DNA from: Halosimplex aquaticum
Lineage (GTDB): Archaea > Halobacteriota > Halobacteria > Halobacteriales > Haloarculaceae
Assembly (NCBI RefSeq): GCF_028747785.1
Contig: NZ_CP118159.1
Coordinates: forward strand, 1 to 64,000
DNA length: 64,000 nucleotides
Direction: 5' to 3'
Shown: positions 1 through 64,000 of the stretch, piece by piece
Position numbering within the stretch: position 1 is the first letter of the stretch
Layout of the letters: every line of letters begins with the position of its first letter
Made by a program: the position numbers and the translations under genes
The notes under the pieces: generated by a model
The model's input: the letters and a program-made list of their open reading frames with translations, nothing else
What the model was told of the DNA's origin: nothing
Databases searched by the model: none

Positions 1-157
1 CTTCGTCACTCTCCGTTTCATCGTCGTCGTGCTCGTCGGCTACTTCCCCCTCGTCTTCTTCGACTAACTCAGACGGATCCGTCGTCTGACCGCCGCTGAC
101 ACCGAGTGCCTTTGCCCGCTCGGCTGTCTCTTCCATTTCCTGTTCGAGATCGCTCAT
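1..157 (-). CDS. small acidic ParA-linked protein, C-terminus cut by window edge
   Basis: The reading frame starts with ATG at 157 and runs off the left edge. Its start overlaps the parA stop in an ATGA, so the two genes are translationally coupled. The visible 52 residues begin MSDLEQEMEETAERAKALG and become strongly acidic (runs of Glu/Asp). The position directly behind parA is where a ParB-like or other centromere-binding partner is expected, but no ParB motif is visible in this fragment, so the role is inferred from context only. Confidence 0.6.
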   Translation of the reverse strand, partial: MSDLEQEMEETAERAKALGVSGGQTTDPSELVEEDEGEVADEHDDDETESDE

Positions 158-1038
158 GCTTCAGGAGCCTCCTTGATGCGGTCCCGGAGTTCTTCCGTGC
201 TCATGTTCCGTGCGTGTTCGAGATCGATGTCGTGATCCGGCGGTGACGTCTGCTCGAGAACAAGTTGCACGACCTGGTCGAACACGGGGAACTGGTCGTT
301 CTTGACAGCCTCACTGTGCGTGTATATCGGCGCCTGGTTCCATTTCGCTCGGTCGAAGGCCGCCCGGTCGTCGACGAGGACGCCTTTCTCGTCGAACGTG
401 TCCTCGAACCAGTCGATGACCTTCCGCTTCTCCTTGGTGAGCTTCGTCGAGTCGTAGGTCATCGTGAACGCGAGATATTCGATTTCGAGGCTGTGCATCA
501 TCCCCAGCGTCTCGTAGTGGTCAAACAGAAGGTTCGCCGAGTGAATCATCTCTGAACGCGGCTGCATCGGGACGATGACGTTCTCGCCGGCCGTAACCGC
601 ATTCTTCGAGTATGCGGAGAGATCAGGGGGGCAGTCACAAACGATGAAATGGTATTCGTGGTCGATCTGCTCGATGACCTTGCCGAGGCGATTCTCACCG
701 GCATCAGCCGAATCGAGTGGCGTCTTGTTCCCGTTGAACGTCGTGTTCGACGGAATGAGATCAAACTCCTCGTGGTCGGAGAGGATGATTTCGTTGATCT
801 GCGACCACTTGTTCACGTCCAGGAGAACGTTGTCCAGTGACAGCTGGTCGATGTCTTCGTAGACTTCCCTCTTGCCGAGGTTAGCCGTGAGCGATCCCTG
901 TGGATCCAGGTCGATAAGGAGGACATCGAATCCGCGTGCTGCGAGGCCACCCGCGAGGTTGAGTGCGGTAAAGGTCTTTCCTGTTCCGCCTTTCTGGAAC
1001 GATACTGCGATTACCTCTGGTGGGGTGGTTTCCGACAT
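154..1038 (-). CDS. parA: ParA-family partition ATPase
   Basis: This 294-aa protein is a cytoplasmic ATPase of the ParA/Soj/MinD class that segregates plasmids. A deviant Walker A (KGGTGKT, about residues 17-23) lies near the N-terminus. It is followed by the switch motif DLDPQGSLT (about 43-51) and a Walker B-like CDCPP (about 134-138). The length fits ParA proteins without a long N-terminal HTH domain. The gene is followed by an overlapping small acidic gene, a usual par operon layout. Upstream lies an array of CGTTTCTAACG-type repeats that may be its centromere or operator. The identification as ParA is secure; the specific partition role is inferred from family and context. Confidence 0.93.
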   Translation of the reverse strand: MSETTPPEVIAVSFQKGGTGKTFTALNLAGGLAARGFDVLLIDLDPQGSLTANLGKREVYEDIDQLSLDNVLLDVNKWSQINEIILSDHEEFDLIPSNTTFNGNKTPLDSADAGENRLGKVIEQIDHEYHFIVCDCPPDLSAYSKNAVTAGENVIVPMQPRSEMIHSANLLFDHYETLGMMHSLEIEYLAFTMTYDSTKLTKEKRKVIDWFEDTFDEKGVLVDDRAAFDRAKWNQAPIYTHSEAVKNDQFPVFDQVVQLVLEQTSPPDHDIDLEHARNMSTEELRDRIKEAPEA

Positions 1039-1064
1039 TTCTGATGCTCTATTCGTTTCGACTG

Positions 1065-1276
1065 TTTCTAACGCTAAAAACGTTGGTCAGCCGGATGTCT
1101 GACGTTATTAATGTTATTAGCGTTTCTAACGTCAATAACTGCTCTAATGCTATTAGTGCTAATATCGTCTCTAATGGGTCTAATGACCACCCACGGTGTG
1201 GTGGGTGCATCTGGTTCTAACACTGTTAGCATTAGAAATAGTAGAAATGTTAATAACGCTATTACCGTTTCTAACG
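1065..1276. repeat. iteron-like array upstream of parA
   Basis: The 250 bp between parA and the next gene is AT-richer than its surroundings and full of copies of a short motif. CGTTTCTAACG is exact at 1121-1131 and 1266-1276, and TTTCTAACG is also at 1065-1073. Degenerate forms (TCTAATG, GTTCTAAC, GTTATTAATGTTATTAGCG) fill the space between. The same 11-mer occurs in inverse orientation at 17288-17298 and 17331-17341. The layout suits a parS-like centromere, an operator for ParA/ParB autoregulation, or replication iterons; the sequence alone does not decide between these. Confidence 0.7.
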
Positions 1277-1292
1277 TTTTAGCCGTTGGAGA

Positions 1293-1763
1293 TCAGTTGG
1301 TACGCTCCTTTCGTGAGATGTCGACCGAGGTGAGTGGTGTGTCTTCCAAGTGAGGGCCGATCTCTCTTCGAGCGGTTCGCTCAGCTTCCTCGTCAGACGC
1401 AAGGACATCGAGAGTCACGAGGAGCCCGACGAGAGCGGTTTTCGAGACCAAGAGCAGGGCGTCTGTCCTGCTGTTACAGTCGTTGCACCCCAAGCTCTGG
1501 ACGTTGATATTGCAGTTTCTCGTTCGATCGCTGGCGGAGGTGATGCGCTTGCCGACTTCACTAACTGCGATATTGATCGCATCCTGCCCCGTCTCTGCCC
1601 CACGGACGATCCACGGCACCGAAAACGTCACGCTGTACCACTTCTCTCTGGTGGCGGAGCCATGACTCCCATCCTGACTCGGCGGTCCTTGATGGGGTTC
1701 GTTCTCGACTGCGGAGGGACCATCAGTAGTGGCCGTGTTAGATTGCGATTGTCTTTCGGCCAT
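1293..1763 (-). CDS. UPF0212 (DUF555) family protein
   Basis: This 156-aa protein has a disordered, Gln/Ser/Pro-rich N-terminus of about 40 residues. The rest matches the archaeal UPF0212/DUF555 pattern as I recall it. It has a segment around WIVRGAETGQDAINIAVSEV, a Cys-rich part (GCNDC), then SKTALVGLLVTLDV and a tail ending in a TARREIGPHLEDTPL-like segment. The family is archaeal and of unknown function; the cysteines suggest metal binding. Chromosomal members are usually shorter, so the N-terminal extension is unusual. It lies divergent from nothing and reads away from the parA repeat array. Confidence 0.75.
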   Translation of the reverse strand: MAERQSQSNTATTDGPSAVENEPHQGPPSQDGSHGSATREKWYSVTFSVPWIVRGAETGQDAINIAVSEVGKRITSASDRTRNCNINVQSLGCNDCNSRTDALLLVSKTALVGLLVTLDVLASDEEAERTARREIGPHLEDTPLTSVDISRKERTN

Positions 1764-1843
1764 GAAGATTCAGACGCGAGCAACGCTAAATAGAGCAACT
1801 CCACAGACAGTGTAACGAGTTGTGGAACAATCCCTTCTACAGT

Positions 1844-3049
1844 TCATCTGGCCATCTTCTGTGGTGTCGACGATCGAAGCAGGCGTTCTTGTCCGTTCTT
1901 ATCCCCGATCAGGGTTGCGGCGTGTTCCTGAAATACCCGAATCGGTGGTCGAGCGTCTTCGAGATGTGCGCTGAAGAGGTTGAGTGCCCATTCGATGATA
2001 CATGAGTCAGATGATTCGAGAGCCGTCGATTCGGCCTCCGTAACTCCAGTCGATGGGGCAGGCGCCATGATCACGCGCGAATCGTCGTATATCGCAAGGT
2101 GAAGTGGGATTGGCCCGGGAACGAACAACAGTCGTGCATCCTGTCTAATGAGGCCATCTTTGAGATACGCAGAATAATCGAACTGAGCAGCATAGTCGAC
2201 GAACCGGTGGTCGCCGTGGAATTGGAAGAGGACCTCGTCAGTGAATACGACGGTGACGCTGGGAGTGTGATTCACGACCGGGCGATATGCCTGATCGAGT
2301 GCAGGGCTCCGAATGGCACCCATGCCCCGGAACGCTTCTAAATCGATTCCAGCACCGCTGACGAACGCGTTCAGAACGTTGTGAGGCTGGTCCGGAGTAT
2401 TGTGGATAAGCTCGAAATTCTCGAGGGCTTCGAGTGGGAGCGAATCAAGCTCGGCTGGCAGCCAGCGAACGAAGCTCCGGTTTTCAATGGCTCCTGCGGC
2501 GATTTCGTGAAGGTGTTCGAATGACTCTTGGAGTAACTCACCCGATTCGGATAGTTCGTAGGTGGCTGATTGGTGATTCACGTAGCCGTCTTCCTGCAAG
2601 CGACTGATTATTCGATGAATCGTCGTTCGGGAAGGTCCACCCTCATCCCGGGCACGATCGAGGAGAGTACACTTTCTCATTGCCTCTTCTTTGAGAACTC
2701 GAAGCAGCCACTGTTGGTGTGGTGAGCGTGTGAGGCGGGCGAGCGAGTCGACTGTAACTTCGTCATCGAGTTGGAGGTATGCCTCCAGTATCCTCGATCC
2801 AGAGCAGGTCAATGTGAAGCAGTCGTTCCGCTCGCGAACGAGTCCCGCTTCGTCGAGTGGAGCAACAGCCCGATAGGCAGTTTGGCGAGTTACGTCCGAC
2901 TTCTCTGCGAGATCGGGGATGCAGAGGTTCCCCTTTTGGAGTGCTTGTAGGACCCGGATACGCGTAGGATGCCGACCCTGGTTGGAGGAGCTGGCACTTG
3001 CTTGAACCCGGGAGTCAAAGAGAGATTGGAGGAGTTTCTCGGGGGTCAT
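1844..3049 (-). CDS. wHTH transcriptional regulator, FilR1-like C-terminal domain
   Basis: I start at ATG 3049 (MTPEKLLQSLF); the frame is open further upstream but lacks plausible coding sequence. The 401-aa product has a first winged helix (about residues 20-100, with LAEKSDVTRQTAYRAVAPL as recognition region) and a second one (about 105-175, with SRTTIHRIISRLQEDGYV). The C-terminal half contains RSFVRWLPAELDSLPLEAL and looks like the FilR1/DUF1724 sensor domain common in haloarchaea. It is a predicted DNA-binding regulator with an unknown ligand. It is divergent from the unknown gene that starts near 3269 and may regulate it. Family assignment of the C-terminal part is moderate. Confidence 0.75.
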   Translation of the reverse strand: MTPEKLLQSLFDSRVQASASSSNQGRHPTRIRVLQALQKGNLCIPDLAEKSDVTRQTAYRAVAPLDEAGLVRERNDCFTLTCSGSRILEAYLQLDDEVTVDSLARLTRSPHQQWLLRVLKEEAMRKCTLLDRARDEGGPSRTTIHRIISRLQEDGYVNHQSATYELSESGELLQESFEHLHEIAAGAIENRSFVRWLPAELDSLPLEALENFELIHNTPDQPHNVLNAFVSGAGIDLEAFRGMGAIRSPALDQAYRPVVNHTPSVTVVFTDEVLFQFHGDHRFVDYAAQFDYSAYLKDGLIRQDARLLFVPGPIPLHLAIYDDSRVIMAPAPSTGVTEAESTALESSDSCIIEWALNLFSAHLEDARPPIRVFQEHAATLIGDKNGQERLLRSSTPQKMAR

Positions 3050-3268
3050 AGTGCGATTACCGCATATCCAATGGTTGTTAGATAGAATGAATGTTTGCAT
3101 ACCAGATACTCCAGATAGTAATTGTACTCGTCGAGGGCCGACCCTCGAGTATTCATCAAGGCTGGTCCTCGGCGCGGCAGACTGTAGTTGCGAATGCCAG
3201 AATCTGTGCATCGATCGAGTGGGTCGGGCGAGGGATTGAGGAACAACCTCTCCAACGGCCTATTAAAC

Positions 3269-4702
3269 ATGAGGAGTCTAACTACACCATCGATGGGCGA
3301 ACGAGACGAACAGCCAGATGACAACGATCCTCAACCCCACGAATACGAAGCCGAAACTACAACCGACATCGTTGAGTGGGCTGTGGGCGACTGGCGGCCC
3401 GGACGTACCTTCGAGGAGATTGAGCAAGTGATGGAGACGGTGAGAGAGGAGGGAGTCGACTCGGAAGAGGGTGCTCGTCAATCCGCTACTCTCCTTCGCG
3501 AGACGATGGAGTACGCCGAAACCTTCGGAATACGGCTCCTATGCGAATTCGAGGACACAGACCAGATCTCGGATCGGTTAGCGAGCTACCAGCCTGACGA
3601 GGTGAGAACCTTCTATCAGCACGTCGCTACGGAGAATGCGGAGTCGTTCTGCAACTCGAAGGACGAAATAGACGGGAGCTATGCCGAGAACCTACAGTCG
3701 GCCTTTGGCCTCTCGGAAGAGGTCGCGGAACACGACATCTTCTCTTGGTTCAAGAGCCATCTCCGCCGAATTGCCCACTTCTACACGAGCTACTACGGCA
3801 TCTACGGCGCCAAGAAGCATGCCCAGCGGTACGAAGTTCTCAAACTGGATGAGTTCGAGACAGAATTTCCCATCAAGCTGGAGGCCGAGGACACGAGATA
3901 CGTCCTCTTCGTTCCGAAATCAGATGGTGAACCTGTTCCAATCGCCGTCGGCGCCCGGCTACTGGCGAATTACTCATTCGGTGTGGCGCGGCGAGTTCGC
4001 TCTCTCTCTGTTGCCATTGCGAGCAAAGATCAGGACGACGAGAAGAGAGAACTGACGCTAATACGAGATGACCTCGAATCGATACTCGACGAATATCGTG
4101 AGTTCAGATCGGGGGAACCGGACGGGTTCGTCCTGTACGGTAACTTCGAAGAAACCGAGGAGATTCAACGAATCTTCCAGAGCCCCGCGATCATTCAGTA
4201 TGAGAGTGGAGAGTTGCAGTTCCACGTCGTCGACGAGGACGAGTATGGGCCGTTCACAGTCCACTTCGAGGGCGCATCTCGCATAATGGGGACTGCGAAA
4301 CAGACCGTCACAATCGACAGTTTCGAGGTCACGAGTCGATTGACCGTCGACCAGTACGAGGAACTTTGGAAGCTCCACTCGGCAATGGAGGAAGGGGAGG
4401 TCAAGAGTATGGGGCTGTACCTATCCGGACAGAAGGCCGGTGAGGGGTTGGAACATGCTTCTATCGAGGAGTGGCTTCCACCCGATGAAGCGGTACAGTT
4501 CCTCCATACCGACATCGTGGAACGGGAGCATATCGACCTTCTGAAGGCGATGAACCAAATGTACGAGAGGGAAATTCTGTCGCCAGCAGACCTGACTGAT
4601 GAAGACCTTCACCTCATTCGCGACTGCTTGGACGGTCGGACAACGAACGAATTGACCGGGGAAGAGATTCGAGGGCTCGCAGAGCAGATGTTCGATCTCT
4701 AA
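3269..4702 (+). CDS. hypothetical protein, 477 aa
   Basis: I do not recognise this protein. Start candidates are ATG 3269 and ATG 3293 (MGERDEQPDDND); the frame is open upstream to TTG 3188. The N-terminus is acidic and polar. Residues about 150-200 are rich in aromatics (YTSYYGIYGAKKHAQRY), followed by a beta-rich region (TRYVLFVPKSDGEPVPIAVGA). There is no membrane segment, cysteine cluster or nucleotide-binding loop that I can see. Codon use is typical of the region, so it is a real gene. It is divergent from the FilR1-like regulator, with about 220 bp between their starts. Confidence 0.7.
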   Translation: MRSLTTPSMGERDEQPDDNDPQPHEYEAETTTDIVEWAVGDWRPGRTFEEIEQVMETVREEGVDSEEGARQSATLLRETMEYAETFGIRLLCEFEDTDQISDRLASYQPDEVRTFYQHVATENAESFCNSKDEIDGSYAENLQSAFGLSEEVAEHDIFSWFKSHLRRIAHFYTSYYGIYGAKKHAQRYEVLKLDEFETEFPIKLEAEDTRYVLFVPKSDGEPVPIAVGARLLANYSFGVARRVRSLSVAIASKDQDDEKRELTLIRDDLESILDEYREFRSGEPDGFVLYGNFEETEEIQRIFQSPAIIQYESGELQFHVVDEDEYGPFTVHFEGASRIMGTAKQTVTIDSFEVTSRLTVDQYEELWKLHSAMEEGEVKSMGLYLSGQKAGEGLEHASIEEWLPPDEAVQFLHTDIVEREHIDLLKAMNQMYEREILSPADLTDEDLHLIRDCLDGRTTNELTGEEIRGLAEQMFDL

Positions 4703-4875
4703 CCGTCCGGGATGGGACTGGGCCCCGGAGTTATTATCGCGGGGGGAGATGGAACGTGGTACTTCACCATCGAGTGAACTACACGGCAGACAGTAGTTGA
4801 GACCGGCCTTCTCAATGCATATGGTATTCTGGCGTAGTTCATAAATAGTATGAAGACGTAGTCTGGGATAGAACG

Positions 4876-5244
4876 ATGGCACGAATCACCGGGTCATATC
4901 CAGACGACCTCGACCTCCTCATCGAGGGTGCTGTTGAGGCTGGTGTGTTTGGTGGCAAGAGCGATGCATTGCGAGAGTTCGTGCGTGAATACTTCGAGGA
5001 CCACGAGAACGAACGTATTGCAGCTGCGGTGGCTCTCTACGAACGAGAGCGGATCACGCTCGGTGATGCTGCGAGACTCGCTGATGTCGACCGCTGGACA
5101 ATGCGTGATATCCTCCGTGAGCACGGCGTCGAACTCCGTCTCGGACTCGTTGACGAAGACGACGCAGCCTATGAGGTAGAGGCAGCAAGCGAACTCGAAT
5201 TCGGTGATGAGGATTCGGACGACGAGGAGTCACGTGCGAAATGA
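4876..5244 (+). CDS. UPF0175-family antitoxin
   Basis: This 122-aa protein has an N-terminal segment resembling a ribbon-helix-helix (residues about 1-40, SYPDDLDLLIEGAVEAGVFGGKSDALREFV). A central helix-turn-helix of UPF0175 type follows (ALYERERITLGDAARLADVDRWTMRDILREHGVELR in the protein, positions about 52-87). The tail is very acidic. It overlaps the following PIN-domain gene by 4 nt, the standard toxin-antitoxin arrangement. A TATA-like CATAAATAG lies at about 4839-4847, upstream of the start. It should neutralise the PIN toxin and repress the operon. Confidence 0.82.
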   Translation: MARITGSYPDDLDLLIEGAVEAGVFGGKSDALREFVREYFEDHENERIAAAVALYERERITLGDAARLADVDRWTMRDILREHGVELRLGLVDEDDAAYEVEAASELEFGDEDSDDEESRAK

Positions 5245-5747
5245 CTGGTGATGATATTCCAGCGAACCCGAGCGTCCTGAACACGACTGTCCTCTCGAAT
5301 TTTGCGTACATCGATCAGCTGTGGGTAGTTGCTGACCTCTCTGGAATCTGTACGGTACCAGTCGTTCGTGAGGAGCTCGAACACGGCGTTGATAACCACC
5401 CATATCTCCAGGAAGCACTCGATACGCTTGATAACGAAATCCCAGTCGCGACGATTTCGGATACTGTCGCAAACAGAGAAGCCGTTGTTGGTGGGCATCT
5501 TGATCCCGGGGAAGCACAGGCGTTCGCCCTCGCCGACGCACACGACGGTCGACTGCTCACAGACGACGGAGATGCCCGGTTGTTTGCGAAAGACCAGGGC
5601 GTGACCGTTGTCGGGTCGGTCGGAGTTCTGTTGGCTGCAATCGATGCTGGAAAGATTGATGAAGCGACTGCTGACGTGTGGCTGTCGACCTGGATCGATG
5701 AAATTGGGTACTACGTCCCGTATCGTACGATCTCGGAGTATCGATGA
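5241..5747 (+). CDS. PIN-domain toxin (VapC-like/DUF3368-like)
   Basis: This 168-aa protein begins at the ATGA overlap with the UPF0175 antitoxin. The PIN fold is suggested by LNTTVLSNFAYI at residues about 13-24, VPVVREELE (about 46-54), LDPGEAQAFALA (about 92-103) and LLTDDGDAR (about 110-118), which supply the acidic residues of the active site. The first canonical Asp of PIN ribonucleases is replaced by Thr/Asn in LNTT, as in some DUF3368-like members. The predicted activity is cleavage of RNA when not bound by its antitoxin. Confidence 0.82.
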   Translation: MTGDDIPANPSVLNTTVLSNFAYIDQLWVVADLSGICTVPVVREELEHGVDNHPYLQEALDTLDNEIPVATISDTVANREAVVGGHLDPGEAQAFALADAHDGRLLTDDGDARLFAKDQGVTVVGSVGVLLAAIDAGKIDEATADVWLSTWIDEIGYYVPYRTISEYR

Positions 5748-5806
5748 CGGGCTTGCTCGAAGTTCGAAACGCCTGATTAGTGTGACCGTGAACACGTCTA
5801 TTACCA

Positions 5807-6713
5807 ATGAGTGAAGCCGACAGACGGCTGTCCGAAGAGAGTGAACAACGGTTTCTTGACCTGTACGCCCACCTATTGGTGTATGTCAACGATCGGTTCG
5901 ATGTCATCGAAGAGATCGAAACAGTCGCTGACCTCGAACAGCACTATACTGACGAGCTTCTGCCGCTCCGAAACACGCTGTACAACGAGTCAACGACGGA
6001 CCTGATAGAGGATTTCGTTGAACAGAACCCTGCTGACCTGTCGGAAGCTGATCTCGAGCAGGTCGCAGCATGGACGGACTTCATCACTGGGGAGTTCGTC
6101 GTCGTCCGCTATCGTGAAGACGACGCGATCTTCCTGGATTGGACAGAACCGCCGAAAACATACGCAGTCCGCCCAGCTCGGCTACCGTTCGCCGACCTGT
6201 GGGATGAATCCGCACTTCCAGTCCCGGTTTCGAGTGTCGCTCTGTTACCGTTCGAGGATCAGATCGTCTACGACGGGTGGATCGGAATTAAGAATATCAT
6301 TTTCGGGGGCTCGCTCAGTACTGACATTGACGACGAGTACGAGGAGGCCAAACATCGCTTCGGCATAATCGACTCGCTTCCAGCACCTGAGGAAGACGAA
6401 AAGACGGACGCCGAGGAGTTGCGCTTCTACATGAAGAACAAGCGTAACCGAGAGCGATACGCGTCGGAGATCGAGCATTTACGAGAGAAATCCGACGAAT
6501 TGGAGCGGATTTACCACCAGGAGATGGGGAAGGCACGAGCCCGAAGCTTGGGTCGCGAACTGCGCGAGTTGGGACTCAATGAAGCCTATGTAGCCATTTA
6601 CGATGATCGGATTATCACTAGTGCCCTCCGAATCCGAGGTTCGCAAGCTACTCGAAGAGATTATGCCCGCTGGGAAGGCTGACCACCCCTACATCTACCA
6701 CTTCGATCCCTAA
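5807..6713 (+). CDS. hypothetical protein, C-terminus shifted by +1
   Basis: The open frame 5807-6682 encodes 291 aa of unrecognised sequence with a mainly helical N-terminal half and a hydrophobic beta segment (VSSVALLPFEDQIVYDG). From about 6615 a different frame reads VRKLLEEIMPAGKADHPYI and ends YHFDP at TAA 6711-6713. That looks like the natural C-terminus, whereas the in-frame tail (RIRGSQATRRDYARWEG) looks like noise. An extra base between about 6610 and 6630 would explain this. No motif assigns a function. A charged coiled-coil-like stretch precedes the shift (about residues 205-245). Confidence 0.65.
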
Positions 6714-6728
6714 ACGAGAGTCCACAGC

Positions 6729-7088
6729 CTACGACTGGAGTTGCGTGACAGTCGGCGCGATTTCACTCTTGGTCGGTTCGCTTGAGAACTCAAACACGCT
6801 GTCCCCGACACCGAAGGCGTACCTCTGGTAGGAGACGTCGACGTGAATCCAGCATTCGACATTGTTGTCTGTCGCCTCATACTCGGCTTCATCTGTATTC
6901 TCTCCGTGCTTCAGCACATCGAGCAGGTATTCTTCGATACGTGGCGCATTCGTGATTTGCAGGAGATGGTCGGCAGCGACGTTATCCAACACGTCTGCTG
7001 GGGTTCCGTATCCGTCGCCGACGAGATAGAACTCGCCATCGTACTCGTGTGACTCGATCTGAACACGGAGTGCGTACGTCTCAGCCAT
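6729..7088 (-). CDS. hypothetical protein, 119 aa
   Basis: I start at ATG 7088 (MAETYALRVQIESHEYDG); the frame extends upstream to 7163, but that extension is not protein-like. The product is acidic, with alternating beta-like stretches (EFYLVGDGYG, CWIHVDVSYQRYAFGVGDSVFEF). It contains a single Cys and no membrane segment. It is convergent with the preceding plus-strand gene. I do not recognise the family. Confidence 0.55.
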   Translation of the reverse strand: MAETYALRVQIESHEYDGEFYLVGDGYGTPADVLDNVAADHLLQITNAPRIEEYLLDVLKHGENTDEAEYEATDNNVECWIHVDVSYQRYAFGVGDSVFEFSSEPTKSEIAPTVTQLQS

Positions 7089-7195
7089 ATCGGTAATTCC
7101 GAAGAGCCACGTATCAGACTGTCTGTTACAGAGACTGCCTGCCAGTGGCCGCGTCGTGAACAAGATTTAGTCGGAATGGCTCGCAACCACTGTAT

Positions 7196-8166
7196 ATGTC
7201 TTTCACCGCCAGCGGCACACGCTTCTCGAGGAGGTTGACGACCTCCCCGAGAGTGCGACGCTCATTACGCCACTCTCCCATCGGCGATTTCGTATTACTG
7301 ACGTACAGGACGCTCGCGTCATCATTCAGTTCGAAGACAGAGACGAGACACGGCCGCTCCAGCGCGACCAGTTCGAAACGCTCTATCGCCGAATCGAGGA
7401 CGCTCCGGACGGGTTTGATCTTGACCGTCTCCCGGCGGATGCCGATCCATACCCTGCGGTGTTGAGTGTCCATCCACGATTCGAGGTTGATGAGGACGCT
7501 GGCGTCATCACACAATCAGAGGTCGCGACGGTGACGCAGGTGGTGGGCGCGGAACAGGAACCCACAGACCAAGAACGAACAGAACCCGACGGACTGGATG
7601 TCTACTCGGACGCGCTCCTCCTCATCGACGCACTCGAACGTCACGATGTGACAGATCTCCCTGAACTAGAGACGAACGCGTTGGTGAATCTTTACACACT
7701 GCTTTCGGATGTGCAGCGAGATGCCAATGATTTCCGCCAAGAGGTCGCGGATGTCCTCCTCGCTCGACTCCATCACGACCGTCCAGTGTCCGGGCAGTAC
7801 GGCTCTGTCCAACGGACGAGTCGCCGCAACCGCTCGCTCAAAGACGACGAGCAGGTGCTGGAACGGCTCGAGAATGCTGGCATCGACCGTGAGCGTGTAC
7901 TGAGCGTCGACCGCTCGAAAGTCGATGAAGCACTTGAAGTCACTACGCTCTCCGACTCCGATGTGTACGAGGTCGGAGAAAGCGAATACGTTCGCAAAGC
8001 GGAGGTCGATGAAGATGTGAAAGAATCCCGGCTCCAGGGGCTGAAGGACCGACTCGCTGCTAGCGAGGACGATGAGGCGAACCAGCTCCGAGCGGAGATC
8101 GAAGAGCTCGAACAGCGTATCGACGATCTCACCAGTTTCCGCACAGGTACGGAGATGCAAGGATGA
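7196..8166 (+). CDS. hypothetical protein with N-terminal frameshift
   Basis: The frame annotated by start codons alone begins at GTG 7459, but the same frame is open and clearly protein-like upstream to about 7210 (TLLEEVDDLPESATLITPL, then RFRITDVQDARVIIQFEDRD). It lacks a start there. ATG 7196 lies in another frame (MSFTASG), so one base appears to be missing at about 7208-7222. The full product would be about 323 aa. It has a mixed alpha/beta N-terminal domain, a central Arg-rich stretch (SVQRTSRRNRSLKDDEQ) and a C-terminal coiled coil. Its stop overlaps the next gene by 4 nt, so both are probably co-translated. Confidence 0.65.
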
Positions 8167-9044
8167 CTGCCTACCGCTTTCGCGTCAAGTTCGACCCCGA
8201 TCCGACGTCACTGTGGCGGGATATCGTTGTCGGCGCGGATAGAACGATCACCGAGTTTCAGTCGGCGATCAACCCTGCAGTCGGCGACCAGGGCCACCTC
8301 TGGTTCGTCGGAGAGGGTGAAGACTACTGGGACAGCGCCGTCAAATACCAGTGCCCGCAAGAGTACGAGGAGTCGCCTGGTGGCGATCCGGTATTGCGTA
8401 CGGAACGGATTGAGAATGCCGGTGAGGTGACGATCGGCGAGATGACCCGCCAGCTCGGTCTCGAACAGTACGATCGCATCTGCTATCTCTACGACTACGG
8501 CGATGAATGGCGGTTCTACGCCATCTTGAAGGAGGTTCTCAGTGATGAGTCGAGCGACAAAGAACCGGAGATCGTGAAAGAGAAAGGCGATCCTATCGAC
8601 GACCAGTACGCCTCTCCGGGAACCACTGAAAGCGATCCGCCGCTCCCTGATCCACTCTATTCAGTGCTCCCTGAAACTGCGGTCCCCGTTGCGGATCTTC
8701 GTGAGTTGGAGAAGCGCGATGATATCGTCCACGTCATTCCATTACTCAGTCTCGAAACCGGGTTCGGGGCGGTTTGCGAGCGGTTTGCGATTCAGTTCGA
8801 GGATACGGGGTACGTCCTCGAAAACTTCCAGCCGGGGTGGCAGGTCGTTGAGGAAGTCGATGGGGTAGACAAGACGGAGGAAGAACTCCTCGCGGCCCTT
8901 GTAGACGCAGTACGTGAGTGGCACGCTGAAATCGCAGAGATATCAGGTGCCATGACGGGACAGCATTTCGGTGAAGAGACGGTTGAAGCGATGCACGTCG
9001 AATTGGAAGCAGAACTCGAACGGAAGGGATACGGCCACCTCTAG
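8163..9044 (+). CDS. plasmid pRiA4b ORF-3-like family protein
   Basis: This 293-aa protein has the hallmarks of the PRiA4_ORF3 family. The N-terminus is YRFRVKFDPDPTSLWRDIVV, then a helix that reads ITEFQSAINPAVG, a WFVGEG turn and later CYLYDYGDEWRFY, the conserved Y-D-Y/F-G-D-x-W block of that family. The C-terminal half (from about residue 165) is acidic and not recognised. The family is common on plasmids and near transposases, without known biochemistry. It is coupled to the preceding coiled-coil protein by an ATGA overlap. An IS4-type transposase follows. Confidence 0.75.
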   Translation: MTAYRFRVKFDPDPTSLWRDIVVGADRTITEFQSAINPAVGDQGHLWFVGEGEDYWDSAVKYQCPQEYEESPGGDPVLRTERIENAGEVTIGEMTRQLGLEQYDRICYLYDYGDEWRFYAILKEVLSDESSDKEPEIVKEKGDPIDDQYASPGTTESDPPLPDPLYSVLPETAVPVADLRELEKRDDIVHVIPLLSLETGFGAVCERFAIQFEDTGYVLENFQPGWQVVEEVDGVDKTEEELLAALVDAVREWHAEIAEISGAMTGQHFGEETVEAMHVELEAELERKGYGHL

Positions 9045-9109
9045 TCTGCTCTCTTGACTGTCCGTCGAAGAGAACGAGTTCTTGGCTGTGAAATGTCCAG
9101 CGTCCCGTA

Positions 9110-10786
9110 GTGGCACCAACCTGTGAGTCTCGGCGCAGCGTCTTTCGTCGGATCGCACACCAGCAGCACGTCGAGTGGCCCACATATGACTCGACACCGC
9201 TGTACGATCGAACCTCGCTCGCCGGGTTAGAATCGGACGTTCGAGTCGTCTCGAGTGTCTGGTTTACGCACTCTGACCATGACTCACTCGAACAGTTCGT
9301 CTGCTCGATTCCTCTGGCCTACTTCCGCTTCGAGGCCCACGACTGCTACGGAAGTTCGACACACTACGAGATGGATACCCTCTTTCGCGTCTTCGTGCTG
9401 AAAGAACTCCACGGATGGCAGCACGAAACATCTCTCGTCGAGTACCTCGATAGCCACCCCGCACTCTGCGGACGCCTAGAGTTGGGGACGGTGCCCGATC
9501 AATCGACACTGTGGCGCACCTGGAACAAGCGCTTCACGCGAGATCTCCGCGAGACGGTCCAGAAAGCGGCTCGAACGATCCTCATCAAAGCGCAAAACGC
9601 GGATGTCGCCGTACCACGCGAACCAGAACGAAATCTCCCGTATCGAGGCCACGACGCCGCTGAATCGAACCCTGACGACCAGGCCATCCTCGACAAGGCA
9701 GGGACGATTACCAAGCACGTCAGTCGCGTCGTGTTCCCCGCGTTCTCGCTCAACCGTGGCGAGGGCTGTGAGATTCCCGAGAACGCATACTGGGGCTTAC
9801 AGACCTACTTAGGACTCCGTGAGAACTTGGCCGCCAACGAGGGCGCTCGCAGCTTCATCCACGAGTCGACACGTGATCGAACACCACTCGGGCATGGTCA
9901 TCGTGACCAGATTCGTGATCTCCCTATCGAGCAGATTCGTGAGATGTACCGACAGGCAATCCGGCAACTCATCAACGAGCTCGCGGAGACGGAGGAGTTC
10001 TTCCGCGCAGGTATCGTTGCCATCGACATCACCGAGGACGATCCCTTCACGGGCGATAGGACGGACCACGAGGACGAGATTATCGGAACGAAGGAGAAGA
10101 ACGACGAGTACGCCTACCAGTGGGCGACAGTCCAGCTGGTCGGAAACGCTGTCCCACTCGTGCTCGATGCCTGCCCGGTACGGAAAGGCGAGTCACGCAA
10201 AGAGATCGTTGAGGACTTGTTAGATTCGGCTGAGGGCCTCGTTCACGTCGATAACGTCCTGATGGACAGGGAGTTCGACAGTCAGCACGTCCTAGAGATG
10301 ATCAGCCAGCGCGGGCTCTCCTACGTCGTCCCAAAGCGGATGCAGACCAGCGAGAAAGCCCAAGCCAAGCGCCTTCTCAAACGAGGGAAGGATCGCTACG
10401 AAACTGATCGAAAACTGCACTTGGGCGACAACGAGTGGCACTCGACGACGCTGATCTACCGTCGGAAAGAGAACTCTGAACACGACGACCACGGGCAATA
10501 TTCGGTGTTCATGACAAACCGAGGAAGTGGCCTTCTCACTGAGTATGGCTATCGTTGGGAGATCGAGAGCGGCTACAAATCGATCAAACGGTTCATGGCC
10601 GCTACAACGTCGAAGCACTTCGGCCTGCGGTTCTTCTACTTTGCGTTCGCGTGTCTCCTGTACTCGATCTGGCGAGCGGTGGATTTGCTCGTGCAGGTTG
10701 AGTTGACCGGTGAGTACGAGCATTCGCCAATTGTGACGGCCGACAATACGCTCACGCTGCTGAAGAAGGAGACCGGAATCGGATAG
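9110..10786 (+). CDS. IS4-family DDE transposase
   Basis: This 558-aa transposase carries the IS4 catalytic triad. The first Asp is in GIVAIDITEDD (about residue 305), the second in HVDNVLMDREFD (about 385), and the Glu is in an exact Y-(2)-R-(3)-E-(6)-K signature (YGYRWEIESGYKSIK, about residues 483-497). The N-terminal part (HYEMDTLFRVFVLKELHGW, then TVPDQSTLWRTW) resembles other haloarchaeal IS4 elements. The start is GTG 9110. It appears full length and unbroken. I could not find convincing terminal inverted repeats on either side, so the element's ends are not defined. Confidence 0.9.
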   Translation: MAPTCESRRSVFRRIAHQQHVEWPTYDSTPLYDRTSLAGLESDVRVVSSVWFTHSDHDSLEQFVCSIPLAYFRFEAHDCYGSSTHYEMDTLFRVFVLKELHGWQHETSLVEYLDSHPALCGRLELGTVPDQSTLWRTWNKRFTRDLRETVQKAARTILIKAQNADVAVPREPERNLPYRGHDAAESNPDDQAILDKAGTITKHVSRVVFPAFSLNRGEGCEIPENAYWGLQTYLGLRENLAANEGARSFIHESTRDRTPLGHGHRDQIRDLPIEQIREMYRQAIRQLINELAETEEFFRAGIVAIDITEDDPFTGDRTDHEDEIIGTKEKNDEYAYQWATVQLVGNAVPLVLDACPVRKGESRKEIVEDLLDSAEGLVHVDNVLMDREFDSQHVLEMISQRGLSYVVPKRMQTSEKAQAKRLLKRGKDRYETDRKLHLGDNEWHSTTLIYRRKENSEHDDHGQYSVFMTNRGSGLLTEYGYRWEIESGYKSIKRFMAATTSKHFGLRFFYFAFACLLYSIWRAVDLLVQVELTGEYEHSPIVTADNTLTLLKKETGIG

Positions 10787-11091
10787 AGAGTGGTTTTACT
10801 CGTGTTAGCGCGGCGTCTGAGTGGCAACGCTGTCGGAAGCCGCCAAAATTCGCGTGTGTAGTTGGATTTCCAAGAGGAATAGCCGTTTGGAGAGCAATCT
10901 GAGCCAGTTCCCGATCACTGAAACAGCTGAAAACACACATTACAGCCCCGCTAAACCCTCTGTAGTCTCAACTTCCACACGGCAGAAAAATTGTATAGCG
11001 ATATACGATTTATAAAAATACGATTTGCTGGATTTCTTGGAGTAAGGGCCTTCAGACGTTGAATTGGAGGAAATAGAGCAAATTTCTAGTT

Positions 11092-11119
11092 GGTCGTGAT
11101 TACACGAATAATCACGACC
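11092..11119. other. perfect 10-bp inverted repeat in a 540-bp intergenic stretch
   Basis: GGTCGTGATT (11092-11101) and AATCACGACC (11110-11119) are perfect arms around an 8-nt loop. They sit in the 10787-11324 interval, which holds no convincing gene; the first 200 bp of that interval are probably the right end of the IS4 element. The hairpin could be a terminator, an operator or part of an IS end. A TATA-like CTATAT lies downstream at about 11294, before the next gene. Confidence 0.5.
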
Positions 11120-11324
11120 ACTTTCAAGTACCCCGCCGCCGTCCGGTAAGCACGAATGCTGCAATCGGCTCAGAACGGCGCTTCCCCAGGGTAGAGCCGC
11201 CGAGACCGGGCTGCGAGTTTGCTGTAGTTCCACTCAGCGACGTCGAAGAACTAGCGGAATACCGCAGTTCGATATAGGACGAATGACCTCAATCTATATG
11301 GAGATAGGGCGTGAACGGTAACGT

Positions 11325-11864
11325 ATGACCGAAGACGAATCGAATTCTAAGGGTCTGATGGAGCGCCAGACCACGGGCGAAGACCGCGTGCGGATGGCCG
11401 CCCGACAGCTGTCGGAGCCGCGGACGGCCAACTGGATCGCCTCCGAAGCGGGCTGGTCACACGAGCCGACCAAGCGCGTCCTCGAACGACTCGTCGACGA
11501 CGGGATCCTCCACCGTGACGAGAGTGGTACGCACACGACGTACTACCCTGATTACCGCCGCCAGGCGATGCAGGAGGCGATGCGGCTTCGCGACAGCGGG
11601 CACACTGTCGAGGAACTCACGGACCGTGTCGCCGATATGAAGGCGCAGATCCGCGACTGGGAGGATGAATTCGACGTCCAGTCGCCGAACCAGCTTCGCG
11701 GAACGCTCGCCGAGGAGGGTCTCGACGCCGACGAAGAAGACCGTCGCCGTGAGATCGCCCGCGAGTGGGAACACCTCCAGCGGCGCATCGACATCGTCGG
11801 CTTCGCCATCCGCGAATGGGACTTTCTCACTCCAACGAACGAGCCTGCCGAGGCCAGTAGCTGA
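11325..11864 (+). CDS. winged-helix protein (haloarchaeal DUF7342-like)
   Basis: This 179-aa protein has an N-terminal winged helix (about residues 20-85) with SEPRTANWIASEAGWSHEP as the HTH and a wing ending DESGTHTTYYPDYRR. A long helical region with coiled-coil character follows (about 90-165). It is typical of a haloarchaeal wHTH family often encoded beside small toxin-like proteins. The gene is followed after 3 nt by an unknown 152-aa gene and then by a recombinase, an apparent operon. It may act as antitoxin or operon regulator; this is inferred from architecture only. Confidence 0.72.
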   Translation: MTEDESNSKGLMERQTTGEDRVRMAARQLSEPRTANWIASEAGWSHEPTKRVLERLVDDGILHRDESGTHTTYYPDYRRQAMQEAMRLRDSGHTVEELTDRVADMKAQIRDWEDEFDVQSPNQLRGTLAEEGLDADEEDRRREIAREWEHLQRRIDIVGFAIREWDFLTPTNEPAEASS

Positions 11865-11867
11865 CGG

Positions 11868-12326
11868 ATGTCGGTCCCGCATCCCGGTGGTGACCCGAAC
11901 GCAAACTTCTACGCCCAGCTGAAGCGGGATGTCCTCGACCGTTTGCCACAGATCACGACGGTCGAGTTCGTTCCTGATGATATCGAGGCCAAACAGCTGC
12001 GGGCACGGTTCGATCCAGCCCGTCTCGATCCTTCGACAGGGCCTGAGTCGCCGGAACTGTCCATCAAGTGGTACCGACAGGAGCCACATGATTGGTTCCG
12101 TATCAACTACACCGACCCGAACACGGGATTTCACGCGGGGTGGCACCAGGACGAGGACCATCCCGATCTCGGACGAACGCATTTCCAGTATTCAGCCGGC
12201 GATGCGGAGGATCGCTGGGGAATCACGTTTGAACACGAGACCCCGTCGCTGATCCTCTGGGAGATCGTCGAAGCGCTTCTCGAGGATGTCCGTCCGAAGT
12301 ATCAGTACGCGAACGAGGACTCATGA
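11868..12326 (+). CDS. hypothetical protein paired with wHTH gene
   Basis: This 152-aa protein starts 3 nt after the wHTH gene and overlaps the recombinase start by 4 nt (ATGA at 12323-12326). It has several beta-strand-like stretches (TTVEFVPDDIEAKQLRARF, ELSIKWYRQEPHDWFRINY) rich in Trp and Tyr, then a helical end (SLILWEIVEALLEDVRPKY). The size and pairing resemble a toxin partner of the upstream wHTH protein, but no catalytic motif can be named. Confidence 0.65.
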   Translation: MSVPHPGGDPNANFYAQLKRDVLDRLPQITTVEFVPDDIEAKQLRARFDPARLDPSTGPESPELSIKWYRQEPHDWFRINYTDPNTGFHAGWHQDEDHPDLGRTHFQYSAGDAEDRWGITFEHETPSLILWEIVEALLEDVRPKYQYANEDS

Positions 12327-13562
12327 CAGCACGAGAACGCGCTGATCGGTCGCTTGCGAGCTCCTTCGAACGGTATCTCCAGGACAAGGGGAAGGGTCGC
12401 GGTGGCGACGGCGGGAACTATCGACGGAACGCAGCGCGTGAGCGAGCGGTTCGCCGAGTGGGCCGCCGCCGACCGCGGTCGCGATGACTGGACGGGAGTC
12501 GTTCCCGACGGCGTCGACCGAGAGCCGGCGTTCGAGGACCTCGACGAACGAATATTTCGAGAGTACGCTCGTCACCTCGCCGGAGATCGGGGACTCAAGC
12601 AGAACACGGTACAAACCTATTATCGCTATATCTCTGCGTGGTGCGGCTGGTGCGTCAACGAGGGGTATCTCGAAGCACACTACGCCCAACGGGCGAGTGC
12701 GATGGCGCCGCTGCCCGAGGACGACGGTCGTAAGCCCGGCGACCAGCAGGCCTGGACGTCCGAACAGCGTCACGAACTCACCCGTCACGTCGACGAGCAG
12801 GCTCGCAACGCCATCGAGACGTACACGACACTCCCGGCGGATACTGCCCCCCTCGACAAGCAGAGAGAGCGGTACGAAGCTCTGAAGGCGGCACGCGACC
12901 GGGCGCTCGTGTTCGTACTCGCGTACACCGCCGTCCGTGTTGGGGAACTCCTCCGGGACCCGAACGACCCACGCCGGCGCGGTGTCCGCTGGGAGGACCT
13001 CTCCCTCGACGACGGGAGTATGGACGTCTACCGGAAGAAACAGCAGTGGGACGCCGCGAGTCTCCCCGACCCGGTGATCTCGCCACTGCGGAGCTACCGC
13101 CAGCTGATGGATCCACCGACGGAGCGCTGGCCGGTGTTTCCGACGTTTGACCAACGGACGCTCGCAGGGCTCGTCCAGGATGAACTCGCCGACCGAGGGG
13201 AACGCCCGGAAGCAATTACTGAACGCCGTGAGGAGTACGCTCGCGACCTACTGCTGGCACTTGCTGAGGATATTCGACCGCCGTCAATCACGACAGACGG
13301 CGCACGGTCGATTCTCCAGCGACTCTCAGAGGCCGCAGAGATCGACATTGACCATCCGAAACACGACTATCTCGCGCCCCACGGTGGCCGGCGTGGGATG
13401 GGTGAGGTCCTCGTCAGAGCCTTTGGATACACCGTGGCGGCCCGATATCTCGACAATTCAGAGGAGATGGTTCGAGAGCGATACTCCCACATCGAGGCCG
13501 GCGAGCTCGGTGATGTGGCGACAGAAGCACTCAACGAAGTCGACTCTCTGAACCGTACGTGA
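12323..13562 (+). CDS. tyrosine recombinase/integrase, frameshifted near N-terminus
   Basis: The catalytic domain is intact. It has YTAVRVGELLRDP with the first Arg, HGGRRGMGEVL as the HxxR box, and ERYSHIEAGE with the nucleophilic Tyr near the C-terminus. The natural N-terminus reads from ATG 12323 (SSFERYLQDKGKGRGG, then YRRNAARE) in another frame than the rest, which resumes as ERFAEWAAADRG. A loss of two bases (or a gain of one) at about 12437-12446 explains this; family members as I recall them read RELERFAEW here. The SAM-like core-binding domain covers about residues 20-135. It probably catalyses site-specific integration or resolution of the plasmid. Confidence 0.87.
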
Positions 13563-13605
13563 ACGAGGAGACGAGACGAATTTAGATGAGTGTCTGAGTT
13601 CCCGA

Positions 13606-14829
13606 TTAAGAAGGAATCCAACTCGTGTGGTCGCGGAGCGTTGTATCGGGACTCTCCATCGTCGCACCACACTTCGGACAGTAATCTTCGATCGCATCCT
13701 CGTCATAGAGATAGTGGTCGCACTCGGGAGGACTGGCTTGGAAAAACACGTCGTCCCAGTCGATATCGGGCTCTCGACCATAGAGACAGAAGGTACTGTG
13801 TCCTGAACGTCCTCGATGGTTCGTCACTAACCGGACGGGACAGTACATACACTCACGGAGTTCGATTAATGGCTGGTCAGAATGGTTCGTCCAAAGCGTT
13901 TCTCGGCGTCCCCACTCGTGAAACCCCTTTGGTCCCCGACAGCGCTCTATCTCAGGTCGTGTCGCAAGCAGTTTCTCGACTTGCGCGGAATGATGCCGGC
14001 TTCCTGCCCATTTCCAGAACGGTTCCCGGTCGTACTCACGGACGATCGCATTCTTGAGTGCTTTCAGGGGGAAGTCGGGGCCGTATTCGTCGCTCTCGGT
14101 GTAGGTGTAACTGCCGACGGGTTCGTGGATCCGGCGTAGTTCGCAACCCTGTCCAGCACAGATTTCGTACGTGATTAGGTCAGCCTGGCCACGGGGATGG
14201 GCATAGGGCGGCACGCGCTCCCATGCGTGTTCGCCGTCGTAGAGAAGCGCTTGGCAGTTCGAAAGTCGGCTTGCTTTGCTCGTCCGTTGGGCGTATCCAG
14301 AACCGTCGTCTTGCTCAAATTCGGCACCAATCGTGTCGTAGTTGAACGTATCGAGAAGGACTGTTGCCGCGCGTATCCAGACGACCGAGTACCCAGCGGC
14401 CAAGTAGTCATGCGTCACCTGTTGGACATCCTTGTCCTCGTGATTGTGCTGTACCTCAACGGCGAGTCCTTCCCCGAAGAAAGGGTTCCAATCGTCAAAA
14501 GTCGCGAGTGCGTCGGCGCGGCGTTCAGTCACGGGTGTCGGCACTTCGGACACGTCGACGTCCACCTCTGTCTCGACGTCGGCATGTTCTCCGAACTGCT
14601 GGTGAAGGGCAACCTCAACACGAGCGACTGCGCGTTCGTGGGTCTTCGACTCGCCGCCATTCGAGCAGCGCTGGCTGGCGTCGTCTGATACATGGTAGAA
14701 GTGTCGGGACTTGCTCGGCGCGGATCGTGGGTACATTGTCCCACCGCACACTGGGCAGGTGACGGATTCTCCATCGTCGATGATGGCAGGGACGACCGGG
14801 CGACCGTCACGGCGACCGCGGAAAGGCAT
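13606..14829 (-). CDS. CoiA-like PD-(D/E)xK nuclease with zinc ribbons (copy 1)
   Basis: I start at ATG 14829 (MPFRGRRDGRPV), matching the start of the upstream paralogue; the frame runs back to 14856. The 407-aa protein has an N-terminal zinc ribbon (CPVCGGTM). The nuclease core (about residues 95-165) has ERRADALATF, then GLAVEVQHNHEDKDVQQVTH, a DxxxxExQ arrangement like that of CoiA competence proteins, followed by HDYLAAGYSVVWIRA. C-terminal Cys pairs (CMYC, CPKCGATM) suggest more zinc sites. It probably cuts or binds DNA. Its neighbour 14899-15984 has the same order of domains, so the two arose by duplication. Confidence 0.75.
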   Translation of the reverse strand: MPFRGRRDGRPVVPAIIDDGESVTCPVCGGTMYPRSAPSKSRHFYHVSDDASQRCSNGGESKTHERAVARVEVALHQQFGEHADVETEVDVDVSEVPTPVTERRADALATFDDWNPFFGEGLAVEVQHNHEDKDVQQVTHDYLAAGYSVVWIRAATVLLDTFNYDTIGAEFEQDDGSGYAQRTSKASRLSNCQALLYDGEHAWERVPPYAHPRGQADLITYEICAGQGCELRRIHEPVGSYTYTESDEYGPDFPLKALKNAIVREYDREPFWKWAGSRHHSAQVEKLLATRPEIERCRGPKGFHEWGRRETLWTNHSDQPLIELRECMYCPVRLVTNHRGRSGHSTFCLYGREPDIDWDDVFFQASPPECDHYLYDEDAIEDYCPKCGATMESPDTTLRDHTSWIPS

Positions 14830-14898
14830 AGCGGCAACAAACATCTCGGTAAGCAAATAATCTCTCCCAGTCAGAGGATCAGAACAAGGCGGAACTGG

Positions 14899-15984
14899 TT
14901 AAAGCGGGTCCTCGAGGCCACAGGAGATACAGCGCATACAGCCGTCCTCGCGTTCCCAGATGTGGTCGCAGTACTGGGGGTCTGTGGTCGTCATCTCAGA
15001 GAAGTCCTCAAACGGGTCATTTGAAATAATCTCTTCTCCCTTGTGCTCTTTGAGGCGGGCACCACATCGACATCGATAGCGATTCTCGCCCCGGGGCTCC
15101 CAGACGTGTTGGTGGTCCTCCTTCTTATTCTCCTTTCTCCGCTGTTCAAATGCCGCTCGAGCACCTCTATCAGCAAGGTCGGAGCTCGTCTTGATAGTTG
15201 ACTCATCGTAGATGTACGCTTCTACAGCGGTGTCTTTCCAGCGCTCGAGCCGACAGTGTTTGCAGAAATCCCGGTCGTGGAGATCACTCCCCCCGTACTT
15301 CCAGGTATGGTTACAGTCCGGATTCGGGTCGGTGAAAGTTAGGGGTTCAGAGTTCACGAACTGCTCCAAATACTCCTCAGGTGGATCGACCTCTGGAGGA
15401 TCTGCCCACGAAGCTGCGAAGGCGGTCTCAGCCCGTTGGTCGAACGCGACGACCATCTCCTCAATATGGAATCGGTCGTTCGTAAAATCGTCAGGACTGG
15501 CCCAGTAGACGCTATATCCAGCTGAGAGATAGTCGTGCGTGACTGCGTTGAGGTCTTTGTCTTCGTTTGCGTATTGTACCTCAACGATCAACCCACGCCC
15601 TAGGTAGTCGTTTGCGTCATCAGAGGGGAACTCAACGAGGGCATCCGCACGGCGGGAATCAGTAAGCGTCGGGGTATTTGGAACGTCGATGGTGACCTCG
15701 GGTTCGCAGCGAGTGTATTGGTTAAACCGTTGTCGCAGCGCCGATACCGCGAGAGATTTCATCTTCCGATGAGGGTCTGACTCTCCTCCGGAGCAATTGA
15801 TCGTCGAGGTCCCGGAGCCCGCGGTAACGTGGTAGAAATGGCGGGCGCGACCATCATCAAATGGGCCTCGCGGTCGCATCGTTCGGCTACAGGCTGGACA
15901 GATAACATCCGTTCCGTCCTCTACCTCCTCTGGAAGAACTGTAGGGCTTCCTTCTTCGGCGGAGGATTGGGCGATGAAGGGCAT
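14899..15984 (-). CDS. CoiA-like PD-(D/E)xK nuclease with zinc ribbons (copy 2)
   Basis: This 361-aa paralogue of the downstream gene has the same layout. It begins with an N-terminal zinc ribbon (CPACSRTMRPRG). The nuclease core follows: SRRADALVEF and LIVEVQYANEDKDLNAVTH, then HDYLSAGYSVYWA. Cys-rich modules come at the end (HTWKYGGSDLHDRDFCKHC, CRCGARL, CISCGL). The last module contains several CxxC pairs expected to bind zinc. The two copies are tandem and co-oriented, 70 bp apart. CoiA-type proteins act in natural transformation in bacteria; a role in DNA uptake, transfer or defence here is a guess. Confidence 0.75.
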   Translation of the reverse strand: MPFIAQSSAEEGSPTVLPEEVEDGTDVICPACSRTMRPRGPFDDGRARHFYHVTAGSGTSTINCSGGESDPHRKMKSLAVSALRQRFNQYTRCEPEVTIDVPNTPTLTDSRRADALVEFPSDDANDYLGRGLIVEVQYANEDKDLNAVTHDYLSAGYSVYWASPDDFTNDRFHIEEMVVAFDQRAETAFAASWADPPEVDPPEEYLEQFVNSEPLTFTDPNPDCNHTWKYGGSDLHDRDFCKHCRLERWKDTAVEAYIYDESTIKTSSDLADRGARAAFEQRRKENKKEDHQHVWEPRGENRYRCRCGARLKEHKGEEIISNDPFEDFSEMTTTDPQYCDHIWEREDGCMRCISCGLEDPL

Positions 15985-16135
15985 CTATTCCGACATCCCA
16001 ACTTCGTTGGTGAATTAGAAATAATCTTCCTCATACTGTCCCCGAGCTCCGAGCTCGTGTAGGCTATACTATCGGCCCTCACACAGTGCTCCCCCACCAG
16101 CAAAGGCTCAGTATCTGTGACTCGTAGCTCACGGT

Positions 16136-16648
16136 ATGCCCTACTGCCCGAACTGCGGAAGCCGGGTCAAAGCTGTTCACCATTACTGTGGATCTTGTGG
16201 ACAGGCACTCTCCGAGATTGCCGAATCGGAGAGCGATCCACCGATGGCAGTCGATAGAGATGGCTTCCTCTCACTACGTTCGCTTTCGTACGTCAATGAG
16301 CTACTGAACGGAGAACGAGAACTCGACCGTGATTCAGTCTCGTACACGCAGTTATCTCGAGAGGTGAGTGCTGTTTTTGCAGACTTCGCCCGGCTTGCTA
16401 TGGTCAAAGACCTCGACCTTCTCCAACTTTGGGCAGCAGGTTCGAACACGGATGCGCTGAGTATGTCCGTCGACGAAATGAACAGTAACCAGTTCCGTGA
16501 CTGGCTCGCCGCTATCGGACTGGGTCGAACTCTTCGAATGTACGATGACGCACTCCACACTGAGTTTGAGGACGAGTTCAACGACCGACTGCAGAAACTG
16601 ATCGAGTTCGCCAATGAAGAACTGGACGACGAGGAGATCTCCGAGTAA
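16136..16648 (+). CDS. double zinc-ribbon protein
   Basis: This 170-aa protein opens with a zinc ribbon of the form CPNCGSRVKAVHHYCGSCG (residues 4-22). The rest is helical and acidic (about 45-170). It has no membrane segment, unlike many zinc-ribbon proteins with this N-terminus. The stop lies 4 nt from the end of the convergent SWIM gene. Function unknown; nucleic-acid or protein binding is plausible. Confidence 0.7.
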   Translation: MPYCPNCGSRVKAVHHYCGSCGQALSEIAESESDPPMAVDRDGFLSLRSLSYVNELLNGERELDRDSVSYTQLSREVSAVFADFARLAMVKDLDLLQLWAAGSNTDALSMSVDEMNSNQFRDWLAAIGLGRTLRMYDDALHTEFEDEFNDRLQKLIEFANEELDDEEISE

Positions 16649-16652
16649 GAGG

Positions 16653-17174
16653 CTACAGTTCACTCGCTGGTCCGTATTCCTCGGACAACGCGTCTTTGAG
16701 ATCGAAGTCATCTCCCTCTGTGATTTCTTCGATGACATCGTACACGAACTGGAGAGTCTGTACCTCTGCATCCAGATGAGCGAGTTCCTCCTCTCTGCGC
16801 TGGATTTTCGAGAGGAGATGTGATTTGAACCGCAGCTCGGATCCCCTGGATACTGGTTCAGACCGTCCAACCTCACTTTGCTGCGGTAGGCGTCCATCGG
16901 GACGCGGAATATGACCGGCCTCTAATTCTAACTCGACTCGCCTGACGTGCTTGCAGGGGCTCGGAGAAGACGGGTTTTCCCCATCGGGACAGTTGCATTG
17001 TCTGTCCAGAAGGTCTACCTCGTAGCTCGCGCCTGATTCGGACTGGACCTCATAGAGGCCACCCTGGCGAAGCAGTGCTACGTCCATGTTCTCTTCGCGA
17101 GCCCGCCGATCGCGGCCATCAACTATCGGCCCCTGTTCGTCTTCTTGGATTGAGGATGAGTCTGTGACTGCCAT
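16653..17174 (-). CDS. SWIM zinc-finger protein
   Basis: This 173-aa protein has a SWIM motif of the C-x-C-x(n)-C-x-H form: CNCPDGENPSSPSPCKH at about residues 69-85. It is preceded by the beta-hairpin typical of SWIM domains (GLYEVQSESGASYEVDLL). The C-terminal part (about 120-160) is a coiled coil (LSKIQRREEELAHLDAEV). SWIM domains bind DNA or proteins. The promoter at 17211-17240 has the shared TTTATC-hairpin layout. Two copies of the parA-region motif CGTTAGAAACG lie further upstream, linking it to plasmid partition or copy control. Confidence 0.85.
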   Translation of the reverse strand: MAVTDSSSIQEDEQGPIVDGRDRRAREENMDVALLRQGGLYEVQSESGASYEVDLLDRQCNCPDGENPSSPSPCKHVRRVELELEAGHIPRPDGRLPQQSEVGRSEPVSRGSELRFKSHLLSKIQRREEELAHLDAEVQTLQFVYDVIEEITEGDDFDLKDALSEEYGPASEL

Positions 17175-17210
17175 GTGGAGAGGAGTGGAAGAACGAGTGC
17201 GACCGTTCGC

Positions 17211-17240
17211 TCCTCCACGCTCTTCAGAGAGATAAAATTC
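17211..17240 (-). promoter_or_regulatory. TTTATC-hairpin promoter P1 (SWIM gene)
   Basis: On the coding strand GAATTTTATC (17240-17231) is followed by CTCTgaAGAG-type arms and then GTGGAGGAG. It lies about 40-65 nt upstream of the SWIM gene start at 17174. The layout matches ten other minus-strand promoters in this window. Confidence 0.6.
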
Positions 17241-17287
17241 AGAGCTGGCGATATCGACAACAGCAGCAACGGTAGCAGTATTATTAA

Positions 17288-17341
17288 CGTTAGAAACGCT
17301 GGGTGGGCCAATTCGTTATGAGATTAGAAACGTTAGAAACG
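17288..17341. repeat. second cluster of the parA-region motif
   Basis: CGTTAGAAACG, the reverse complement of the motif in the parA upstream array, is exact at 17288-17298 and 17331-17341, with ATTAGAAACG overlapping the second copy at 17323-17332. It sits between two minus-strand genes, upstream of the SWIM gene. It may be a second binding site for the partition protein or a shared regulator. Confidence 0.65.
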
Positions 17342-17398
17342 AAGCCTAACACCGAACCCGGGACTGCATATTGGCTGCCCCATACCTGGGTTCTGAGG

Positions 17399-17950
17399 CT
17401 ACTCGGGCTCGGCGAGCAACTTCTCACGAGCAGCGTTGATATTCGACCGAACTGCATCTCCGGTCACATCTCGGATTTCGGCCCACTGGGCGACAGTGTA
17501 CCGCTCTGCTTCCTCGACAACGACCCAGTCGACAGCCTCGTGAAGCGAGAGTTCCCCGGCGATCAGTTCCGTGACTCGTTCAAGGAAGTCCTGGTCATCC
17601 CAAGCGAGATCGACTTCTTCGAACCGGTGGTTCTCAGGGTCGTACGAGGCGACCATCTGGATGGCACCGTTCTGTTCGAGTTCTGCTCGAACGTGAGCAG
17701 GCAGGGAATCCAGTGCAGTCTGTGGTAACGGGTAGGCTGGGACATCGTGGAGCGAGGCAACGTCGAAAGGTGTGAGACTGCGGTGTGACTCGTCTCCGAA
17801 TTTCATTAGATAGCTCGTTTCCGCGGAAAGCTGTGTTCGGCCCTCGAGCAGTAGATCTGCGAGTTCGGGATACTCGCCTCGATCGACTGAGCCTGTCTTG
17901 AAGATTGTGACGAAGTCGCGACCACTACCAGTTCCAGGTTGGGCTGTCAT
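17399..17950 (-). CDS. hypothetical protein with C-terminal HTH-like segment
   Basis: This 183-aa protein is acidic. Its C-terminal 50 residues (YTVAQWAEIRDVTGDAV, then RSNINAAREKLL) have the spacing of a helix-turn-helix like those of sigma-type or NadR-like regulators. The middle contains HEAVDWVVVEEAERYTVAQWA. It may be a plasmid DNA-binding protein. It lies upstream of the CGTTAGAAACG cluster, which could be its target, though this is speculation. Confidence 0.6.
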   Translation of the reverse strand: MTAQPGTGSGRDFVTIFKTGSVDRGEYPELADLLLEGRTQLSAETSYLMKFGDESHRSLTPFDVASLHDVPAYPLPQTALDSLPAHVRAELEQNGAIQMVASYDPENHRFEEVDLAWDDQDFLERVTELIAGELSLHEAVDWVVVEEAERYTVAQWAEIRDVTGDAVRSNINAAREKLLAEPE

Positions 17951-17971
17951 TGGGATCCTCCGTTGTATGAC

Positions 17972-18247
17972 TCAGATTCGTCGAGGACGAATATCAGTCT
18001 GCCTACAGTCTCGGTCTTCAGTCTCTGGCTCTATTTCTAACTCACGTAGCGTCGCTGCTCGCTTTGCGAGCATTCTGAGAACCCAGCGTCGTCTTTCATG
18101 CTGATTCTCATAAGCCACGTATTGCTGGACGATGGGGATGTCGTGCATGCAAGCGATTCCACCTCGTATCAGCCCTTGCTGGTTGCTCTCCAGAAGTTTC
18201 TCTGGAGGCAGCGCTTCCGCGATTCTCGTGGGTGCAAGCTGTCTCAT
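17972..18247 (-). CDS. small basic hypothetical protein
   Basis: I start at ATG 18247 (MRQLAPTRIAEALPPEKLL); the frame is open to 18274. The 91-aa product is Arg-rich (HERRRWVLRMLAKRAATL), unusual among the acidic haloarchaeal proteins here, which suggests nucleic-acid binding. It ends 22 nt before the next minus-strand gene, so both may be in one operon. A 41-bp inverted-repeat element lies 60 bp upstream of its start. Confidence 0.5.
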   Translation of the reverse strand: MRQLAPTRIAEALPPEKLLESNQQGLIRGGIACMHDIPIVQQYVAYENQHERRRWVLRMLAKRAATLRELEIEPETEDRDCRQTDIRPRRI

Positions 18248-18307
18248 TGGCCTCTCTCGCGGAGGTAGTGACACCGACTGGTCCCGAAAGGAACTCCTCC
18301 GCAGCGG

Positions 18308-18348
18308 GTTACCCCACGAATTACATTCTGCTGACTACGTGGGGTAAC
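18308..18348. repeat. 41-bp inverted-repeat element, copy a
   Basis: GTTACCCCACG (18308-18318) and CGTGGGGTAAC (18338-18348) are perfect 11-bp arms around a 19-nt spacer. The half-sites are 30 bp apart, start to start. Two more elements with the same arms and spacing are at 43140-43180 and 49136-49176, with unrelated spacers. Confidence 0.75.
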
Positions 18349-18402
18349 TTCGGCAGCGCGTAGTAAGAGAATAAGCGACGGCCTCATACAGGCTATTCTC
18401 CT

Positions 18403-18756
18403 TCACCGTCCGTAGTGGACGAGCCGAAAAGCGGCTGAATGGCCGCTGACGTCCGTCTGCGTACGCTGATCACGGCTTGTCGCTGCGAAAAGAGCCGCCT
18501 GATTCCCCTCGGTGACGTCGCTACTACTCTCAATTGGTCTCTCATCAACGAAGCCTCGGCAGCGAGGCATATCGATACGACTTGGTCGAGACGGTGTGAG
18601 TTCGATTCCGTGATCTGAGAGGGTTGATTCGACCGGGCTCTCGTCGACAGCGATTCCACCGTTACCGAACACTGCCTGCCGAGATACTGTTCGCTTCAGT
18701 GTCGACCGCCTGTCCGCTCGAACTGATTCGTTCTGAGTTTCTTCTTCGGTTGCCAT
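18403..18756 (-). CDS. hypothetical protein, 117 aa
   Basis: I start at ATG 18756 (MATEEETQNESVRADRR); a GTG at 18795 is an alternative. The product is polar, low in hydrophobic residues and probably disordered, with no domain I recognise. It is preceded by a TTTATC-type promoter at 18788-18815, which supports expression. It could be a short regulatory or adaptor protein. Confidence 0.45.
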   Translation of the reverse strand: MATEEETQNESVRADRRSTLKRTVSRQAVFGNGGIAVDESPVESTLSDHGIELTPSRPSRIDMPRCRGFVDERPIESSSDVTEGNQAALFAATSRDQRTQTDVSGHSAAFRLVHYGR

Positions 18757-18787
18757 GACTTCGTGGAGAAGCCAGATTCTGTCCGAC

Positions 18788-18815
18788 TCCTCCACTCTGT
18801 TTGGATCGATAAATC
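18788..18815 (-). promoter_or_regulatory. TTTATC-type promoter P2
   Basis: The coding strand reads TGATTTATCGATCC, then AAACAGAGTGGAGGAG. The TTTATC and GTGGAGGAG parts match P1, but the inverted repeat is weak here, so this is a marginal member of the promoter family. Confidence 0.4.
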
Positions 18816-18860
18816 AGCGCGGATTCGAGCTTTGATTCAGTCATCTGCTCGCCGGTTGAA

Positions 18861-19628
18861 TCAGAGTTCTTGACGGGTATAGGCACCACCACGAGGTCCA
18901 TCGCCCCGTATGAATTGTCCCTCAAGATGGACCTCCAGCGCGTCAGGACGTCCACCGTCGAAGCGGCCTGTGACTGAGAACGGTGCGAGCCACGGACCTC
19001 GTCCAGCTTTGTTCTCATTCGTGCGGCAAGCATCGTTCGCGACGGGTTCGAGATAGACCTCTCCCACCCGGCCGTTCACGAAGACGTGTTTCAGGCCGAA
19101 CGTATCGCACTCCCACTCGAGATGGGCATTTCCTTCGACAGTGAATTGATTGCCAGCTACTGTCAGTGCTAATACGTCGTCCTCGACCTGGAGGTAATCA
19201 CGAATCCATTCTGAGCCCATGTGTACAGTGACGTCAGCCAACCGGAGATCATCCTCGGGGTCCTCTATCCAGGGATGCTCATTCGTTGCCGGACTATCGA
19301 TGGGTCCATCAACAATGTCACCCCCAAGAGTTGCGTCCGGTGACCCAGATGCACCACCGCTCTCCGACCCGGACTGAGGTCCTCCCCCATCATCTCCTGA
19401 GCTAGCTGTCCCGTCTCTCCTTGGCTCTCGATTCGAGGACGTACCCGTCTCTCGGTCAGTGGATGCATCCTGCCCAGATGGGTTGATGAAGTTGAGACAG
19501 CCGGAGAGAGCCGAAAGTAGGGTGACTGTGCCAGCAGAGAGAACTCGGCGCCGGCGCCAACTGCCTATCTGATGAGAGGAAAGCGGACGAGATTCGTCAT
19601 CTTGAGACCGACTATCGAGGACTGGCAT
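18861..19628 (-). CDS. Tat-exported lipoprotein
   Basis: This 255-aa protein has a twin-arginine signal (WRRRRVLSAG, about residues 25-34), a hydrophobic stretch and a lipobox ending LSGC (about residue 44). It is therefore a haloarchaeal Tat lipoprotein anchored outside the membrane. A Ser/Gly/Asp-rich linker follows (about 50-120). A globular C-terminal domain (about 125-255) has beta-strands and two cysteines (EWECDTFGL, NDACRTNEN). No family is recognised. It could be a surface or immunity protein of the element. Confidence 0.75.
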   Translation of the reverse strand: MPVLDSRSQDDESRPLSSHQIGSWRRRRVLSAGTVTLLSALSGCLNFINPSGQDASTDRETGTSSNREPRRDGTASSGDDGGGPQSGSESGGASGSPDATLGGDIVDGPIDSPATNEHPWIEDPEDDLRLADVTVHMGSEWIRDYLQVEDDVLALTVAGNQFTVEGNAHLEWECDTFGLKHVFVNGRVGEVYLEPVANDACRTNENKAGRGPWLAPFSVTGRFDGGRPDALEVHLEGQFIRGDGPRGGAYTRQEL

Positions 19629-19800
19629 AGCGATAATCGACGGAAGGGACGTTAGCGGACAGGAAATAGATTCAGTAGTTGCGGAATACGCAACTGTGCG
19701 GTACTTCTACCGACAGTGATTGTGATATTTGGATACCAACCAGCACTGCGGTACAACTTTCCAGTTCAATTTAATATATTCAGAGGCTCAGGACGATACT

Positions 19801-20329
19801 ATGAGTGAATACGCGGAAGCAGTCCAGCGACTCCGGAGTGTAATCACGTTTCTAGAAAGAAACTCAATAAAGGTCCCCAGAACCGAGTTTACATCGACTA
19901 TTGGAGAATGGCTGGTAATGGATCAACTTCTTCAGCAGGGGTATTCACCAACCTTGCAATCCGGCCAGTATGACGTAGATATTCTCCTCAAGAGCGGAGA
20001 TAGAGTTGAAGTAAAGGCAGCCACTTGGGACTCTGACTTCGGTGGAGTATACAGGTTTGATCGAATCAAGCCAGAGAAACTTGATCACCTCGTCTGCGTC
20101 ACTCTTCTAGATGACTACTCAGAGGCGGAGTATTTCGTATTTTCAGACGACGACATCAATTCGCTACCCCTGGAATCAAACTGCGTTCAACGACCCAGAG
20201 AGGGTCGACAACCAACGACTTGTCCGGATATTAGATAATCCCGAAGATAGCGATAGACAGGATATGAAGGATATCAACGATAGGCTTGAGGAATTCCATA
20301 ACGCATGGAATAAGCTTCCCCCTGTATAG
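19801..20329 (+). CDS. PD-(D/E)xK-like protein, +1 frameshift in C4 run
   Basis: I start at ATG 19801 behind a TATA-like TTTAATATATT (about 19769-19779). The sequence SGQYDVDILLKSGDRVEVKAA (residues about 59-79) has the D-x(n)-ExK pattern of restriction-like nucleases such as archaeal Holliday-junction resolvases and Mrr-like enzymes. The open frame stops at 20238. From 20170 another frame reads PWNQTAFNDPERVDNQRLV and ends at TAG 20329. One C too many in CCCC at 20167-20170 accounts for this. The full product is about 175 aa. The gene is AT-richer than its neighbours, a sign of separate acquisition. Confidence 0.65.
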
Positions 20330-20388
20330 TTGTCACCTCATATTACCAGTCGTGTATTATGGGTATCAGGTTGATCTTCAGACGCATC

Positions 20389-21324
20389 TCAAATAGTATG
20401 CCATTTGCCATGTCTGTTTGAAGTATCAGGACTGACGAACCGGCGTGCACGATGCGGGACATCGAGTCCCTTGGTTACTGGTAGAAAGATGGAGTTCCGA
20501 TCGCTGGCGACGACGGCGGCAAGCAGTTCGTGTTTGCAGAGGACTCTCCAGAGTTGATCGTGCTTGTATGGACACGAACAGACAAGGCCATCCGACCAGG
20601 GGATGAACGGGTACCGACCCCCAGTCGTATACTTTCCCACGAGCAGTGGTGCCGGGAGTTCAATTCCGAACTCGCTCGGAGGTGCTGCCGCAGAGCTCTC
20701 ACTACAGGATAGATCTGCTTCTCGAATGACGTACTTCGCTGGGAGACTGTGAGATCGAGCATACTTGGAAGGTGTTTGATCGTCATCTCCGAGGACTACC
20801 ATCCCGACGAGCGTGTTCTGCCTGGTAAGGGCCTCAGCGTTTGGCTGGGGTCCAGCACTACTCCGAAAGAGCGTCCCGTACGACGATTCTTTCAGAACTT
20901 GGTACAGATTGAGCCAGGGAATCAGCTTCCTGTACCAGTTCGCACGGCGCTTGCGTTCAGAGTGAAGCGCTTCGTCGGGATCCGTCGCTGACTGACACTG
21001 CCGCAAGCGGTGAGCGAGAAACGCAGGTGCCTTACTGAGAGCTCGATCATCCTCGAAGAACTCGTAGTATCGCTCTTCTTCGTTGAACGTCCGACGGCAC
21101 GTCTCTTCGGCGTATTTCAGACCAACCGGTTTCGCCTTCCCTGACTGTTTCCAGGGATCTCTGTTCTCAGGACCGCCATTCCAAGAGTTGTACTTCTCCA
21201 GTAATTGATCGCGGCGGATGGGACCACCAGCCATGAAATCGAGCCGAATACGGTGTTCGACTGGTTCAATTGCCGGAGGATCAGTCTCGACGTCGTAGTC
21301 GTGTAGAGCGTCGGTTCCACTCAT
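20389..21324 (-). CDS. SWIM zinc-finger protein
   Basis: I start at ATG 21324 (MSGTDALHDYDV); ATG 21390 is a possible alternative given promoter P3 at 21418-21446. The 311-aa protein has a SWIM motif (CSCPYKHDQLWRVLCKH, about residues 247-263), preceded by GRYPFIPWSDGLV. The N-terminal part is helical with many aromatic residues (YNSWNGGPENRDPWKQS). It is the second of three SWIM proteins in the window. SWIM proteins bind nucleic acids or partners such as recombinases. Confidence 0.75.
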   Translation of the reverse strand: MSGTDALHDYDVETDPPAIEPVEHRIRLDFMAGGPIRRDQLLEKYNSWNGGPENRDPWKQSGKAKPVGLKYAEETCRRTFNEEERYYEFFEDDRALSKAPAFLAHRLRQCQSATDPDEALHSERKRRANWYRKLIPWLNLYQVLKESSYGTLFRSSAGPQPNAEALTRQNTLVGMVVLGDDDQTPSKYARSHSLPAKYVIREADLSCSESSAAAPPSEFGIELPAPLLVGKYTTGGRYPFIPWSDGLVCSCPYKHDQLWRVLCKHELLAAVVASDRNSIFLPVTKGLDVPHRARRFVSPDTSNRHGKWHTI

Positions 21325-21417
21325 TGACCCTGGCGGGAGTCGAAGGGGCGGTAGCGTTGACGACGCGGCGTAGATGTGTCTTCGTTGCATTCGTCTCACG
21401 GGCTGAACTGGACTCCG

Positions 21418-21446
21418 CCCTGTACCCCATTCGGGCGGATAAACCG
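21418..21446 (-). promoter_or_regulatory. TTTATC-hairpin promoter P3 (SWIM gene)
   Basis: The coding strand reads CGGTTTATCCGCCCGAATGG, then GGTACAGGG. The arms CCC/GGG flank a GAAT loop directly after TTTATC. Confidence 0.55.
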
Positions 21447-21461
21447 AGACGAGCGTGGTGT

Positions 21462-24030
21462 TTAGAAGCCGACGAGCAGACTGGCGAATTGATCAAGTCG
21501 GTCGTCTAGCTGATCCCCATCGTAGATCGTCGCTTCCCGTTCGTAGTATGTGGCGAGCTCTGAGGCAGCAGCCGATAGATTCCCTGCCTGAGTGTCAGTA
21601 GCGATTGTGAGAGAACAGATTGGGGCTGGGGATGCTCGGATTTGTTCGATGACGTCGTCGACGCTACTGGGCTCTCCGTCGGTGACGGCCACGATAAGCG
21701 GTTCATCGCGATGGTCCTCGACGAGCTGACTTGCGAGTTCGAGCGCGTCTGCCAACGGCGTGCCCCCGCCACAGTCCGTGTTCAGTAGCGTCGCCTGGAT
21801 GTGTCGCGTCTCGACTGAGAACGGCTTAACGAGCCGGGCATGGCTGTCGATGAAATCGACTATCGCGACATCGATCCCCAGCCCTTCGGCGGCGACGGCG
21901 AACCGCGCTGCCTTCGTCGCAACCTCGATCTTCGGAGGCTCGCCGTTCCGCATCGAGCCAGACCGGTCGAGAACCAACACCAGTGCGTATCGTTTCTCGC
22001 GCCCCGGCGTGTCGACCTTGCAGACCCGGGGGTCACCGATCAGAAGCCGATGTCCCGCAGTAGTATCGTATCCGCCGGCGGTCAAGCCTCGCCGGACACC
22101 ACGTTGTCGGTCAAGACGGAGCTGTTTCTCGAGCGTGCCAGCAACCTGGACAGCGCCGTCTTCGATGTCAGCCCACGCGCCTGGTGGTGCGAGGTCGTCA
22201 GCGATTGGGACGATCTCCAGTTCGTCGAGCTGTCCTGGTCCTCCTGCATTGCCGCCGCCTGTTTGGTCATCTGAACCATCTCGGGCCAGCCGGTGGGCGA
22301 GATCTTCCAGCTCCCGCTCCAGGGCGTCGGTGTCAATACCCTCTCGATCTGCTTCGTCGTGAGCTGCCGCTCGATCCGCTTCGAGTGCCCCTCTGTAGCT
22401 GTCTGCCTCGTCAGCAGGATCGCGATCGAGTACCTCAGCGTGCGCTGGGCCGGAGTCGACTGTTGAGTCTAACTGCTCGTCGGGTGAGAGACTCGTGATC
22501 GGTGGCTCTTGTCCGTCATGATCCTGCTCTAGGCTCTCGTGAGAGTTGGTTGTCTCTCCCGCTTCGTGGTCGGTATTAGCAGCGTCGGCCGCGTCGAAGT
22601 CTCCAATAGTTGACTGACGTCCATCAATAGAATCGTCATCCCTCTTTTCCTCTACTGAGGTTTGTCCACTCTGCGGGGAATCGAGGTGTGTCCCAGGTTG
22701 TTCAATAGAGCGAGCAAGTGCCCGCGCTCTAGAGTCTGAGGACTCCGGGGTCTGCGACGGTTGGTCTTCATCACTGTCGGTCGAACCTAGTGTCTCGTCG
22801 GAATCGGGTGCTGACGTGCCAGTGTCGAGGGAATCAGAAGTCTCTGGGGATGGTGTCGCTTCGCGCTCCTCGTCTAATGAATCTGGCGTGATCGAGGGCT
22901 GGCTGAGGACGTCTTGGAATGGATCGTCGGTTGCACTCCGTTCGAGTTGCGGTTGCCCGTTATGAACTCCGCCAGCCTCCTCGTCGATTGGTTGTTCTGG
23001 ATCAGAGTTAGAATCTGCTGTTTCGGGTGATTCTGAGTTCGATGAAGGGTCGGAGTCTACATCAGATTCCCCAGAGTTGTCCTGATCTGGCGACTGTGTT
23101 GATGCTTCGGAGTGCGTCTCTAGGAGGGGCAGGATTGCCGACTGCCACGTCTCAACGACCAACTGGGCTCGCCGTACAGATGCCGTCTTGTCGTGGCTAT
23201 GGGTGATATCGTCGCGTTCTGCACTCCGGATTGCGAGGGCATCCCGTGCTAACGCCTTTAGTGCCTCTTGAACAGCGTCAAATCCCGACGCATCCGCCTC
23301 CGACGCGAAGAGTATACGCTCATCATCTTCGTCGAGGAGTACCTCTGTGATACCCGTCGGATAGATTGCCCACTCGTAGAGGGCGCTCGTCACTGCATCC
23401 CAGAAGGAGAATCGGACTTGCTCGCCGTCCGGGATATCATCGGGGACCTGCGAGTGGATTCGGCGGGTGAGTTCGAGGCGTATCTCGGCGTTGTCGCTGA
23501 AGTTTGCTCCCTCGATCGCTTCCCGTTCGATGGCACCGTCCTCGATGATATTGGTAAGATCGTGTACCTGTTGGTGATGATTGGGCTCGATCTCGGATTC
23601 GAGAAGTTCTGCAATGGGGCCGATAGCCGTCTTGAGAATATGAAGCAGTTCGTGAAAGGCGAGACCGAACTGGTGAGCGTGGTCAGCTGTCAGCTGATCG
23701 TTCACCGGGATTCGGTCTATCGGTGCTGGGTCTGTCGTTACTAGTATGAGGAACTCAGCGTCGACGCTTTCGAGCAACTGTGCAGCCTGCTGCCGTTCAA
23801 GCTCGGTCGCATCACTTCTCACGAGCGCATCGGCTTCTGCAGGGGAGGACCGCCGCGGTCTTGACGGCTGGCGTAAGAACGACCTCTACGTCGATGCCTG
23901 AAGGCAGGTGTCCACAAATGAACGCCCGGAGCCTATCGGCCCTACCAGTCGAGATTCGAACGCGAGAGGTGATGTTGGGCGTAACCATCTCTACTTGAGG
24001 TGTTGGATCGGCTGAATGAGTATTGGCCAT
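21462..24030 (-). CDS. vWA-domain protein with N-terminal HExxH, one frameshift
   Basis: The largest open frame is 21462-23822 (786 aa). The natural N-terminus lies in another frame from ATG 24030 (MANTHSADPTPQVEMV), joined by one extra base in GGGG at 23842-23845. The full protein is about 855 aa. A zincin-like motif HELLH is near residue 120, followed by NIIEDGAIERE, which could supply the third ligand. A long acidic Ser/Thr/Glu-rich disordered region follows. The C-terminal von Willebrand A domain has an intact MIDAS (LDRSGSM, a later TP-containing loop and TDGEPS). Such proteins pair with MoxR AAA+ ATPases, and one is encoded at 26983. It has promoter P4. Confidence 0.8.
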
Positions 24031-24049
24031 ACGAATGCACGAGGGCCGC

Positions 24050-24079
24050 TCCCTCGATCCCTTTGGGACGATAAACTGA
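24050..24079 (-). promoter_or_regulatory. TTTATC-hairpin promoter P4 (vWA gene)
   Basis: The coding strand reads CAGTTTATCGTCCCAAAGGG, then ATCGAGGGAG. The arms TCCC/GGGA flank an AAA loop. The gene start is at 24030, about 40 nt downstream of TTTATC. Confidence 0.6.
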
Positions 24080-24119
24080 GATGGAAGAGTAGATACTCGA
24101 CGTGGTTAGAGAAAAAAAT

Positions 24120-24767
24120 CTAAGCTGGATACAAGGCCTTTGCCCAGACCAGAAACCGGTTGACTTTGACCACGTTCTCTGGATCAGTGTACTGAATACG
24201 ATTCACGACGCGGACGTGAAGCGAACCACTGCCTTTGTCGGTGATTTCAGCGTACGCCTCGAGGAACTCTTCTTCACCAAGACTCTGGAGTGCGTGGAGA
24301 TCAGCTGCCAACTCCTCAAGACGGGCAGCGACTGCCATGAGAATAATGAGCATCAGGGAAACTCCCGCCAGCATCGCTACTGGCTTCACAGGAACCCCGA
24401 ACGGGATCAGAAGTGAGTACCCGAGGCTCTGTAGGAAGTAGTAGATCCCAATCGCTCCGTTCAACACCATACCCCAGAACAAGCCTCTGAAGACAGGAAG
24501 TCGATTGAGGTGTCCCTGTTCGTGCCGGTAGACAAGTTCGGCCGCCTCGTCGGATAGCCTCTCCATTCGCTGCTTATTCAGAACGATCGTGCCGACCGGT
24601 GTAGCCTGACCAAACGCAGCAGAATCGCTGTCGAACCAGTACACATCGTTCTCGTCGCTGTACCCGTTGAAACTGCCTACGGACTCCACTGGTCCATGAT
24701 ACAAACGGACGAAAGCCCTGGTAAACCAGTCTCGAAACTTGTCCGAAGCACGTTCAACAGTCTGCAT
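24120..24767 (-). CDS. M48-like membrane zinc protease
   Basis: This 215-aa protein has the metalloprotease motif RHEQGH (HExxH, about residues 81-86) and a later RLEELAADLHAL, which fits the ExxxD third-ligand motif of M48 proteases. Two hydrophobic segments lie between them (about residues 98-150: GMVLNGAIGIYYFLQSLGY and VAMLAGVSLMLIILMAVAA), so the enzyme is membrane-bound with the active site on one face. It is smaller than HtpX. It is encoded upstream of the HExxH/vWA protein, giving two predicted zinc-binding proteins side by side. Confidence 0.75.
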   Translation of the reverse strand: MQTVERASDKFRDWFTRAFVRLYHGPVESVGSFNGYSDENDVYWFDSDSAAFGQATPVGTIVLNKQRMERLSDEAAELVYRHEQGHLNRLPVFRGLFWGMVLNGAIGIYYFLQSLGYSLLIPFGVPVKPVAMLAGVSLMLIILMAVAARLEELAADLHALQSLGEEEFLEAYAEITDKGSGSLHVRVVNRIQYTDPENVVKVNRFLVWAKALYPA

Positions 24768-24820
24768 ACCAGTTGTTCGGCAGACAGTTACAAAAAAGCC
24801 GTGCCGAGAACTGTAGAGGT

Positions 24821-25708
24821 TTAGTCTTCTGCAACCTCTTCTTCGAGTACATCGAGAAGCATATCGACGTAGTGGAGAATCTGCATGGCACGCTGCTGAT
24901 CGATTGAGTCCTCATCTCGGTGACTGGGAGGATTGCGCAAAGCCCCGAAACCCCCTGAATACAGGTACATCCATCCTCTTTTCTCTGCCCCCACATCTGC
25001 AAAGGTCAGTGGTCCATCGTCAGTACTGAAGGCGTTCTGAGCAAGGTCCATACCCACCGTGTCCTGAGAAAACTCTCCCTCCTCCCGAATTCTTTCCTCC
25101 AGTACGCGAAACGCGGTCCGGACGGAGCTCTGATAGTGTCCGTCAACGTACTCGGGAACTGCGTCACTGCGTAGATCAGGGTGTTCTATGTGGAGAATCG
25201 GTTCATCATCTGTGTCCTGGAAGAGTTCATCGACCATGTCGAGAAATGCCATCGCGTTTCGCCGATCCTGACGTGTGTAGTCCACGACCTTATTGCAGTA
25301 GCGTATCTCGCCTCGATGCCCGTTTGCATCCACTTCAAGACGATAGTCATCTACTGTGAATCTGGCCTTCTCAATGTCCTCTATATGCCTTCCAAGTCTG
25401 CTATTGAACCCGGTTCCAGAATCCAGGGAAACAGTAATCGACCGTGTCTGATCATCCTGCTCGCGGATGTAGCGCTTCAGCAAATCAGCTACGTCTTGAA
25501 GGTCAGACCAGTCTGAGAAGACAAAGGAGCCACCAAAAGATTGGGTCGGCGTACTATCGCCTGGATGGTGTTCGTGGGTGCTGATGTCGAAGACGCCCTC
25601 GTCACTGTCCAGATCCAGTCTCGTTTCAATCCGAAAATCGGGCTGTTCGTTTTCCACAGCTTGCTCCGAAGAATACTGTTCAGAGGTAAATTCACGTGAT
25701 ATACGCAT
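24821..25708 (-). CDS. TIGR02391-like (Ymh) protein
   Basis: I start at ATG 25708 (MRISREFTSEQYSS). The 295-aa protein ends with a domain resembling TIGR02391: SVRTAFRVLEERIREEGEF, then MDLAQNAFS and GGFGALRNPPSHRDED. The N-terminal 190 residues are acidic and beta-rich and not recognised. TIGR02391 domains occur in mobile and defence regions and are thought to be related to abortive-infection HEPN-like folds; this link is tentative. It lies between the two proteases and the MoxR gene. Confidence 0.7.
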   Translation of the reverse strand: MRISREFTSEQYSSEQAVENEQPDFRIETRLDLDSDEGVFDISTHEHHPGDSTPTQSFGGSFVFSDWSDLQDVADLLKRYIREQDDQTRSITVSLDSGTGFNSRLGRHIEDIEKARFTVDDYRLEVDANGHRGEIRYCNKVVDYTRQDRRNAMAFLDMVDELFQDTDDEPILHIEHPDLRSDAVPEYVDGHYQSSVRTAFRVLEERIREEGEFSQDTVGMDLAQNAFSTDDGPLTFADVGAEKRGWMYLYSGGFGALRNPPSHRDEDSIDQQRAMQILHYVDMLLDVLEEEVAED

Positions 25709-25781
25709 CGTTGGTCGAATGGTGAAACGAGAGGGTAATAGGCGTTCCCTCAAAAATCAGGTTCGAACGCTCTTCCTGCGG

Positions 25782-26375
25782 CTATAGGTCGGTCGGCGGG
25801 ATGAGATTACAGAGGACTGGCGCTTGCTCCAGAAGCGCGTCAAAGAGCTGTTCAGTCGGTCGATAGAGGGCATGATGCTCATCGACGGAGTAGTCCTCTT
25901 CCTCATCTTCCGGCATGGATAGGAATTCGTTGTCCAGGAGTGGAGCCAATGTAGTATTAAGAGCAGCACCGCTTCGCCCCGACTCGACTTCGAGTGTGCG
26001 CCGAGAGAACTCGGAGAGGAAGTTACGTGTACAGCAGCCGATGACATGCGCTCGTCGCTCAGCGAACAACTCATTGAGAGCACTGCGGTGGGTCCGTGTC
26101 CAGTAGTCGTCGAGCCTGACGTAAGTCTGGACAATCGGAGACAATTCGTTCAGACTGCCGTTGGCATGGACGACTCCGAGATCATTGAGGGCGTGTAGAT
26201 CCTGGGTGTCAAGGGACTCCCCGAGCGGATGAAGGACATTCTGGAATGCCTCGTGGTACTGCGAGGTCAGGAACTCACCGGCGACGACATGGGCTTTGCC
26301 AATGTTCCGGACAGGATGGATTGCTTCGTGATGATCTGGGTCTCGGTGGTCGACATGGGTTCGAGGATAGCTCAT
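25782..26375 (-). CDS. hypothetical protein, 197 aa
   Basis: I start at ATG 26375 (MSYPRTHVDHRDPDHHEA). The protein is rich in His near the N-terminus and largely helical. It has a CC pair in HVIGCCTRNFLSEF and an acidic segment MPEDEEEDYSVDEHHALY. No known domain is visible. It is co-directional with the MoxR/vWA block and probably part of it. Confidence 0.55.
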   Translation of the reverse strand: MSYPRTHVDHRDPDHHEAIHPVRNIGKAHVVAGEFLTSQYHEAFQNVLHPLGESLDTQDLHALNDLGVVHANGSLNELSPIVQTYVRLDDYWTRTHRSALNELFAERRAHVIGCCTRNFLSEFSRRTLEVESGRSGAALNTTLAPLLDNEFLSMPEDEEEDYSVDEHHALYRPTEQLFDALLEQAPVLCNLIPPTDL

Positions 26376-26504
26376 GCAACACGTCACACCACGAGGTCCG
26401 CTGTATTAACGGCCTCAGCGTACAGAAACTCAGGAAACCGGCACCTCAACAGGATGTTCTTATATCCCCCTGACGGAACAAGGTGAAAGGTAATCCCGGA
26501 GGAG

Positions 26505-26921
26505 TCACTTCAGCTTCGGCAAATCAAACGACACGGATACGTTCGTCAACGAGTCCGACACCCGGCCAGCGAGATCCACGAAGAAACTATTCCGTCGCTC
26601 CGTCTCCATCTCTTTCCGACGACCGATAGCCCGATCAAAGTTCATCCTTACCTTGTCCGCCTCGTCATCGATCATACGACGAACCCTGCGGAACTGGTTT
26701 TGGGTCAACGGTTCTTTCCCTGCAATCTGCGCCATCTCTGGCGTCACCAACCGACCCGGATTGTACTCCGCCTTGAACTCGTTCACTTCTGCCTCGAACA
26801 AGTGCTTCTGCGACCTCAACTTGTTCTCTGGCAACTCCTCGAGTTTGTCGACGGCGTACGTTACCTCCCACTTCTCGAACTTCTGCTTCACCCTCTCCGG
26901 CGGAAGCTCGACCTCGCTCAT
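26505..26921 (-). CDS. hypothetical charged helical protein
   Basis: This 138-aa protein is mostly charged helix (ERVKQKFEKWEVTYAVDKLE and later DDEADKVRMNFDRAIGRRK), without cysteine or membrane segments. The C-terminus is hydroxylated and beta-like (SDSLTNVSVSFDLPKLK). It follows the MoxR ATPase gene by 62 nt in the same direction. It may be a structural partner of the AAA+/vWA module; no family recognised. Confidence 0.55.
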   Translation of the reverse strand: MSEVELPPERVKQKFEKWEVTYAVDKLEELPENKLRSQKHLFEAEVNEFKAEYNPGRLVTPEMAQIAGKEPLTQNQFRRVRRMIDDEADKVRMNFDRAIGRRKEMETERRNSFFVDLAGRVSDSLTNVSVSFDLPKLK

Positions 26922-26982
26922 TACTGCGGACTACCAAGCCCGACCAAAAAATGGTAGCGGACAAAACCATTCCACAGCGCAA

Positions 26983-28593
26983 TTACAAATAGTCGTTTAG
27001 TGTTTCGTAGACGTCCTCAGGATACTGATTCGGCTCGGCAACCGCCCAAACTTCGTTCTTGACCGCTGCCTTCGGTGAAGCACCGTCTTCGATGTGCTCA
27101 CAGAGAATCGTCAGATTTCGTGTCGAGAGCGTCGGCCAGCTCTCGTTATGCCGGGTCTGATGAGCAAACTGAACAATCTTTCTGAGCGTCCCACGGTCCA
27201 CGACTTCGTGACTGGCATTCACCTGCGCGTCCAGCTTCGCGACCTCTTCGTCGACGTCTTGGATGTAGGGTTGTTCCAGCGCTCGGAACCGGCCACGAGT
27301 GGCCGAGTTCATCGGCTCGGAATCACGGTACTCCCGGGTCGGTGGATTCATCGTGATCACGATTCGCGCCGACGGATGAGGTTCGACCAACTCGCCGTGG
27401 GCCTTCACGAGGAGTTTCCCCTCGTTGAGCAGACGATGGAGCGACATCGCCGCCCCGGCTCGCATCACAGGGAACTCGTTGAGTACCAGCACCGATCCGT
27501 TCAGCAGCGCTTGCTTTGCGGGACCGTTACGAGGTGCGATCAGTCCATCCTCAGTGGGCGTGAGCGGTCCGAACAGGTCCTCCGTGTGGGTTGCCTCGTC
27601 ACAGTCTACCGAGACGTAGCCACGATTCGTCCGGTGACACAGGTACTTGATCAGGAAGTTCTTCCCAGAACCTCGCGGGCCAACAATCCGAACGGGAACC
27701 AGCCCACGAGCGAGCTTCTTCGCAAGCAGTTCGTCGAGCGGAAGTTGAAGCCGTGGTTCGGTCGGAACTGCTGGCGGGACGACGTTGCCCGCTTCGTCGA
27801 CGGGTAGTGCGTCATCGCCGGCGTCAGGATGTGTCGCTGCCTTCGGTACGTCAGGGTGGTCAGGGTTATCGAGGATGTGGAGACCCGTTGGGACAGGGTC
27901 CTGTGCATTCCGCCCGATATCGGACACGTACTGTGCGTCGACGGCATCAGGGGACAAGTCATCCGTGCCGTAACGTGGTTCCCCAACGGGTTCGTTGGCA
28001 GTTGTAATGTCGAGGACTCGAGCGACACCGTGCCTCCCCGTTTCATCGAGTCGTCGAGAGTACCGAGCGTCGGCAGCTCGCGAAAGCCACACACCCACCG
28101 GAACGTGTCGGTGAGAGGCTTGAATAATCGCCTCTGCTCGGCTCTCTGTTAGCGTGCCAGTCAGATTCGCAATATCATCGACTTCGGCGTCGACTAGCTC
28201 GGTAAACGTCGTGTAGCCTGCGTCCCTGAGTGCAGTCGCAATACTCTCCGTGACGACATCGAGAACTTCGAAATCGTCACCCCAAGACGTGCCAGCGGGA
28301 CCACCGAATGCTTCCGTAATCACGGGCGGTTCTGGTCCCTGTGGAGAGACGCCGACAATTGTCGTGCTCCCGCCAGCTCCCCGGTCGAGCGTGAACGTTC
28401 CATCCGCTGCCCCAGCATCGATAAGGTCAGCGGCCTCTTGCTCACCGATATCGGCGTAATCGCAGACTCGAAGGGTAACGCGTTCGACCGGGATCGTCCC
28501 ACCTTCGCGCTTGAGGAGACGATGCACCAGGTGCGAAAGCACGACGAGCGGTTCTGGCGGGTCGATAGTCGGGTCGGGTTCTGATGAAGACAT
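26983..28593 (-). CDS. MoxR-like AAA+ ATPase
   Basis: The 536-aa protein has an N-terminal region with a helix-hairpin-helix-like segment (YTTFTELVDAEVDDIANLTG, about residues 128-147). A C-terminal AAA+ module (about 285-536) follows. Walker A is GPRGSGKN and Walker B is VLVLNEFPV, where Asn replaces the usual Asp. Sensor and arginine-finger-like parts follow (VITMNPPTREY, then NSATRGRFRAL). The class is MoxR/CbbQ/GvpN-like, chaperone-type ATPases that remodel targets together with vWA proteins such as that at 21462-24030. The Walker B change may alter hydrolysis. It has promoter P5. Confidence 0.82.
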   Translation of the reverse strand: MSSSEPDPTIDPPEPLVVLSHLVHRLLKREGGTIPVERVTLRVCDYADIGEQEAADLIDAGAADGTFTLDRGAGGSTTIVGVSPQGPEPPVITEAFGGPAGTSWGDDFEVLDVVTESIATALRDAGYTTFTELVDAEVDDIANLTGTLTESRAEAIIQASHRHVPVGVWLSRAADARYSRRLDETGRHGVARVLDITTANEPVGEPRYGTDDLSPDAVDAQYVSDIGRNAQDPVPTGLHILDNPDHPDVPKAATHPDAGDDALPVDEAGNVVPPAVPTEPRLQLPLDELLAKKLARGLVPVRIVGPRGSGKNFLIKYLCHRTNRGYVSVDCDEATHTEDLFGPLTPTEDGLIAPRNGPAKQALLNGSVLVLNEFPVMRAGAAMSLHRLLNEGKLLVKAHGELVEPHPSARIVITMNPPTREYRDSEPMNSATRGRFRALEQPYIQDVDEEVAKLDAQVNASHEVVDRGTLRKIVQFAHQTRHNESWPTLSTRNLTILCEHIEDGASPKAAVKNEVWAVAEPNQYPEDVYETLNDYL

Positions 28594-28617
28594 AGTACGT
28601 ATGCGAGACCCGTTAGG

Positions 28618-28653
28618 AGCCCCGTCGCCCGCTTTCGGGCTGGTAAATTCCCA
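28618..28653 (-). promoter_or_regulatory. TTTATC-hairpin promoter P5 (MoxR gene)
   Basis: The coding strand reads GGAATTTACCAGCCCGAAAG, then CGGGCGACGGGG. TTTACC replaces TTTATC. The arms GCCCG/CGGGC flank an AAAG loop, the strongest stem of the set. The start is ATG 28593. Confidence 0.6.
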
Positions 28654-28657
28654 GCTC

Positions 28658-30154
28658 TCAGGACGAGCCTTCGATGTCGTCGAGGCGGTGCTGAACCCGG
28701 TCGTGGAGTCGTTGGGCGGCCCCGTCAGTGAGATTCGCTTCAGTATCTACCTCGATTCCAGGAATATCGATGACGTCTTCGAGCGCGTCGCTGAGCGTCT
28801 GCTGACTGGCTGGCAGAACACGTTCCTCGGGTTCGTCGGTTTGCCGGTCGTGTTCCTTCATCGCCAGTTGAATCATCATCGCCGGTTTTCGAAGCAGTTC
28901 GCCAGCGACCTCGAGGTACTCCTGGTGGGTATTCGATGCCCAGGAGCCTTCGTATTCGTCGAGGAGTGCGATCAACAGAGAGAGCTGGAGGTTGTAAACG
29001 GTTGGTCGCGACGATGGAGACGCCAGCGTCGTGGCCCGGTCAGCAGCGGCCTCGGCATATCTGTTGGCGACGCCCCAGTAGCGGTAGCAGGTGGCCGCAT
29101 CGAACGGAAGCTCGCCGAAGTCGTAGGCGATGGCCCGTGTTCTACGTATCGCCAGATCGACCTTCACCAAGCGATCGGCGATATCGTCGTAGATTGCCTT
29201 CCACCACTCGTTGATCGGAACTCTATCGTTCGCCCGTTCGTGGTCGGCGTCGGTGGCTCGACCGTAGTGACGACGAGTGTACCGCTTGCCCGTGTCAGGG
29301 ACGATAGTCTCGGTCTCAGGGAAGTAGAGGATCGGTTTCGCCCACAGCGTCTGTGTCCCCCGGAAATCGTAGCCAGTCTCGAATCCCCCATAGACGACGA
29401 GATCTGACTCGTGCGCCCTAGAGACGGGGGTAACACCGTCAGCATCCTCCTCTATCTCGGAGTCTTCACTTGCTGTGACGGTGTGTTCGAGACCGGGACA
29501 GACGACGAACATCTTGAGGAGCCCACCCCAGTCGCGGTAGCTTGCCCAGCCGAACGCGCCGGCTTCTCCTCGTTGCTGGAGTGCTCCTACAATCGGTAGG
29601 TACGCCTCTTGCGGATTGATGATAGAGTATCGATCCGAGGCGATCTGCCAGCGGAACTTGACATCGAAGCCCAGCGCGCACAGAGCCTTGCGACGTTCGT
29701 CGACGATATCCTGGTGATCACGAACACGCACCAACGGGTCTGACGACGCGTCCGTGGCAATCTCCGAGAGTGACTGACCGGTCGCCGTCTCCAGCGTATC
29801 GATATCCAGACCATCGACGTTGCGGAGAGCTTCGATGTCGATGGTCCCGTCGACACCGACGAACTCGTTTGTGGCCCAGAGTTCACCCGAACTCGCTTGG
29901 GGAAGGACGCTGAGAACGTCTTTCAGGGATCGAGGATTCGGATCGAGACACCCCGTTTCTGGTGAAACAGCGTCTGGATACGCAGCGCCGTCCGCCGACG
30001 TCAACCCTGCAAACGCGTGCGTTGCTTCCTGATTTAGGAGGTCGAGGACCGACATGGATGCAGCGACGGATTGGTGGTTATCCTGGTCTGACCGGGAGCT
30101 TGACGTGGAGTGCTCTCGCTCGCGGCTCGCTTCTGACTGTGTATCTGTGGACAT
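28658..30154 (-). CDS. DUF932-like plasmid protein
   Basis: This 498-aa protein has a disordered Ser/Gln/Asp N-terminus (about 35 residues). The middle (about residues 165-330) resembles DUF932 phage/plasmid proteins: ASDRYSIINPQEAYLPIVGA, then GWASYRDWGGLLKMFVVCPG. The C-terminal half is helical with a basic stretch near RYTRRHYGRA. DUF932 proteins are common on plasmids and phages with unknown function. It lies between the MoxR ATPase and the DUF6166-like gene and is driven by promoter P6. Confidence 0.6.
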   Translation of the reverse strand: MSTDTQSEASREREHSTSSSRSDQDNHQSVAASMSVLDLLNQEATHAFAGLTSADGAAYPDAVSPETGCLDPNPRSLKDVLSVLPQASSGELWATNEFVGVDGTIDIEALRNVDGLDIDTLETATGQSLSEIATDASSDPLVRVRDHQDIVDERRKALCALGFDVKFRWQIASDRYSIINPQEAYLPIVGALQQRGEAGAFGWASYRDWGGLLKMFVVCPGLEHTVTASEDSEIEEDADGVTPVSRAHESDLVVYGGFETGYDFRGTQTLWAKPILYFPETETIVPDTGKRYTRRHYGRATDADHERANDRVPINEWWKAIYDDIADRLVKVDLAIRRTRAIAYDFGELPFDAATCYRYWGVANRYAEAAADRATTLASPSSRPTVYNLQLSLLIALLDEYEGSWASNTHQEYLEVAGELLRKPAMMIQLAMKEHDRQTDEPEERVLPASQQTLSDALEDVIDIPGIEVDTEANLTDGAAQRLHDRVQHRLDDIEGSS

Positions 30155-30208
30155 GGCGAATCAGATGGGAAACAATCGAGTCCAGCTGTAGTGGACACTC
30201 GACGAGTC

Positions 30209-30243
30209 TTCCCCTCACCCCATTGAGGATGGTAAAATGGGGC
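30209..30243 (-). promoter_or_regulatory. TTTATC-type promoter P6 (DUF932-like gene)
   Basis: The coding strand reads CCATTTTACCATCCTCAATG, then GGGTGAGGGG. The arms CCAT/ATGG enclose CCTCA, and TGAGG follows as in P7, P10 and P11. Confidence 0.5.
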
Positions 30244-30262
30244 AACGCTGTCTCATCCAGCA

Positions 30263-31128
30263 CTACCCTGAAGCGGATGCCGATGAATCTCCCGTCGCGC
30301 CTGTTTGCTCTTCATCATCACCAGTCTCCGCCTCACTCAGAAGCGTCTCTTGATCGTCGTCGTAGCGTGGGATGTACTCCTCACCGCCGAACCAGCGAAT
30401 GATCGTCGGCCGAAGACGTCGGATGCTCTCCTCGGTCGATTCACCGACGTGATCGACAGTTCTGAGCGTCGTGGCGTAGCAGGCCCAAGCCGCGAAGTCG
30501 CCCATCGTCTCGAACTCATCAGCGATGGCCCGCTTGGCGGCAGCGGAAGTCAGTCTGCCATGTGTCGAGAGCCATTGCTTCGACAGTGATTCGGCAGCAG
30601 GGTCACGGTTCCCCAATCGGATTTCCTGAAGTCGATGCAGGTTCCCTCTGGTGTCTCCCTTCTTCCAGAGGACCTCGTCGTATCGTCGGACCAGAGCAAG
30701 TTCGTCAGCGTAAGTGATCGAGTCCAGGTCGACCGTTTTGATGTCGACGTCGTCCGGTTGGGGTGCGGTGTTCTCGGGATAGTCCCTGTGGAGATACTGT
30801 TCCCGAAGGCTCGACTCTCGGAGATCCTGCAGACGAATCGACCACTCATCACCGCTCAGTTCCCGCCTGATGAAGTTCTCTGCAAACAGGTGATAGTCAT
30901 CAATTGCGACCTCAACCCCGAGAGTGGAAGCGAGCAGGGCGATAGCGAGTTGGCAAGCGCGTTCTGAGCCGCGTCCGGCCCCCAATCGAACCCACCCGGT
31001 GACACCGAATGCACCATCAGATGTTTGTCGAGGAGACCGTCGCCAGCGTAGACGAGACAGCCCCCAAGTGTGCGTTCTCCGCGATATCGCCGTGCTCGGT
31101 ACTTCGACTGTGAGTAGCTAGTTTTCAT
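30263..31128 (-). CDS. DUF6166-like protein, frameshifted in a C5 run
   Basis: The N-terminal part reads from ATG 31128 (MKTSYSQSKYRARRYRGER, then SVSPGGFDWG). The rest is in another frame (GAGRGSERACQLAIALLAST, then RRELSGDEWSIRLQDL), which continues to 30263. One base missing in CCCCC at 30979-30983 accounts for this. The joined N-terminal 110 residues match haloarchaeal DUF6166 proteins (Y-R-G, GF-W-G, S-P-QLALALL, L-W-I). The C-terminal 130 residues are helical. It is 28 nt downstream of PCNA and in the same operon. Function unknown. Confidence 0.7.
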
Positions 31129-31156
31129 AGTGCGTGGAAAAACCACCTGGGAGCGG

Positions 31157-32062
31157 TTACGTCTCGATACGGGGAGCCAGCATCCGAGTCATCGACCCTG
31201 CATCATCGTCGAGGTCGTACGAGAGCATGATGGGGAACTCACTCCCGAAGTCAACTGTGACGTTAGCCCCCTTGGGGATTGTTCGGACGATCTTTTTCAT
31301 GTAGTCGAGGCTGAACAGCGACGAAGCTTCAGCGAACGTGGCCTGGTCGAGTTTCTCCTCATCGAGTTGGAAGTCGACAGTGTCGGTATCACCTTCTGCC
31401 TCGATTCTGAGGACCTCTTCGTCAGCGTCCATCCGGAATCCGACGTGATCGGCAACAAGGTCTGCAGCTTTGACTCCTTGCTGGAGAAGGTCGCGGTCGA
31501 GCGTAGCGCTCGCTGGGAGTTCCAGCTCAGGAAGCGTCGGCTCTGCTCTGATAGTCGCTGGATCGAGGCAAGCCATTCGGAACTCGATGCCGTCGACGAA
31601 GACGACCAGCTTGCGTGTCTCTCTATCGAGGCTGAACTGGACGAGATCGTCCTTCTTTGCGAGGTTCACGGGATCGGCGAAGCGGTCCAGGTCGAGACCG
31701 AGGACACCTGGAGTAGCATCGTACGACTCGAATGCCGAAGCATTCAGAGTGAGATCGTCCATCGCGACGTTGGCGGGATCGACTGCACGGACGCGGATCC
31801 CGGATTCGTCGATCTTGAATCGGGCTTCGTCGACGTTTGCGTGAAGTGCCTTGAGGATGGTCTTGAGAGGACTCGCCTGAATCGTGGCTCGAAACGTGGA
31901 TGGTGGGCCAGATTGAACTGATTCTTCTTCAGGTTCGTTCTGAACGGAACCTGAGTCAGAAGTGTCATCGTTGGACGTGACTGGGTCAGGTTGTTTGTTT
32001 TCTCCCTTGAGGTCTTCGGGAGATTCGATATCGGGAGTCTCTGTGGATGAATCTGTGCTCAT
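31157..32062 (-). CDS. pcn: PCNA sliding clamp with acidic N-terminal extension
   Basis: I start at ATG 32062 (MSTDSSTETPDIESPEDL). The 301-aa product has a disordered acidic extension of about 55 residues. A complete PCNA follows: FRATIQASPLKTILKALHA, then VRAVDPANVAMDDLTL (the conserved inner-ring helix and strand), LGLDLDRFAD and KLVVFVDG. The end is FPIMLSYDLDDDAG and MLAPRIET. Chromosomal haloarchaeal PCNA is about 247 aa and lacks the extension, so this is an accessory clamp. The interdomain loop and C-terminal tail that bind PIP boxes are present. It probably serves element-encoded replication or repair. Confidence 0.92.
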   Translation of the reverse strand: MSTDSSTETPDIESPEDLKGENKQPDPVTSNDDTSDSGSVQNEPEEESVQSGPPSTFRATIQASPLKTILKALHANVDEARFKIDESGIRVRAVDPANVAMDDLTLNASAFESYDATPGVLGLDLDRFADPVNLAKKDDLVQFSLDRETRKLVVFVDGIEFRMACLDPATIRAEPTLPELELPASATLDRDLLQQGVKAADLVADHVGFRMDADEEVLRIEAEGDTDTVDFQLDEEKLDQATFAEASSLFSLDYMKKIVRTIPKGANVTVDFGSEFPIMLSYDLDDDAGSMTRMLAPRIET

Positions 32063-32127
32063 GGGTTTCGTCGTAGCGTCTTCGAGTGGAGGCAAGTCTG
32101 AATAGAGACACTCAGGTCTCTCTCGTC

Positions 32128-32163
32128 TCCCTCACTCTCTTCAGAGTTCGATAAAAATCGAAA
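32128..32163 (-). promoter_or_regulatory. TTTATC-hairpin promoter P7 (PCNA operon)
   Basis: The coding strand has GATTTTTATCGA followed by ACTCTGAAGAGAGT (perfect 5-bp arms, GAAG loop) and GAGGGAGACG. The ATG at 32062 gives a leader of roughly 65-75 nt. Confidence 0.6.
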
Positions 32164-32326
32164 CAGGAGTCGGCTAGCGCTGGTTCGCGCTAACAACAGT
32201 CGACCTTATGCGTCAAAGGGGATGAAAACCGTGAATTCGGGTGATTCAGCGGCCAAATAGGCTAGAATCCCTCGTTGAGGGTACTGGGCAAAACTGATTT
32301 AGCACCCCTTCTAATATTATTATCGA

Positions 32327-33826
32327 ATGAGTCTCTGGAGGTCCAAACGGCGCTACGAGACAGGGCGCCACATCAGTGATCAAGCTGATGATGCCCTGTA
32401 TGCGCTCGCCCTTCTCCAGAGCGACGGGTCTGTCACAAGGACGCGTGCGGACGAACTCCGTGATAATCTCGAAGCGGGGAAAGCTGTTCTCAGGACGCTT
32501 CGTGATGCGTTAGAGCATCCTGAGAAATCTGACAACTTCGCATACACATTGGCTCGCCAATTGCGAGAGCATTACGGCGATATCAACAAGTACGCGATTG
32601 AACGTCTAAACCGGCACTTGGACCTTCTGGGGGAAACAAAGGAAGATTTGGAATATCGGGAGAATCTCACCGAAGTCATAGAGACATTGGAACTGGTTGA
32701 AGAGTTGGCGACGCGAACAACTGACCAAGACGCAGAACAACTGCGAGATTACGTTGCCCACTCGGATCATTGATCATCGCGAGAGTGATTTAGAGGCCCG
32801 ATTCGAACACCTTCAGGAGGAGGCAGAGCGGTTTTCAGAGCTCACGATAAGCAATGCGTTTGACGACTACTTTTCTAACATCCGAGACGCTTTCGAGAAA
32901 ATCGATAGCCGTCGATCAGACGTGGAAGCAAATCCGGATAACGACGCGCTGTATCAACGGTACCTCTCAAAGGTCATTTCAGCAGAGGCAGACATCTCTG
33001 ACCTCGAACTTGTACTAACACATCTCGACCTATACACCCATCATCGAGATCGCTGGCCAGATAGAATTCAACACGTCGAAGAGATCTGCGAGGAACTCAC
33101 CGATGCGTTCGGTCTATCTGTGACCTGCTTCCCTGTAATCCGCGAGAATTACGCGCTCTTACCATTGCTCGACGACGATTTCTACGTGATATACGTCCCT
33201 CGCGGGAGAAGTATCGTCCCTACGACTCCAATCCTGGCACACGAAGTTGCTCACGCGCTCTTGGATCAGCGGTCATCACGATCTCACGAGTTCAATCAAC
33301 GATTTAGCGAACTTCGACGGCAAATGGACCATGAGAGAACTGAACGGGATTTTCACGGGAACTGGTCACACTGGTACAGTGAACTCTTCTGCGACGTTGC
33401 TGGCTTCTTTGCATTTGGTCCGAGCTATGTATGTGCCCAACTCCACCATCTCCTCTCCCGAAACCCCTACTTTATCCAGCGTGACGTTGGGGTAGAAGAC
33501 GATACTCTTCATCCCCCCGACGCACTCAGAGTAACCGTCATTACTGATCTCGCGGACGAATATCTCCCAAAGCAGCTCGGGAACCATTAGAAGATATCCG
33601 AGAGGAGTATACTCAACATCTGCAGTGCTATGAGGAATCAAAGCGACCATTTTACGATGAATGGGCTGACGACGAATTGGTCGATGCTGTCATCTCGGAT
33701 GCAGCAGGTGTGAACACCCAGTTCGACCAACTCTGCAGTCACATTCAGAATGGGTCTGACCCGTCCAGTGTACCTGAATTCGAATTTCGACTAAAGGCGA
33801 ACAGGTACTGGCTAGATGAAAATTAG
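32327..33826 (+). pseudogene. HExxH metallopeptidase, two frameshifts
   Basis: Three consecutive frames form one protein of about 499 aa. They are 32327-32773 (MSLWRSKRRYETGRHISDQA onward), about 32760-33590, and about 33570-33826 (PLEDIREEYTQHLQCYEESK, ending YWLDEN). One extra C in CCC at 32757-32759 and one missing C near 33566-33568 restore a single frame. The middle part holds LAHEVAHALLDQ (HExxH) and, about 65 residues on, WYSELFCDVAGFF, an ExxxD motif, so it is a gluzincin-type zinc protease. The N-terminal 170 residues are helical. Its stop overlaps the Argonaute stop head to head (33823-33826). A TATA-like TAATATTATTAT precedes the start. Confidence 0.7.
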
Positions 33827-36029
33827 CTCGGCAGGAATCTGAGCTGGGGACAGCTCTCGAACAAGCTGTGCATCTCCGCGGGATATCGGGTCGTGATTGG
33901 ATCGCTGATCTTGGAACCAGGCGACCACCAGACCAAGAACGAGAGGTCGAATACGTCCTGTCCGATCTCCGTAATATCGATATCTTCGGTTCCTGCTCGT
34001 TCCTGAATCCGGAAGGTACGAGGTGTTCCCTGATACGTGTATTCTCCTCCAGACGGGGCTAAGACCATCGTAGATTCATCTACTTCCGCATATGCCCCGG
34101 TTCGGCACGCACAGTCGGTATCATCGGAATAGATTCGGTACGACGTACTATCTCGCAGCTCGACCGCGCTCCAGCTGAAGTCGTCGTCAATGTATCCCTC
34201 CTCTTTCAGGCTGTCGACGGCAGATTCGATACCTGCGATTTCCTCATTGCCGTAGGTCCCATTTCGATGAACAACCAATGAGTCGACGGTCCCCTCGTTT
34301 TGGTTGATTGCCTCGACAATTCCATCACCAATGAGCTTCTCGGCATGATCGAAATCGTCTACCGTACTATCTCCTCGACCGTGTGGTTGCTTCGTCCAGT
34401 CAATTACGTCCCCTGATTCCCCAGAAACGGTGACAGAGCAAGCAGTTGTACTCTGATCCCCCGTTACACTCAATCCGATGACGACATCTGCATGTAATCC
34501 TTCCTCTAACAGGAACGGTCGAACACCGAGTTTCGATGCAGATCGGTCGCCGTATTCCTGAGTGAATAACTCTCATCCCGATTGCGCTCCTGCTGGTAGT
34601 TCTCGTGACGAATATGCTGGACCGGCTTTCCGTTCACCGCATTGATTACGTCATAATATTCTGTCTGACTATCGCCAGTCAAGTACGCGAACGCACCAGT
34701 GACCTTCTGAGCAAACTCTTCTTTCCACTGGTCGTACTCGGAACGACTCTCGAAACTCACACCGCCAGGCTGCTCTTTCAGATCAAGATCGGCGAATCGC
34801 TTTACATACGACCGAATATCATCGAATGCGTCGAACGCTGTTTGACGGGTTGAATCGGTATGGAGCACCGCAACCCATGGTTCGTCCATCGGTTTCCGTT
34901 TCGGCCCGAACTCTTCGAGATAGTCAAGAGTTCGATACTCCCAGATATCCCTGGTTATGTCTCCTGAGCTAGTCAGATCAGACGTACCTACTTCTAATAC
35001 CGTATCGTCTCCGAAGCTAAGCGCCGGAAAACCGAACGTGTCGACGCCGTCTCGGATCGGTGTGTCAGCGACATCTGCTTCGTGATCTCCGAGACGGATA
35101 TAGTGAACTGGACGGATCCACTCTTGGACTTCTTCCCAGCGTTCGTCTGCCTCCAGCGTCGACGCCTGTGTCGTCACCTCTTCCTGGTTGGGAATCAGTC
35201 GCAGGAGTGATGGTGCAGCATCGTAGGTTCGATTCCCTCGAGAATACTTGTACTTGACAACGGGTTCATTCGGATCGATTTTCCCAGCCCATTCACTCCC
35301 ATAGTTGTTATCGACGAAAGAGAGAACCGAGGTCGGTTCTCCGTCAATATTCATCGTTTCGTCAGTGACAACGGCGTCGGAAACCGAGTGTAATCGTACC
35401 GGTTGAGGTTCAGGACGGTCGAAGAAGAAATAGCGGCGGCCATCCCCAAACTGGTTGATGACTTCTGATTCTCCGTGGGCATCGAGGCGATCCGCCAGCG
35501 TCCGTTCGTCGACGAATTTTCGGGTGGGGTCGAGGCTGAGCATGAAGCCGAATCCGGATCGATAATCGATGCTAGTCCGGATTCCGCGGAACATTTCGTA
35601 AACCGCTTCGTCGCCTCGAACGGTTCGAATTGGGTCGGCTTCGTAGAAGTTCCCTCGTTCATTGTACTCCCAACAGTCAAGTACGGACGTAAGATATGAT
35701 CCAAACCCGTCTCGGAGGGCCTGGCCTATAGCACCTCGATGACGAGGATTTTCCGGGTCGAGAGTAGTTTTATATTCCAGACTTAGAGTTATCCCGTCGG
35801 CGTCAACCTCCTTGGGTTCATGCTCATGTCCGAAGACTGCAATATACCATTTGCCATCGCCTCCCCGGATACGATGAGCCTCTCCCCACGTTCGATCCGA
35901 GAGGATGTTCTCAAAGTGAGCTAGCTCCGAATACGGATTGTCTGGGAGTTCAGCGGATATTTCGTAGATTTTCGCGGGAAGATCAGGGACCGATATCTGG
36001 AACGAACTGAGGAACTGTCCCATTTTCAT
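33823..36029 (-). pseudogene. prokaryotic Argonaute, catalytic residues missing, one frameshift
   Basis: Two open frames, 34506-36029 and 33823 to beyond 34473, join into about 735 aa. The joining segment reads YGDRSASKLGVRPFLLEEG, then HADVVIGLSVTGDQS, just upstream of ATG 34473; one base is missing at 34551-34570. N, PAZ and MID regions are seen in the first frame (FVDERTLADRLDAH, then VVKYKYSRGNRTYDAAPSLL), and the PIWI domain in the second. Compared with NgAgo as I recall it, IGIDVS is IGLSVTG and HRDG is HRNG, so two of the catalytic acidic residues are replaced. It probably binds guide and target without cutting. The nucleotidyltransferase gene lies 81 bp upstream. Confidence 0.8.
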
Positions 36030-36110
36030 TGATAATTTATTGGACCCCAGTTAGTCGTTTCGGGGTCTGCCAGTCTCTTCCTTTTCGGTCCGTTTGAATG
36101 GCAAACTGGA

Positions 36111-36980
36111 TTACTGAATCTGGACAGCATCTCTGTGCCGCTCTAGAATCTGTTTTTCGACTAACCGAGCAATCGCATCGTCAACAGCGTCCATCTGGTC
36201 GTCAGAAAGCGCTCTCACGTTCGAGAGAACGCGGTCGCGAATTTTCTCGATATCGGTTAGTCCATCATCGACCGCACCCAGGACGGTGTACTCGACTTCG
36301 AACTCTGTCGCGAGATCTGAGATACGAGACGTGAACGAATTCGGGAGGCCCGACAGTGAATTGACCGCCATCTCGATAGTGAACAGCGGATGGGAACGCT
36401 CTCGGATGTGTCGTGCTTCAGTCGACCCCGTGTTGAACGGACGCTGTTCGCTGATTTCGATCAGGATCGACTCATAGTCGAGGCCACGCTGGGCGTACTT
36501 CCGCATGTCCTCGATGTCGCGCCGGCGGCCACTCGCCAGGTCACCACCCGAGACCGCTTTCAACAGGAACATGTCCTCGTCCGAGAGGATGAACGCCGTC
36601 GCGTGGTCGCCGGTCCAAAATTCCTCGGCCCGGTCATGCATTCGCTCGGTGATCCACACCTTCCCGACGACTTGCCGCTCGAAGAGGTCGATCTGAAATC
36701 CGCGGTCTTCGTGATGGAGCTCAACTGTTTTCCCGACACCCTCGAACGACTCCGTCGGCTCGTCAACCACCGCAAACCCTTGTGCCAGGAGCGCCTGGTA
36801 GACGTGCTCGAACTCGGAAACGACCCCCAAAGCAAGATCGATATCCTCGGTCTGATCCTTCAGCCCGCGAACCGTCATCGCCGAGCCGCCGAGGAGATAC
36901 ACGTCTACGGGTTCCGAAAGCCAGCTGTCGAACTCTTCGAGGAACGCTCTGATCGCATCTCCGCCTTTGAACACAGTCAT
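36111..36980 (-). CDS. nucleotidyltransferase (DUF6036/MNT-like)
   Basis: This 289-aa protein has a nucleotidyltransferase core: VYLLGGSAMTVRGL (GG-S motif, about residues 27-40), then QTEDIDLALG (D-x-D, about 43-52) and FQIDLFERQVVGK (third Asp). A helical C-terminal region (about 200-289) follows. The class resembles AbiEii and other antitoxin-linked nucleotidyltransferases that modify tRNA or proteins. It overlaps the upstream wHTH gene by 4 nt, so the pair looks like a toxin-antitoxin system. The Argonaute gene follows downstream. A promoter of the shared type (P8) lies inside the end of the upstream gene, so it can be expressed separately. Confidence 0.85.
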   Translation of the reverse strand: MTVFKGGDAIRAFLEEFDSWLSEPVDVYLLGGSAMTVRGLKDQTEDIDLALGVVSEFEHVYQALLAQGFAVVDEPTESFEGVGKTVELHHEDRGFQIDLFERQVVGKVWITERMHDRAEEFWTGDHATAFILSDEDMFLLKAVSGGDLASGRRRDIEDMRKYAQRGLDYESILIEISEQRPFNTGSTEARHIRERSHPLFTIEMAVNSLSGLPNSFTSRISDLATEFEVEYTVLGAVDDGLTDIEKIRDRVLSNVRALSDDQMDAVDDAIARLVEKQILERHRDAVQIQ

Positions 36981-37925
36981 GACACTCCGTACTGCTCTTT
37001 GAGAGCGATAAATTCTGATTCACTTGGGAGGAATATCGGGAGGTCCTCAGCAACCTCGAACTCTCCGTGAAGGGGTCGGTACATCGCAGCCACCGCTGTC
37101 TCCAGATCGTACCACGTTGCCGTTTCTATGAGGGTCTCCTGGTCGATATCCAGTTTCTCGATCAGCAGCATCGAATAACTGACGCGTCGCGACCCGCTAT
37201 CGAGGACAAGGGTGTGGCACACGACCTCCGAGGGCGTGAGTACTTCATCCGGAGCGTACCAGAACGCGGGTTCACCGGCGAGGAAGAACTGCAAGCCGTA
37301 CTCCTGGAATCGCGCGAGTCCAGTCACCCGCCACTCAGCGGCCGACTCTGTGCGGTCGTATCCTCGGACGTCTGGACGCGAACGAGTGCTCGCTTCGGGT
37401 CGCACCACTCGACAGTCGCACTCGGAGCGAGTTCTCGAGCTCGCGAGCGATGGTCGTGGGTCACGACTTCTTGTGCGAACCGTAGCAGTGGCGAGAGGTC
37501 ATCAGTTAACGCGTATTCGGGTCCAGACGGCGACAGCATTGCACGGTGCTTGAGCGGTGACAACGCGTTGTGGACGCCCTGTCTGGTGATGTCGAGTCGG
37601 TCTGCGATCTCGGTCGCTCGACGTGGTTCGTCGAGATACCAGCACACCCGTAACGTAGCTGGTGAGAGTATCTCTGTCCAGTCGACGTGCCCAAGCTTCG
37701 AACGGAGATCTCGATACGCCTCAACGACTGGATGGTCAGTCACTCGGACGAGACGCCGATTCTTCGAACCACGGGCTTCGGTGAGCAAGCCGTCCTCGAG
37801 CAACTCATCGAGGATGTCGTAGATATGGTCCTGCGAATACTCAGTTTCGGTCGCGAGTTCGTCTGGCGTCGCCTCGCGGCCAGCGCTAAGCGCGTCAGCA
37901 GTGCAAGGCTGGCCTTCGTCAGCAT
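36977..37925 (-). pseudogene. wHTH regulator partner of nucleotidyltransferase, two frameshifts
   Basis: The gene probably starts at ATG 37925 (MLTKASLALL), about 30 nt after a TATA-like TTTATA. The frame changes near 37893-37898 to DALSAGREATPDELATET and changes again near 37353-37363 to DRTESAAEWRVTGLARFQEY. Each change needs one missing base. The joined protein is about 316 aa. It has two winged helices (TPDELATETEYSQDHIYDIL and RRATEIADRLDITRQGVHNA) and a C-terminal domain typical of haloarchaeal regulators next to nucleotidyltransferases. Its stop overlaps the nucleotidyltransferase start by 4 nt. Confidence 0.7.
36986..37016 (-). promoter_or_regulatory. TTTATC-hairpin promoter P8 (nucleotidyltransferase)
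   Basis: The coding strand reads GAATTTATC, then GCTCTCAAAGAGC with perfect 5-bp arms, then AGTACGGAG and the ATG at 36980, only about 30 nt from TTTATC. It is embedded in the last codons of the upstream wHTH gene and would give a nearly leaderless transcript. Confidence 0.6.
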
Positions 37926-38022
37926 CTCTGTAAATAATATAGCCGATTCGTATAAATATGTTTCTGGATTTCTGTTTACACACTGGCTGTGAATCGTCTA
38001 CCCCGCTGCGGACGGAATCGTG

Positions 38023-38265
38023 CTACATCGAAACCGGCGGAAGCCAGTCACAGGACGGACAGAACGCTTCGTATACAGCCAGTGTTTCGTCGAACTCCCA
38101 ACCTCCGTCGTCATGGAAGAGTACGCCCGCTCGAATAATAGCATGAACCGCCCCGTGACCACAGTGGGGGCATTCGTCACCTGGGGCCCATCCCGCCCGC
38201 TCGAAATCAATCGTCCACTCCGCATCGGTGACCGACGGCGGCGACCGTTCACCGCAAGAAGTCAT
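38023..38265 (-). CDS. small zinc-ribbon protein coupled to TFB
   Basis: This 80-aa protein starts at ATG 38265 (MTSCGERSPPSVTDAEW), overlapping the TFB stop in an ATGA. It has two CxxC knuckles, CPHCGHGAVH and CPSCDWLPP, separated by about 40 residues, so a single zinc ribbon is likely. Translational coupling to TFB suggests the two work together or share regulation. It could be an HTH-less transcription cofactor, but nothing proves this. Confidence 0.68.
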   Translation of the reverse strand: MTSCGERSPPSVTDAEWTIDFERAGWAPGDECPHCGHGAVHAIIRAGVLFHDDGGWEFDETLAVYEAFCPSCDWLPPVSM

Positions 38266-39248
38266 CTCTGTACCTCCAGTCCAGACTCCGCTGGGCGTTC
38301 GAGCATCGATTGGAGTTTCTTCCACTGCTCACGGAGCGTCATAGCGGAGACATTCGCGAGTTCAGCGAGACTCGTTTGAGTGACTTTCTCGTCACCCTCC
38401 CGAGCTTCATAGACGCAGGCAGCGGCAACACCGGTTGGTCGACAGCCGTTCCCGAGACCGACTTCGGACGCTTCTCGGGCCAACGTCAGGGCGCGTTGGC
38501 GCACTTCTCGTGAGAGATCGAGGTCCGATGCAAATCGTGGGACATACTGAACGGGAGCCATCGGAACGGCCGGGAGATTGAGTTCGTGATTCAGCACGCT
38601 GTACGCGTTGCTGACCCGCTCTTTGGAGACAGTCGACACCTCTCCGACCTCGTCGATTGTCCGAGGGAGTCCCGAACATCGACAGGCTGCATACACGCCG
38701 GCAGCCGCTATTGCTTCAATCGAGCGACCACGGATGAGGTCTTCGTTCGCAGCAGTCCGATAGAGGGCGCACGCCTGCGTACAGATGCTCTCGGAAAGGT
38801 CGAGCGCACCAACGATCCGCCGGATCTCCGAAAGTCCATGTGCAAGGTTCTGGTCTGCCTTCCCTTCGAACTGGGCTTGGCGGTCCCATCGCCGAAGCCG
38901 GTGCAGTTTCCGACGTTTCGCAGCCGGAAGTTGCTGCCCTCGTGCATCGCGATACCGGCCGATCTCTGCAGAGATGCCCCAGTCGTGGCGTGCATTCGTC
39001 ACTGGTCCACCAACGCGACGCCGCTCTTCGGCATCGTATGGCGTCCATTCCGGACCGTAGTCGATACAATCCTCGTCGACGACGAGCCCACACTCAGGAC
39101 AGTACCTCTCAGTACCTTCTCGTCTGAGCTGGACCTCAGAGCACTCGGGGCACTGGTCGGTCGTTGTGAGTCGTTCGTGAATCTCAACACTGTTCCTCTC
39201 AGGCTGTTCAGTGTGCTTCGTCGCGACGCTGGATGATTCTGTAGACAT
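38262..39248 (-). CDS. tfb: transcription initiation factor IIB
   Basis: This 328-aa protein is a complete archaeal TFB. It has an N-terminal zinc ribbon (CPECSEVQLRREGTERYCPEC, about residues 33-53), then a B-finger region (DYGPEWTPYDAEERRRVGGP). Two cyclin-like repeats follow (about 115-205 and 210-310), with IAAAGVYAACRCSGLPRTI and GVAAACVYEAREGDEKVTQ. It recruits RNA polymerase to TBP-bound promoters. Haloarchaea carry many TFB paralogues with distinct promoter sets. A plasmid copy could serve the shared promoter class seen in this window; that is inference. A small zinc-ribbon gene is translationally coupled downstream. Confidence 0.94.
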   Translation of the reverse strand: MSTESSSVATKHTEQPERNSVEIHERLTTTDQCPECSEVQLRREGTERYCPECGLVVDEDCIDYGPEWTPYDAEERRRVGGPVTNARHDWGISAEIGRYRDARGQQLPAAKRRKLHRLRRWDRQAQFEGKADQNLAHGLSEIRRIVGALDLSESICTQACALYRTAANEDLIRGRSIEAIAAAGVYAACRCSGLPRTIDEVGEVSTVSKERVSNAYSVLNHELNLPAVPMAPVQYVPRFASDLDLSREVRQRALTLAREASEVGLGNGCRPTGVAAACVYEAREGDEKVTQTSLAELANVSAMTLREQWKKLQSMLERPAESGLEVQR

Positions 39249-39279
39249 GGTTGATCGAAGGGAGGGCTCTATGAGCGGG

Positions 39280-39807
39280 CTACTCGAAGTCGAGGCCTGT
39301 CAGGTGGGGTGGCAGTTCCGGGTCGAATTCGCGGTGGAATGCGCGGAGAACTCGATTCTGCCAAGCTGCGTATTCGCCAGGGGTCGAGGCTCCGAACCGT
39401 TTCACACCAAGATCGTATTCCCGAGCAAACGCTTCGAGATCGACTGCCTCGATACTCGTAATCGCGTCTGTCGTGGGATCTGGAGCAGCGGCTGCAGGAA
39501 GTGGTCGTTCCACCCACGCATCGAAGCAGCCATCCACGGAGCTAATCACGAGGACGCCGTCGGTTGCGCCAACGAACAGGCTGGTCGAAATCCGAGCGAG
39601 GTTGCGGTACAGATCTGACGGAACGACCAGGAGTAGGTTTTCTGAATCCACCGAGGATGGATGGGCGTCTCCTTCAGACTGGCTGTCAGTCCTCCACTGG
39701 TTCTCGGTGTCGAGCCAACCTCCATATCGGAGCTTGTCGAGTGCGGCATCGAGGAACGTCTGGCTCCGATACTGGATGTACCCGACGACTGTCGCATAGA
39801 AGCTCAT
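39280..39807 (-). CDS. hypothetical protein, 175 aa
   Basis: I start at ATG 39807 (MSFYATVVGYIQYRSQ), which suits promoter P9 at 39855-39884. The product has a globular alpha/beta look (LLLVVPSDLYRNLARISTSL) and an acidic C-terminus (FDPELPPHLTGLDFE). No metal or nucleotide motif. It follows a similarly sized gene (39895-40386) in the same direction. I do not recognise the family. Confidence 0.6.
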   Translation of the reverse strand: MSFYATVVGYIQYRSQTFLDAALDKLRYGGWLDTENQWRTDSQSEGDAHPSSVDSENLLLVVPSDLYRNLARISTSLFVGATDGVLVISSVDGCFDAWVERPLPAAAAPDPTTDAITSIEAVDLEAFAREYDLGVKRFGASTPGEYAAWQNRVLRAFHREFDPELPPHLTGLDFE

Positions 39808-39854
39808 CGAGCCTCCGCGGAGAACTCCAGAGTGAGCGGATCCGAAGTACACGA

Positions 39855-39884
39855 CCCACACCGATTAGTCGAGGATAAAATTCG
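39855..39884 (-). promoter_or_regulatory. TTTATC-type promoter P9
   Basis: The coding strand reads GAATTTTATCCTCGACTAAT, then CGGTGTGGG. TTTATC and its flank match the family, but the inverted repeat is weak. Confidence 0.4.
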
Positions 39885-39894
39885 GATGGAATGC

Positions 39895-40386
39895 TCAGTA
39901 GTGGACATCAGCGGGGACCACCCAGAACTCATCCTCACCGTTGTATTCGAGATGCTGTTCGACCGCTGATCGAGAGCGAAGCCCGGCGCCGTGTTGGTCG
40001 TAGATCCAGACGGAGGGGCCGGCGAATTGGCCGAGTCGATAACAATCGAACCGAGTGAGATCGACGTCGTCCATTACGGACTCAGAATCGAGGGATTCGA
40101 GTTTCACTCGTAGTTTGTCGAGTGTCTCATGGAACCACGCTTCTTGTGCTTCGACAGCGTCTTCGAGGAATTGCTTTCCCGTCTCCGACTGCAGGGACAG
40201 GGCTGGGTCGAGGCCGCCATAGCGGGGATGATCTCGATACCGAGCCGTCGATTCATCTAGCGTTTTGTAGTAGTCGAACGCCGTCGAAGCCCCGTCACTG
40301 ATTCCGGTCAAGCGGTCGAGTGCGTATCGAGCTGTACTAACCGCCTCCGGGCTATCGACCGCCGGAACGAGGACTCTGATGAGCAT
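39895..40386 (-). CDS. hypothetical protein, 163 aa
   Basis: I start at ATG 40386 (MLIRVLVPAVDSPEAVS). The protein has a helical core and several aromatic residues (FDYYKTLDESTARYRDHPRY) and ends in a beta-rich segment (FAGPSVWIYDQHGAGLRS). It is preceded by promoter P10, one of the best examples of the shared layout. No known family. Confidence 0.6.
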   Translation of the reverse strand: MLIRVLVPAVDSPEAVSTARYALDRLTGISDGASTAFDYYKTLDESTARYRDHPRYGGLDPALSLQSETGKQFLEDAVEAQEAWFHETLDKLRVKLESLDSESVMDDVDLTRFDCYRLGQFAGPSVWIYDQHGAGLRSRSAVEQHLEYNGEDEFWVVPADVHY

Positions 40387-40400
40387 ATGCATTTTCTATT

Positions 40401-40430
40401 CCTCACCCCTTTCGGGGTCGATAAATTCGG
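40401..40430 (-). promoter_or_regulatory. TTTATC-hairpin promoter P10
   Basis: The coding strand reads GAATTTATCG, then ACCCCGAAAGGGGT (perfect 5-bp arms, GAAA loop), then GAGGAATAG. The ATG at 40386 lies about 38 nt downstream of TTTATC. Confidence 0.62.
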
Positions 40431-40568
40431 GTGTCGAAGACGAACCCAATGTACATCAGATGGATTTACGGAACAAGGAGGGAAATCGAGGATGAACGCC
40501 TTTCTGAGTGATCCGCCTTCGAGAAATTGACGGAGGAACTACGACGTATCTCTCTGGTAAGATCCACA

Positions 40569-41378
40569 ATGACGATAACTCAGTCCAACATTCGAGACCT
40601 GTGTACCGACGCGGTGTTCGACCGTGGGCAGAACTACTACTCCGAGGGCAAGGTTCACGAGCGACGACGTGTCGACGACATCATCACTGCGACAGTCGAA
40701 GGATCGAGACTGTACGACGTGACGCTCTCACTCGCCGAGTCCGATTTCGAGCCTTCCTGTACGTGTCCATACGATGGGGCTGGGGAGTGCAAACACGTCG
40801 TTGCCGTGCTCTTGTCGCTGATCGACGAGTTGCCGGAAGATGAGGGAGAGCGTCTCGACACCGTCTTCGAAAGTATCGATACCTCCGAGTTACAGGCGTT
40901 TGTGCGCGAGGAACTCGCTCGTGACGACGCGATGCTGGATCGGTTCTTCGCAACGTTCGATGCAACGTCAGGGAAATCTCACGAAGCGTATCGGGACGAC
41001 GTCTCCCAACTGTTTGACGAACACACCAGAGAGTACCCTGTCGTCATCGATGCAATCGATTTCAGTCGATTCACGGATCTCGGGGAACGATACCAAGATC
41101 GAGGTCGCTATCGGCAAGCCGCAGCGGTCTATCGTGGACTCGTGGCTGGGATCGACGACAACATCGAACTCGTCGATGGAGCCTATGACCACTATGCAAG
41201 GGTTTTCCGTGAGGGCTTAGACGCCTACGTCGAATGCGTCACAGCAGCTGATCTCTCCTTGTCTGAGTATGAGGCGTACGAACAGTTCCTAGTCAAGCGA
41301 ATCGAGTCTGGGTCACAAATCCATCGCGAACAGTTCGAGCGAGCGCTATCGAGTCTGCAAGCCACAATCGAGGAGTGA
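40569..41378 (+). CDS. SWIM zinc-finger protein
   Basis: I start at ATG 40569 (MTITQSNIRDLCTDAVF). The 269-aa protein has a SWIM motif CTCPYDGAGECKHVVAVLL at about residues 65-83, after the usual FDRGQNYYSEGKV segment. The C-terminal 150 residues are helical repeats rich in Tyr and acidic residues. It looks like the bacterial/archaeal SWIM proteins of the family with helical repeats, a third and different SWIM gene here. It may bind DNA or act as an adaptor. Confidence 0.82.
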   Translation: MTITQSNIRDLCTDAVFDRGQNYYSEGKVHERRRVDDIITATVEGSRLYDVTLSLAESDFEPSCTCPYDGAGECKHVVAVLLSLIDELPEDEGERLDTVFESIDTSELQAFVREELARDDAMLDRFFATFDATSGKSHEAYRDDVSQLFDEHTREYPVVIDAIDFSRFTDLGERYQDRGRYRQAAAVYRGLVAGIDDNIELVDGAYDHYARVFREGLDAYVECVTAADLSLSEYEAYEQFLVKRIESGSQIHREQFERALSSLQATIEE

Positions 41379-41432
41379 GGCACAGTTGGTGTTTCAGCCA
41401 GCACGGGCGGAGGGAAGAGATTGGAAGAGCGA

Positions 41433-41762
41433 TTAGAGCTCCGTCACCCACCCAATTTCCCCTGAACGCCTTTCGAATCCTTCTGTCTCTAAGATATGCT
41501 TCATAGCTGGGTGAGTAGCGTTGTTCGTCGAGACTTCACTGCACCCCTCTGTCCGGCTCAACTCAATGAATTCATTGAGGGCTGCCCGACCCACACCCTT
41601 GTTCTCCCAGTGTAGTTCCACAGTGAGATACTCTAACTCACCGGGAACACCTTCGATTGCACCAACGCACGTACCGTCGACAAGGATGTCGTACCCCAGC
41701 ATCGCCTCGGTGAGAGAGACAGCTGCTGGGTCAACGCTATTGACATCGTCCGCGGCAGTCAT
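41433..41762 (-). CDS. GNAT-like N-acetyltransferase
   Basis: This 109-aa protein is a minimal acetyltransferase fold: YDILVDGTCVGAIEGVPGEL, then YLTVELHWENKGVGRAALNE, whose NKGVGRAA part is the acetyl-CoA-binding loop. A later segment (HPAMKHILETEGFERR) fits the last GNAT helix and strand. It is short but complete for the core fold. Substrate unknown. It lies next to a toxin-antitoxin cluster, and GNAT proteins are toxins in some such systems, but no partner is evident. Confidence 0.7.
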   Translation of the reverse strand: MTAADDVNSVDPAAVSLTEAMLGYDILVDGTCVGAIEGVPGELEYLTVELHWENKGVGRAALNEFIELSRTEGCSEVSTNNATHPAMKHILETEGFERRSGEIGWVTEL

Positions 41763-41789
41763 AGTATTCGATTAGTGAATAATCGCTCT

Positions 41790-41894
41790 TCAATCTTGGA
41801 GCATCGCAGCCATTCGGCCTGCCTCCTCAGCTTCCTCACTTCGATACATATCGTACTTTGCGAGTGCTTCATCAACCGCCTCATCGAGCGTCAT
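41790..41894 (-). CDS. 34-aa microprotein
   Basis: The frame starts at ATG 41894 and ends at TGA 41792-41790, reading MTLDEAVDEALAKYDMYRSE, then EAEEAGRMAAMLQD. It overlaps the end of the wHTH gene (stop at 41881) by 14 nt, so it is likely translated from the same mRNA. It is one acidic amphipathic helix. A small antitoxin-like helix or a leftover fragment are both possible. Confidence 0.4.
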   Translation of the reverse strand: MTLDEAVDEALAKYDMYRSEEAEEAGRMAAMLQD

Positions 41895-42321
41895 ACATTC
41901 CCTTCGATGCTGTAGTCACTGTGTCCCCAGATTTAGATTCGAACGCGAGCGTGATGACGAGTTCGTCGAACCAGACGACCGGGCGCTTGCTCTGTCCTTC
42001 CTCCTCGAAGAAGATGATTCCCAGCTGGGCAAGTCGACTAAGTTCCTCATGGACATTCTTTACGTCTCGATCCACAACTCGGGCAGTCTCGTTGATACTG
42101 GACGGTTCTTCCCGGCGAATAGCCTCGATGAGCTCGAGGACACGCGGCGTCAGCGTCTCCATGAGGTCGTCGTAGCTAGTGAACGACAGCGTCGGCGTTG
42201 CGTCCACTGAATCACCGTGTTCCAGTGATTCGATGTCGTCAGTGACCTCGTCGTGGAGCTCGTCGGACGATTTGATTGTCACGACAAGGGTCGACGCAGC
42301 CCGAAGCTGTTCGCGTTCCAT
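41881..42321 (-). CDS. HVO_A0114-family wHTH protein
   Basis: I start at ATG 42321 (MEREQLRAASTLVVTIKSSD). The 146-aa protein has the family block ATPTLSFTSYDDLMETLTP followed by a MarR-type winged helix (SSINETARVVDRDVKNVHEE, then LSRLAQLGIIFFEEEG). HVO_A0114-like proteins often form a pair with a small toxin-like gene. Here the gene lies between a PIN-domain gene and a 34-aa microprotein gene. Confidence 0.82.
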   Translation of the reverse strand: MEREQLRAASTLVVTIKSSDELHDEVTDDIESLEHGDSVDATPTLSFTSYDDLMETLTPRVLELIEAIRREEPSSINETARVVDRDVKNVHEELSRLAQLGIIFFEEEGQSKRPVVWFDELVITLAFESKSGDTVTTASKGMYDAR

Positions 42322-42355
42322 CGGATGCAGCGACGGCGTTGATCTGATCATGATA

Positions 42356-42898
42356 TCACCCTAAGTAGATTTCCTCAGTAACGGGATAAACCGAAAGGCC
42401 GCATGCACGGCCCAATTTCCGAATGGGCCCATCGAACGAGAACAGATAATCATCACCACGTTTTGCCTGCAGTATCAAAATTGCTTCCTGAATCGAAACA
42501 TCGTGCTTTGGATACTGAGCGAGAAACTCTGCTGCTGCATCGAGTACCGCTCGTGGACTTGCAGTCAGATTGTTCGATTCCCAAGAGTCGGACCCATGTT
42601 GGACAACTAAGTCAGAATCTTTGATGTCTTCGTACAGATCAAGTGCCTCGTGTGCACCACGTTTGGACCGGAATGCAGAGATGACCTCCGCAACGACGTA
42701 TGCATCCGTGACGTAGTAAGCCCGGTCGCCGGAAATTTCGAAGAACCGGTCGACTACAGCCTGTTTGCGTTCAGAACGATGATCGGTCGTCAGTCGAGCA
42801 AGTAACGCTTCTTTATCGAGAAAGACGATTGCGGTACCGATGTCGTCAGAGAAAACGAGACTATCGTCGAGTGAGAACTCCCTATCTGTATCCGCCAC
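42356..42898 (-). CDS. PIN-domain toxin
   Basis: This 180-aa protein starts with GTG 42898, 2 nt after the stop of the 51-aa gene. PIN-type acidic residues are in TAIVFLDKEALLARL, YVTDAYVVAEVISAFRSKRG, HDVSIQEAILILQAK and FSFDGPIRKL. The layout (about 130 residues of PIN plus an acidic N-terminus) agrees with VapC-like ribonucleases. The 51-aa gene upstream is the likely antitoxin. Confidence 0.75.
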   Translation of the reverse strand: MADTDREFSLDDSLVFSDDIGTAIVFLDKEALLARLTTDHRSERKQAVVDRFFEISGDRAYYVTDAYVVAEVISAFRSKRGAHEALDLYEDIKDSDLVVQHGSDSWESNNLTASPRAVLDAAAEFLAQYPKHDVSIQEAILILQAKRGDDYLFSFDGPIRKLGRACGLSVYPVTEEIYLG

Positions 42899-42900
42899 AT

Positions 42901-43056
42901 CTACTCCTCGTCAGACTCAAGTTCGACGCGGTCGCGCGTGAGCAGCGGATCTTCGCCATCCTGAAGCGGGGGGTCACCCAGAGTTTCCGGATCGAGAGCG
43001 GGCCCACTCAAGAACTTCTCGAGCGGACTCGCACGATCTTCCTTATCAGCAGCCAT
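42901..43056 (-). CDS. 51-aa putative antitoxin
   Basis: The frame from ATG 43056 (MAADKEDRASPLEKFLSGPA) to TAG 42903-42901 encodes 51 aa, ending LLTRDRVELESDEE. It is acidic, apparently unstructured, and sits 2 nt before the PIN gene. The size and position suit a minimal antitoxin that wraps a PIN toxin. A TATA-like TTTAAG lies upstream (about 43096-43101). Confidence 0.6.
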   Translation of the reverse strand: MAADKEDRASPLEKFLSGPALDPETLGDPPLQDGEDPLLTRDRVELESDEE

Positions 43057-43139
43057 GGAAACTCACCTTCGTATCATCGATTAACGGCCGATAGTACTTA
43101 AACGTACAGTCTCGGAGGACCATACCGACCACACGAGTA

Positions 43140-43180
43140 GTTACCCCACAGGCCAGTTTCGTTGTGATTTGTGGGGTGAC
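43140..43180. repeat. 41-bp inverted-repeat element, copy b
   Basis: GTTACCCCACA (43140-43150) and TGTGGGGTGAC (43170-43180) are 11-bp arms with one mismatch (G opposite T in the stem) around a 19-nt spacer. It lies just outside the left end of the IS66-family element and 84 bp upstream of the 51-aa antitoxin gene's start. Confidence 0.72.
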
Positions 43181-43216
43181 TACAAGGCCGGGTCGAAGGA
43201 TGTAGATACGCCGTTG

Positions 43217-44800
43217 GTACGTGTTTACCCCGAGGACTCAACGGCCGGCACAGCCTGATCTCGTGAAATCATCTCGTTGTTCCGGGAGACTCGCTTGAGC
43301 TCGTCGTATGGATTGCGTCCCTGCTGGCGCCATGTCGCCAGCAGGGACAGCACCGTCTCATGAACGAACATCCCGCGGTCATTGCGGAGCGTTCCGATCA
43401 GTTTCCGGAGAACCACCGGCTCACGAAGCGCGTTTTCGGCGGCATTGTTCGTCGGAGAGACCGCTGGCTCACCGACGAAGGTGAGCCAGTGGTCGAGGCC
43501 ACCTTCGATCTTTCCGAGTAGTGTTGCCACTGGTCCGTCGGGAACTGACCGTTCAATCAGTGATTCAAGCTCTCTCCGCGCCACACGCTGGAGCTCTGCT
43601 CGCTCACGAATGGTCAAGTCGCTCTCCAGCCGGGTCTGGAGAGCGACGTACAACTGTTTGAGAGAGTCGTAGATCGGTTCGCCTTCCGGTTGCTTCTCAG
43701 CGGCATCTTCAGCCTCTCGCAAAATATGAGCCCAACACCGCTGGAGATTGTCGCTGAAGGCTGGATAGGCTGTCCACCCATCACAAATGACCGTTCCCGC
43801 GAAGTCCTCGCCGAGGACTTCCGCGGGAACATCGCTTCCACGACTCTCTCTAACCGCGTAGAGCGTGTGGTTCTCGGTGGTGAACGTCCAGATCCATGCT
43901 TGCTCACCATCTCGCTTGATGCCTGTTTCATCGATGTGGACAACGTCGGCTTGCTGGATCTGGCGACGGATCTGTTCGTATTCACAGCGACCGGCGCGCG
44001 CAGCGCGCTCGGTCGCGTGCCACGCAGTCGCACCTGACAACTCCAGTCCGTGTAGCTGCTCGAAACGGTCTGCAATCTTCCGATAGGGAAGGCGGTAATC
44101 GTACCGCGATAGTGCTGATTGGGCGATAACGTTCACCCCGAACTGCCCCTCATCGGGGCAGTCGGGGTGTGTAGCGACTGTCTCGGTTCCACAGGAGTCG
44201 CATCGGTAGCAGTGGCGGTTGTACTGCGTGAGTTCTGGTGGTTGTGGATCTGGTATCTTCTCGACGAGTCGGGGGCTGACGCCCACCGACTCGTCGAAGT
44301 GTTGGCCACACTCTGGACAGCAGTCACGGGTGACCTCAACTTCTTCGTCCAGATCAGCGGTAGAGCGCCACTCTGGCTCGTGACCGTCTTTTCGTCCGGG
44401 AGTGCCGCCGTCAGTTCTGACATCGTCGTCTTCGTCATCTTGCGAGGTCGGGGACTCGTCAGTCCCCGACCGTCGCTTACTCGGTGGTGTATGTGGATTC
44501 TCGTATTTGCGAAGCCGTGTTTCGAGTTCTTCGATCCGTTCGTCTTTCTCCTGAAGCTTCTCCTCAAGATCGTTGATTCGTTCTTCCATCTGGAGAAACC
44601 GCGAGAGAAGTTCGTCTTTGCTGAGGTCATCTCGATCCACTATGACCACCTCAGCGGTCCCTCAGCAGGGTCACCGGGATGGTCTCCGAGCGGAGACCAT
44701 CCCTGGAGAAGTTCAATTAGCCCTTGCTGAGGGTTCATATACCCCCGGTTGGTCGCCTGCTACGAGACAGTGGCGAAATTCATTGGGGCTAAACACGTAC
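43217..44800. mobile_element. IS66-family insertion sequence with 8-bp target duplication
   Basis: The 1584-bp element begins GTACGTGTTTACCCC and its right end, read inward, is GTACGTGTTTAGCCCC, so the ends match except for one inserted base. It is flanked by perfect 8-bp direct repeats CGCCGTTG (43209-43216 and 44801-44808), the length typical of IS66. It carries one large transposase gene and no TnpB/TnpC-like companions, as in haloarchaeal IS66 elements. The target duplication indicates an intact, fairly recent insertion. Confidence 0.85.
43225..44649 (-). CDS. IS66-family transposase
   Basis: The 474-aa protein has an N-terminal coiled coil (EERINDLEEKLQEKDERIEE), a zinc ribbon (CCPECGQHFDE, later YRCDSCGTE), and the IS66 catalytic domain. 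The DDE residues are in QADVVHIDETGIKRDG, TVICDGWTAYPAF, and NNAAENALREPVVLRK. It appears intact. It lies entirely within the element 43217-44800. Confidence 0.93.
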   Translation of the reverse strand: MVIVDRDDLSKDELLSRFLQMEERINDLEEKLQEKDERIEELETRLRKYENPHTPPSKRRSGTDESPTSQDDEDDDVRTDGGTPGRKDGHEPEWRSTADLDEEVEVTRDCCPECGQHFDESVGVSPRLVEKIPDPQPPELTQYNRHCYRCDSCGTETVATHPDCPDEGQFGVNVIAQSALSRYDYRLPYRKIADRFEQLHGLELSGATAWHATERAARAGRCEYEQIRRQIQQADVVHIDETGIKRDGEQAWIWTFTTENHTLYAVRESRGSDVPAEVLGEDFAGTVICDGWTAYPAFSDNLQRCWAHILREAEDAAEKQPEGEPIYDSLKQLYVALQTRLESDLTIRERAELQRVARRELESLIERSVPDGPVATLLGKIEGGLDHWLTFVGEPAVSPTNNAAENALREPVVLRKLIGTLRNDRGMFVHETVLSLLATWRQQGRNPYDELKRVSRNNEMISRDQAVPAVESSG

Positions 44801-44963
44801 CGCCGTTGGAACGTAAAATTGAGTGTGGGAAAAGTGTGGGGGTTCCTTGGAAAACACCGAGACCAGCCGCTCAGTCGGCGATATACCTATGCTCCGCTAC
44901 GCAGTGTAGAATGTGAGGCTGACTAGAGCCTCACAAATGGAATGTAGGTATTCCAATGAACAG

Positions 44964-46034
44964 TGAGGGTGTCATAGAACGATTAGCACACCAAAGAGCA
45001 GGGTGAACGCTGAGGTGGATGAGTTCAGCGACCCTGCAAGATGATCCTTCGGTAGAGTCGTTCTTCAATGTCGTGGAGACAGAGACGCTAAGCGCTGTTC
45101 GAGCACCTCTCCTTCGAATTTCTCGAAGAGTTTGACGTGTTCGCCCCGGCGCAGACGGGGCGAACACGAGACCACGAACCACCAGAGCTGATGCGTGGCT
45201 TTCTCCACTGCTACTACAAAGATATCTACGGCATCCGCCCCGTCGAACGAGAGCTTCGGAACACGGTCGTCTGGTTGAGCTGTGGCTTCGATCGACCGCC
45301 GTCGAGAGACGCGGTCGATCGCTTCCTCACCGACCTCGAACACGTCGCTAACGAGGTGTTCGATCACCTCGTCGAGCAGGCCGCCCGCCGCGGCCTGCTC
45401 GACTTGACCTACTGTATCGATTCGACCGACGTGAGGGCGATGCCAGCCGACCCAGATGCGTCAAAGTGCTACGATCCAACCAAGGACGAGTACTACTACG
45501 GCTACGGCTGTACAATCGTCTCGACCGGGCAAAAGATACCGATCGCAGCGGAGTTCACCGAGAGCAAACAAGCACCAGAAGAGACGGCGATGCGCGTCAC
45601 CCGTGACGCGCTCGCCGTCGAGCAACCGATCTGGATGGTCGGTGACAGCGCCTACGACACGCTCGACTGGCACGACCACCTGCTGGCCGCAGGGGTCGTG
45701 CCAGTCGCTCCGTACAACGCGCGAAACACCGACGACCCGCTCGATATCGAGTACAGGGTCGAAGACCGCATCGAGGAACACAGTGAAGACGTTCAGCTGA
45801 AGCAACCGACGCTAGATGAGACGTACAACCGCCGCACGGGAGTTGAACGAACCAACGAATCAGTGAAGGACTGCGGCCTCGGGCGCACCCACGCCCGAGG
45901 CCGCGTCCACGCACGAGCGCAGGTGTTCCTCGCGCTGTGCCTTCGCCTTGTCATCGCGATCACCAACTACGAACGTGGAGACAATCCGGGAAGCACGATC
46001 ATCACGGTGTGAGAAGAGTTCTATGACACCCTCA
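44964..46034. mobile_element. IS4/IS5-superfamily insertion sequence with 7-bp target duplication
   Basis: Perfect 17-bp terminal inverted repeats, TGAGGGTGTCATAGAAC at 44964-44980 and its complement at 46018-46034, bound a 1071-bp element. It is flanked by the 7-bp direct repeat TGAACAG (44957-44963 and 46035-46041). It was inserted inside the start codon region of the next gene: the terminal A of the element plus TG of the duplication rebuild ATG at 46034. The native sequence between the two elements (44801-44963) has a perfect GTGAGGCT/AGCCTCAC hairpin (44913-44934) and is otherwise empty. Confidence 0.88.
45019..46012 (+). CDS. DDE transposase, frameshifted near N-terminus
   Basis: The open frame from 45137 holds the catalytic core: TYCIDSTDVRAMPADPDASK, then IWMVGDSAYDTLDWHDH and RRTGVERTNESVKDCGL, which supply the D, D and E. 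The natural start is ATG 45019 (MSSATLQDDPSVESFFNV), and the frame changes near AA 45090-45091, where one extra A splits ETLAL-FEHLSFEFLEEFD. The product would be about 330 aa. It is inactive as sequenced unless frameshifting occurs or the base is an error. Confidence 0.85.
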
Positions 46035-47962
46035 TGAACAGTAGCAACACTGAAGATAAGAACCTATCGGCGACGATAGAGGCGACGAAGCAGACGAACG
46101 AACGACATGGGACCGCAACGACGCGGACTGAAGACGGTCGCTCTCCCTACTTCCGGACCTACCGGGAGAACCAGGAGCAGCGCCGCTCCACCACTGAGCC
46201 AACGACGAGAACTAGGCTGGTTGCAAGACTGGCAGGACTACTCTGGGCGCTCATGGACGCCCCATCCGACGCTGACTCCCCAACCGACCCCGAGGTTGCG
46301 ACGGACCAGCACGAAGACGGTGACGTCTACACGGAGCGGACCGCAGCGAAGACCGACTTCGGGACGCGTGCAGAACCCGTCGATGGACTGTACGGGTACA
46401 CGTCTGATGGCTACCCCATCGTCCCAGAACGAGGACAGCTCATGAGAGCCCGAACGAACGCGAACGGCCAGCCCGCTGACGCGCTCATCGAGCCCGATTC
46501 AGCAGGCGATCTCGCATCGTGGCATCCTGGTAACGCCAGCTCGAAGTTCGTCGATCCGACCGGCGAACAAGTCGTTGGTGTCGCCAGTGGCCTCGACGAA
46601 TCCGCCGGCCGCACGACTGCACAGACGCCGTCGACGCCCACTTCGAAGGCTGTCGACCACCGAGTGACGACCACTGGCCGCCACTCGAGTTCGGCTTCAC
46701 TCGGTTCAGCCGAAAGCCGACTGCAAGCGTACGACCGCCCGGACGACACAGAGACCCACAACCACGCTGAGCGGACGAAGACAACCACGGGACTCAAGAC
46801 CGCCGATCTGGAGGTCTTACTCCCCGATGGCGAATACGTCCGTCTCGGTGACCTGATCACGGAGCCCGAGCAGTTCGCAGGCAGCTCTCTGGAGGCTATC
46901 GAGCGATCACTCGCATTGGAGGCCGAGAAACGGAAAGTCACGGATGGCATCTGCCACCCTGGCGAGCTGAGCGACGACGTCGAGCTAGTCGGTCACGCGA
47001 AGTGGCTGAACAACCGCTTCGACGAACTCGCTGCGACCCGGCCCACTGCGGCTGAACTCGCTGAGGCCCGCGAGAAACGAGCGAAGCAGGCCCACAAGGA
47101 CCGCCTTCGCCCGTTGCTCGAGCTGGACCCCGACGAACACGAGGAGGTCTGTGCGATGGCGCACCGACTCCTGAGTGACGACTTCGAGAAGGTCTACGAG
47201 GTGCGCAAGAGTCCGCTGACGCTCGCACTCGCGCTCGCGAAGCGTGTCAACCGCGGCGTCGAGCCGACGAATGCACTGCTCAGACAGGCCGAAGACGAAG
47301 CGAACGATCCCCAGAACGTCCAGAAGATCGGCAACGTCCGATATATGTCGACTGCTCAGACGAAGGGACGGTTCTCCACGCAGGGTCGTGTTTCGATCCT
47401 CTTCGAGAACACTCACCCCGGAATCAAGCAGGCCGGCGTGCTTCAGGACGAGACCGGGACGATTCGTTTCGCTATCTGGAAGAAGTCTGAATGGGACGAG
47501 ACGCGCCCGACGCCAGACCCGACGGACTTCGGTGGCCGCACGCTCATCCGATCACACCGGTTCCCCGAACTGGCGGTCGGTGACCTCGTGCGTGTCGAGA
47601 ACGTCCACAAGGGCTGGTACGGGAACGAAGCAACGTTCGAGACTCGACGCGATAGCGAAATCTCGATTCTCGAACAGTCGACTGACGGTTCAGACGATGA
47701 ATCAGCGTCGACGCCACAGCAGACTGCATCTGTAGAGTCACGACGAACGAGACCACACCGGAAATCGAAGCCCTCGATCAGCGGAACAGCCGTGCCGAGG
47801 AATCCAATCGCGTACTGGCGAGGATCCGAAAGCTGGGTGTTCCCGATCGCGGACTGGATGCCCGACTGGTGGCTCGCGCAGGATGATGTCAAAGTAGGTG
47901 CGCAGAATCGTTCGACTGCGTCGGAGACAGCGACGAAACAGCAGGTGACGAGAACGACGTAG
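46034..47962 (+). CDS. OB-fold (RPA-like) ssDNA-binding protein
   Basis: This 642-aa protein has a low-complexity, Thr/Arg/Asp-rich N-terminal half. It then has a helical segment (residues about 270-420) and an OB-fold resembling RPA: KGRFSTQGRVSILFENTHPG, then QDETGTIRFAIWKK, and VGDLVRVENVHKGWYG. The C-terminus is Trp-rich (SWVFPIADWMPDWWLAQDD). It may bind ssDNA in replication or repair of the element. Its start codon ATG 46034 is formed in part by the IS just upstream, which displaces the native promoter by about 1.07 kb. Confidence 0.65.
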   Translation: MNSSNTEDKNLSATIEATKQTNERHGTATTRTEDGRSPYFRTYRENQEQRRSTTEPTTRTRLVARLAGLLWALMDAPSDADSPTDPEVATDQHEDGDVYTERTAAKTDFGTRAEPVDGLYGYTSDGYPIVPERGQLMRARTNANGQPADALIEPDSAGDLASWHPGNASSKFVDPTGEQVVGVASGLDESAGRTTAQTPSTPTSKAVDHRVTTTGRHSSSASLGSAESRLQAYDRPDDTETHNHAERTKTTTGLKTADLEVLLPDGEYVRLGDLITEPEQFAGSSLEAIERSLALEAEKRKVTDGICHPGELSDDVELVGHAKWLNNRFDELAATRPTAAELAEAREKRAKQAHKDRLRPLLELDPDEHEEVCAMAHRLLSDDFEKVYEVRKSPLTLALALAKRVNRGVEPTNALLRQAEDEANDPQNVQKIGNVRYMSTAQTKGRFSTQGRVSILFENTHPGIKQAGVLQDETGTIRFAIWKKSEWDETRPTPDPTDFGGRTLIRSHRFPELAVGDLVRVENVHKGWYGNEATFETRRDSEISILEQSTDGSDDESASTPQQTASVESRRTRPHRKSKPSISGTAVPRNPIAYWRGSESWVFPIADWMPDWWLAQDDVKVGAQNRSTASETATKQQVTRTT

Positions 47963-48073
47963 AACCAAGTAGCATAAGAAGTCTCTCCGAGACTTAGAAT
48001 TCTAACCCCTTTTCCGACTGCCGAATGCTCATCACACCAAGATTATTCTCCCCTGAATCAGTACACTCCATCA

Positions 48074-49084
48074 ATGTCATCTGCGGAACGTGTGCTGGAG
48101 GAAGAAGAAACGCTCGTCGTCGAAATGGAGGTCGAGCACCGACGTCAGTTTGGCTCGGTTCAGATTGGCAGTGTCTTGTTCACCGATCGTCGCGCTGTTT
48201 TTTCGTACCAGTCGAACGGTGCTTGGACTCAATTCGGTGAAGCAGACCTCTCAGCGGAACCTTTCGCCCAGTACGTTGACGGCGAACTACACGCAGTTTT
48301 CATCCCAGCGACGGACAGCGATGCAGTCCTTCAGCTCCAATCCGACTATATTGAGGAAGTCGAGTCGGTAACCGGTTTATCGAGCGCGATGAGCGTTCTT
48401 GGGGAGGCAAGCCGTGATCCGCCAGTTGACCCCGCTGAATGCACTTGCGATCGCATGTCCTCAAACAAGGTTCTGGTTGAAAACGAAAATATGGAACTCG
48501 GTGAGGACTTCGATGAAGAAGAGTTCCGCTTCGTCTCATGCGAGGACTGTTTCCGAATCTACGGCCGATATCGGCATGGGAAGAAAGCCTCATTGAACAA
48601 GTTATTCTCTGCGGACTGGCTCTTTGGTGGTGACCTTTCGTACGAATCCATAGTAGACTTCGACAACGAGGATGCATACGCGATACATCATACCCCTAGC
48701 GGCCCTGTTCGCGTCCAAGACGCACTTCTTGTCCTGTCACACATCGGTTCTCGGTCCGGAGAGGTTGTGAGTACCTACAAGCACGATTACCAACACGCGC
48801 TCTGCTACGTGTTGGACGACACGGTGGTTGGATATCTTACTTGGGAACCTCACGAACGAGGGCCGATACTGTCGCAGTTGTATATCAGGGAGGAGTACAG
48901 AGGACAGGGACTCGCTGCCAATCTCGTTTCTGGTTGGTATGAGAACGTCTGCGATTCAGAGCACTACTTCGCAGATGAGCCGACATCTGGAGGAAAAGCT
49001 GTCCTCTCCTCAATAGGACACCTTGATAGAGCCTCCGGACCAGCACGCGAAGTTCATAATCTGACCCCCCTCGCGTTTGGGTAG
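48074..49084 (+). CDS. GNAT-domain protein with CxC motif
   Basis: This 336-aa protein has an N-terminal region of about 110 residues, a Cys-containing region (ECTCDRM, then CEDCFRIYGRYR) that may bind zinc, and a C-terminal GNAT domain. The acetyl-CoA-binding motif is LSQLYIREEYRGQGLAANLV (about residues 274-293). The substrate is unknown. It is convergent with a zinc-ribbon gene at 49237, and a 41-bp inverted-repeat element lies between them. Confidence 0.75.
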   Translation: MSSAERVLEEEETLVVEMEVEHRRQFGSVQIGSVLFTDRRAVFSYQSNGAWTQFGEADLSAEPFAQYVDGELHAVFIPATDSDAVLQLQSDYIEEVESVTGLSSAMSVLGEASRDPPVDPAECTCDRMSSNKVLVENENMELGEDFDEEEFRFVSCEDCFRIYGRYRHGKKASLNKLFSADWLFGGDLSYESIVDFDNEDAYAIHHTPSGPVRVQDALLVLSHIGSRSGEVVSTYKHDYQHALCYVLDDTVVGYLTWEPHERGPILSQLYIREEYRGQGLAANLVSGWYENVCDSEHYFADEPTSGGKAVLSSIGHLDRASGPAREVHNLTPLAFG

Positions 49085-49135
49085 AGGTGCTTCACTCTCC
49101 GATTTCGAGGCACTTTAGAAGATCAAAGAACAGCA

Positions 49136-49176
49136 GTTACCCCACGAGAAATGGGAAATAGGATTTGTGGGGTAAC
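49136..49176. repeat. 41-bp inverted-repeat element, copy c
   Basis: GTTACCCCACG (49136-49146) and TGTGGGGTAAC (49166-49176) are 11-bp arms with one mismatch at the inner position around a 19-nt spacer. It lies between convergent genes, so a terminator is one possible role for this copy. Confidence 0.72.
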
Positions 49177-49236
49177 AAGAGAGCCGACATCGGCTTTCCC
49201 TTCACTCCAGCGAGAGAACAAAGCCATACGAGCAAT

Positions 49237-49698
49237 CTACTGTTCCCAACAATCTCGACAGAATACGGCTCCTTCCATGTCCACTGGCGGCCGCCGTGGA
49301 GTGACGATCTCCCGCACCGAAACGGTCTCCTCACAGTTATCACAAGCAACTGTGGGATCGATAGCGGTGCCATCAGGCAACCACCATGGCGGGTCATTGG
49401 CGTCGACAGTCTCGGGGACAAGTGTCCACGACGGGATATCATCGTCCTCGTAGGAGAGTCGCTGACCGAGTTCTTGAACGCCCTCGGAAGTGATGTACAT
49501 CCGGCCGAAGGCGTATCCCCAATAGTCGATCCGGAACTCGTCGCCACCCTGTTCGATGACAGCGATAAAGTCGACGCCGTCACTGATGACGGACGGCTCC
49601 GTATGATTATATCGAAGGTGGACACCCGGAGGGTCCCGCTCTAATTCCCGCTCGTCGATCTCGGTCTCCTCAATGATGTACTCCTCAGGGACGAGCAT
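49237..49698 (-). CDS. zinc-ribbon hypothetical protein
   Basis: This 153-aa protein has a C-terminal zinc ribbon, CDNCEETVSVREIVTPRR followed by FCRDCWEQ (about residues 119-153). The N-terminal part is beta-rich (DFIAVIEQGGDEFRIDYWGY). A TATA-like CTATATGAAAG precedes the start at 49698. Function unknown; the fold suggests binding of nucleic acid or a protein partner. Confidence 0.65.
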   Translation of the reverse strand: MLVPEEYIIEETEIDERELERDPPGVHLRYNHTEPSVISDGVDFIAVIEQGGDEFRIDYWGYAFGRMYITSEGVQELGQRLSYEDDDIPSWTLVPETVDANDPPWWLPDGTAIDPTVACDNCEETVSVREIVTPRRPPVDMEGAVFCRDCWEQ

Positions 49699-49752
49699 AG
49701 GTAGAGTTCACATAGTGCTTTCATATAGCTGAGGGCGGAGTTTTGCTCTGAA

Positions 49753-51036
49753 CTCGACTCTGCACGTTCATAAACTCCCTTCAGAATGGAGAAAGAGGTG
49801 GTCGATTTCTTCCATCAGTCCGTCGAGGTCACGATCTGGCTGGTCGCGCACCCACGAGAACATGTTGTAGATCGTCTCTTTGAGGCCGTGTTCGAGCTGT
49901 GCTCGGAGCGACGAGGCTTTCGAGACGAGTCGCTCCGAGACGCTCGATTCGGGACCAAGACGAAGGAGACTGTAGGTAAGCATCTGAAGGTGCCAGTGGC
50001 GACTGGCACCGTCAGAATCACGCACCTCGCAGTCTCCAAGGCCGAGATCCTGCTTCGAGTCCTCGAAGAACGTCTCTATTCGCCACCGATAGGAGTAGCT
50101 CCGAATGATGTGAGCAGAAGGCGCGTCAATCTTGTTCGTTGCAAGGTACTTGACCGGATTCTCTTCGTCCTCGTCAGTGACCTTCTCGGCGATCACCAGC
50201 CGAACCTCGCCTAACTTCGACACAGACAGCGTCTTCGTCCAGATCTTGTACGTTTCCTCGTCAATCTCCCGTTCCTCCTTGTCGATGCGCTCTTCCAGCG
50301 CATCGACGCGCATCTCCTGGTTTGCGTAGGTCACTTTCCGGTTGCTCCGAAGCGGCCCGATCCAGTCCTTTCCGTATGATTCGACGTGTTCGATCAGCTC
50401 GAGTCGTGGGCAAACCACGAATCGAAGAGGTAGGTGTCCGCAGGCACACCTACCTCTTCTTCGAGTTCCGTGATCATCTCCCGGGAGAGATCGTACTTCG
50501 TCTCGTCTTCGGTGTCTTGGTCTTCGTCGTCGGCTTTCTCGTACTGGCGAAACACGAGCGGATAGGATGTTTTGTCGTCGGTGTAGAACGAGTAAACGAG
50601 GTCTTGTCCCCAGACAGGTTCGCCTTCGGTGTGATCGTAGAACTCTCCAGCACCGGGAAGTTCCTTCCCGGTTCGCTGGAACACCGAATCGTCGATAACG
50701 ATGTAGCCGTCCTGTGACCACCGCGTCTCGCCGTGTTTTTGCAGTTCTTCCAACCGCTCGTGGTTGAGTTGGTCTTCGTCCCAGTCGTACTCGGTGAGGA
50801 ACTTGTTGAGTGCTCGCTCACCTTGGGCAGGAAGAACCTCTCGGGCGATTCCAGTCACGGTCTTGCTGCGGCCCGCAGCAAGACCTGTCACGTACGTTTT
50901 GGCGTGATGGGTCTGGTGATACGACAGCGAGTTGAACTCGTCCAGCGGATCGGTACACGACAGGAAGTTCGTTATCGGCAGCATCTGCCGTCGCTGCCCT
51001 CTACATCGCCTCCCGACTTAAACGTGCAGAGCCGAG
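49753..51036. mobile_element. IS701-like insertion sequence with 7-bp target duplication
   Basis: The 1284-bp element has 16-bp ends that differ at one base: CTCGACTCTGCACGTT on the left (49753 onward) and CTCGGCTCTGCACGTT read inward on the right (ending 51036). Direct repeats CTCTGAA flank it (49746-49752 and 51037-51043). The transposase gene within is split by a single-base frameshift. The exact boundary could move by a base because the flanking repeat continues into the end. Confidence 0.8.
49768..50984 (-). pseudogene. IS701-like transposase, frameshifted
   Basis: Two frames, 50394-50984 and 49768 to about 50400, read as one protein of about 405 aa. The first ends at YLFDSWFAHDSS and the second continues LIEHVESYGKDWIGPLRS. 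A base is missing at about 50397-50405. The motifs IVIDDSVFQRTG, YLFDSWFAHDS and YSYRWRIETFFEDSKQDLG supply the D, D and E of an IS701/IS4-superfamily transposase. As sequenced, the enzyme is interrupted between the second D and the E. Confidence 0.8.
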
Positions 51037-51169
51037 CTCTGAATAGAACTGCCTGTGTCATCCCTTCCAGAATATATAATCGCCCGGTACAGGATAGATA
51101 CCAAGGATATGCGTGATTAAGAAAATATGCCAAAAGAATATAACCAGTCAATCTATTTATAGCGACGTA

Positions 51170-52492
51170 ATGGACGTTGAGGCGTGTGTGCTGATTCGTG
51201 CGGATTTTTATCGTAGTTCTACCATTGATTCAATCGAAAGTGCACTTTCTAAACAGTTTGGAGACAAACAAGTTCTCAACCAGCAGGTGTTTTCAGTCAA
51301 AGACTGGGAGCTTCGGTGCGGAGCAGATATGTACGGCCCACACCGATCCATAGACTCGAACTACTTCGAGGAGGTCTATGCATTTCTGGTGAAAAGCTCA
51401 GATGTGGAGGACATTTCTCAGATACTGACTGTTGGTTTACTCAACAACGACACTATTGAGGAACTTGATAAGCAAACAGCAGTTGAAGCCCGGTCAACAC
51501 GAACAAAAATACGCGAGGCACTCGAACAAATCACCAGCAAATACCCAGGCGGTCTCACTACTGATGAGAGTCCGTATCCAGGAATTTTCATGGTACATAC
51601 GGATACCGACGTGGTTTCTTCAGTAGATGCTACCAAGGCATTCCGAACATCAATTGCCGATCTTGATGCATATGGAATTGACCCATATGAGAGTCTCACG
51701 GTCGTAGATGACCGTGTAGTCATTGCTGACGATTGGGAAAGTCGACGTGAATCCCCCCTTACTACAATTTCCCAAGTCGACGATACACTCTATCCTCTTA
51801 ACAATACAGATGACTGGGCTTCGTGGTTTCGGCTAACCTTTCGTCAGCTAAAACTACTCATTCAACCATTACTCGTTGATCATTGGCTTCGATCCCGGTC
51901 GGCCGCGATTCGCTCAGTTGATAACGACTCACATGGATTCACAATACCAGAGACTGATGAGACAAAGGAACCAGCAGACGTACGGGACACCGAAGAAGAT
52001 CTCGAATCGCTCCGAGATGACTGGGTTCAGGAGTATACAACAACGACCGATGATCTATCTCAGATGAAACAGCTTCTTGAGAATTACGTTCAGGGTGAAA
52101 GCTCACCCCCAATTGAAACTCCCATTCCACCGAATGGAAAGGGATATTTGACGTGTTGGATTTCTCATTTAGAGAGCAGAATTACGGATCTTGAATATTC
52201 CCTTGAGAGAATTCAGACAAAGCTGGATATGATTGCGAGAATAATTCAGGATCGGCTTCAATCAGCTGCGACTCGGTCGAACCTTTCGCTTCAAACTTCC
52301 GTTAAGCGGTTAACATGGTTACTCCTGGGTTTAGGGATACTCCAATTCGTTGTCTCAATTAGAGATACAGATTTGGCAGGCATGGTAATTGAATACATGA
52401 ACCCAGTACTGGCATTTGTCCCGATGACTGAACTCATCGTATTGCTGAGTGGGTTTTTATTCATAGGCTATGTTGTCGGACGTCTCAAATAG
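51170..52492 (+). CDS. membrane-anchored coiled-coil protein of a three-gene operon
   Basis: I start at ATG 51170 (MDVEACVLIRADFYRSS), downstream of a TATA-like TTTATAGC; the frame is open back to 51113. The 440-aa product is soluble for about 385 residues, with a coiled coil (about 335-375, ESRITDLEYSLERIQTKLDM). It ends in two membrane segments (WLLLGLGILQFVVSI and ELIVLLSGFLFIGYVVG). A tail-anchored layout with the bulk in the cytoplasm is likely. The region is AT-rich relative to its surroundings. It is the first gene of a cassette of three unknown genes. Confidence 0.65.
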   Translation: MDVEACVLIRADFYRSSTIDSIESALSKQFGDKQVLNQQVFSVKDWELRCGADMYGPHRSIDSNYFEEVYAFLVKSSDVEDISQILTVGLLNNDTIEELDKQTAVEARSTRTKIREALEQITSKYPGGLTTDESPYPGIFMVHTDTDVVSSVDATKAFRTSIADLDAYGIDPYESLTVVDDRVVIADDWESRRESPLTTISQVDDTLYPLNNTDDWASWFRLTFRQLKLLIQPLLVDHWLRSRSAAIRSVDNDSHGFTIPETDETKEPADVRDTEEDLESLRDDWVQEYTTTTDDLSQMKQLLENYVQGESSPPIETPIPPNGKGYLTCWISHLESRITDLEYSLERIQTKLDMIARIIQDRLQSAATRSNLSLQTSVKRLTWLLLGLGILQFVVSIRDTDLAGMVIEYMNPVLAFVPMTELIVLLSGFLFIGYVVGRLK

Positions 52493-52495
52493 TGT

Positions 52496-53671
52496 TTGAA
52501 TAGAATCTTCCGTAACACTCTTCGGACAGGCGAGTGGTTGAATACTTATTCGCGGGACGAAACAATGCATGGATTCCAAGATGGCTCTGCAATCGAGTAC
52601 GGGGATGTGTCGTGGAGTGGATTTAAAAGTCTGATTGACGCTGAAATAAATAACAATACCTACTCCAAAGCCCGGTACAAAACTGTCTTCTGCCACAAGC
52701 CACCTCACCAAGTGCTACCGCAAATCACTGACCGCCATGAATCAGCTAACATAAAAGTAGCTGAAGAAGAGGAGTTCTATAGTGTATCCGTAGCTCGGAC
52801 TATTGAGCGAAGCGATATAGAAGGTGGCGAAAGAGAAGTTGAAGGCTCATTCGCACTTTATCAACATGGGAAGTCTCAGATATGGACTGCATTGACAGGA
52901 TATGATCCAGATTTCTTTAAACGGGGATTCAAGTGGGTTCTCAAACGTGCAGAGCCACATATTTCCGACTTATATGCGGATTCAGAGGAACTTCGAGAGG
53001 TACTACAGCGAGTGGAGAAAGAACTCTCTGTAGATATCACTGTTGACAAGACAGTTGTTTACTCGCGGGACGAAGGCCAAATCAATTTCCAGACACGGCC
53101 ATATAAGCAGGTTTTCTCCGACAACAAATTAACAAATGGATATGTTGATAAACTTAATTTCACAGCATCGCGGAAAGGTGAGCTATTCTTTGATGGCTTT
53201 ATTAGTCGAGAAGGAGTAACCAAATTGAACGCGGGGGATCCAGACCTTTTTAACAAGTATCTGGTCGGATCTTTAGTTGACATTGTATCAGAAAAACTAG
53301 AAGTGCTGGTGGACACGAGTCGTGAGGAAGGTGGTGAGATCACTGAAATCGAGGTTGAATTCGACGAAGAAGTACTTCGCTCACCAGCAGACAACCGTGA
53401 GCTGATTAGTGCTCTCAACGACCTAACGAAGACGACGATGGCGGTGTTTCACGATAACCCGTACGCCCATTTATCATTGGTAGATTTTGTGGACGGATCC
53501 AATCATGATATCTATGTTACCGGAAGCAATACTGTGTCGATCGTACCCGGGTATAAAGGATCAGTCAACTCGTTAATCAGAGTTGCCGACCAGTTATCTA
53601 AAGAATTTCACGAAGGTGTCATGCACGTGAGAGAGGAACCGAACTACGATCTAACAGACTTTGTTGCTTGA
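52496..53671 (+). CDS. hypothetical protein of three-gene operon
   Basis: The frame opens at TTG 52496, 3 nt after the previous stop; ATG 52565 (MHGFQDGSAIEYGDVSW) is the more likely start. The product of up to 391 aa is mixed alpha/beta with several Lys-rich stretches (KRGFKWVLKRAEPHISDLY). It has no membrane segment and no catalytic motif I can name. Its low GC matches the genes on either side. The next gene starts just beyond its stop, so they are co-transcribed. Confidence 0.62.
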   Translation: MNRIFRNTLRTGEWLNTYSRDETMHGFQDGSAIEYGDVSWSGFKSLIDAEINNNTYSKARYKTVFCHKPPHQVLPQITDRHESANIKVAEEEEFYSVSVARTIERSDIEGGEREVEGSFALYQHGKSQIWTALTGYDPDFFKRGFKWVLKRAEPHISDLYADSEELREVLQRVEKELSVDITVDKTVVYSRDEGQINFQTRPYKQVFSDNKLTNGYVDKLNFTASRKGELFFDGFISREGVTKLNAGDPDLFNKYLVGSLVDIVSEKLEVLVDTSREEGGEITEIEVEFDEEVLRSPADNRELISALNDLTKTTMAVFHDNPYAHLSLVDFVDGSNHDIYVTGSNTVSIVPGYKGSVNSLIRVADQLSKEFHEGVMHVREEPNYDLTDFVA

Positions 53672-53673
53672 TT

Positions 53674-54759
53674 ATGAGTGAGAGCAAATATGAGATGGGG
53701 TGCGTCCCTGGACGCCACCACCACTTCAAAACCTACAACGACACAGTTGACGTGATTAGTAGTTGGGAAACAATATTTGGTGTCTATGATGAGTACTTCC
53801 CTCGGTATCAGTTTGATCGCTTCCCAGACGATGTCGAATCCAATATGGAATACGTCCCAGACTTCTCTGTCTATTTTAATTCCGATTATGGAATTGTAGC
53901 AAAGATACTCCCTCAAGCCAAATCAAGCGAACCTGAGGAGATCAGTGAGAAACTGTTAGAGATGTGTGATGCAATTGAGGAGGGTTATGAAATTGAGGAG
54001 TCTAATGGAACATCCAAAAATCCAGAAATGGTGGACATTGTAGCATTCGTTCCTGATGACTACTCATCACAATTTGGGGACATATTGGCAACAAGGTTTA
54101 ATGAGGGATATTCATTGGATCCTAATCTGGTTTTGATCCGATATGGAATGGACGATCAGCGAGCCAATTACGTGTTCCAACGTGAAACCAGACTTGAACA
54201 GGAATTCCGTGAAGAACATCTACCAGATGAACAATCACTTAGTGATACGATCGGCCCAGATGGAGGCTATCAGGCTTATCGCTTGGGTACAAAAGAATTC
54301 CTCCGATCAAAGACACATAAGCCAATCTACAACGTTGAACCTCCAGAATCCTATCTCGCCTCATATCTTTGGATGAAGGTCTTCCCCACTGAGCTTTCAG
54401 ATATGGACTTTCAGGCTTGGCGTGAAGGGAAGATTGTGAGTAATGAAGAAATTACCGTCCGTCCACCATCGCTCCAACAAACTTTGAATACCCAGCGGAT
54501 TGAGGACGGGGAGGTGAACATGGAATGGATTGAAAACTGTCTGCAGTTTTTAAGTACAGCCCGGCAGGCCGACGAAGCTAATGGACGATATGATGTCAAA
54601 TATACTGGGCTTATAAAAGATATCGATATCTCTGGAGAAAATAGTTCGTCAAAGAAGCATGAACGCCGACGGGAGCTGGCGATCACGCTGATTAGACGAT
54701 ACTGCAAATATAGCGGGAACCTTGAAGACGATAGCCAAACATCACTTGGTCAGTTTTGA
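53674..54759 (+). CDS. hypothetical protein of three-gene operon, weak nuclease-like pattern
   Basis: I start at ATG 53674 (MSESKYEMGCVPGRHHHF), 2 nt after the preceding stop. The 361-aa protein has an N-terminal HHH cluster. It has MEYVPDFSVYFNSDYGIVAK (about residues 58-77), loosely like a PD-(D/E)xK core, then EMVDIVAFVPDDYSSQFGD. The C-terminus is basic (SSSKKHERRRELAITLIRRY). A DNA-targeting role is possible but not demonstrated by motif. It is the last gene of the AT-rich operon. A gap of 150 bp follows without a recognisable gene. Confidence 0.6.
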   Translation: MSESKYEMGCVPGRHHHFKTYNDTVDVISSWETIFGVYDEYFPRYQFDRFPDDVESNMEYVPDFSVYFNSDYGIVAKILPQAKSSEPEEISEKLLEMCDAIEEGYEIEESNGTSKNPEMVDIVAFVPDDYSSQFGDILATRFNEGYSLDPNLVLIRYGMDDQRANYVFQRETRLEQEFREEHLPDEQSLSDTIGPDGGYQAYRLGTKEFLRSKTHKPIYNVEPPESYLASYLWMKVFPTELSDMDFQAWREGKIVSNEEITVRPPSLQQTLNTQRIEDGEVNMEWIENCLQFLSTARQADEANGRYDVKYTGLIKDIDISGENSSSKKHERRRELAITLIRRYCKYSGNLEDDSQTSLGQF

Positions 54760-54911
54760 TGAAACAATTCATTATTGAATATTTCCCATCTTACTCCCCC
54801 ATTATAGTAGTATAGGACGTGAGTAGCTGAACTGTATCCTCTCTATCCACCAATCCGTCTAGGTATACGGCGAACAACCGTACAGGAGAAACACTGAGAG
54901 GCCGGACTATT

Positions 54912-56480
54912 TTACCTACCGCGAGAATCGTCGTCTCCAAGAGCGTCAATACTTTCTCGAAGCTCACTGAGACTCTCACCGTACTCGTTCTGTGCTTGCG
55001 CACCGAAAGAGGCCTCGCCACCCTCGAATGCCTCGATCCGGTCACTGGTCTGAGCCGCCGCTTCAGCAACCCAGGCTTCCCGAGTCGGCTCATCAACCTC
55101 GGTGATCGACTCAGGCTCGATGGCGACGTTGACCCGATCGCCCGATTCGTAGGTTCGAATCTTGCCGACGATCGCGACGTAGGTGGGCGTCTCCGCTGCT
55201 CGGAGCGCTGCCATCGCTTCGGGCTGGTACTGGCCGGCGTAGACGTAGACGGGGGAGCTAGCTGCGAACACCTTTCCCTGCCAGTACTCCGAATCGTTTC
55301 CGACGTCAGCCGTCTCGGTGAGCGTTCCGACGACGAACACCCGGTTGATGCCGATCCCAGTTGGCGTCAGGCCGTACACAGGAGCGCGCTCTTCGTCGGA
55401 TTCTTGGAACGTGTGCGTAGTCGCGTTGAGCTCCTCAGCGAACAGCCGCGTCGATGGCTGGCGCTGGGTGAGCGCGGGTGCGACTGCATCTGAATCCAGC
55501 CCAGCCGACACAGCGTCGGTCTCTTCAGCCTCGTCGACGAGGAAGTACGTCCCGAAGACGCTACCAGCGAGCCGGAACCTGCGACCCAGGAGCTGCTCGC
55601 TGATCTCGTCGGCGACGACATCGGTCGAGAGTGCATCCATCGCCATCGTCGTCGCATCGTCCAACGAGATGCCGGTGACCGCTTCCGTCGCTTCCTCGTT
55701 GAACAGCACGCTGACCGACCGCTCGCCGTCGTCGAGGATCGCCTTGATCCGAAGGTCGAAGTCACCATCACGCTGTCCGTGTTCGGCACACCGGCCGTTC
55801 CGGAGAACGCGAGTGCAGTCATCCTGTCCACAACGCTTGATGAGGCCCGAACCTTCCTGGACATCGACGATGCTCCCGACGAGTTCGGTCGTGCCGTCGC
55901 TGACCTCGACGGACTGGTCTGTCTCTCGGATCGAGGTAGCGGAGTTGCAACTCACCGAGAACCGACCTTGGTACTCGTCAGTGACGACGCTCTCGAATTC
56001 GTAGGTACTCCCCTCTTCGAGTTCGGGCAGGTCGGCACTGGTCCACGCGACGAACTTGAGTCGGCCTGACTCGTCGCCCAGCAGTCCGACCTGGGCTATC
56101 TTCTCGCTTCGGGGCTCCCAGAGTTCGACGACTTCGGCGACGACGTCGACCCACTTGTCGGCCTCATCGATGCTGTTGAGCATCGTCCGAGCAGCCTTCT
56201 GGGGACGTCCGCCGTAGCCAGCCAGTTTGGCGAGGTCGTCGGTGAGGTCATCGCGGTCGAGGTCGGCATCGGTGCAGGCCTTCCGAACGATGGTTCGAAC
56301 AGCCTCGTCCATCGGAACTCGGTAGGCGCACATCCGCTCCAGTTGGTCCTCTATATCGCGCTGGTCGAGGGCGAACGTCGGGTCGCTTCCGCCGGCGACT
56401 CCGGATTCGTCGAACGCCGCGAATGCGTCGCTGATGGTCTGGATACGATCCTGCAGGTCTGGGGCAACAGTGCTGGACAT
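54912..56480 (-). CDS. RPA-type ssDNA-binding protein
   Basis: I start at ATG 56480 (MSSTVAPDLQDRIQTISD). The 522-aa product has a helical N-terminal part (about 1-120) and a first OB-fold (about 125-215: EKIAQVGLLGDESGRLKFVA, then YEFESVVTDEYQGRFSVS). A zinc-binding OB domain follows (IKRCGQDDCTRVLRNGRCAEH, about 250-270). The C-terminal OB domain (about 350-470) resembles the RPA-associated protein that haloarchaea encode separately. The fusion of both in one chain is unusual. It binds ssDNA in replication and repair. It has promoter P11, shared with PCNA and others. Confidence 0.82.
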   Translation of the reverse strand: MSSTVAPDLQDRIQTISDAFAAFDESGVAGGSDPTFALDQRDIEDQLERMCAYRVPMDEAVRTIVRKACTDADLDRDDLTDDLAKLAGYGGRPQKAARTMLNSIDEADKWVDVVAEVVELWEPRSEKIAQVGLLGDESGRLKFVAWTSADLPELEEGSTYEFESVVTDEYQGRFSVSCNSATSIRETDQSVEVSDGTTELVGSIVDVQEGSGLIKRCGQDDCTRVLRNGRCAEHGQRDGDFDLRIKAILDDGERSVSVLFNEEATEAVTGISLDDATTMAMDALSTDVVADEISEQLLGRRFRLAGSVFGTYFLVDEAEETDAVSAGLDSDAVAPALTQRQPSTRLFAEELNATTHTFQESDEERAPVYGLTPTGIGINRVFVVGTLTETADVGNDSEYWQGKVFAASSPVYVYAGQYQPEAMAALRAAETPTYVAIVGKIRTYESGDRVNVAIEPESITEVDEPTREAWVAEAAAQTSDRIEAFEGGEASFGAQAQNEYGESLSELRESIDALGDDDSRGR

Positions 56481-56569
56481 CGTTGTTCTCCGAGGAGGCA
56501 CTGGAGGGAGCATTCGAGACACACCGATTCGCTGTCAGAGTGTGTTTTCGTCGCTCCCTCTCTGATTCT

Positions 56570-56599
56570 CCTCATCCCCTTGGGGAAGATAAATCCCAG
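56570..56599 (-). promoter_or_regulatory. TTTATC-hairpin promoter P11 (RPA gene)
   Basis: The coding strand reads GGGATTTATCTTCCCCAAGG, then GGATGAGGAG. The arms TCCCC/GGGGA flank AA. The likely gene start is 56480, giving a leader of about 85 nt, unless ATG 56513 is used. Confidence 0.58.
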
Positions 56600-56718
56600 A
56601 ATCAGTCACCAGCAGGCCACGAAGTCTGAGATTAGTCTGGAGAGGCGGTTATATCGAAACACTCGGTAACTGATGATGCGGTTAAGCGAGATACAGAGGG
56701 TGCATCACTGATTCAGTT

Positions 56719-57405
56719 CTAATCAGATTTCAGTATCTCGTGAATATTGATTAATGCGTATCCAGACGTGTCGTGCATATCAGTGAGCGTTTTCTCTTGT
56801 CTCTTTAGTTTCTCGTCGATATTCTTTATTGGTGTCGGAGCGTCGTTCGGTGGTAGATTCATGATGAATCCCCCGAACATGAATAGCGCTCGTTCGTAAT
56901 TCCGGGCCTTGCCATCTGGACAGGTTTGACCAAACTTTCGACAGAATTCGCCATACTGAGATGGACTCTGGCTCGCTTGTCTGTACAGTTGATTTCCGTC
57001 CTTCCGAACTCTCCAGAGATAAACATAAGCGTTCCACACTCGGCGGTCGTAGATCGGGAACTTCACGGAATATCGATCCGGCTCACTTGCCATCAGATGG
57101 AGGATAAATGCTGACGTGACGAGACTTTTCGACTCAACGACTCCCTCATCCATCAACCGATCTGATAGCGATGCAATTGCTACTTCTTGGTCCTGGGGAA
57201 TGTAGTCCGCTTGATCGAGTTGTTCGAGTACGTCAGTGATTTGTTCAAATGCAATCGTTCGATTTAGCCCCTTCCAATCCCAGAGATTCTGTGCTCGATC
57301 GACAAGACGAGAATGCTCCATCGCGTTGTCGTACTCTTCGGCGTAGTCAGTATAAGCAGAGTACAGAGAAGCCCAATAATCGATATTCAGTGGTGGATTC
57401 GCCAT
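56719..57405 (-). CDS. hypothetical protein, 228 aa
   Basis: This protein is helical with many aromatics in the first third (NIDYWASLYSAYTDYAEEYD) and in the middle (KFPIYDRRVWNAYVYLWRVR). The C-terminus has a charged helix and MHDTSGYALINIHEILKSD. No domain is recognised. It precedes the YhaN/YhaO genes in the same direction but is more AT-rich and has its own gap of 43 bp, so it may be separate. Confidence 0.6.
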   Translation of the reverse strand: MANPPLNIDYWASLYSAYTDYAEEYDNAMEHSRLVDRAQNLWDWKGLNRTIAFEQITDVLEQLDQADYIPQDQEVAIASLSDRLMDEGVVESKSLVTSAFILHLMASEPDRYSVKFPIYDRRVWNAYVYLWRVRKDGNQLYRQASQSPSQYGEFCRKFGQTCPDGKARNYERALFMFGGFIMNLPPNDAPTPIKNIDEKLKRQEKTLTDMHDTSGYALINIHEILKSD

Positions 57406-57447
57406 ATGAGGGAACGTTATTCCCTGATTTTGGATAAGGTCAATGAA

Positions 57448-60400
57448 TTAGGCACCGTCCAAGCGTGATAGCAGTTCGTCGGTTCTGTCTTTGGCCTCGT
57501 CACGAGAGACGCCTTCGTCGACGTAGCGCTCAATAACTCGGGCACGAATCTGGCCCTGATCCAGCGTATCACGGGGTTCGATGTACCCGTTCTCTTCGAG
57601 GTACGTTTCCAGCTTGTCCACTTTCCCGCTACGGAAACGGTTTACCTCGCCATTGTGCAGAGCTTCGACGATCTGTCTTCCATCCCCATTGACCGATTCG
57701 GCAAGTGCAGTGACCTCGTCGATGAAGTTACCGCTCACAGCGCCAGAGGCTTCGAGGACCTCCCTATCAACGGGCTCGCCACGACCAACCTTCCAAGCGT
57801 CGACGAACTCGCTCAGCGCCGCAGCGTTCTCCTCTACTATCGTTATCTGGTCGGAACCAACGGAGGAGAGGTCTCCGTTGCCCCACTGGAGAAGGTTATT
57901 CAGCTGCCCCCAGTGCTCGATTCCGAGCTCCAGGAGTTGATGGAGGGTTTCGACATCGTCGACCACGTACCACATGTGCGCTGTCCCGGTGCCTCGGTGC
58001 GGATTGAACGAGTCCACCTCGAGCTCATCCCCATACGAGGCGTGGTCGTGACCGTCCCGACTGGGAACCTTCGGAGTGAACGATTCGATAGAGGCCAGCT
58101 CAGGGATATGGACAGAGTCGTCGACGTCACGAACGGTTGCGAGGTCAATGATTTCGTGGTTGACGCCGTTCGTGCTCTCCAGTGCAGCAGTCCACTTCGC
58201 CACTTCGTCGCCCTGTGCGGTGAAATAGAAGATCTGCCGACCGTTCCGGGCCAGTTCGATCGTCGACTCGATGATGGTCCTCGCCCTGCGGTCGTCCGTG
58301 TTGGCGAGTGTCTCGTCGAGGAGAAGTGGAATCCGAACGCCCTGTTCCTGCTGTTCGACGAAAGCAATTCGGACGGCGAGCAGGACCTGAACCCGAGTAC
58401 CGCTCGAAAGTTCGTCGAGCGCGAGTCCCTTCTGTTTGGATTCGTCGAACGCACGGAACTCGGCATCATTCTCGTCGAAGTCCAACCGATACCGGCCACG
58501 AGTGATCGTCGCCAGGATTTCACGAGCACGCTCGAAGACGTCCGGGCGACTAGTCTCCATGGTCGCCTCCTGAACGTGATCCACCAGAACGTCGCCGACC
58601 ATCGCAGCACAGTCGTCCTCGAGTTGGTCTTGCAAGTCATCGAGCGCTCGGTCACGCTCTGCGAGCGCCGTTTCAACTTGATCGTCGGACTTCGCCTGCC
58701 TGATCTCCGCCTTGATATCGGCAATCCGTGACTGAAGGTCGTCGAAATCTTCGGCAGTTCGTTCCGCCTCACGGAGGTCCTCTCTGAGGTCAGCAATCTC
58801 CTGCTCCTTGAGGTCCGGTTCGAATTCTGGGTAGCTTTCGAGTTCTTCGGCCTCCGTTTTCGCCCTGATTTCGGCCTCTCGTACAGCCTCCGCAGCCGAG
58901 TCGTATGCTTCGACCTGCTCACAGAGTTCCTCCAACTGATCGTGGTCATCGGGGTCGAGATTCAGGTCCACAAAGATTTCGTCGCGGTCAGCCTCCAGCG
59001 CATCTATTTTCTCGGTCGCTTCCTGAATCGTCTCGGTAGCTTGGTCAAGGTCCCTCTGTGCAGCTTCGCGTTGCTGTTCGCGGTTCTCGAGGTCCCGGAT
59101 AGTCTCGGTCACCTCACCAGAACTCTGGACGGCGTCGTAGCCGTAGGGATCGAGTTTCGATTGGAGCTCTTCGCGGGCCGTCTCGATCTGCTCGTCGACG
59201 GTTTCGATGCTCTCTCGAATCCCTTCAACCTCGTCGTGGGCTTCCTGCCAGTCGAGCACTCGCTTGGAGATCACGGCGAGTTCGACATCAGACGCATCTG
59301 GCGCGGCGCCCAACTGGTCTTGGAGTTTGGCACGCGTTTCCTCCAGATTCTGCTCTTTCTGTTCGAGCGTGTCTGAGTCCGTCGCCAGGCTATCGCGCCA
59401 TTCGGACCGTCGCTCGGCCAGTTTGTGGGCTGCGATTGCGTCGTACAGTCCGATCAGACGGGACCGGACCTCGTCTTCGGTCCACGCAGCCGGCGGATTC
59501 AGACCGGTTTTCTCGAACGACTCGCGATGCGGTTCTCGTGAATCCCCTCCGTCTTTGGACTGTGAGCGAGCGCGCAGCCCATACCAGAAGATACCAGCGG
59601 CGACGACCAGGATGGAGAACAGCAGTGGATGCACCAGCAGACCGAGCGCGATGCCCGTCGAGGCGAGAGAAACGGCCGAGAACACAGCGATTCGGAATGC
59701 CTCTGAACCGTCGTTTGACTCCGTAGCAACGGACGCGGCCAGCCACTCCTCCAGCGACTGACTCGCGCGCTGGAGCGTGGGTAGATTGGGGTCAGGGTGC
59801 TCCCCGTCCTCCAGTAGTCGCTGGACGGCCTCCCTGGTTTCACGCTCGGACTGGAGTTCTTCGGCCTCTCGGGCGAACTTAGAGACGGTCTTCCACGTGA
59901 CGGGCTCTAGGTCAACGAGGTCCTCGGTATCGACCTCCAGAGGAATGTCCTCTCGTGCAGTTTCTCGCTGCCGTTTAGCGTCAGCCAATTCTCCCTGGAG
60001 ATCGCGTTTCCGGTCCTCCGCAGAATCGAGGTCATCGCGAAGCTCTTTCAGATGGTCGATACGGCCTGTCGGCAGGCCCTCTTCAGGAAGGTCGGCCTCA
60101 TCGAGCCGTTCCTGAGCATCCGTTTTCGTTTCCTCGGCCTCGTCTTTTTTGTCGGTCCACTCGTCGATATCATCTTCGAGGGATCGAACACGCTCGATTT
60201 CGTCTCCGTCGATCTGGTCTACGATATCGGGGAACTCGTCGAGTCTCGATTCAGCCTGCTCCAGCTCGTTTCTCGCCTGTGCGTAGTCGATTGCCTGCTC
60301 AAGCAGCTCGGATCGCTGTTGCGCTTGACGGGCTGCCTCCAGTTCACTACGTAAGCGGGAGAGTTCGATCTGCTCTTGGCGTAGTTCGGAAACGTCGTTC

Positions 60401-60924
60401 CGCGCCTCACGTAACTCCTGAATCGCTCCCTTGGCGTTCTGGACGACGTTCCTGTTGGCCCGACTCGGGGAATCCGAATACCCGAGCTCGTCGTATGCTG
60501 CAGAGAGATCGTACCCACCAGCTGATTCTCGCTCGATTATCTCGGCGAACGACTCGTTGTTGTTGTCTCGCTGGAGGAGGTCGTGGAGGGAGAGACGGTA
60601 GCGGTCGCGTTGATCGGCCGGAGGCAGGCTCGGACCGTTCGCCTCCTGGCCGTCACGCTGGTAGCTCGTACGCCCCTTATCGACTTCGACTCGCCAATCC
60701 TCACCATTCAGTGAGAGCTGCCCCACGAGTGATGCACGTTCGTCGGCGGTCTCGGGCCAACAAAGCCATTCGAGCGACTCAGCGAGCGTCGTTTTTCCTG
60801 CCGCGTTCGGTCCATGAACGACATTGATTCCGGAACACAGGTCGTCGACCGAGAAGCCACCGGTCTCGAACCCAGGAGCCTGGACGATCTGGATTTCCTC
60901 GAAGCAGATCGGGTCCCTGGTCAC
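57448..60924 (-). CDS. YhaN-like AAA ATPase (SbcC/Rad50-related)
   Basis: The 1158-aa protein has a Rad50-like ATPase split by long coiled coils. Walker A is GPNAAGKTTLAESLEWL (about residues 39-55). The signature and Walker B lie near the end of the second half (LDELSSGTRVQVLLAVRIAF, then LLLDETLANTDDRRAR). In the middle (about residues 400-450) is a membrane-like segment (AVFSAVSLASTGIALGLLVH, then LLFSILVVAAGIFW), as in YhaN rather than SbcC. A C-terminal addition of about 180 residues follows (ELDSFN-type to DELLSRLDGA). It overlaps the nuclease gene by 4 nt and should form a DNA-processing complex with it. Confidence 0.85.
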   Translation of the reverse strand: MTRDPICFEEIQIVQAPGFETGGFSVDDLCSGINVVHGPNAAGKTTLAESLEWLCWPETADERASLVGQLSLNGEDWRVEVDKGRTSYQRDGQEANGPSLPPADQRDRYRLSLHDLLQRDNNNESFAEIIERESAGGYDLSAAYDELGYSDSPSRANRNVVQNAKGAIQELREARNDVSELRQEQIELSRLRSELEAARQAQQRSELLEQAIDYAQARNELEQAESRLDEFPDIVDQIDGDEIERVRSLEDDIDEWTDKKDEAEETKTDAQERLDEADLPEEGLPTGRIDHLKELRDDLDSAEDRKRDLQGELADAKRQRETAREDIPLEVDTEDLVDLEPVTWKTVSKFAREAEELQSERETREAVQRLLEDGEHPDPNLPTLQRASQSLEEWLAASVATESNDGSEAFRIAVFSAVSLASTGIALGLLVHPLLFSILVVAAGIFWYGLRARSQSKDGGDSREPHRESFEKTGLNPPAAWTEDEVRSRLIGLYDAIAAHKLAERRSEWRDSLATDSDTLEQKEQNLEETRAKLQDQLGAAPDASDVELAVISKRVLDWQEAHDEVEGIRESIETVDEQIETAREELQSKLDPYGYDAVQSSGEVTETIRDLENREQQREAAQRDLDQATETIQEATEKIDALEADRDEIFVDLNLDPDDHDQLEELCEQVEAYDSAAEAVREAEIRAKTEAEELESYPEFEPDLKEQEIADLREDLREAERTAEDFDDLQSRIADIKAEIRQAKSDDQVETALAERDRALDDLQDQLEDDCAAMVGDVLVDHVQEATMETSRPDVFERAREILATITRGRYRLDFDENDAEFRAFDESKQKGLALDELSSGTRVQVLLAVRIAFVEQQEQGVRIPLLLDETLANTDDRRARTIIESTIELARNGRQIFYFTAQGDEVAKWTAALESTNGVNHEIIDLATVRDVDDSVHIPELASIESFTPKVPSRDGHDHASYGDELEVDSFNPHRGTGTAHMWYVVDDVETLHQLLELGIEHWGQLNNLLQWGNGDLSSVGSDQITIVEENAAALSEFVDAWKVGRGEPVDREVLEASGAVSGNFIDEVTALAESVNGDGRQIVEALHNGEVNRFRSGKVDKLETYLEENGYIEPRDTLDQGQIRARVIERYVDEGVSRDEAKDRTDELLSRLDGA

Positions 60925-62222
60925 GCCTTACCCTCCTTTTGGCTGAGTAGGGTATCGAGCAGCACCCGTGCTTGCTGTTCGAGATGGTCGATTGCGTCAT
61001 CGTCGTCAGGATCCTCGAGTTCAGTCTCGCGTCTAAGCGGGTTGTACGCATTTGCACTATGAGCCTGCCGGACAGTGCCTAGCGAGTCATCGACCACGTC
61101 ACCGTAGGCTTCGCGAGGATCACCGTCCTCGATTTCGAGCAGGAGACCCGCGAGGTATGCAGCTGCATTGTCTCCTTCCGCAAGGTCTTCGAGATCGATT
61201 GCGGGCCGTGTATCGACGTCAATCGATTCGATCCGGACGGAAACCGATCCCTCCCTAAATCCGAGGTCACGCTCCATCGACCGATGCTGATCGACGAGCG
61301 CCGAGTGCGCATCCGTCCGTCCAGTTAGATGAACACGAACGAGGCTGAGTTCCAGCGACCCCGTATCGAGTTCGGAGCGAACGTGTTCCTTGATTTCGTC
61401 CGAAATGACGGCAGTCGCCTCCTGTGGGTCGTCTACCCCGGAGACGTCGACCGAAACCCGGTCGTAGCGAACGGATGCCAGGGGAATCTGGTCAGCTTGT
61501 ACGTCTCCGTTTTCGAGCATCGTAATCGTCCACGGGCCGTGGGCCCGCTGTTCTCCTGGGTCAAGGGGTTGTGGCGACCCCGAGTACAACGCCAGTGGAC
61601 GCGAGTCGATCTGGATGCCTGGACTGTGAATATGACCGAGTAACCAGGCATCTGCCGCGGTGTCGCGGAGTTCGCTCGACAGAACCGGTGCGTACTGGCT
61701 GCCTCGCGAGTCGAGGTCGGCGTGAAGTACTCCGATCTGAGGAGCGTCATCGGTCGCCGGGAGGTCGTACTCATCGAGCGGGGACTCGTAGACGTGTTCG
61801 GCCGAAAACGACCAGCCATCGAAGTGGGCGATGGGCTCGCCGTCCCGGTCAAGCGTCCAGCGTTCCCACTGCCCGCCTCTCCCGAGGAATTGGAGCGTGT
61901 CAGCGTCGAGGTTATCGACCATATCAGGGAGCGCATCGAAGTCGTGGTTCCCGGCTACCACGACGACTGGAATCCCCGCTTCGTCGAGTTGTGCAACCCC
62001 GTCTTCGAACGCGCCATACGCCTCGAAGTAGCGATTCTCCTGATCGACGACGTCACCAGCAATCACGACCACGTCGACGTCACGGTCGATTGCTTCCTGG
62101 ACCGTCGACAGCCAGACAGCTTTCGGCGACAGCTCCGGACCATCCAAATCATCCGGAATTCGACTCGGGTGACGGCCGAGGTGGAGATCTCCCGTGTACA
62201 GTAGTTCCAGGGCATCCTTCAT
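60921..62222 (-). CDS. YhaO-like metallophosphoesterase (SbcD/Mre11-related)
   Basis: I start at ATG 62222 (MKDALELLYTGDLHLGRH); the frame is open to 62252. The 433-aa protein carries the phosphoesterase motifs in order: GDLHLG (about 11-16), VVIAGDVVDQENR, VVVAGNHDFD, LHADLDSRG and LLGHIHSPGIQ. These bind two Mn ions in DNA exonucleases. The C-terminal 150 residues are acidic and helical and probably hold the ATPase-binding part. It is coupled to the YhaN-like gene by an ATGA overlap. It likely cuts DNA ends or structures for repair or defence. A TTTATC sits about 40 bp upstream, but without the hairpin of the shared promoters. Confidence 0.88.
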   Translation of the reverse strand: MKDALELLYTGDLHLGRHPSRIPDDLDGPELSPKAVWLSTVQEAIDRDVDVVVIAGDVVDQENRYFEAYGAFEDGVAQLDEAGIPVVVVAGNHDFDALPDMVDNLDADTLQFLGRGGQWERWTLDRDGEPIAHFDGWSFSAEHVYESPLDEYDLPATDDAPQIGVLHADLDSRGSQYAPVLSSELRDTAADAWLLGHIHSPGIQIDSRPLALYSGSPQPLDPGEQRAHGPWTITMLENGDVQADQIPLASVRYDRVSVDVSGVDDPQEATAVISDEIKEHVRSELDTGSLELSLVRVHLTGRTDAHSALVDQHRSMERDLGFREGSVSVRIESIDVDTRPAIDLEDLAEGDNAAAYLAGLLLEIEDGDPREAYGDVVDDSLGTVRQAHSANAYNPLRRETELEDPDDDDAIDHLEQQARVLLDTLLSQKEGKA

Positions 62223-62435
62223 GAGTGCGACTAGACAGTGAGATAGAAGCACAAGTCACTGATAAATAAAATCTACCCATTCTTGTACTGTAAGAGGGTG
62301 GGATGTATCCAATATGTAGGTACTGTCCGGGATCTCATTTTTGCCAAGACTCAAGAATCGGCTACATGGGGAGTGTCCACCATAGCGTCAATCTAAAAGA
62401 AAAATTTGTAAGACAAGGCATCCAACCGAGTCCAT

Positions 62436-62933
62436 ATGTCCGAAGCCTTCGTCGGTCAGGGAGAATACCTTTCTATTGAACTAGTAGGAGCAGAACACAT
62501 AGACGAGACCGTCTCTGACTATGGAGAGACTCTTCATTATGATGGCTTGCTACTCAGCCTTGTGATTGAGAACATCAGCAATTCCACTTGTTACTGGGAT
62601 CGTGATGAGTTTGAAATCGTTGATGCCAATGGGTTTGCATATTCGATAAAGGATAGTGAAGAGTACTACCATCTAGAACAACTGATACCCGGAGGATGGT
62701 ACGTAGATCTTGATAAGCTACAGCCAAATCGGAAATATAGATATGTTGTATACATTGATGATTTCCACGGAGAGTTAGGACTCATATCTTACGAAGCTAA
62801 GCATACGTCATTATTGCATTCCTCAGACCCAGATGCGTTACAGAAGTCGGAACAAGTGGAGATTGACATTTCAAGTGCTCCTAGTCAAGATGTCAGTGGT
62901 GTACCTGAGCTACGCGATATCTTTATCGAATAA
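62436..62933 (+). CDS. small protein coupled to sacsin-type ATPase
   Basis: This 165-aa protein starts at ATG 62436 (MSEAFVGQGEYLSIELVGAE). It is beta-rich, with a pattern like an Ig-like or DUF4352 domain (YDGLLLSLVIENISNSTCYW, then DLDKLQPNRKYRYVVYIDD). It lacks a signal peptide. Its TAA overlaps the next ATG by one base (TAATG), so the two genes are co-translated. The upstream region is AT-rich and divergent from the YhaO gene. Confidence 0.65.
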   Translation: MSEAFVGQGEYLSIELVGAEHIDETVSDYGETLHYDGLLLSLVIENISNSTCYWDRDEFEIVDANGFAYSIKDSEEYYHLEQLIPGGWYVDLDKLQPNRKYRYVVYIDDFHGELGLISYEAKHTSLLHSSDPDALQKSEQVEIDISSAPSQDVSGVPELRDIFIE

Positions 62934-64000
62934 TGACTGATCCGAAAGAGCATATTAAGCAGCTTCGTACTCGGCAGGAAAATACGGATCCAAGTCTGTT
63001 GAAAGCGCTTGCAGGTGCGATCAATCGGCTGGAGAAAGCATTTCCAGAGCAATGGCACTTTTTGATGGAGTTCCTGCAGAACGCCGATGACTGCCAAAGT
63101 TCTTCATTTTCCTTAGAATTGACAGAGGACCGCATCCAGATATATAATGACGGTCGTCCGTTCGATTATGACGATATCGAGAGCCTCTGTAATGTCGGAC
63201 ACTCTTCCAAAGCTCATTCTGAGAAAGGTGAAGAGTATATCGGGTATCTTGGAGTGGGATTCAAGTCAGTCTTTTTAATATCGGATAATCCCCGTGTCAA
63301 TTCGGGTGGCTATCAGTTTAAATTCGACAAGGAGCACTGGGACGATCCGAGCCAAATTCCGTGGCAGATTACACCATTGTGGATGAACAACAGTATTCCG
63401 CAAATTCCCAAACAGTATTCCACCGCTTTCGACATCCCCATCTCCGATGCGATTACAAGCGAGACCTTCGACAAGCTTGTTCAAGAACTGAGTGCAGAGC
63501 ACATATCAGATACCACTGTTCTCTTCCTAAAGAACTTAGAGACGGTCAATATACACGATCGAATCAATAACGTCTCAAAAACAATCGAAAAGGAACTCCT
63601 CGAATCGAATTCAGAATATGAGATAATTCGAATAACTGTAGAACAAGACGGGGAAAAGAAGACCAACAAATGGCTTGTCTTTGACAATATTGTTTCAGTC
63701 CCTGAGCAGGTCAAAGACGACCCTATGACACAGCGGTGGGAACGTGATAATCTAGACACTAGAGAAGTCCGAGTCGCATTCAAACTGGATGATAATGGCT
63801 TGTTGCAGAAACACGAGGGTACCGCCCATATGGGAGTGTTTAGTTTCTTGCCGTTGAAAGAAGTTCCCAGTGGTTTGAATTTCTTAGTACAAGCCGACTT
63901 CCTTACAGCACCTGGACGCGAAACAATACATCGAGACGCTCCATGGAACCGCTGGCTAGCACGAGAAGTTTCTCAGCTAATCCAAGACCATGTTGTCCCT
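62933..64000 (+). CDS. sacsin-type HATPase protein, C-terminus beyond window
   Basis: The frame starts at ATG 62933 and stays open to the window end (356 residues visible). The N-terminal GHKL ATPase core has the N-box EFLQNADDCQ (about residues 46-55), the G1 box IYNDGRPFDYDDIESLC, and the G2 loop GVGFKSVFLISD. This matches sacsin-like ATPases (Hsp90-type fold). In bacteria and archaea such proteins often carry nuclease or DUF3883 domains further on, often in defence regions; the visible part does not reach them. The gene is AT-richer than the core of the element. Confidence 0.82.
   Translation, partial: MTDPKEHIKQLRTRQENTDPSLLKALAGAINRLEKAFPEQWHFLMEFLQNADDCQSSSFSLELTEDRIQIYNDGRPFDYDDIESLCNVGHSSKAHSEKGEEYIGYLGVGFKSVFLISDNPRVNSGGYQFKFDKEHWDDPSQIPWQITPLWMNNSIPQIPKQYSTAFDIPISDAITSETFDKLVQELSAEHISDTTVLFLKNLETVNIHDRINNVSKTIEKELLESNSEYEIIRITVEQDGEKKTNKWLVFDNIVSVPEQVKDDPMTQRWERDNLDTREVRVAFKLDDNGLLQKHEGTAHMGVFSFLPLKEVPSGLNFLVQADFLTAPGRETIHRDAPWNRWLAREVSQLIQDHVVP

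Follow-up and report, generated by a model that had tools for sequence, protein, structure and literature searches.

The Argonaute (pAgo) gene on a plasmid of Halosimplex aquaticum, a salt-loving archaeon, forms a three-gene module with two convergent partners, a small helical protein and a candidate HExxH zinc protease. The three genes are under purifying selection and are inherited together. We consider that the module probably serves in defence, most likely against plasmids or viruses, and that target recognition by the pAgo would trigger proteolysis; this reading is drawn from sequence comparison. The features of the locus, which lies in a 64,000-nucleotide stretch of DNA (the window), are collected in Table 1.

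Table 1. Features of the pAgo locus in the window, with the neighbouring genes discussed in the text
Feature	Position	Strand	Remarks
Small helical protein (prot1), 148 aa	32327..32773	+	conserved beside pAgo; translational overlap with the protease gene
Putative HExxH zinc protease, 357 aa, TTG start	32754..33826	+	HEVAH and WYSELFCD; one base missing in the window at 33577
Convergent stop-codon overlap, pAgo/protease	33823..33826	.	4 bp; overlap kept in most homologous loci
Long pAgo, 735 aa, predicted catalytically dead	33823..36029	-	PADLOC pAgo models; one base missing in the window near 34539
Nucleotidyltransferase-like protein (passenger)	36111..36980	-	pAgo gene begins 81 bp after its end
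wHTH protein with HVO_2833_C domain (passenger)	36977..37983	-	Pfam PF24271, 5.8e-54; frameshifted in the window at 37349 and 37896
Rad50-like protein, same plasmid	60924-57448	-	tblastn
Mre11-like protein, same plasmid	62252-60921	-	tblastn

The genes proposed by an earlier sequence-only reading were all confirmed in place. PADLOC pAgo/PIWI models matched both frame halves of the pAgo gene (N half, PprPIWI 1.5e-24; C half, PprPIWI 3.7e-35 and pAgo 1.5e-33), and the full-length protein matched PprPIWI at 1.8e-67. Against PDB structures, the pAgo profile matched VbAgo (5.4e-47, profile positions 77-712), PliAgo (2.1e-37), and an entry named EcAgo (1.5e-6). A Foldseek search with the pAgo model, the PIWI C-terminus of which was of low confidence, also returned PliAgo as the best match (2.2e-30, ∼700 columns). 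All three approaches recovered the long-pAgo architecture, with MID-PIWI and an N-terminal N/PAZ lobe. The tree and the profile matches relate the window pAgo to the PliAgo/PnyAgo groups, yet place it on a separate dead branch rather than among the DEDD D-R pAgos.

The two aspartates that the sequence-only reading had flagged as changed align with the positions changed in the PDB entry "VbAgo-DM"; the loss is larger than was noted at the time, as alignment with DEDD pAgos revealed that all four tetrad positions are lost in this family. Among 16 haloarchaeal pAgos, the first position is S in 13, D in two, and N in one, and the third is N in 14 and G in two; the second and fourth are lost too. 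Judged by these residues, the pAgo is catalytically dead across the whole haloarchaeal branch. In the (Y/H/R)KQK motif of the MID domain, Y, Q, and the second K are kept, but the first K is replaced by I or V in 16/16 haloarchaeal pAgos, and so the pocket is not a safe guide to the guide type.

Four frameshifts interrupt the window copies of the protease, pAgo, and wHTH genes (Table 1). Positions 1-49312 of the window are the same DNA as positions 132605-181905 of contig C2 (99.8%, 51 gaps), in which the region is present twice. Because the corresponding frames are open in the second C2 copy, where the wHTH gene is one 340-codon frame, the four frameshifts are assembly errors; these open frames, together with low dN/dS, rule out a pseudogene. 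The apparent first frameshift of the "protease gene" is instead a genuine boundary between two overlapping genes and is kept in homologues. The 4 bp stop overlap given by the sequence-only reading was confirmed; its convergent "protease gene" consists of the genes for the 148-aa protein and the protease, which overlap. The pAgo and protease stops overlap by 4 bp in six of ten homologous loci and by 16-20 bp in three, and are separated by a 1 bp gap in one. The haloarchaeal pAgo and protease genes are convergent instead of sharing one operon, a point against a joint module.

We then followed the two partners across genomes. A pAgo of this family was found in 11 of 392 Halobacteria genomes, and strong protease matches occurred in exactly those 11 and in no genome without the pAgo; the chance of this coincidence is about 1e-21 if the genes were independent. 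All pAgo homologues examined had the protease as a neighbour (in 16/16 haloarchaeal loci, in 5/5 bacterial plasmids, and in one archaeon outside Halobacteria), a recurrence that the sequence-only reading had proposed as a check. In plasmid records, pAgo and protease matches agreed both ways in 5/5 haloarchaeal and 5/5 bacterial cases. In the collections searched, every intact protease of this family was accompanied by a pAgo. The pAgo and protease profiles, run against viral sequences, recovered no pAgo and a single weak protease-like match of 93 residues.

Gene order and stop overlap are kept in haloarchaea down to ∼30% identity, with the same convergent partners at all 16 loci with a full-length pAgo, a ∼150-aa helical protein and a ∼360-aa protease. 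The small protein is retained at 16/16 of these loci, down to ∼21% identity (in a Haloplanus plasmid, the annotation covers only its 3' part). Across the three genes, dN/dS was 0.04-0.16 (0.05-0.12 for the small protein, 0.07-0.16 for the protease). The pAgo and protease trees correlated with r = 0.89, a value partly expected for any linked genes. The module is plasmid-borne, patchy, and horizontally spread.

Distant relatives of the protease are encoded downstream of catalytically intact pAgos, in nuclease-pAgo-small protein-protease operons of one other archaeal class (genome G555) and of five bacterial plasmids. In the class of G555, the pAgo and the protease were each found in one of 58 genomes, one and the same. 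By hhalign, these distant proteases, from the bacteria and from G555, share homology with the haloarchaeal family (98.6%, 7e-16, 208 columns). For the small proteins, the hhalign comparison between haloarchaea and bacteria gave 17%, and homology could not be demonstrated. One of these operons is that of RslAgo from Runella, a characterized pAgo that uses DNA guides to cut RNA targets (PMC9360449); the Runella pAgo and nuclease match the PADLOC pAgo Class II and Aga_Cas4-like models (E = 0 and 2.6e-120, respectively). The sequence-only reading would have been refuted by homologues with intact catalytic residues that lack the neighbours; intact homologues do exist, but they too carry the protease. 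The association therefore appears to be older than the catalytic loss.

The label "protease" is based on the HExxH motif and the conserved downstream E..CD, since there was no Pfam family and no significant fold match. Both zinc-ligand motifs, HExxH and W[YF]xE[LF]xCD, are intact in 16/16 haloarchaeal proteins, and neither the H, E, H residues nor the E, C, D further downstream vary among archaea and bacteria. An HExxH motif with a conserved glutamate after it is the signature of gluzincins (the minigluzincin abylysin, M48, IrrE/PprI); unlike these, the window protein matched no peptidase or ImmA/IrrE model in Pfam. As to a thermolysin-like catalytic fold, its AlphaFold model (pLDDT 70) gave abylysin as the best-probability Foldseek match (0.54, not significant) and a weak match to PprI, of the IrrE type. 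Searches of solved structures with the protease and small-protein profiles returned coiled-coil or chance matches only, and no PADLOC-DB 2.0 model meaningfully covers either protein (best E 0.005). On present evidence, the protease would represent an undescribed family.

Several other genes lie nearby. The 16 haloarchaeal loci have no conserved neighbour that encodes a nuclease, Sir2, or TM effector, and no PD-(D/E)XK nuclease gene precedes the pAgo in the window; AddAB-like helicase-nucleases with PDDEXK_1 domains occur within ∼10 kb in 11/16 of the loci. By tblastn, the Rad50/Mre11-like pair of the window (Rad50-like, Pfam AAA_23 5.3e-08) matches a pair beside the pAgo in another locus (L020); the pair is a possible accessory, of uncertain linkage.

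We considered whether the neighbourhood could have arisen by other means. The haloarchaeal loci sit in plasmid- and defence-rich DNA among otherwise unrelated neighbours, as chance co-location in defence islands would predict; this explanation is scarcely credible, being refuted by the coincidence of the same 11 genomes in 392 and by linkage at 22/22 loci, in two gene orders and in both bacteria and archaea. The wHTH/nucleotidyltransferase pair is very improbable as the functional partner. It lies immediately upstream on the same strand and is kept in a near-identical plasmid locus of Natrinema caseinilyticum, but it is absent from the other 20 of 22 loci, including that of a 90%-identical pAgo (G336). 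The partnership suggested by the sequence-only reading is thus refuted as a general feature, although the pair may have a strain-specific accessory role. The assignment "DUF6036" found no support among the Pfam models.

What the protease does is a separate question. It could act as a regulator, cleaving a transcriptional repressor or the small protein (compare ImmA/IrrE) and so switching on a system in which the pAgo or nuclease kills or silences. PliAgo-group operons do encode a small HTH regulator (Rhizobium, Runella) or a sigma70 factor (Spirosoma, Emticicia), the weak PprI match points the same way, and in bacteria the pAgo has RNase activity of its own (PMC9360449). We nevertheless regard a regulatory role as unlikely: haloarchaea conserve the protease and small protein but no HTH gene, their pAgo is predicted to be unable to cut, such that some other activity must act, and the ImmA/IrrE models of Pfam did not match. 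It is more improbable still that the HExxH protein is a structural or metal-binding partner that stabilizes or anchors the pAgo. The lack of a recognized peptidase family and of a confident fold match would fit such a role, but the invariant H, E, H and E, C, D residues and the strong purifying selection on the gene argue against it.

From this association and selection, we infer a possible biochemistry and immune role in which the protease is the effector. The short guide loaded by the pAgo would probably be DNA, the type used by the related RslAgo and PliAgo, and might be generated from the ends of invader DNA by nearby PD-(D/E)XK or AddAB-type nucleases. It would then bind a complementary target, probably RNA from invader transcripts, without cutting it. 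Target binding would release or activate the protease, a step in which the small protein would serve as adaptor or inhibitor, and the infection would be stopped when the protease cleaves a protein of the host or the invader. Of the two outputs that the sequence-only reading had proposed, proteolysis is supported by the association, while nucleotide transfer is unsupported.

Among known systems, the D-R pAgos (PliAgo/RslAgo and PnyAgo groups; PMC9360449) share a homologous pAgo, a nearby PD-(D/E)XK nuclease and, for RslAgo, a homologous protease. The window branch differs in its lost DEDD tetrad, its MID pocket, and its convergent genes instead of an operon. In the published text on D-R pAgo operons, the nuclease, the HTH protein, and the sigma factor are named, but a protease is not (Lisitskaya et al., 2022, PMC9360449). 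Long-B BPAN, BPAS, and BPAM systems likewise combine an inactive, full-length pAgo with a partner protein of its own, for which recognition-triggered effector logic was proposed; there, the effector is a nuclease, Sir2 NADase, or membrane protein, encoded in the pAgo operon (Song et al., 2023, PMC10620215). In the window, the partners are a putative protease and a small protein, encoded convergently, and the pAgo profile resembles VbAgo/PliAgo much more closely than it does EcAgo; these profile matches and the non-canonical YK motif rule out BPAN-type membership. Unlike PADLOC pAgo Class II with its Aga_Cas4-like nuclease, the window has no stand-alone nuclease. By analogy only, the module would be an Argonaute counterpart of Craspase (type III-E CRISPR gRAMP with the caspase-like TPR-CHAT protease), in which guide-directed RNA recognition activates a protease; the two share no homology, one being an Argonaute with an HExxH metalloprotease.

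A search of the open-licence literature found no paper in which a pAgo is coupled to an effector of the protease or peptidase type. In the literature consulted, pAgo effectors degrade nucleic acids, deplete NAD+, or act on membranes, and a protease would be a new class of output. The operons of purified D-R pAgos such as RslAgo would be reinterpreted and would offer an immediate test system, and the module is a candidate for a programmable protease triggered by RNA. More tentatively, Argonaute-guided proteolysis may be a widespread, unrecognized form of immunity in bacteria and archaea, in which a DNA-guided pAgo that senses invader RNA activates a dedicated zinc protease. The characterized "RNA-cutting" D-R pAgos would then be half of the real system, and the haloarchaeal pAgo would have been reduced to a pure sensor.

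The pAgo, the small protein and the probable zinc protease constitute a conserved, selected and horizontally spread module. A full-length pAgo of this type was found in 11 of 392 Halobacteria genomes, that of Halosimplex aquaticum included, and an independent search with a protease profile gave strong matches in exactly these 11. Together with Haloglomus halophilum and four plasmids (from Natrinema caseinilyticum, Halorussus caseinilyticus, Halobacterium salinarum and Haloplanus rubicundus), this yielded 16 loci, and the pAgo-protease co-occurrence that the sequence-only reading proposed to count recurred in every one: protease and small protein accompany the pAgo and are convergent with it (16/16). 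In Natrinema, an insertion with an IS5 transposase and other genes splits pAgo from protease. Identity to the window pAgo falls as low as 29-34%; the HExxH and W[YF]xE[LF]xCD motifs are both intact in all 16 proteases, and dN/dS is 0.04-0.16 across all three genes wherever computable. Distances for pAgo and protease correlate at r = 0.89, some correlation being expected of linked genes. No intact protease without a pAgo was found in any collection searched; a small-protein profile search revealed a relic in another genome (G339) that retains an AddAB-like helicase-nuclease pair, the small-protein gene and a protease stub of ~30 residues, the pAgo being gone.

All genes described from the sequence alone were recovered at their places on C2, a haloarchaeal contig of 181,964 bp whose bases 1-64000 form the window (see the table). 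The Pfam search found an HVO_2833_C domain in the wHTH protein, assigned no peptidase family to the protease and confirmed no DUF6036; a structure search gave no significant match confirming the predicted protease fold. The PCNA-like sliding clamp gene of the window is also on the Natrinema plasmid.

Coordinates of the module, its neighbours and related features
Feature	Position	Strand	Remark
pAgo	window 36029-33823	-	both halves match PADLOC pAgo/PIWI models
Protease	window 32754-33826	+	TTG start; 4-bp overlap with pAgo stop
Small protein	window 32327-32773	+	separate helical product, 148 aa
Nucleotidyltransferase (NTase)	window, end at 36111		81 bp upstream of pAgo
PCNA-like clamp	window 31157-32095	-	N-terminal extension; divergent from small-protein gene
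Transcription factor IIB (TFIIB)	window 38262-39248	-
TFIIB, other loci	L063:9017-9760; L018:7588-8667; L022:4696-5637
Rad50-like and Mre11-like genes	window 57448-62252	-	plasmid-borne
AddA-like UvrD helicase	G000:C2:128631-131288		1213-aa frame; same plasmid, ~34 kb from pAgo
Second pAgo	L029:7272-9830 (G000:C1)		chromosomal; DEDD intact
AddAB-like pair	L029:33-5387		~2 kb upstream of second pAgo
G339 relic	L084:2839-10376
CBASS phospholipase	L091:7079-8038		adjoins Rhizobium operon
Multiubiquitin/ThiF gene set	L092:7225-9404		adjoins Runella operon

The gene calls of the window contain many indel errors. We observed that the region occurs twice in C2 (window 1-49312 versus C2:132605-181905, 99.8% identity, 51 gap openings), which is best explained by an over-circularised assembly, with 49.3 kb present at both contig ends and a true plasmid size of ~132.6 kb. 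The second copy has open frames for the protease, the wHTH protein and the C-terminal portion of the pAgo; near the pAgo start the error is in the second copy and the window copy is open. One of the frameshifts noted earlier is a real gene boundary, where the protease TTG sits within the 3' end of the small-protein gene, an overlap shared by homologues; the others are assembly errors. AGCT sites are overrepresented tenfold where the two copies differ (20 of 65 clusters versus 3.1% background), suggesting base-calling error, perhaps from a modified motif.

The columns of the two catalytic aspartates reported lost from the pAgo are precisely those where the PDB sequence "VbAgo-DM" departs from VbAgo. 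Of the 16 haloarchaeal homologues, 13 have S at the first position, two have D and one has N; at the third, 14 have N and two have G. Aligning 12 of them to pAgos with a DEDD tetrad showed that positions two and four are lost throughout and that each protein keeps at most one of the four. The haloarchaeal branch is thus predicted to be dead throughout. Of the usual (Y/H/R)KQK motif, its MID pocket has lost the first K and retains Y, Q and the second K.

The proposed link to nucleotide transfer did not hold up: the NTase/wHTH pair adjoins the pAgo in the window and Natrinema only, is missing beside a 90%-identical pAgo (G336), and is a passenger. Several haloarchaeal loci have a TFIIB gene no more than a few kb from the module, and a sigma70 factor occurs in bacterial PnyAgo-type operons (L093, L096), possibly a parallel or a mere plasmid habit.

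Outside the haloarchaea, searching 393 genomes of the phylum with the protease gave a distant relative (5.5e-12) in G555, a genome of another class. Genes for a PD-(D/E)XK nuclease, a pAgo whose aspartates are intact, a 136-aa protein and an HExxH protein share one strand of its 9.3-kb contig, which may be mis-binned given the fragmented assembly. Among 72,556 plasmids, this protease matched Rhizobium, Runella and Spirosoma; a cyanobacterium came from a pAgo query and Emticicia from additional searches. All five share the order nuclease-type gene (in Emticicia assigned from position only), pAgo, small protein, HExxH protein, and in this small sample pAgo and protease searches each return the same five. 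The Rhizobium and Runella operons directly adjoin further genes of defence type, the CBASS phospholipase and the multiubiquitin/ThiF set respectively. The Runella protease matches that of Natrinema directly (2e-5), and the haloarchaeal and bacterial/G555 protease profiles align over the catalytic region (98.6% probability, E 7e-16); the small proteins are alike in size and position, their profile comparison reaching only 17%. In the pAgo tree, a branch with 85% bootstrap, amid some long branches, separates protease-associated pAgos from six others.

The Runella pAgo (WP_013921749.1) is RslAgo, which cuts RNA with DNA guides (PMC9360449); PliAgo is a full-length homologue (2.7e-111). The 2018 census counted same-strand operons only (PMC6299218) and would therefore have missed the convergent haloarchaeal arrangement; its main text mentions neither protease nor peptidase. 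Kinship to the D-R pAgos (PliAgo/RslAgo and PnyAgo groups) suggests DNA guides and RNA targets, uncertain given the altered MID pocket. AddAB-like genes lie within ~10 kb of the module in 11 of 16 haloarchaeal loci and Mre11/Rad50-like genes near it in five, neighbours that suggest guides made from DNA ends; AddAB-like genes also occur near other haloarchaeal pAgos. One such pair is 3-9 kb from a pAgo in G053 (L031), and a Rad50-like/Mre11-like pair is directly upstream of the pAgo in two loci (L020, L064).

The main rival explanation makes the protease an ImmA-like regulator working on an HTH or sigma factor. The text of PMC9360449, where the word "protease" is absent, its operon figure aside, describes conserved operons in which a PD-(D/E)XK nuclease gene lies upstream, together with a gene for an HTH protein or sigma70 factor. 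Effectors of dead long-B pAgos comprise nuclease, Sir2 and membrane proteins (Song et al., PMC10620215). A haloarchaeal pAgo predicted not to cut needs another component to do the work, and only protease and small protein accompany it in every locus; guide-directed target binding would license proteolysis.
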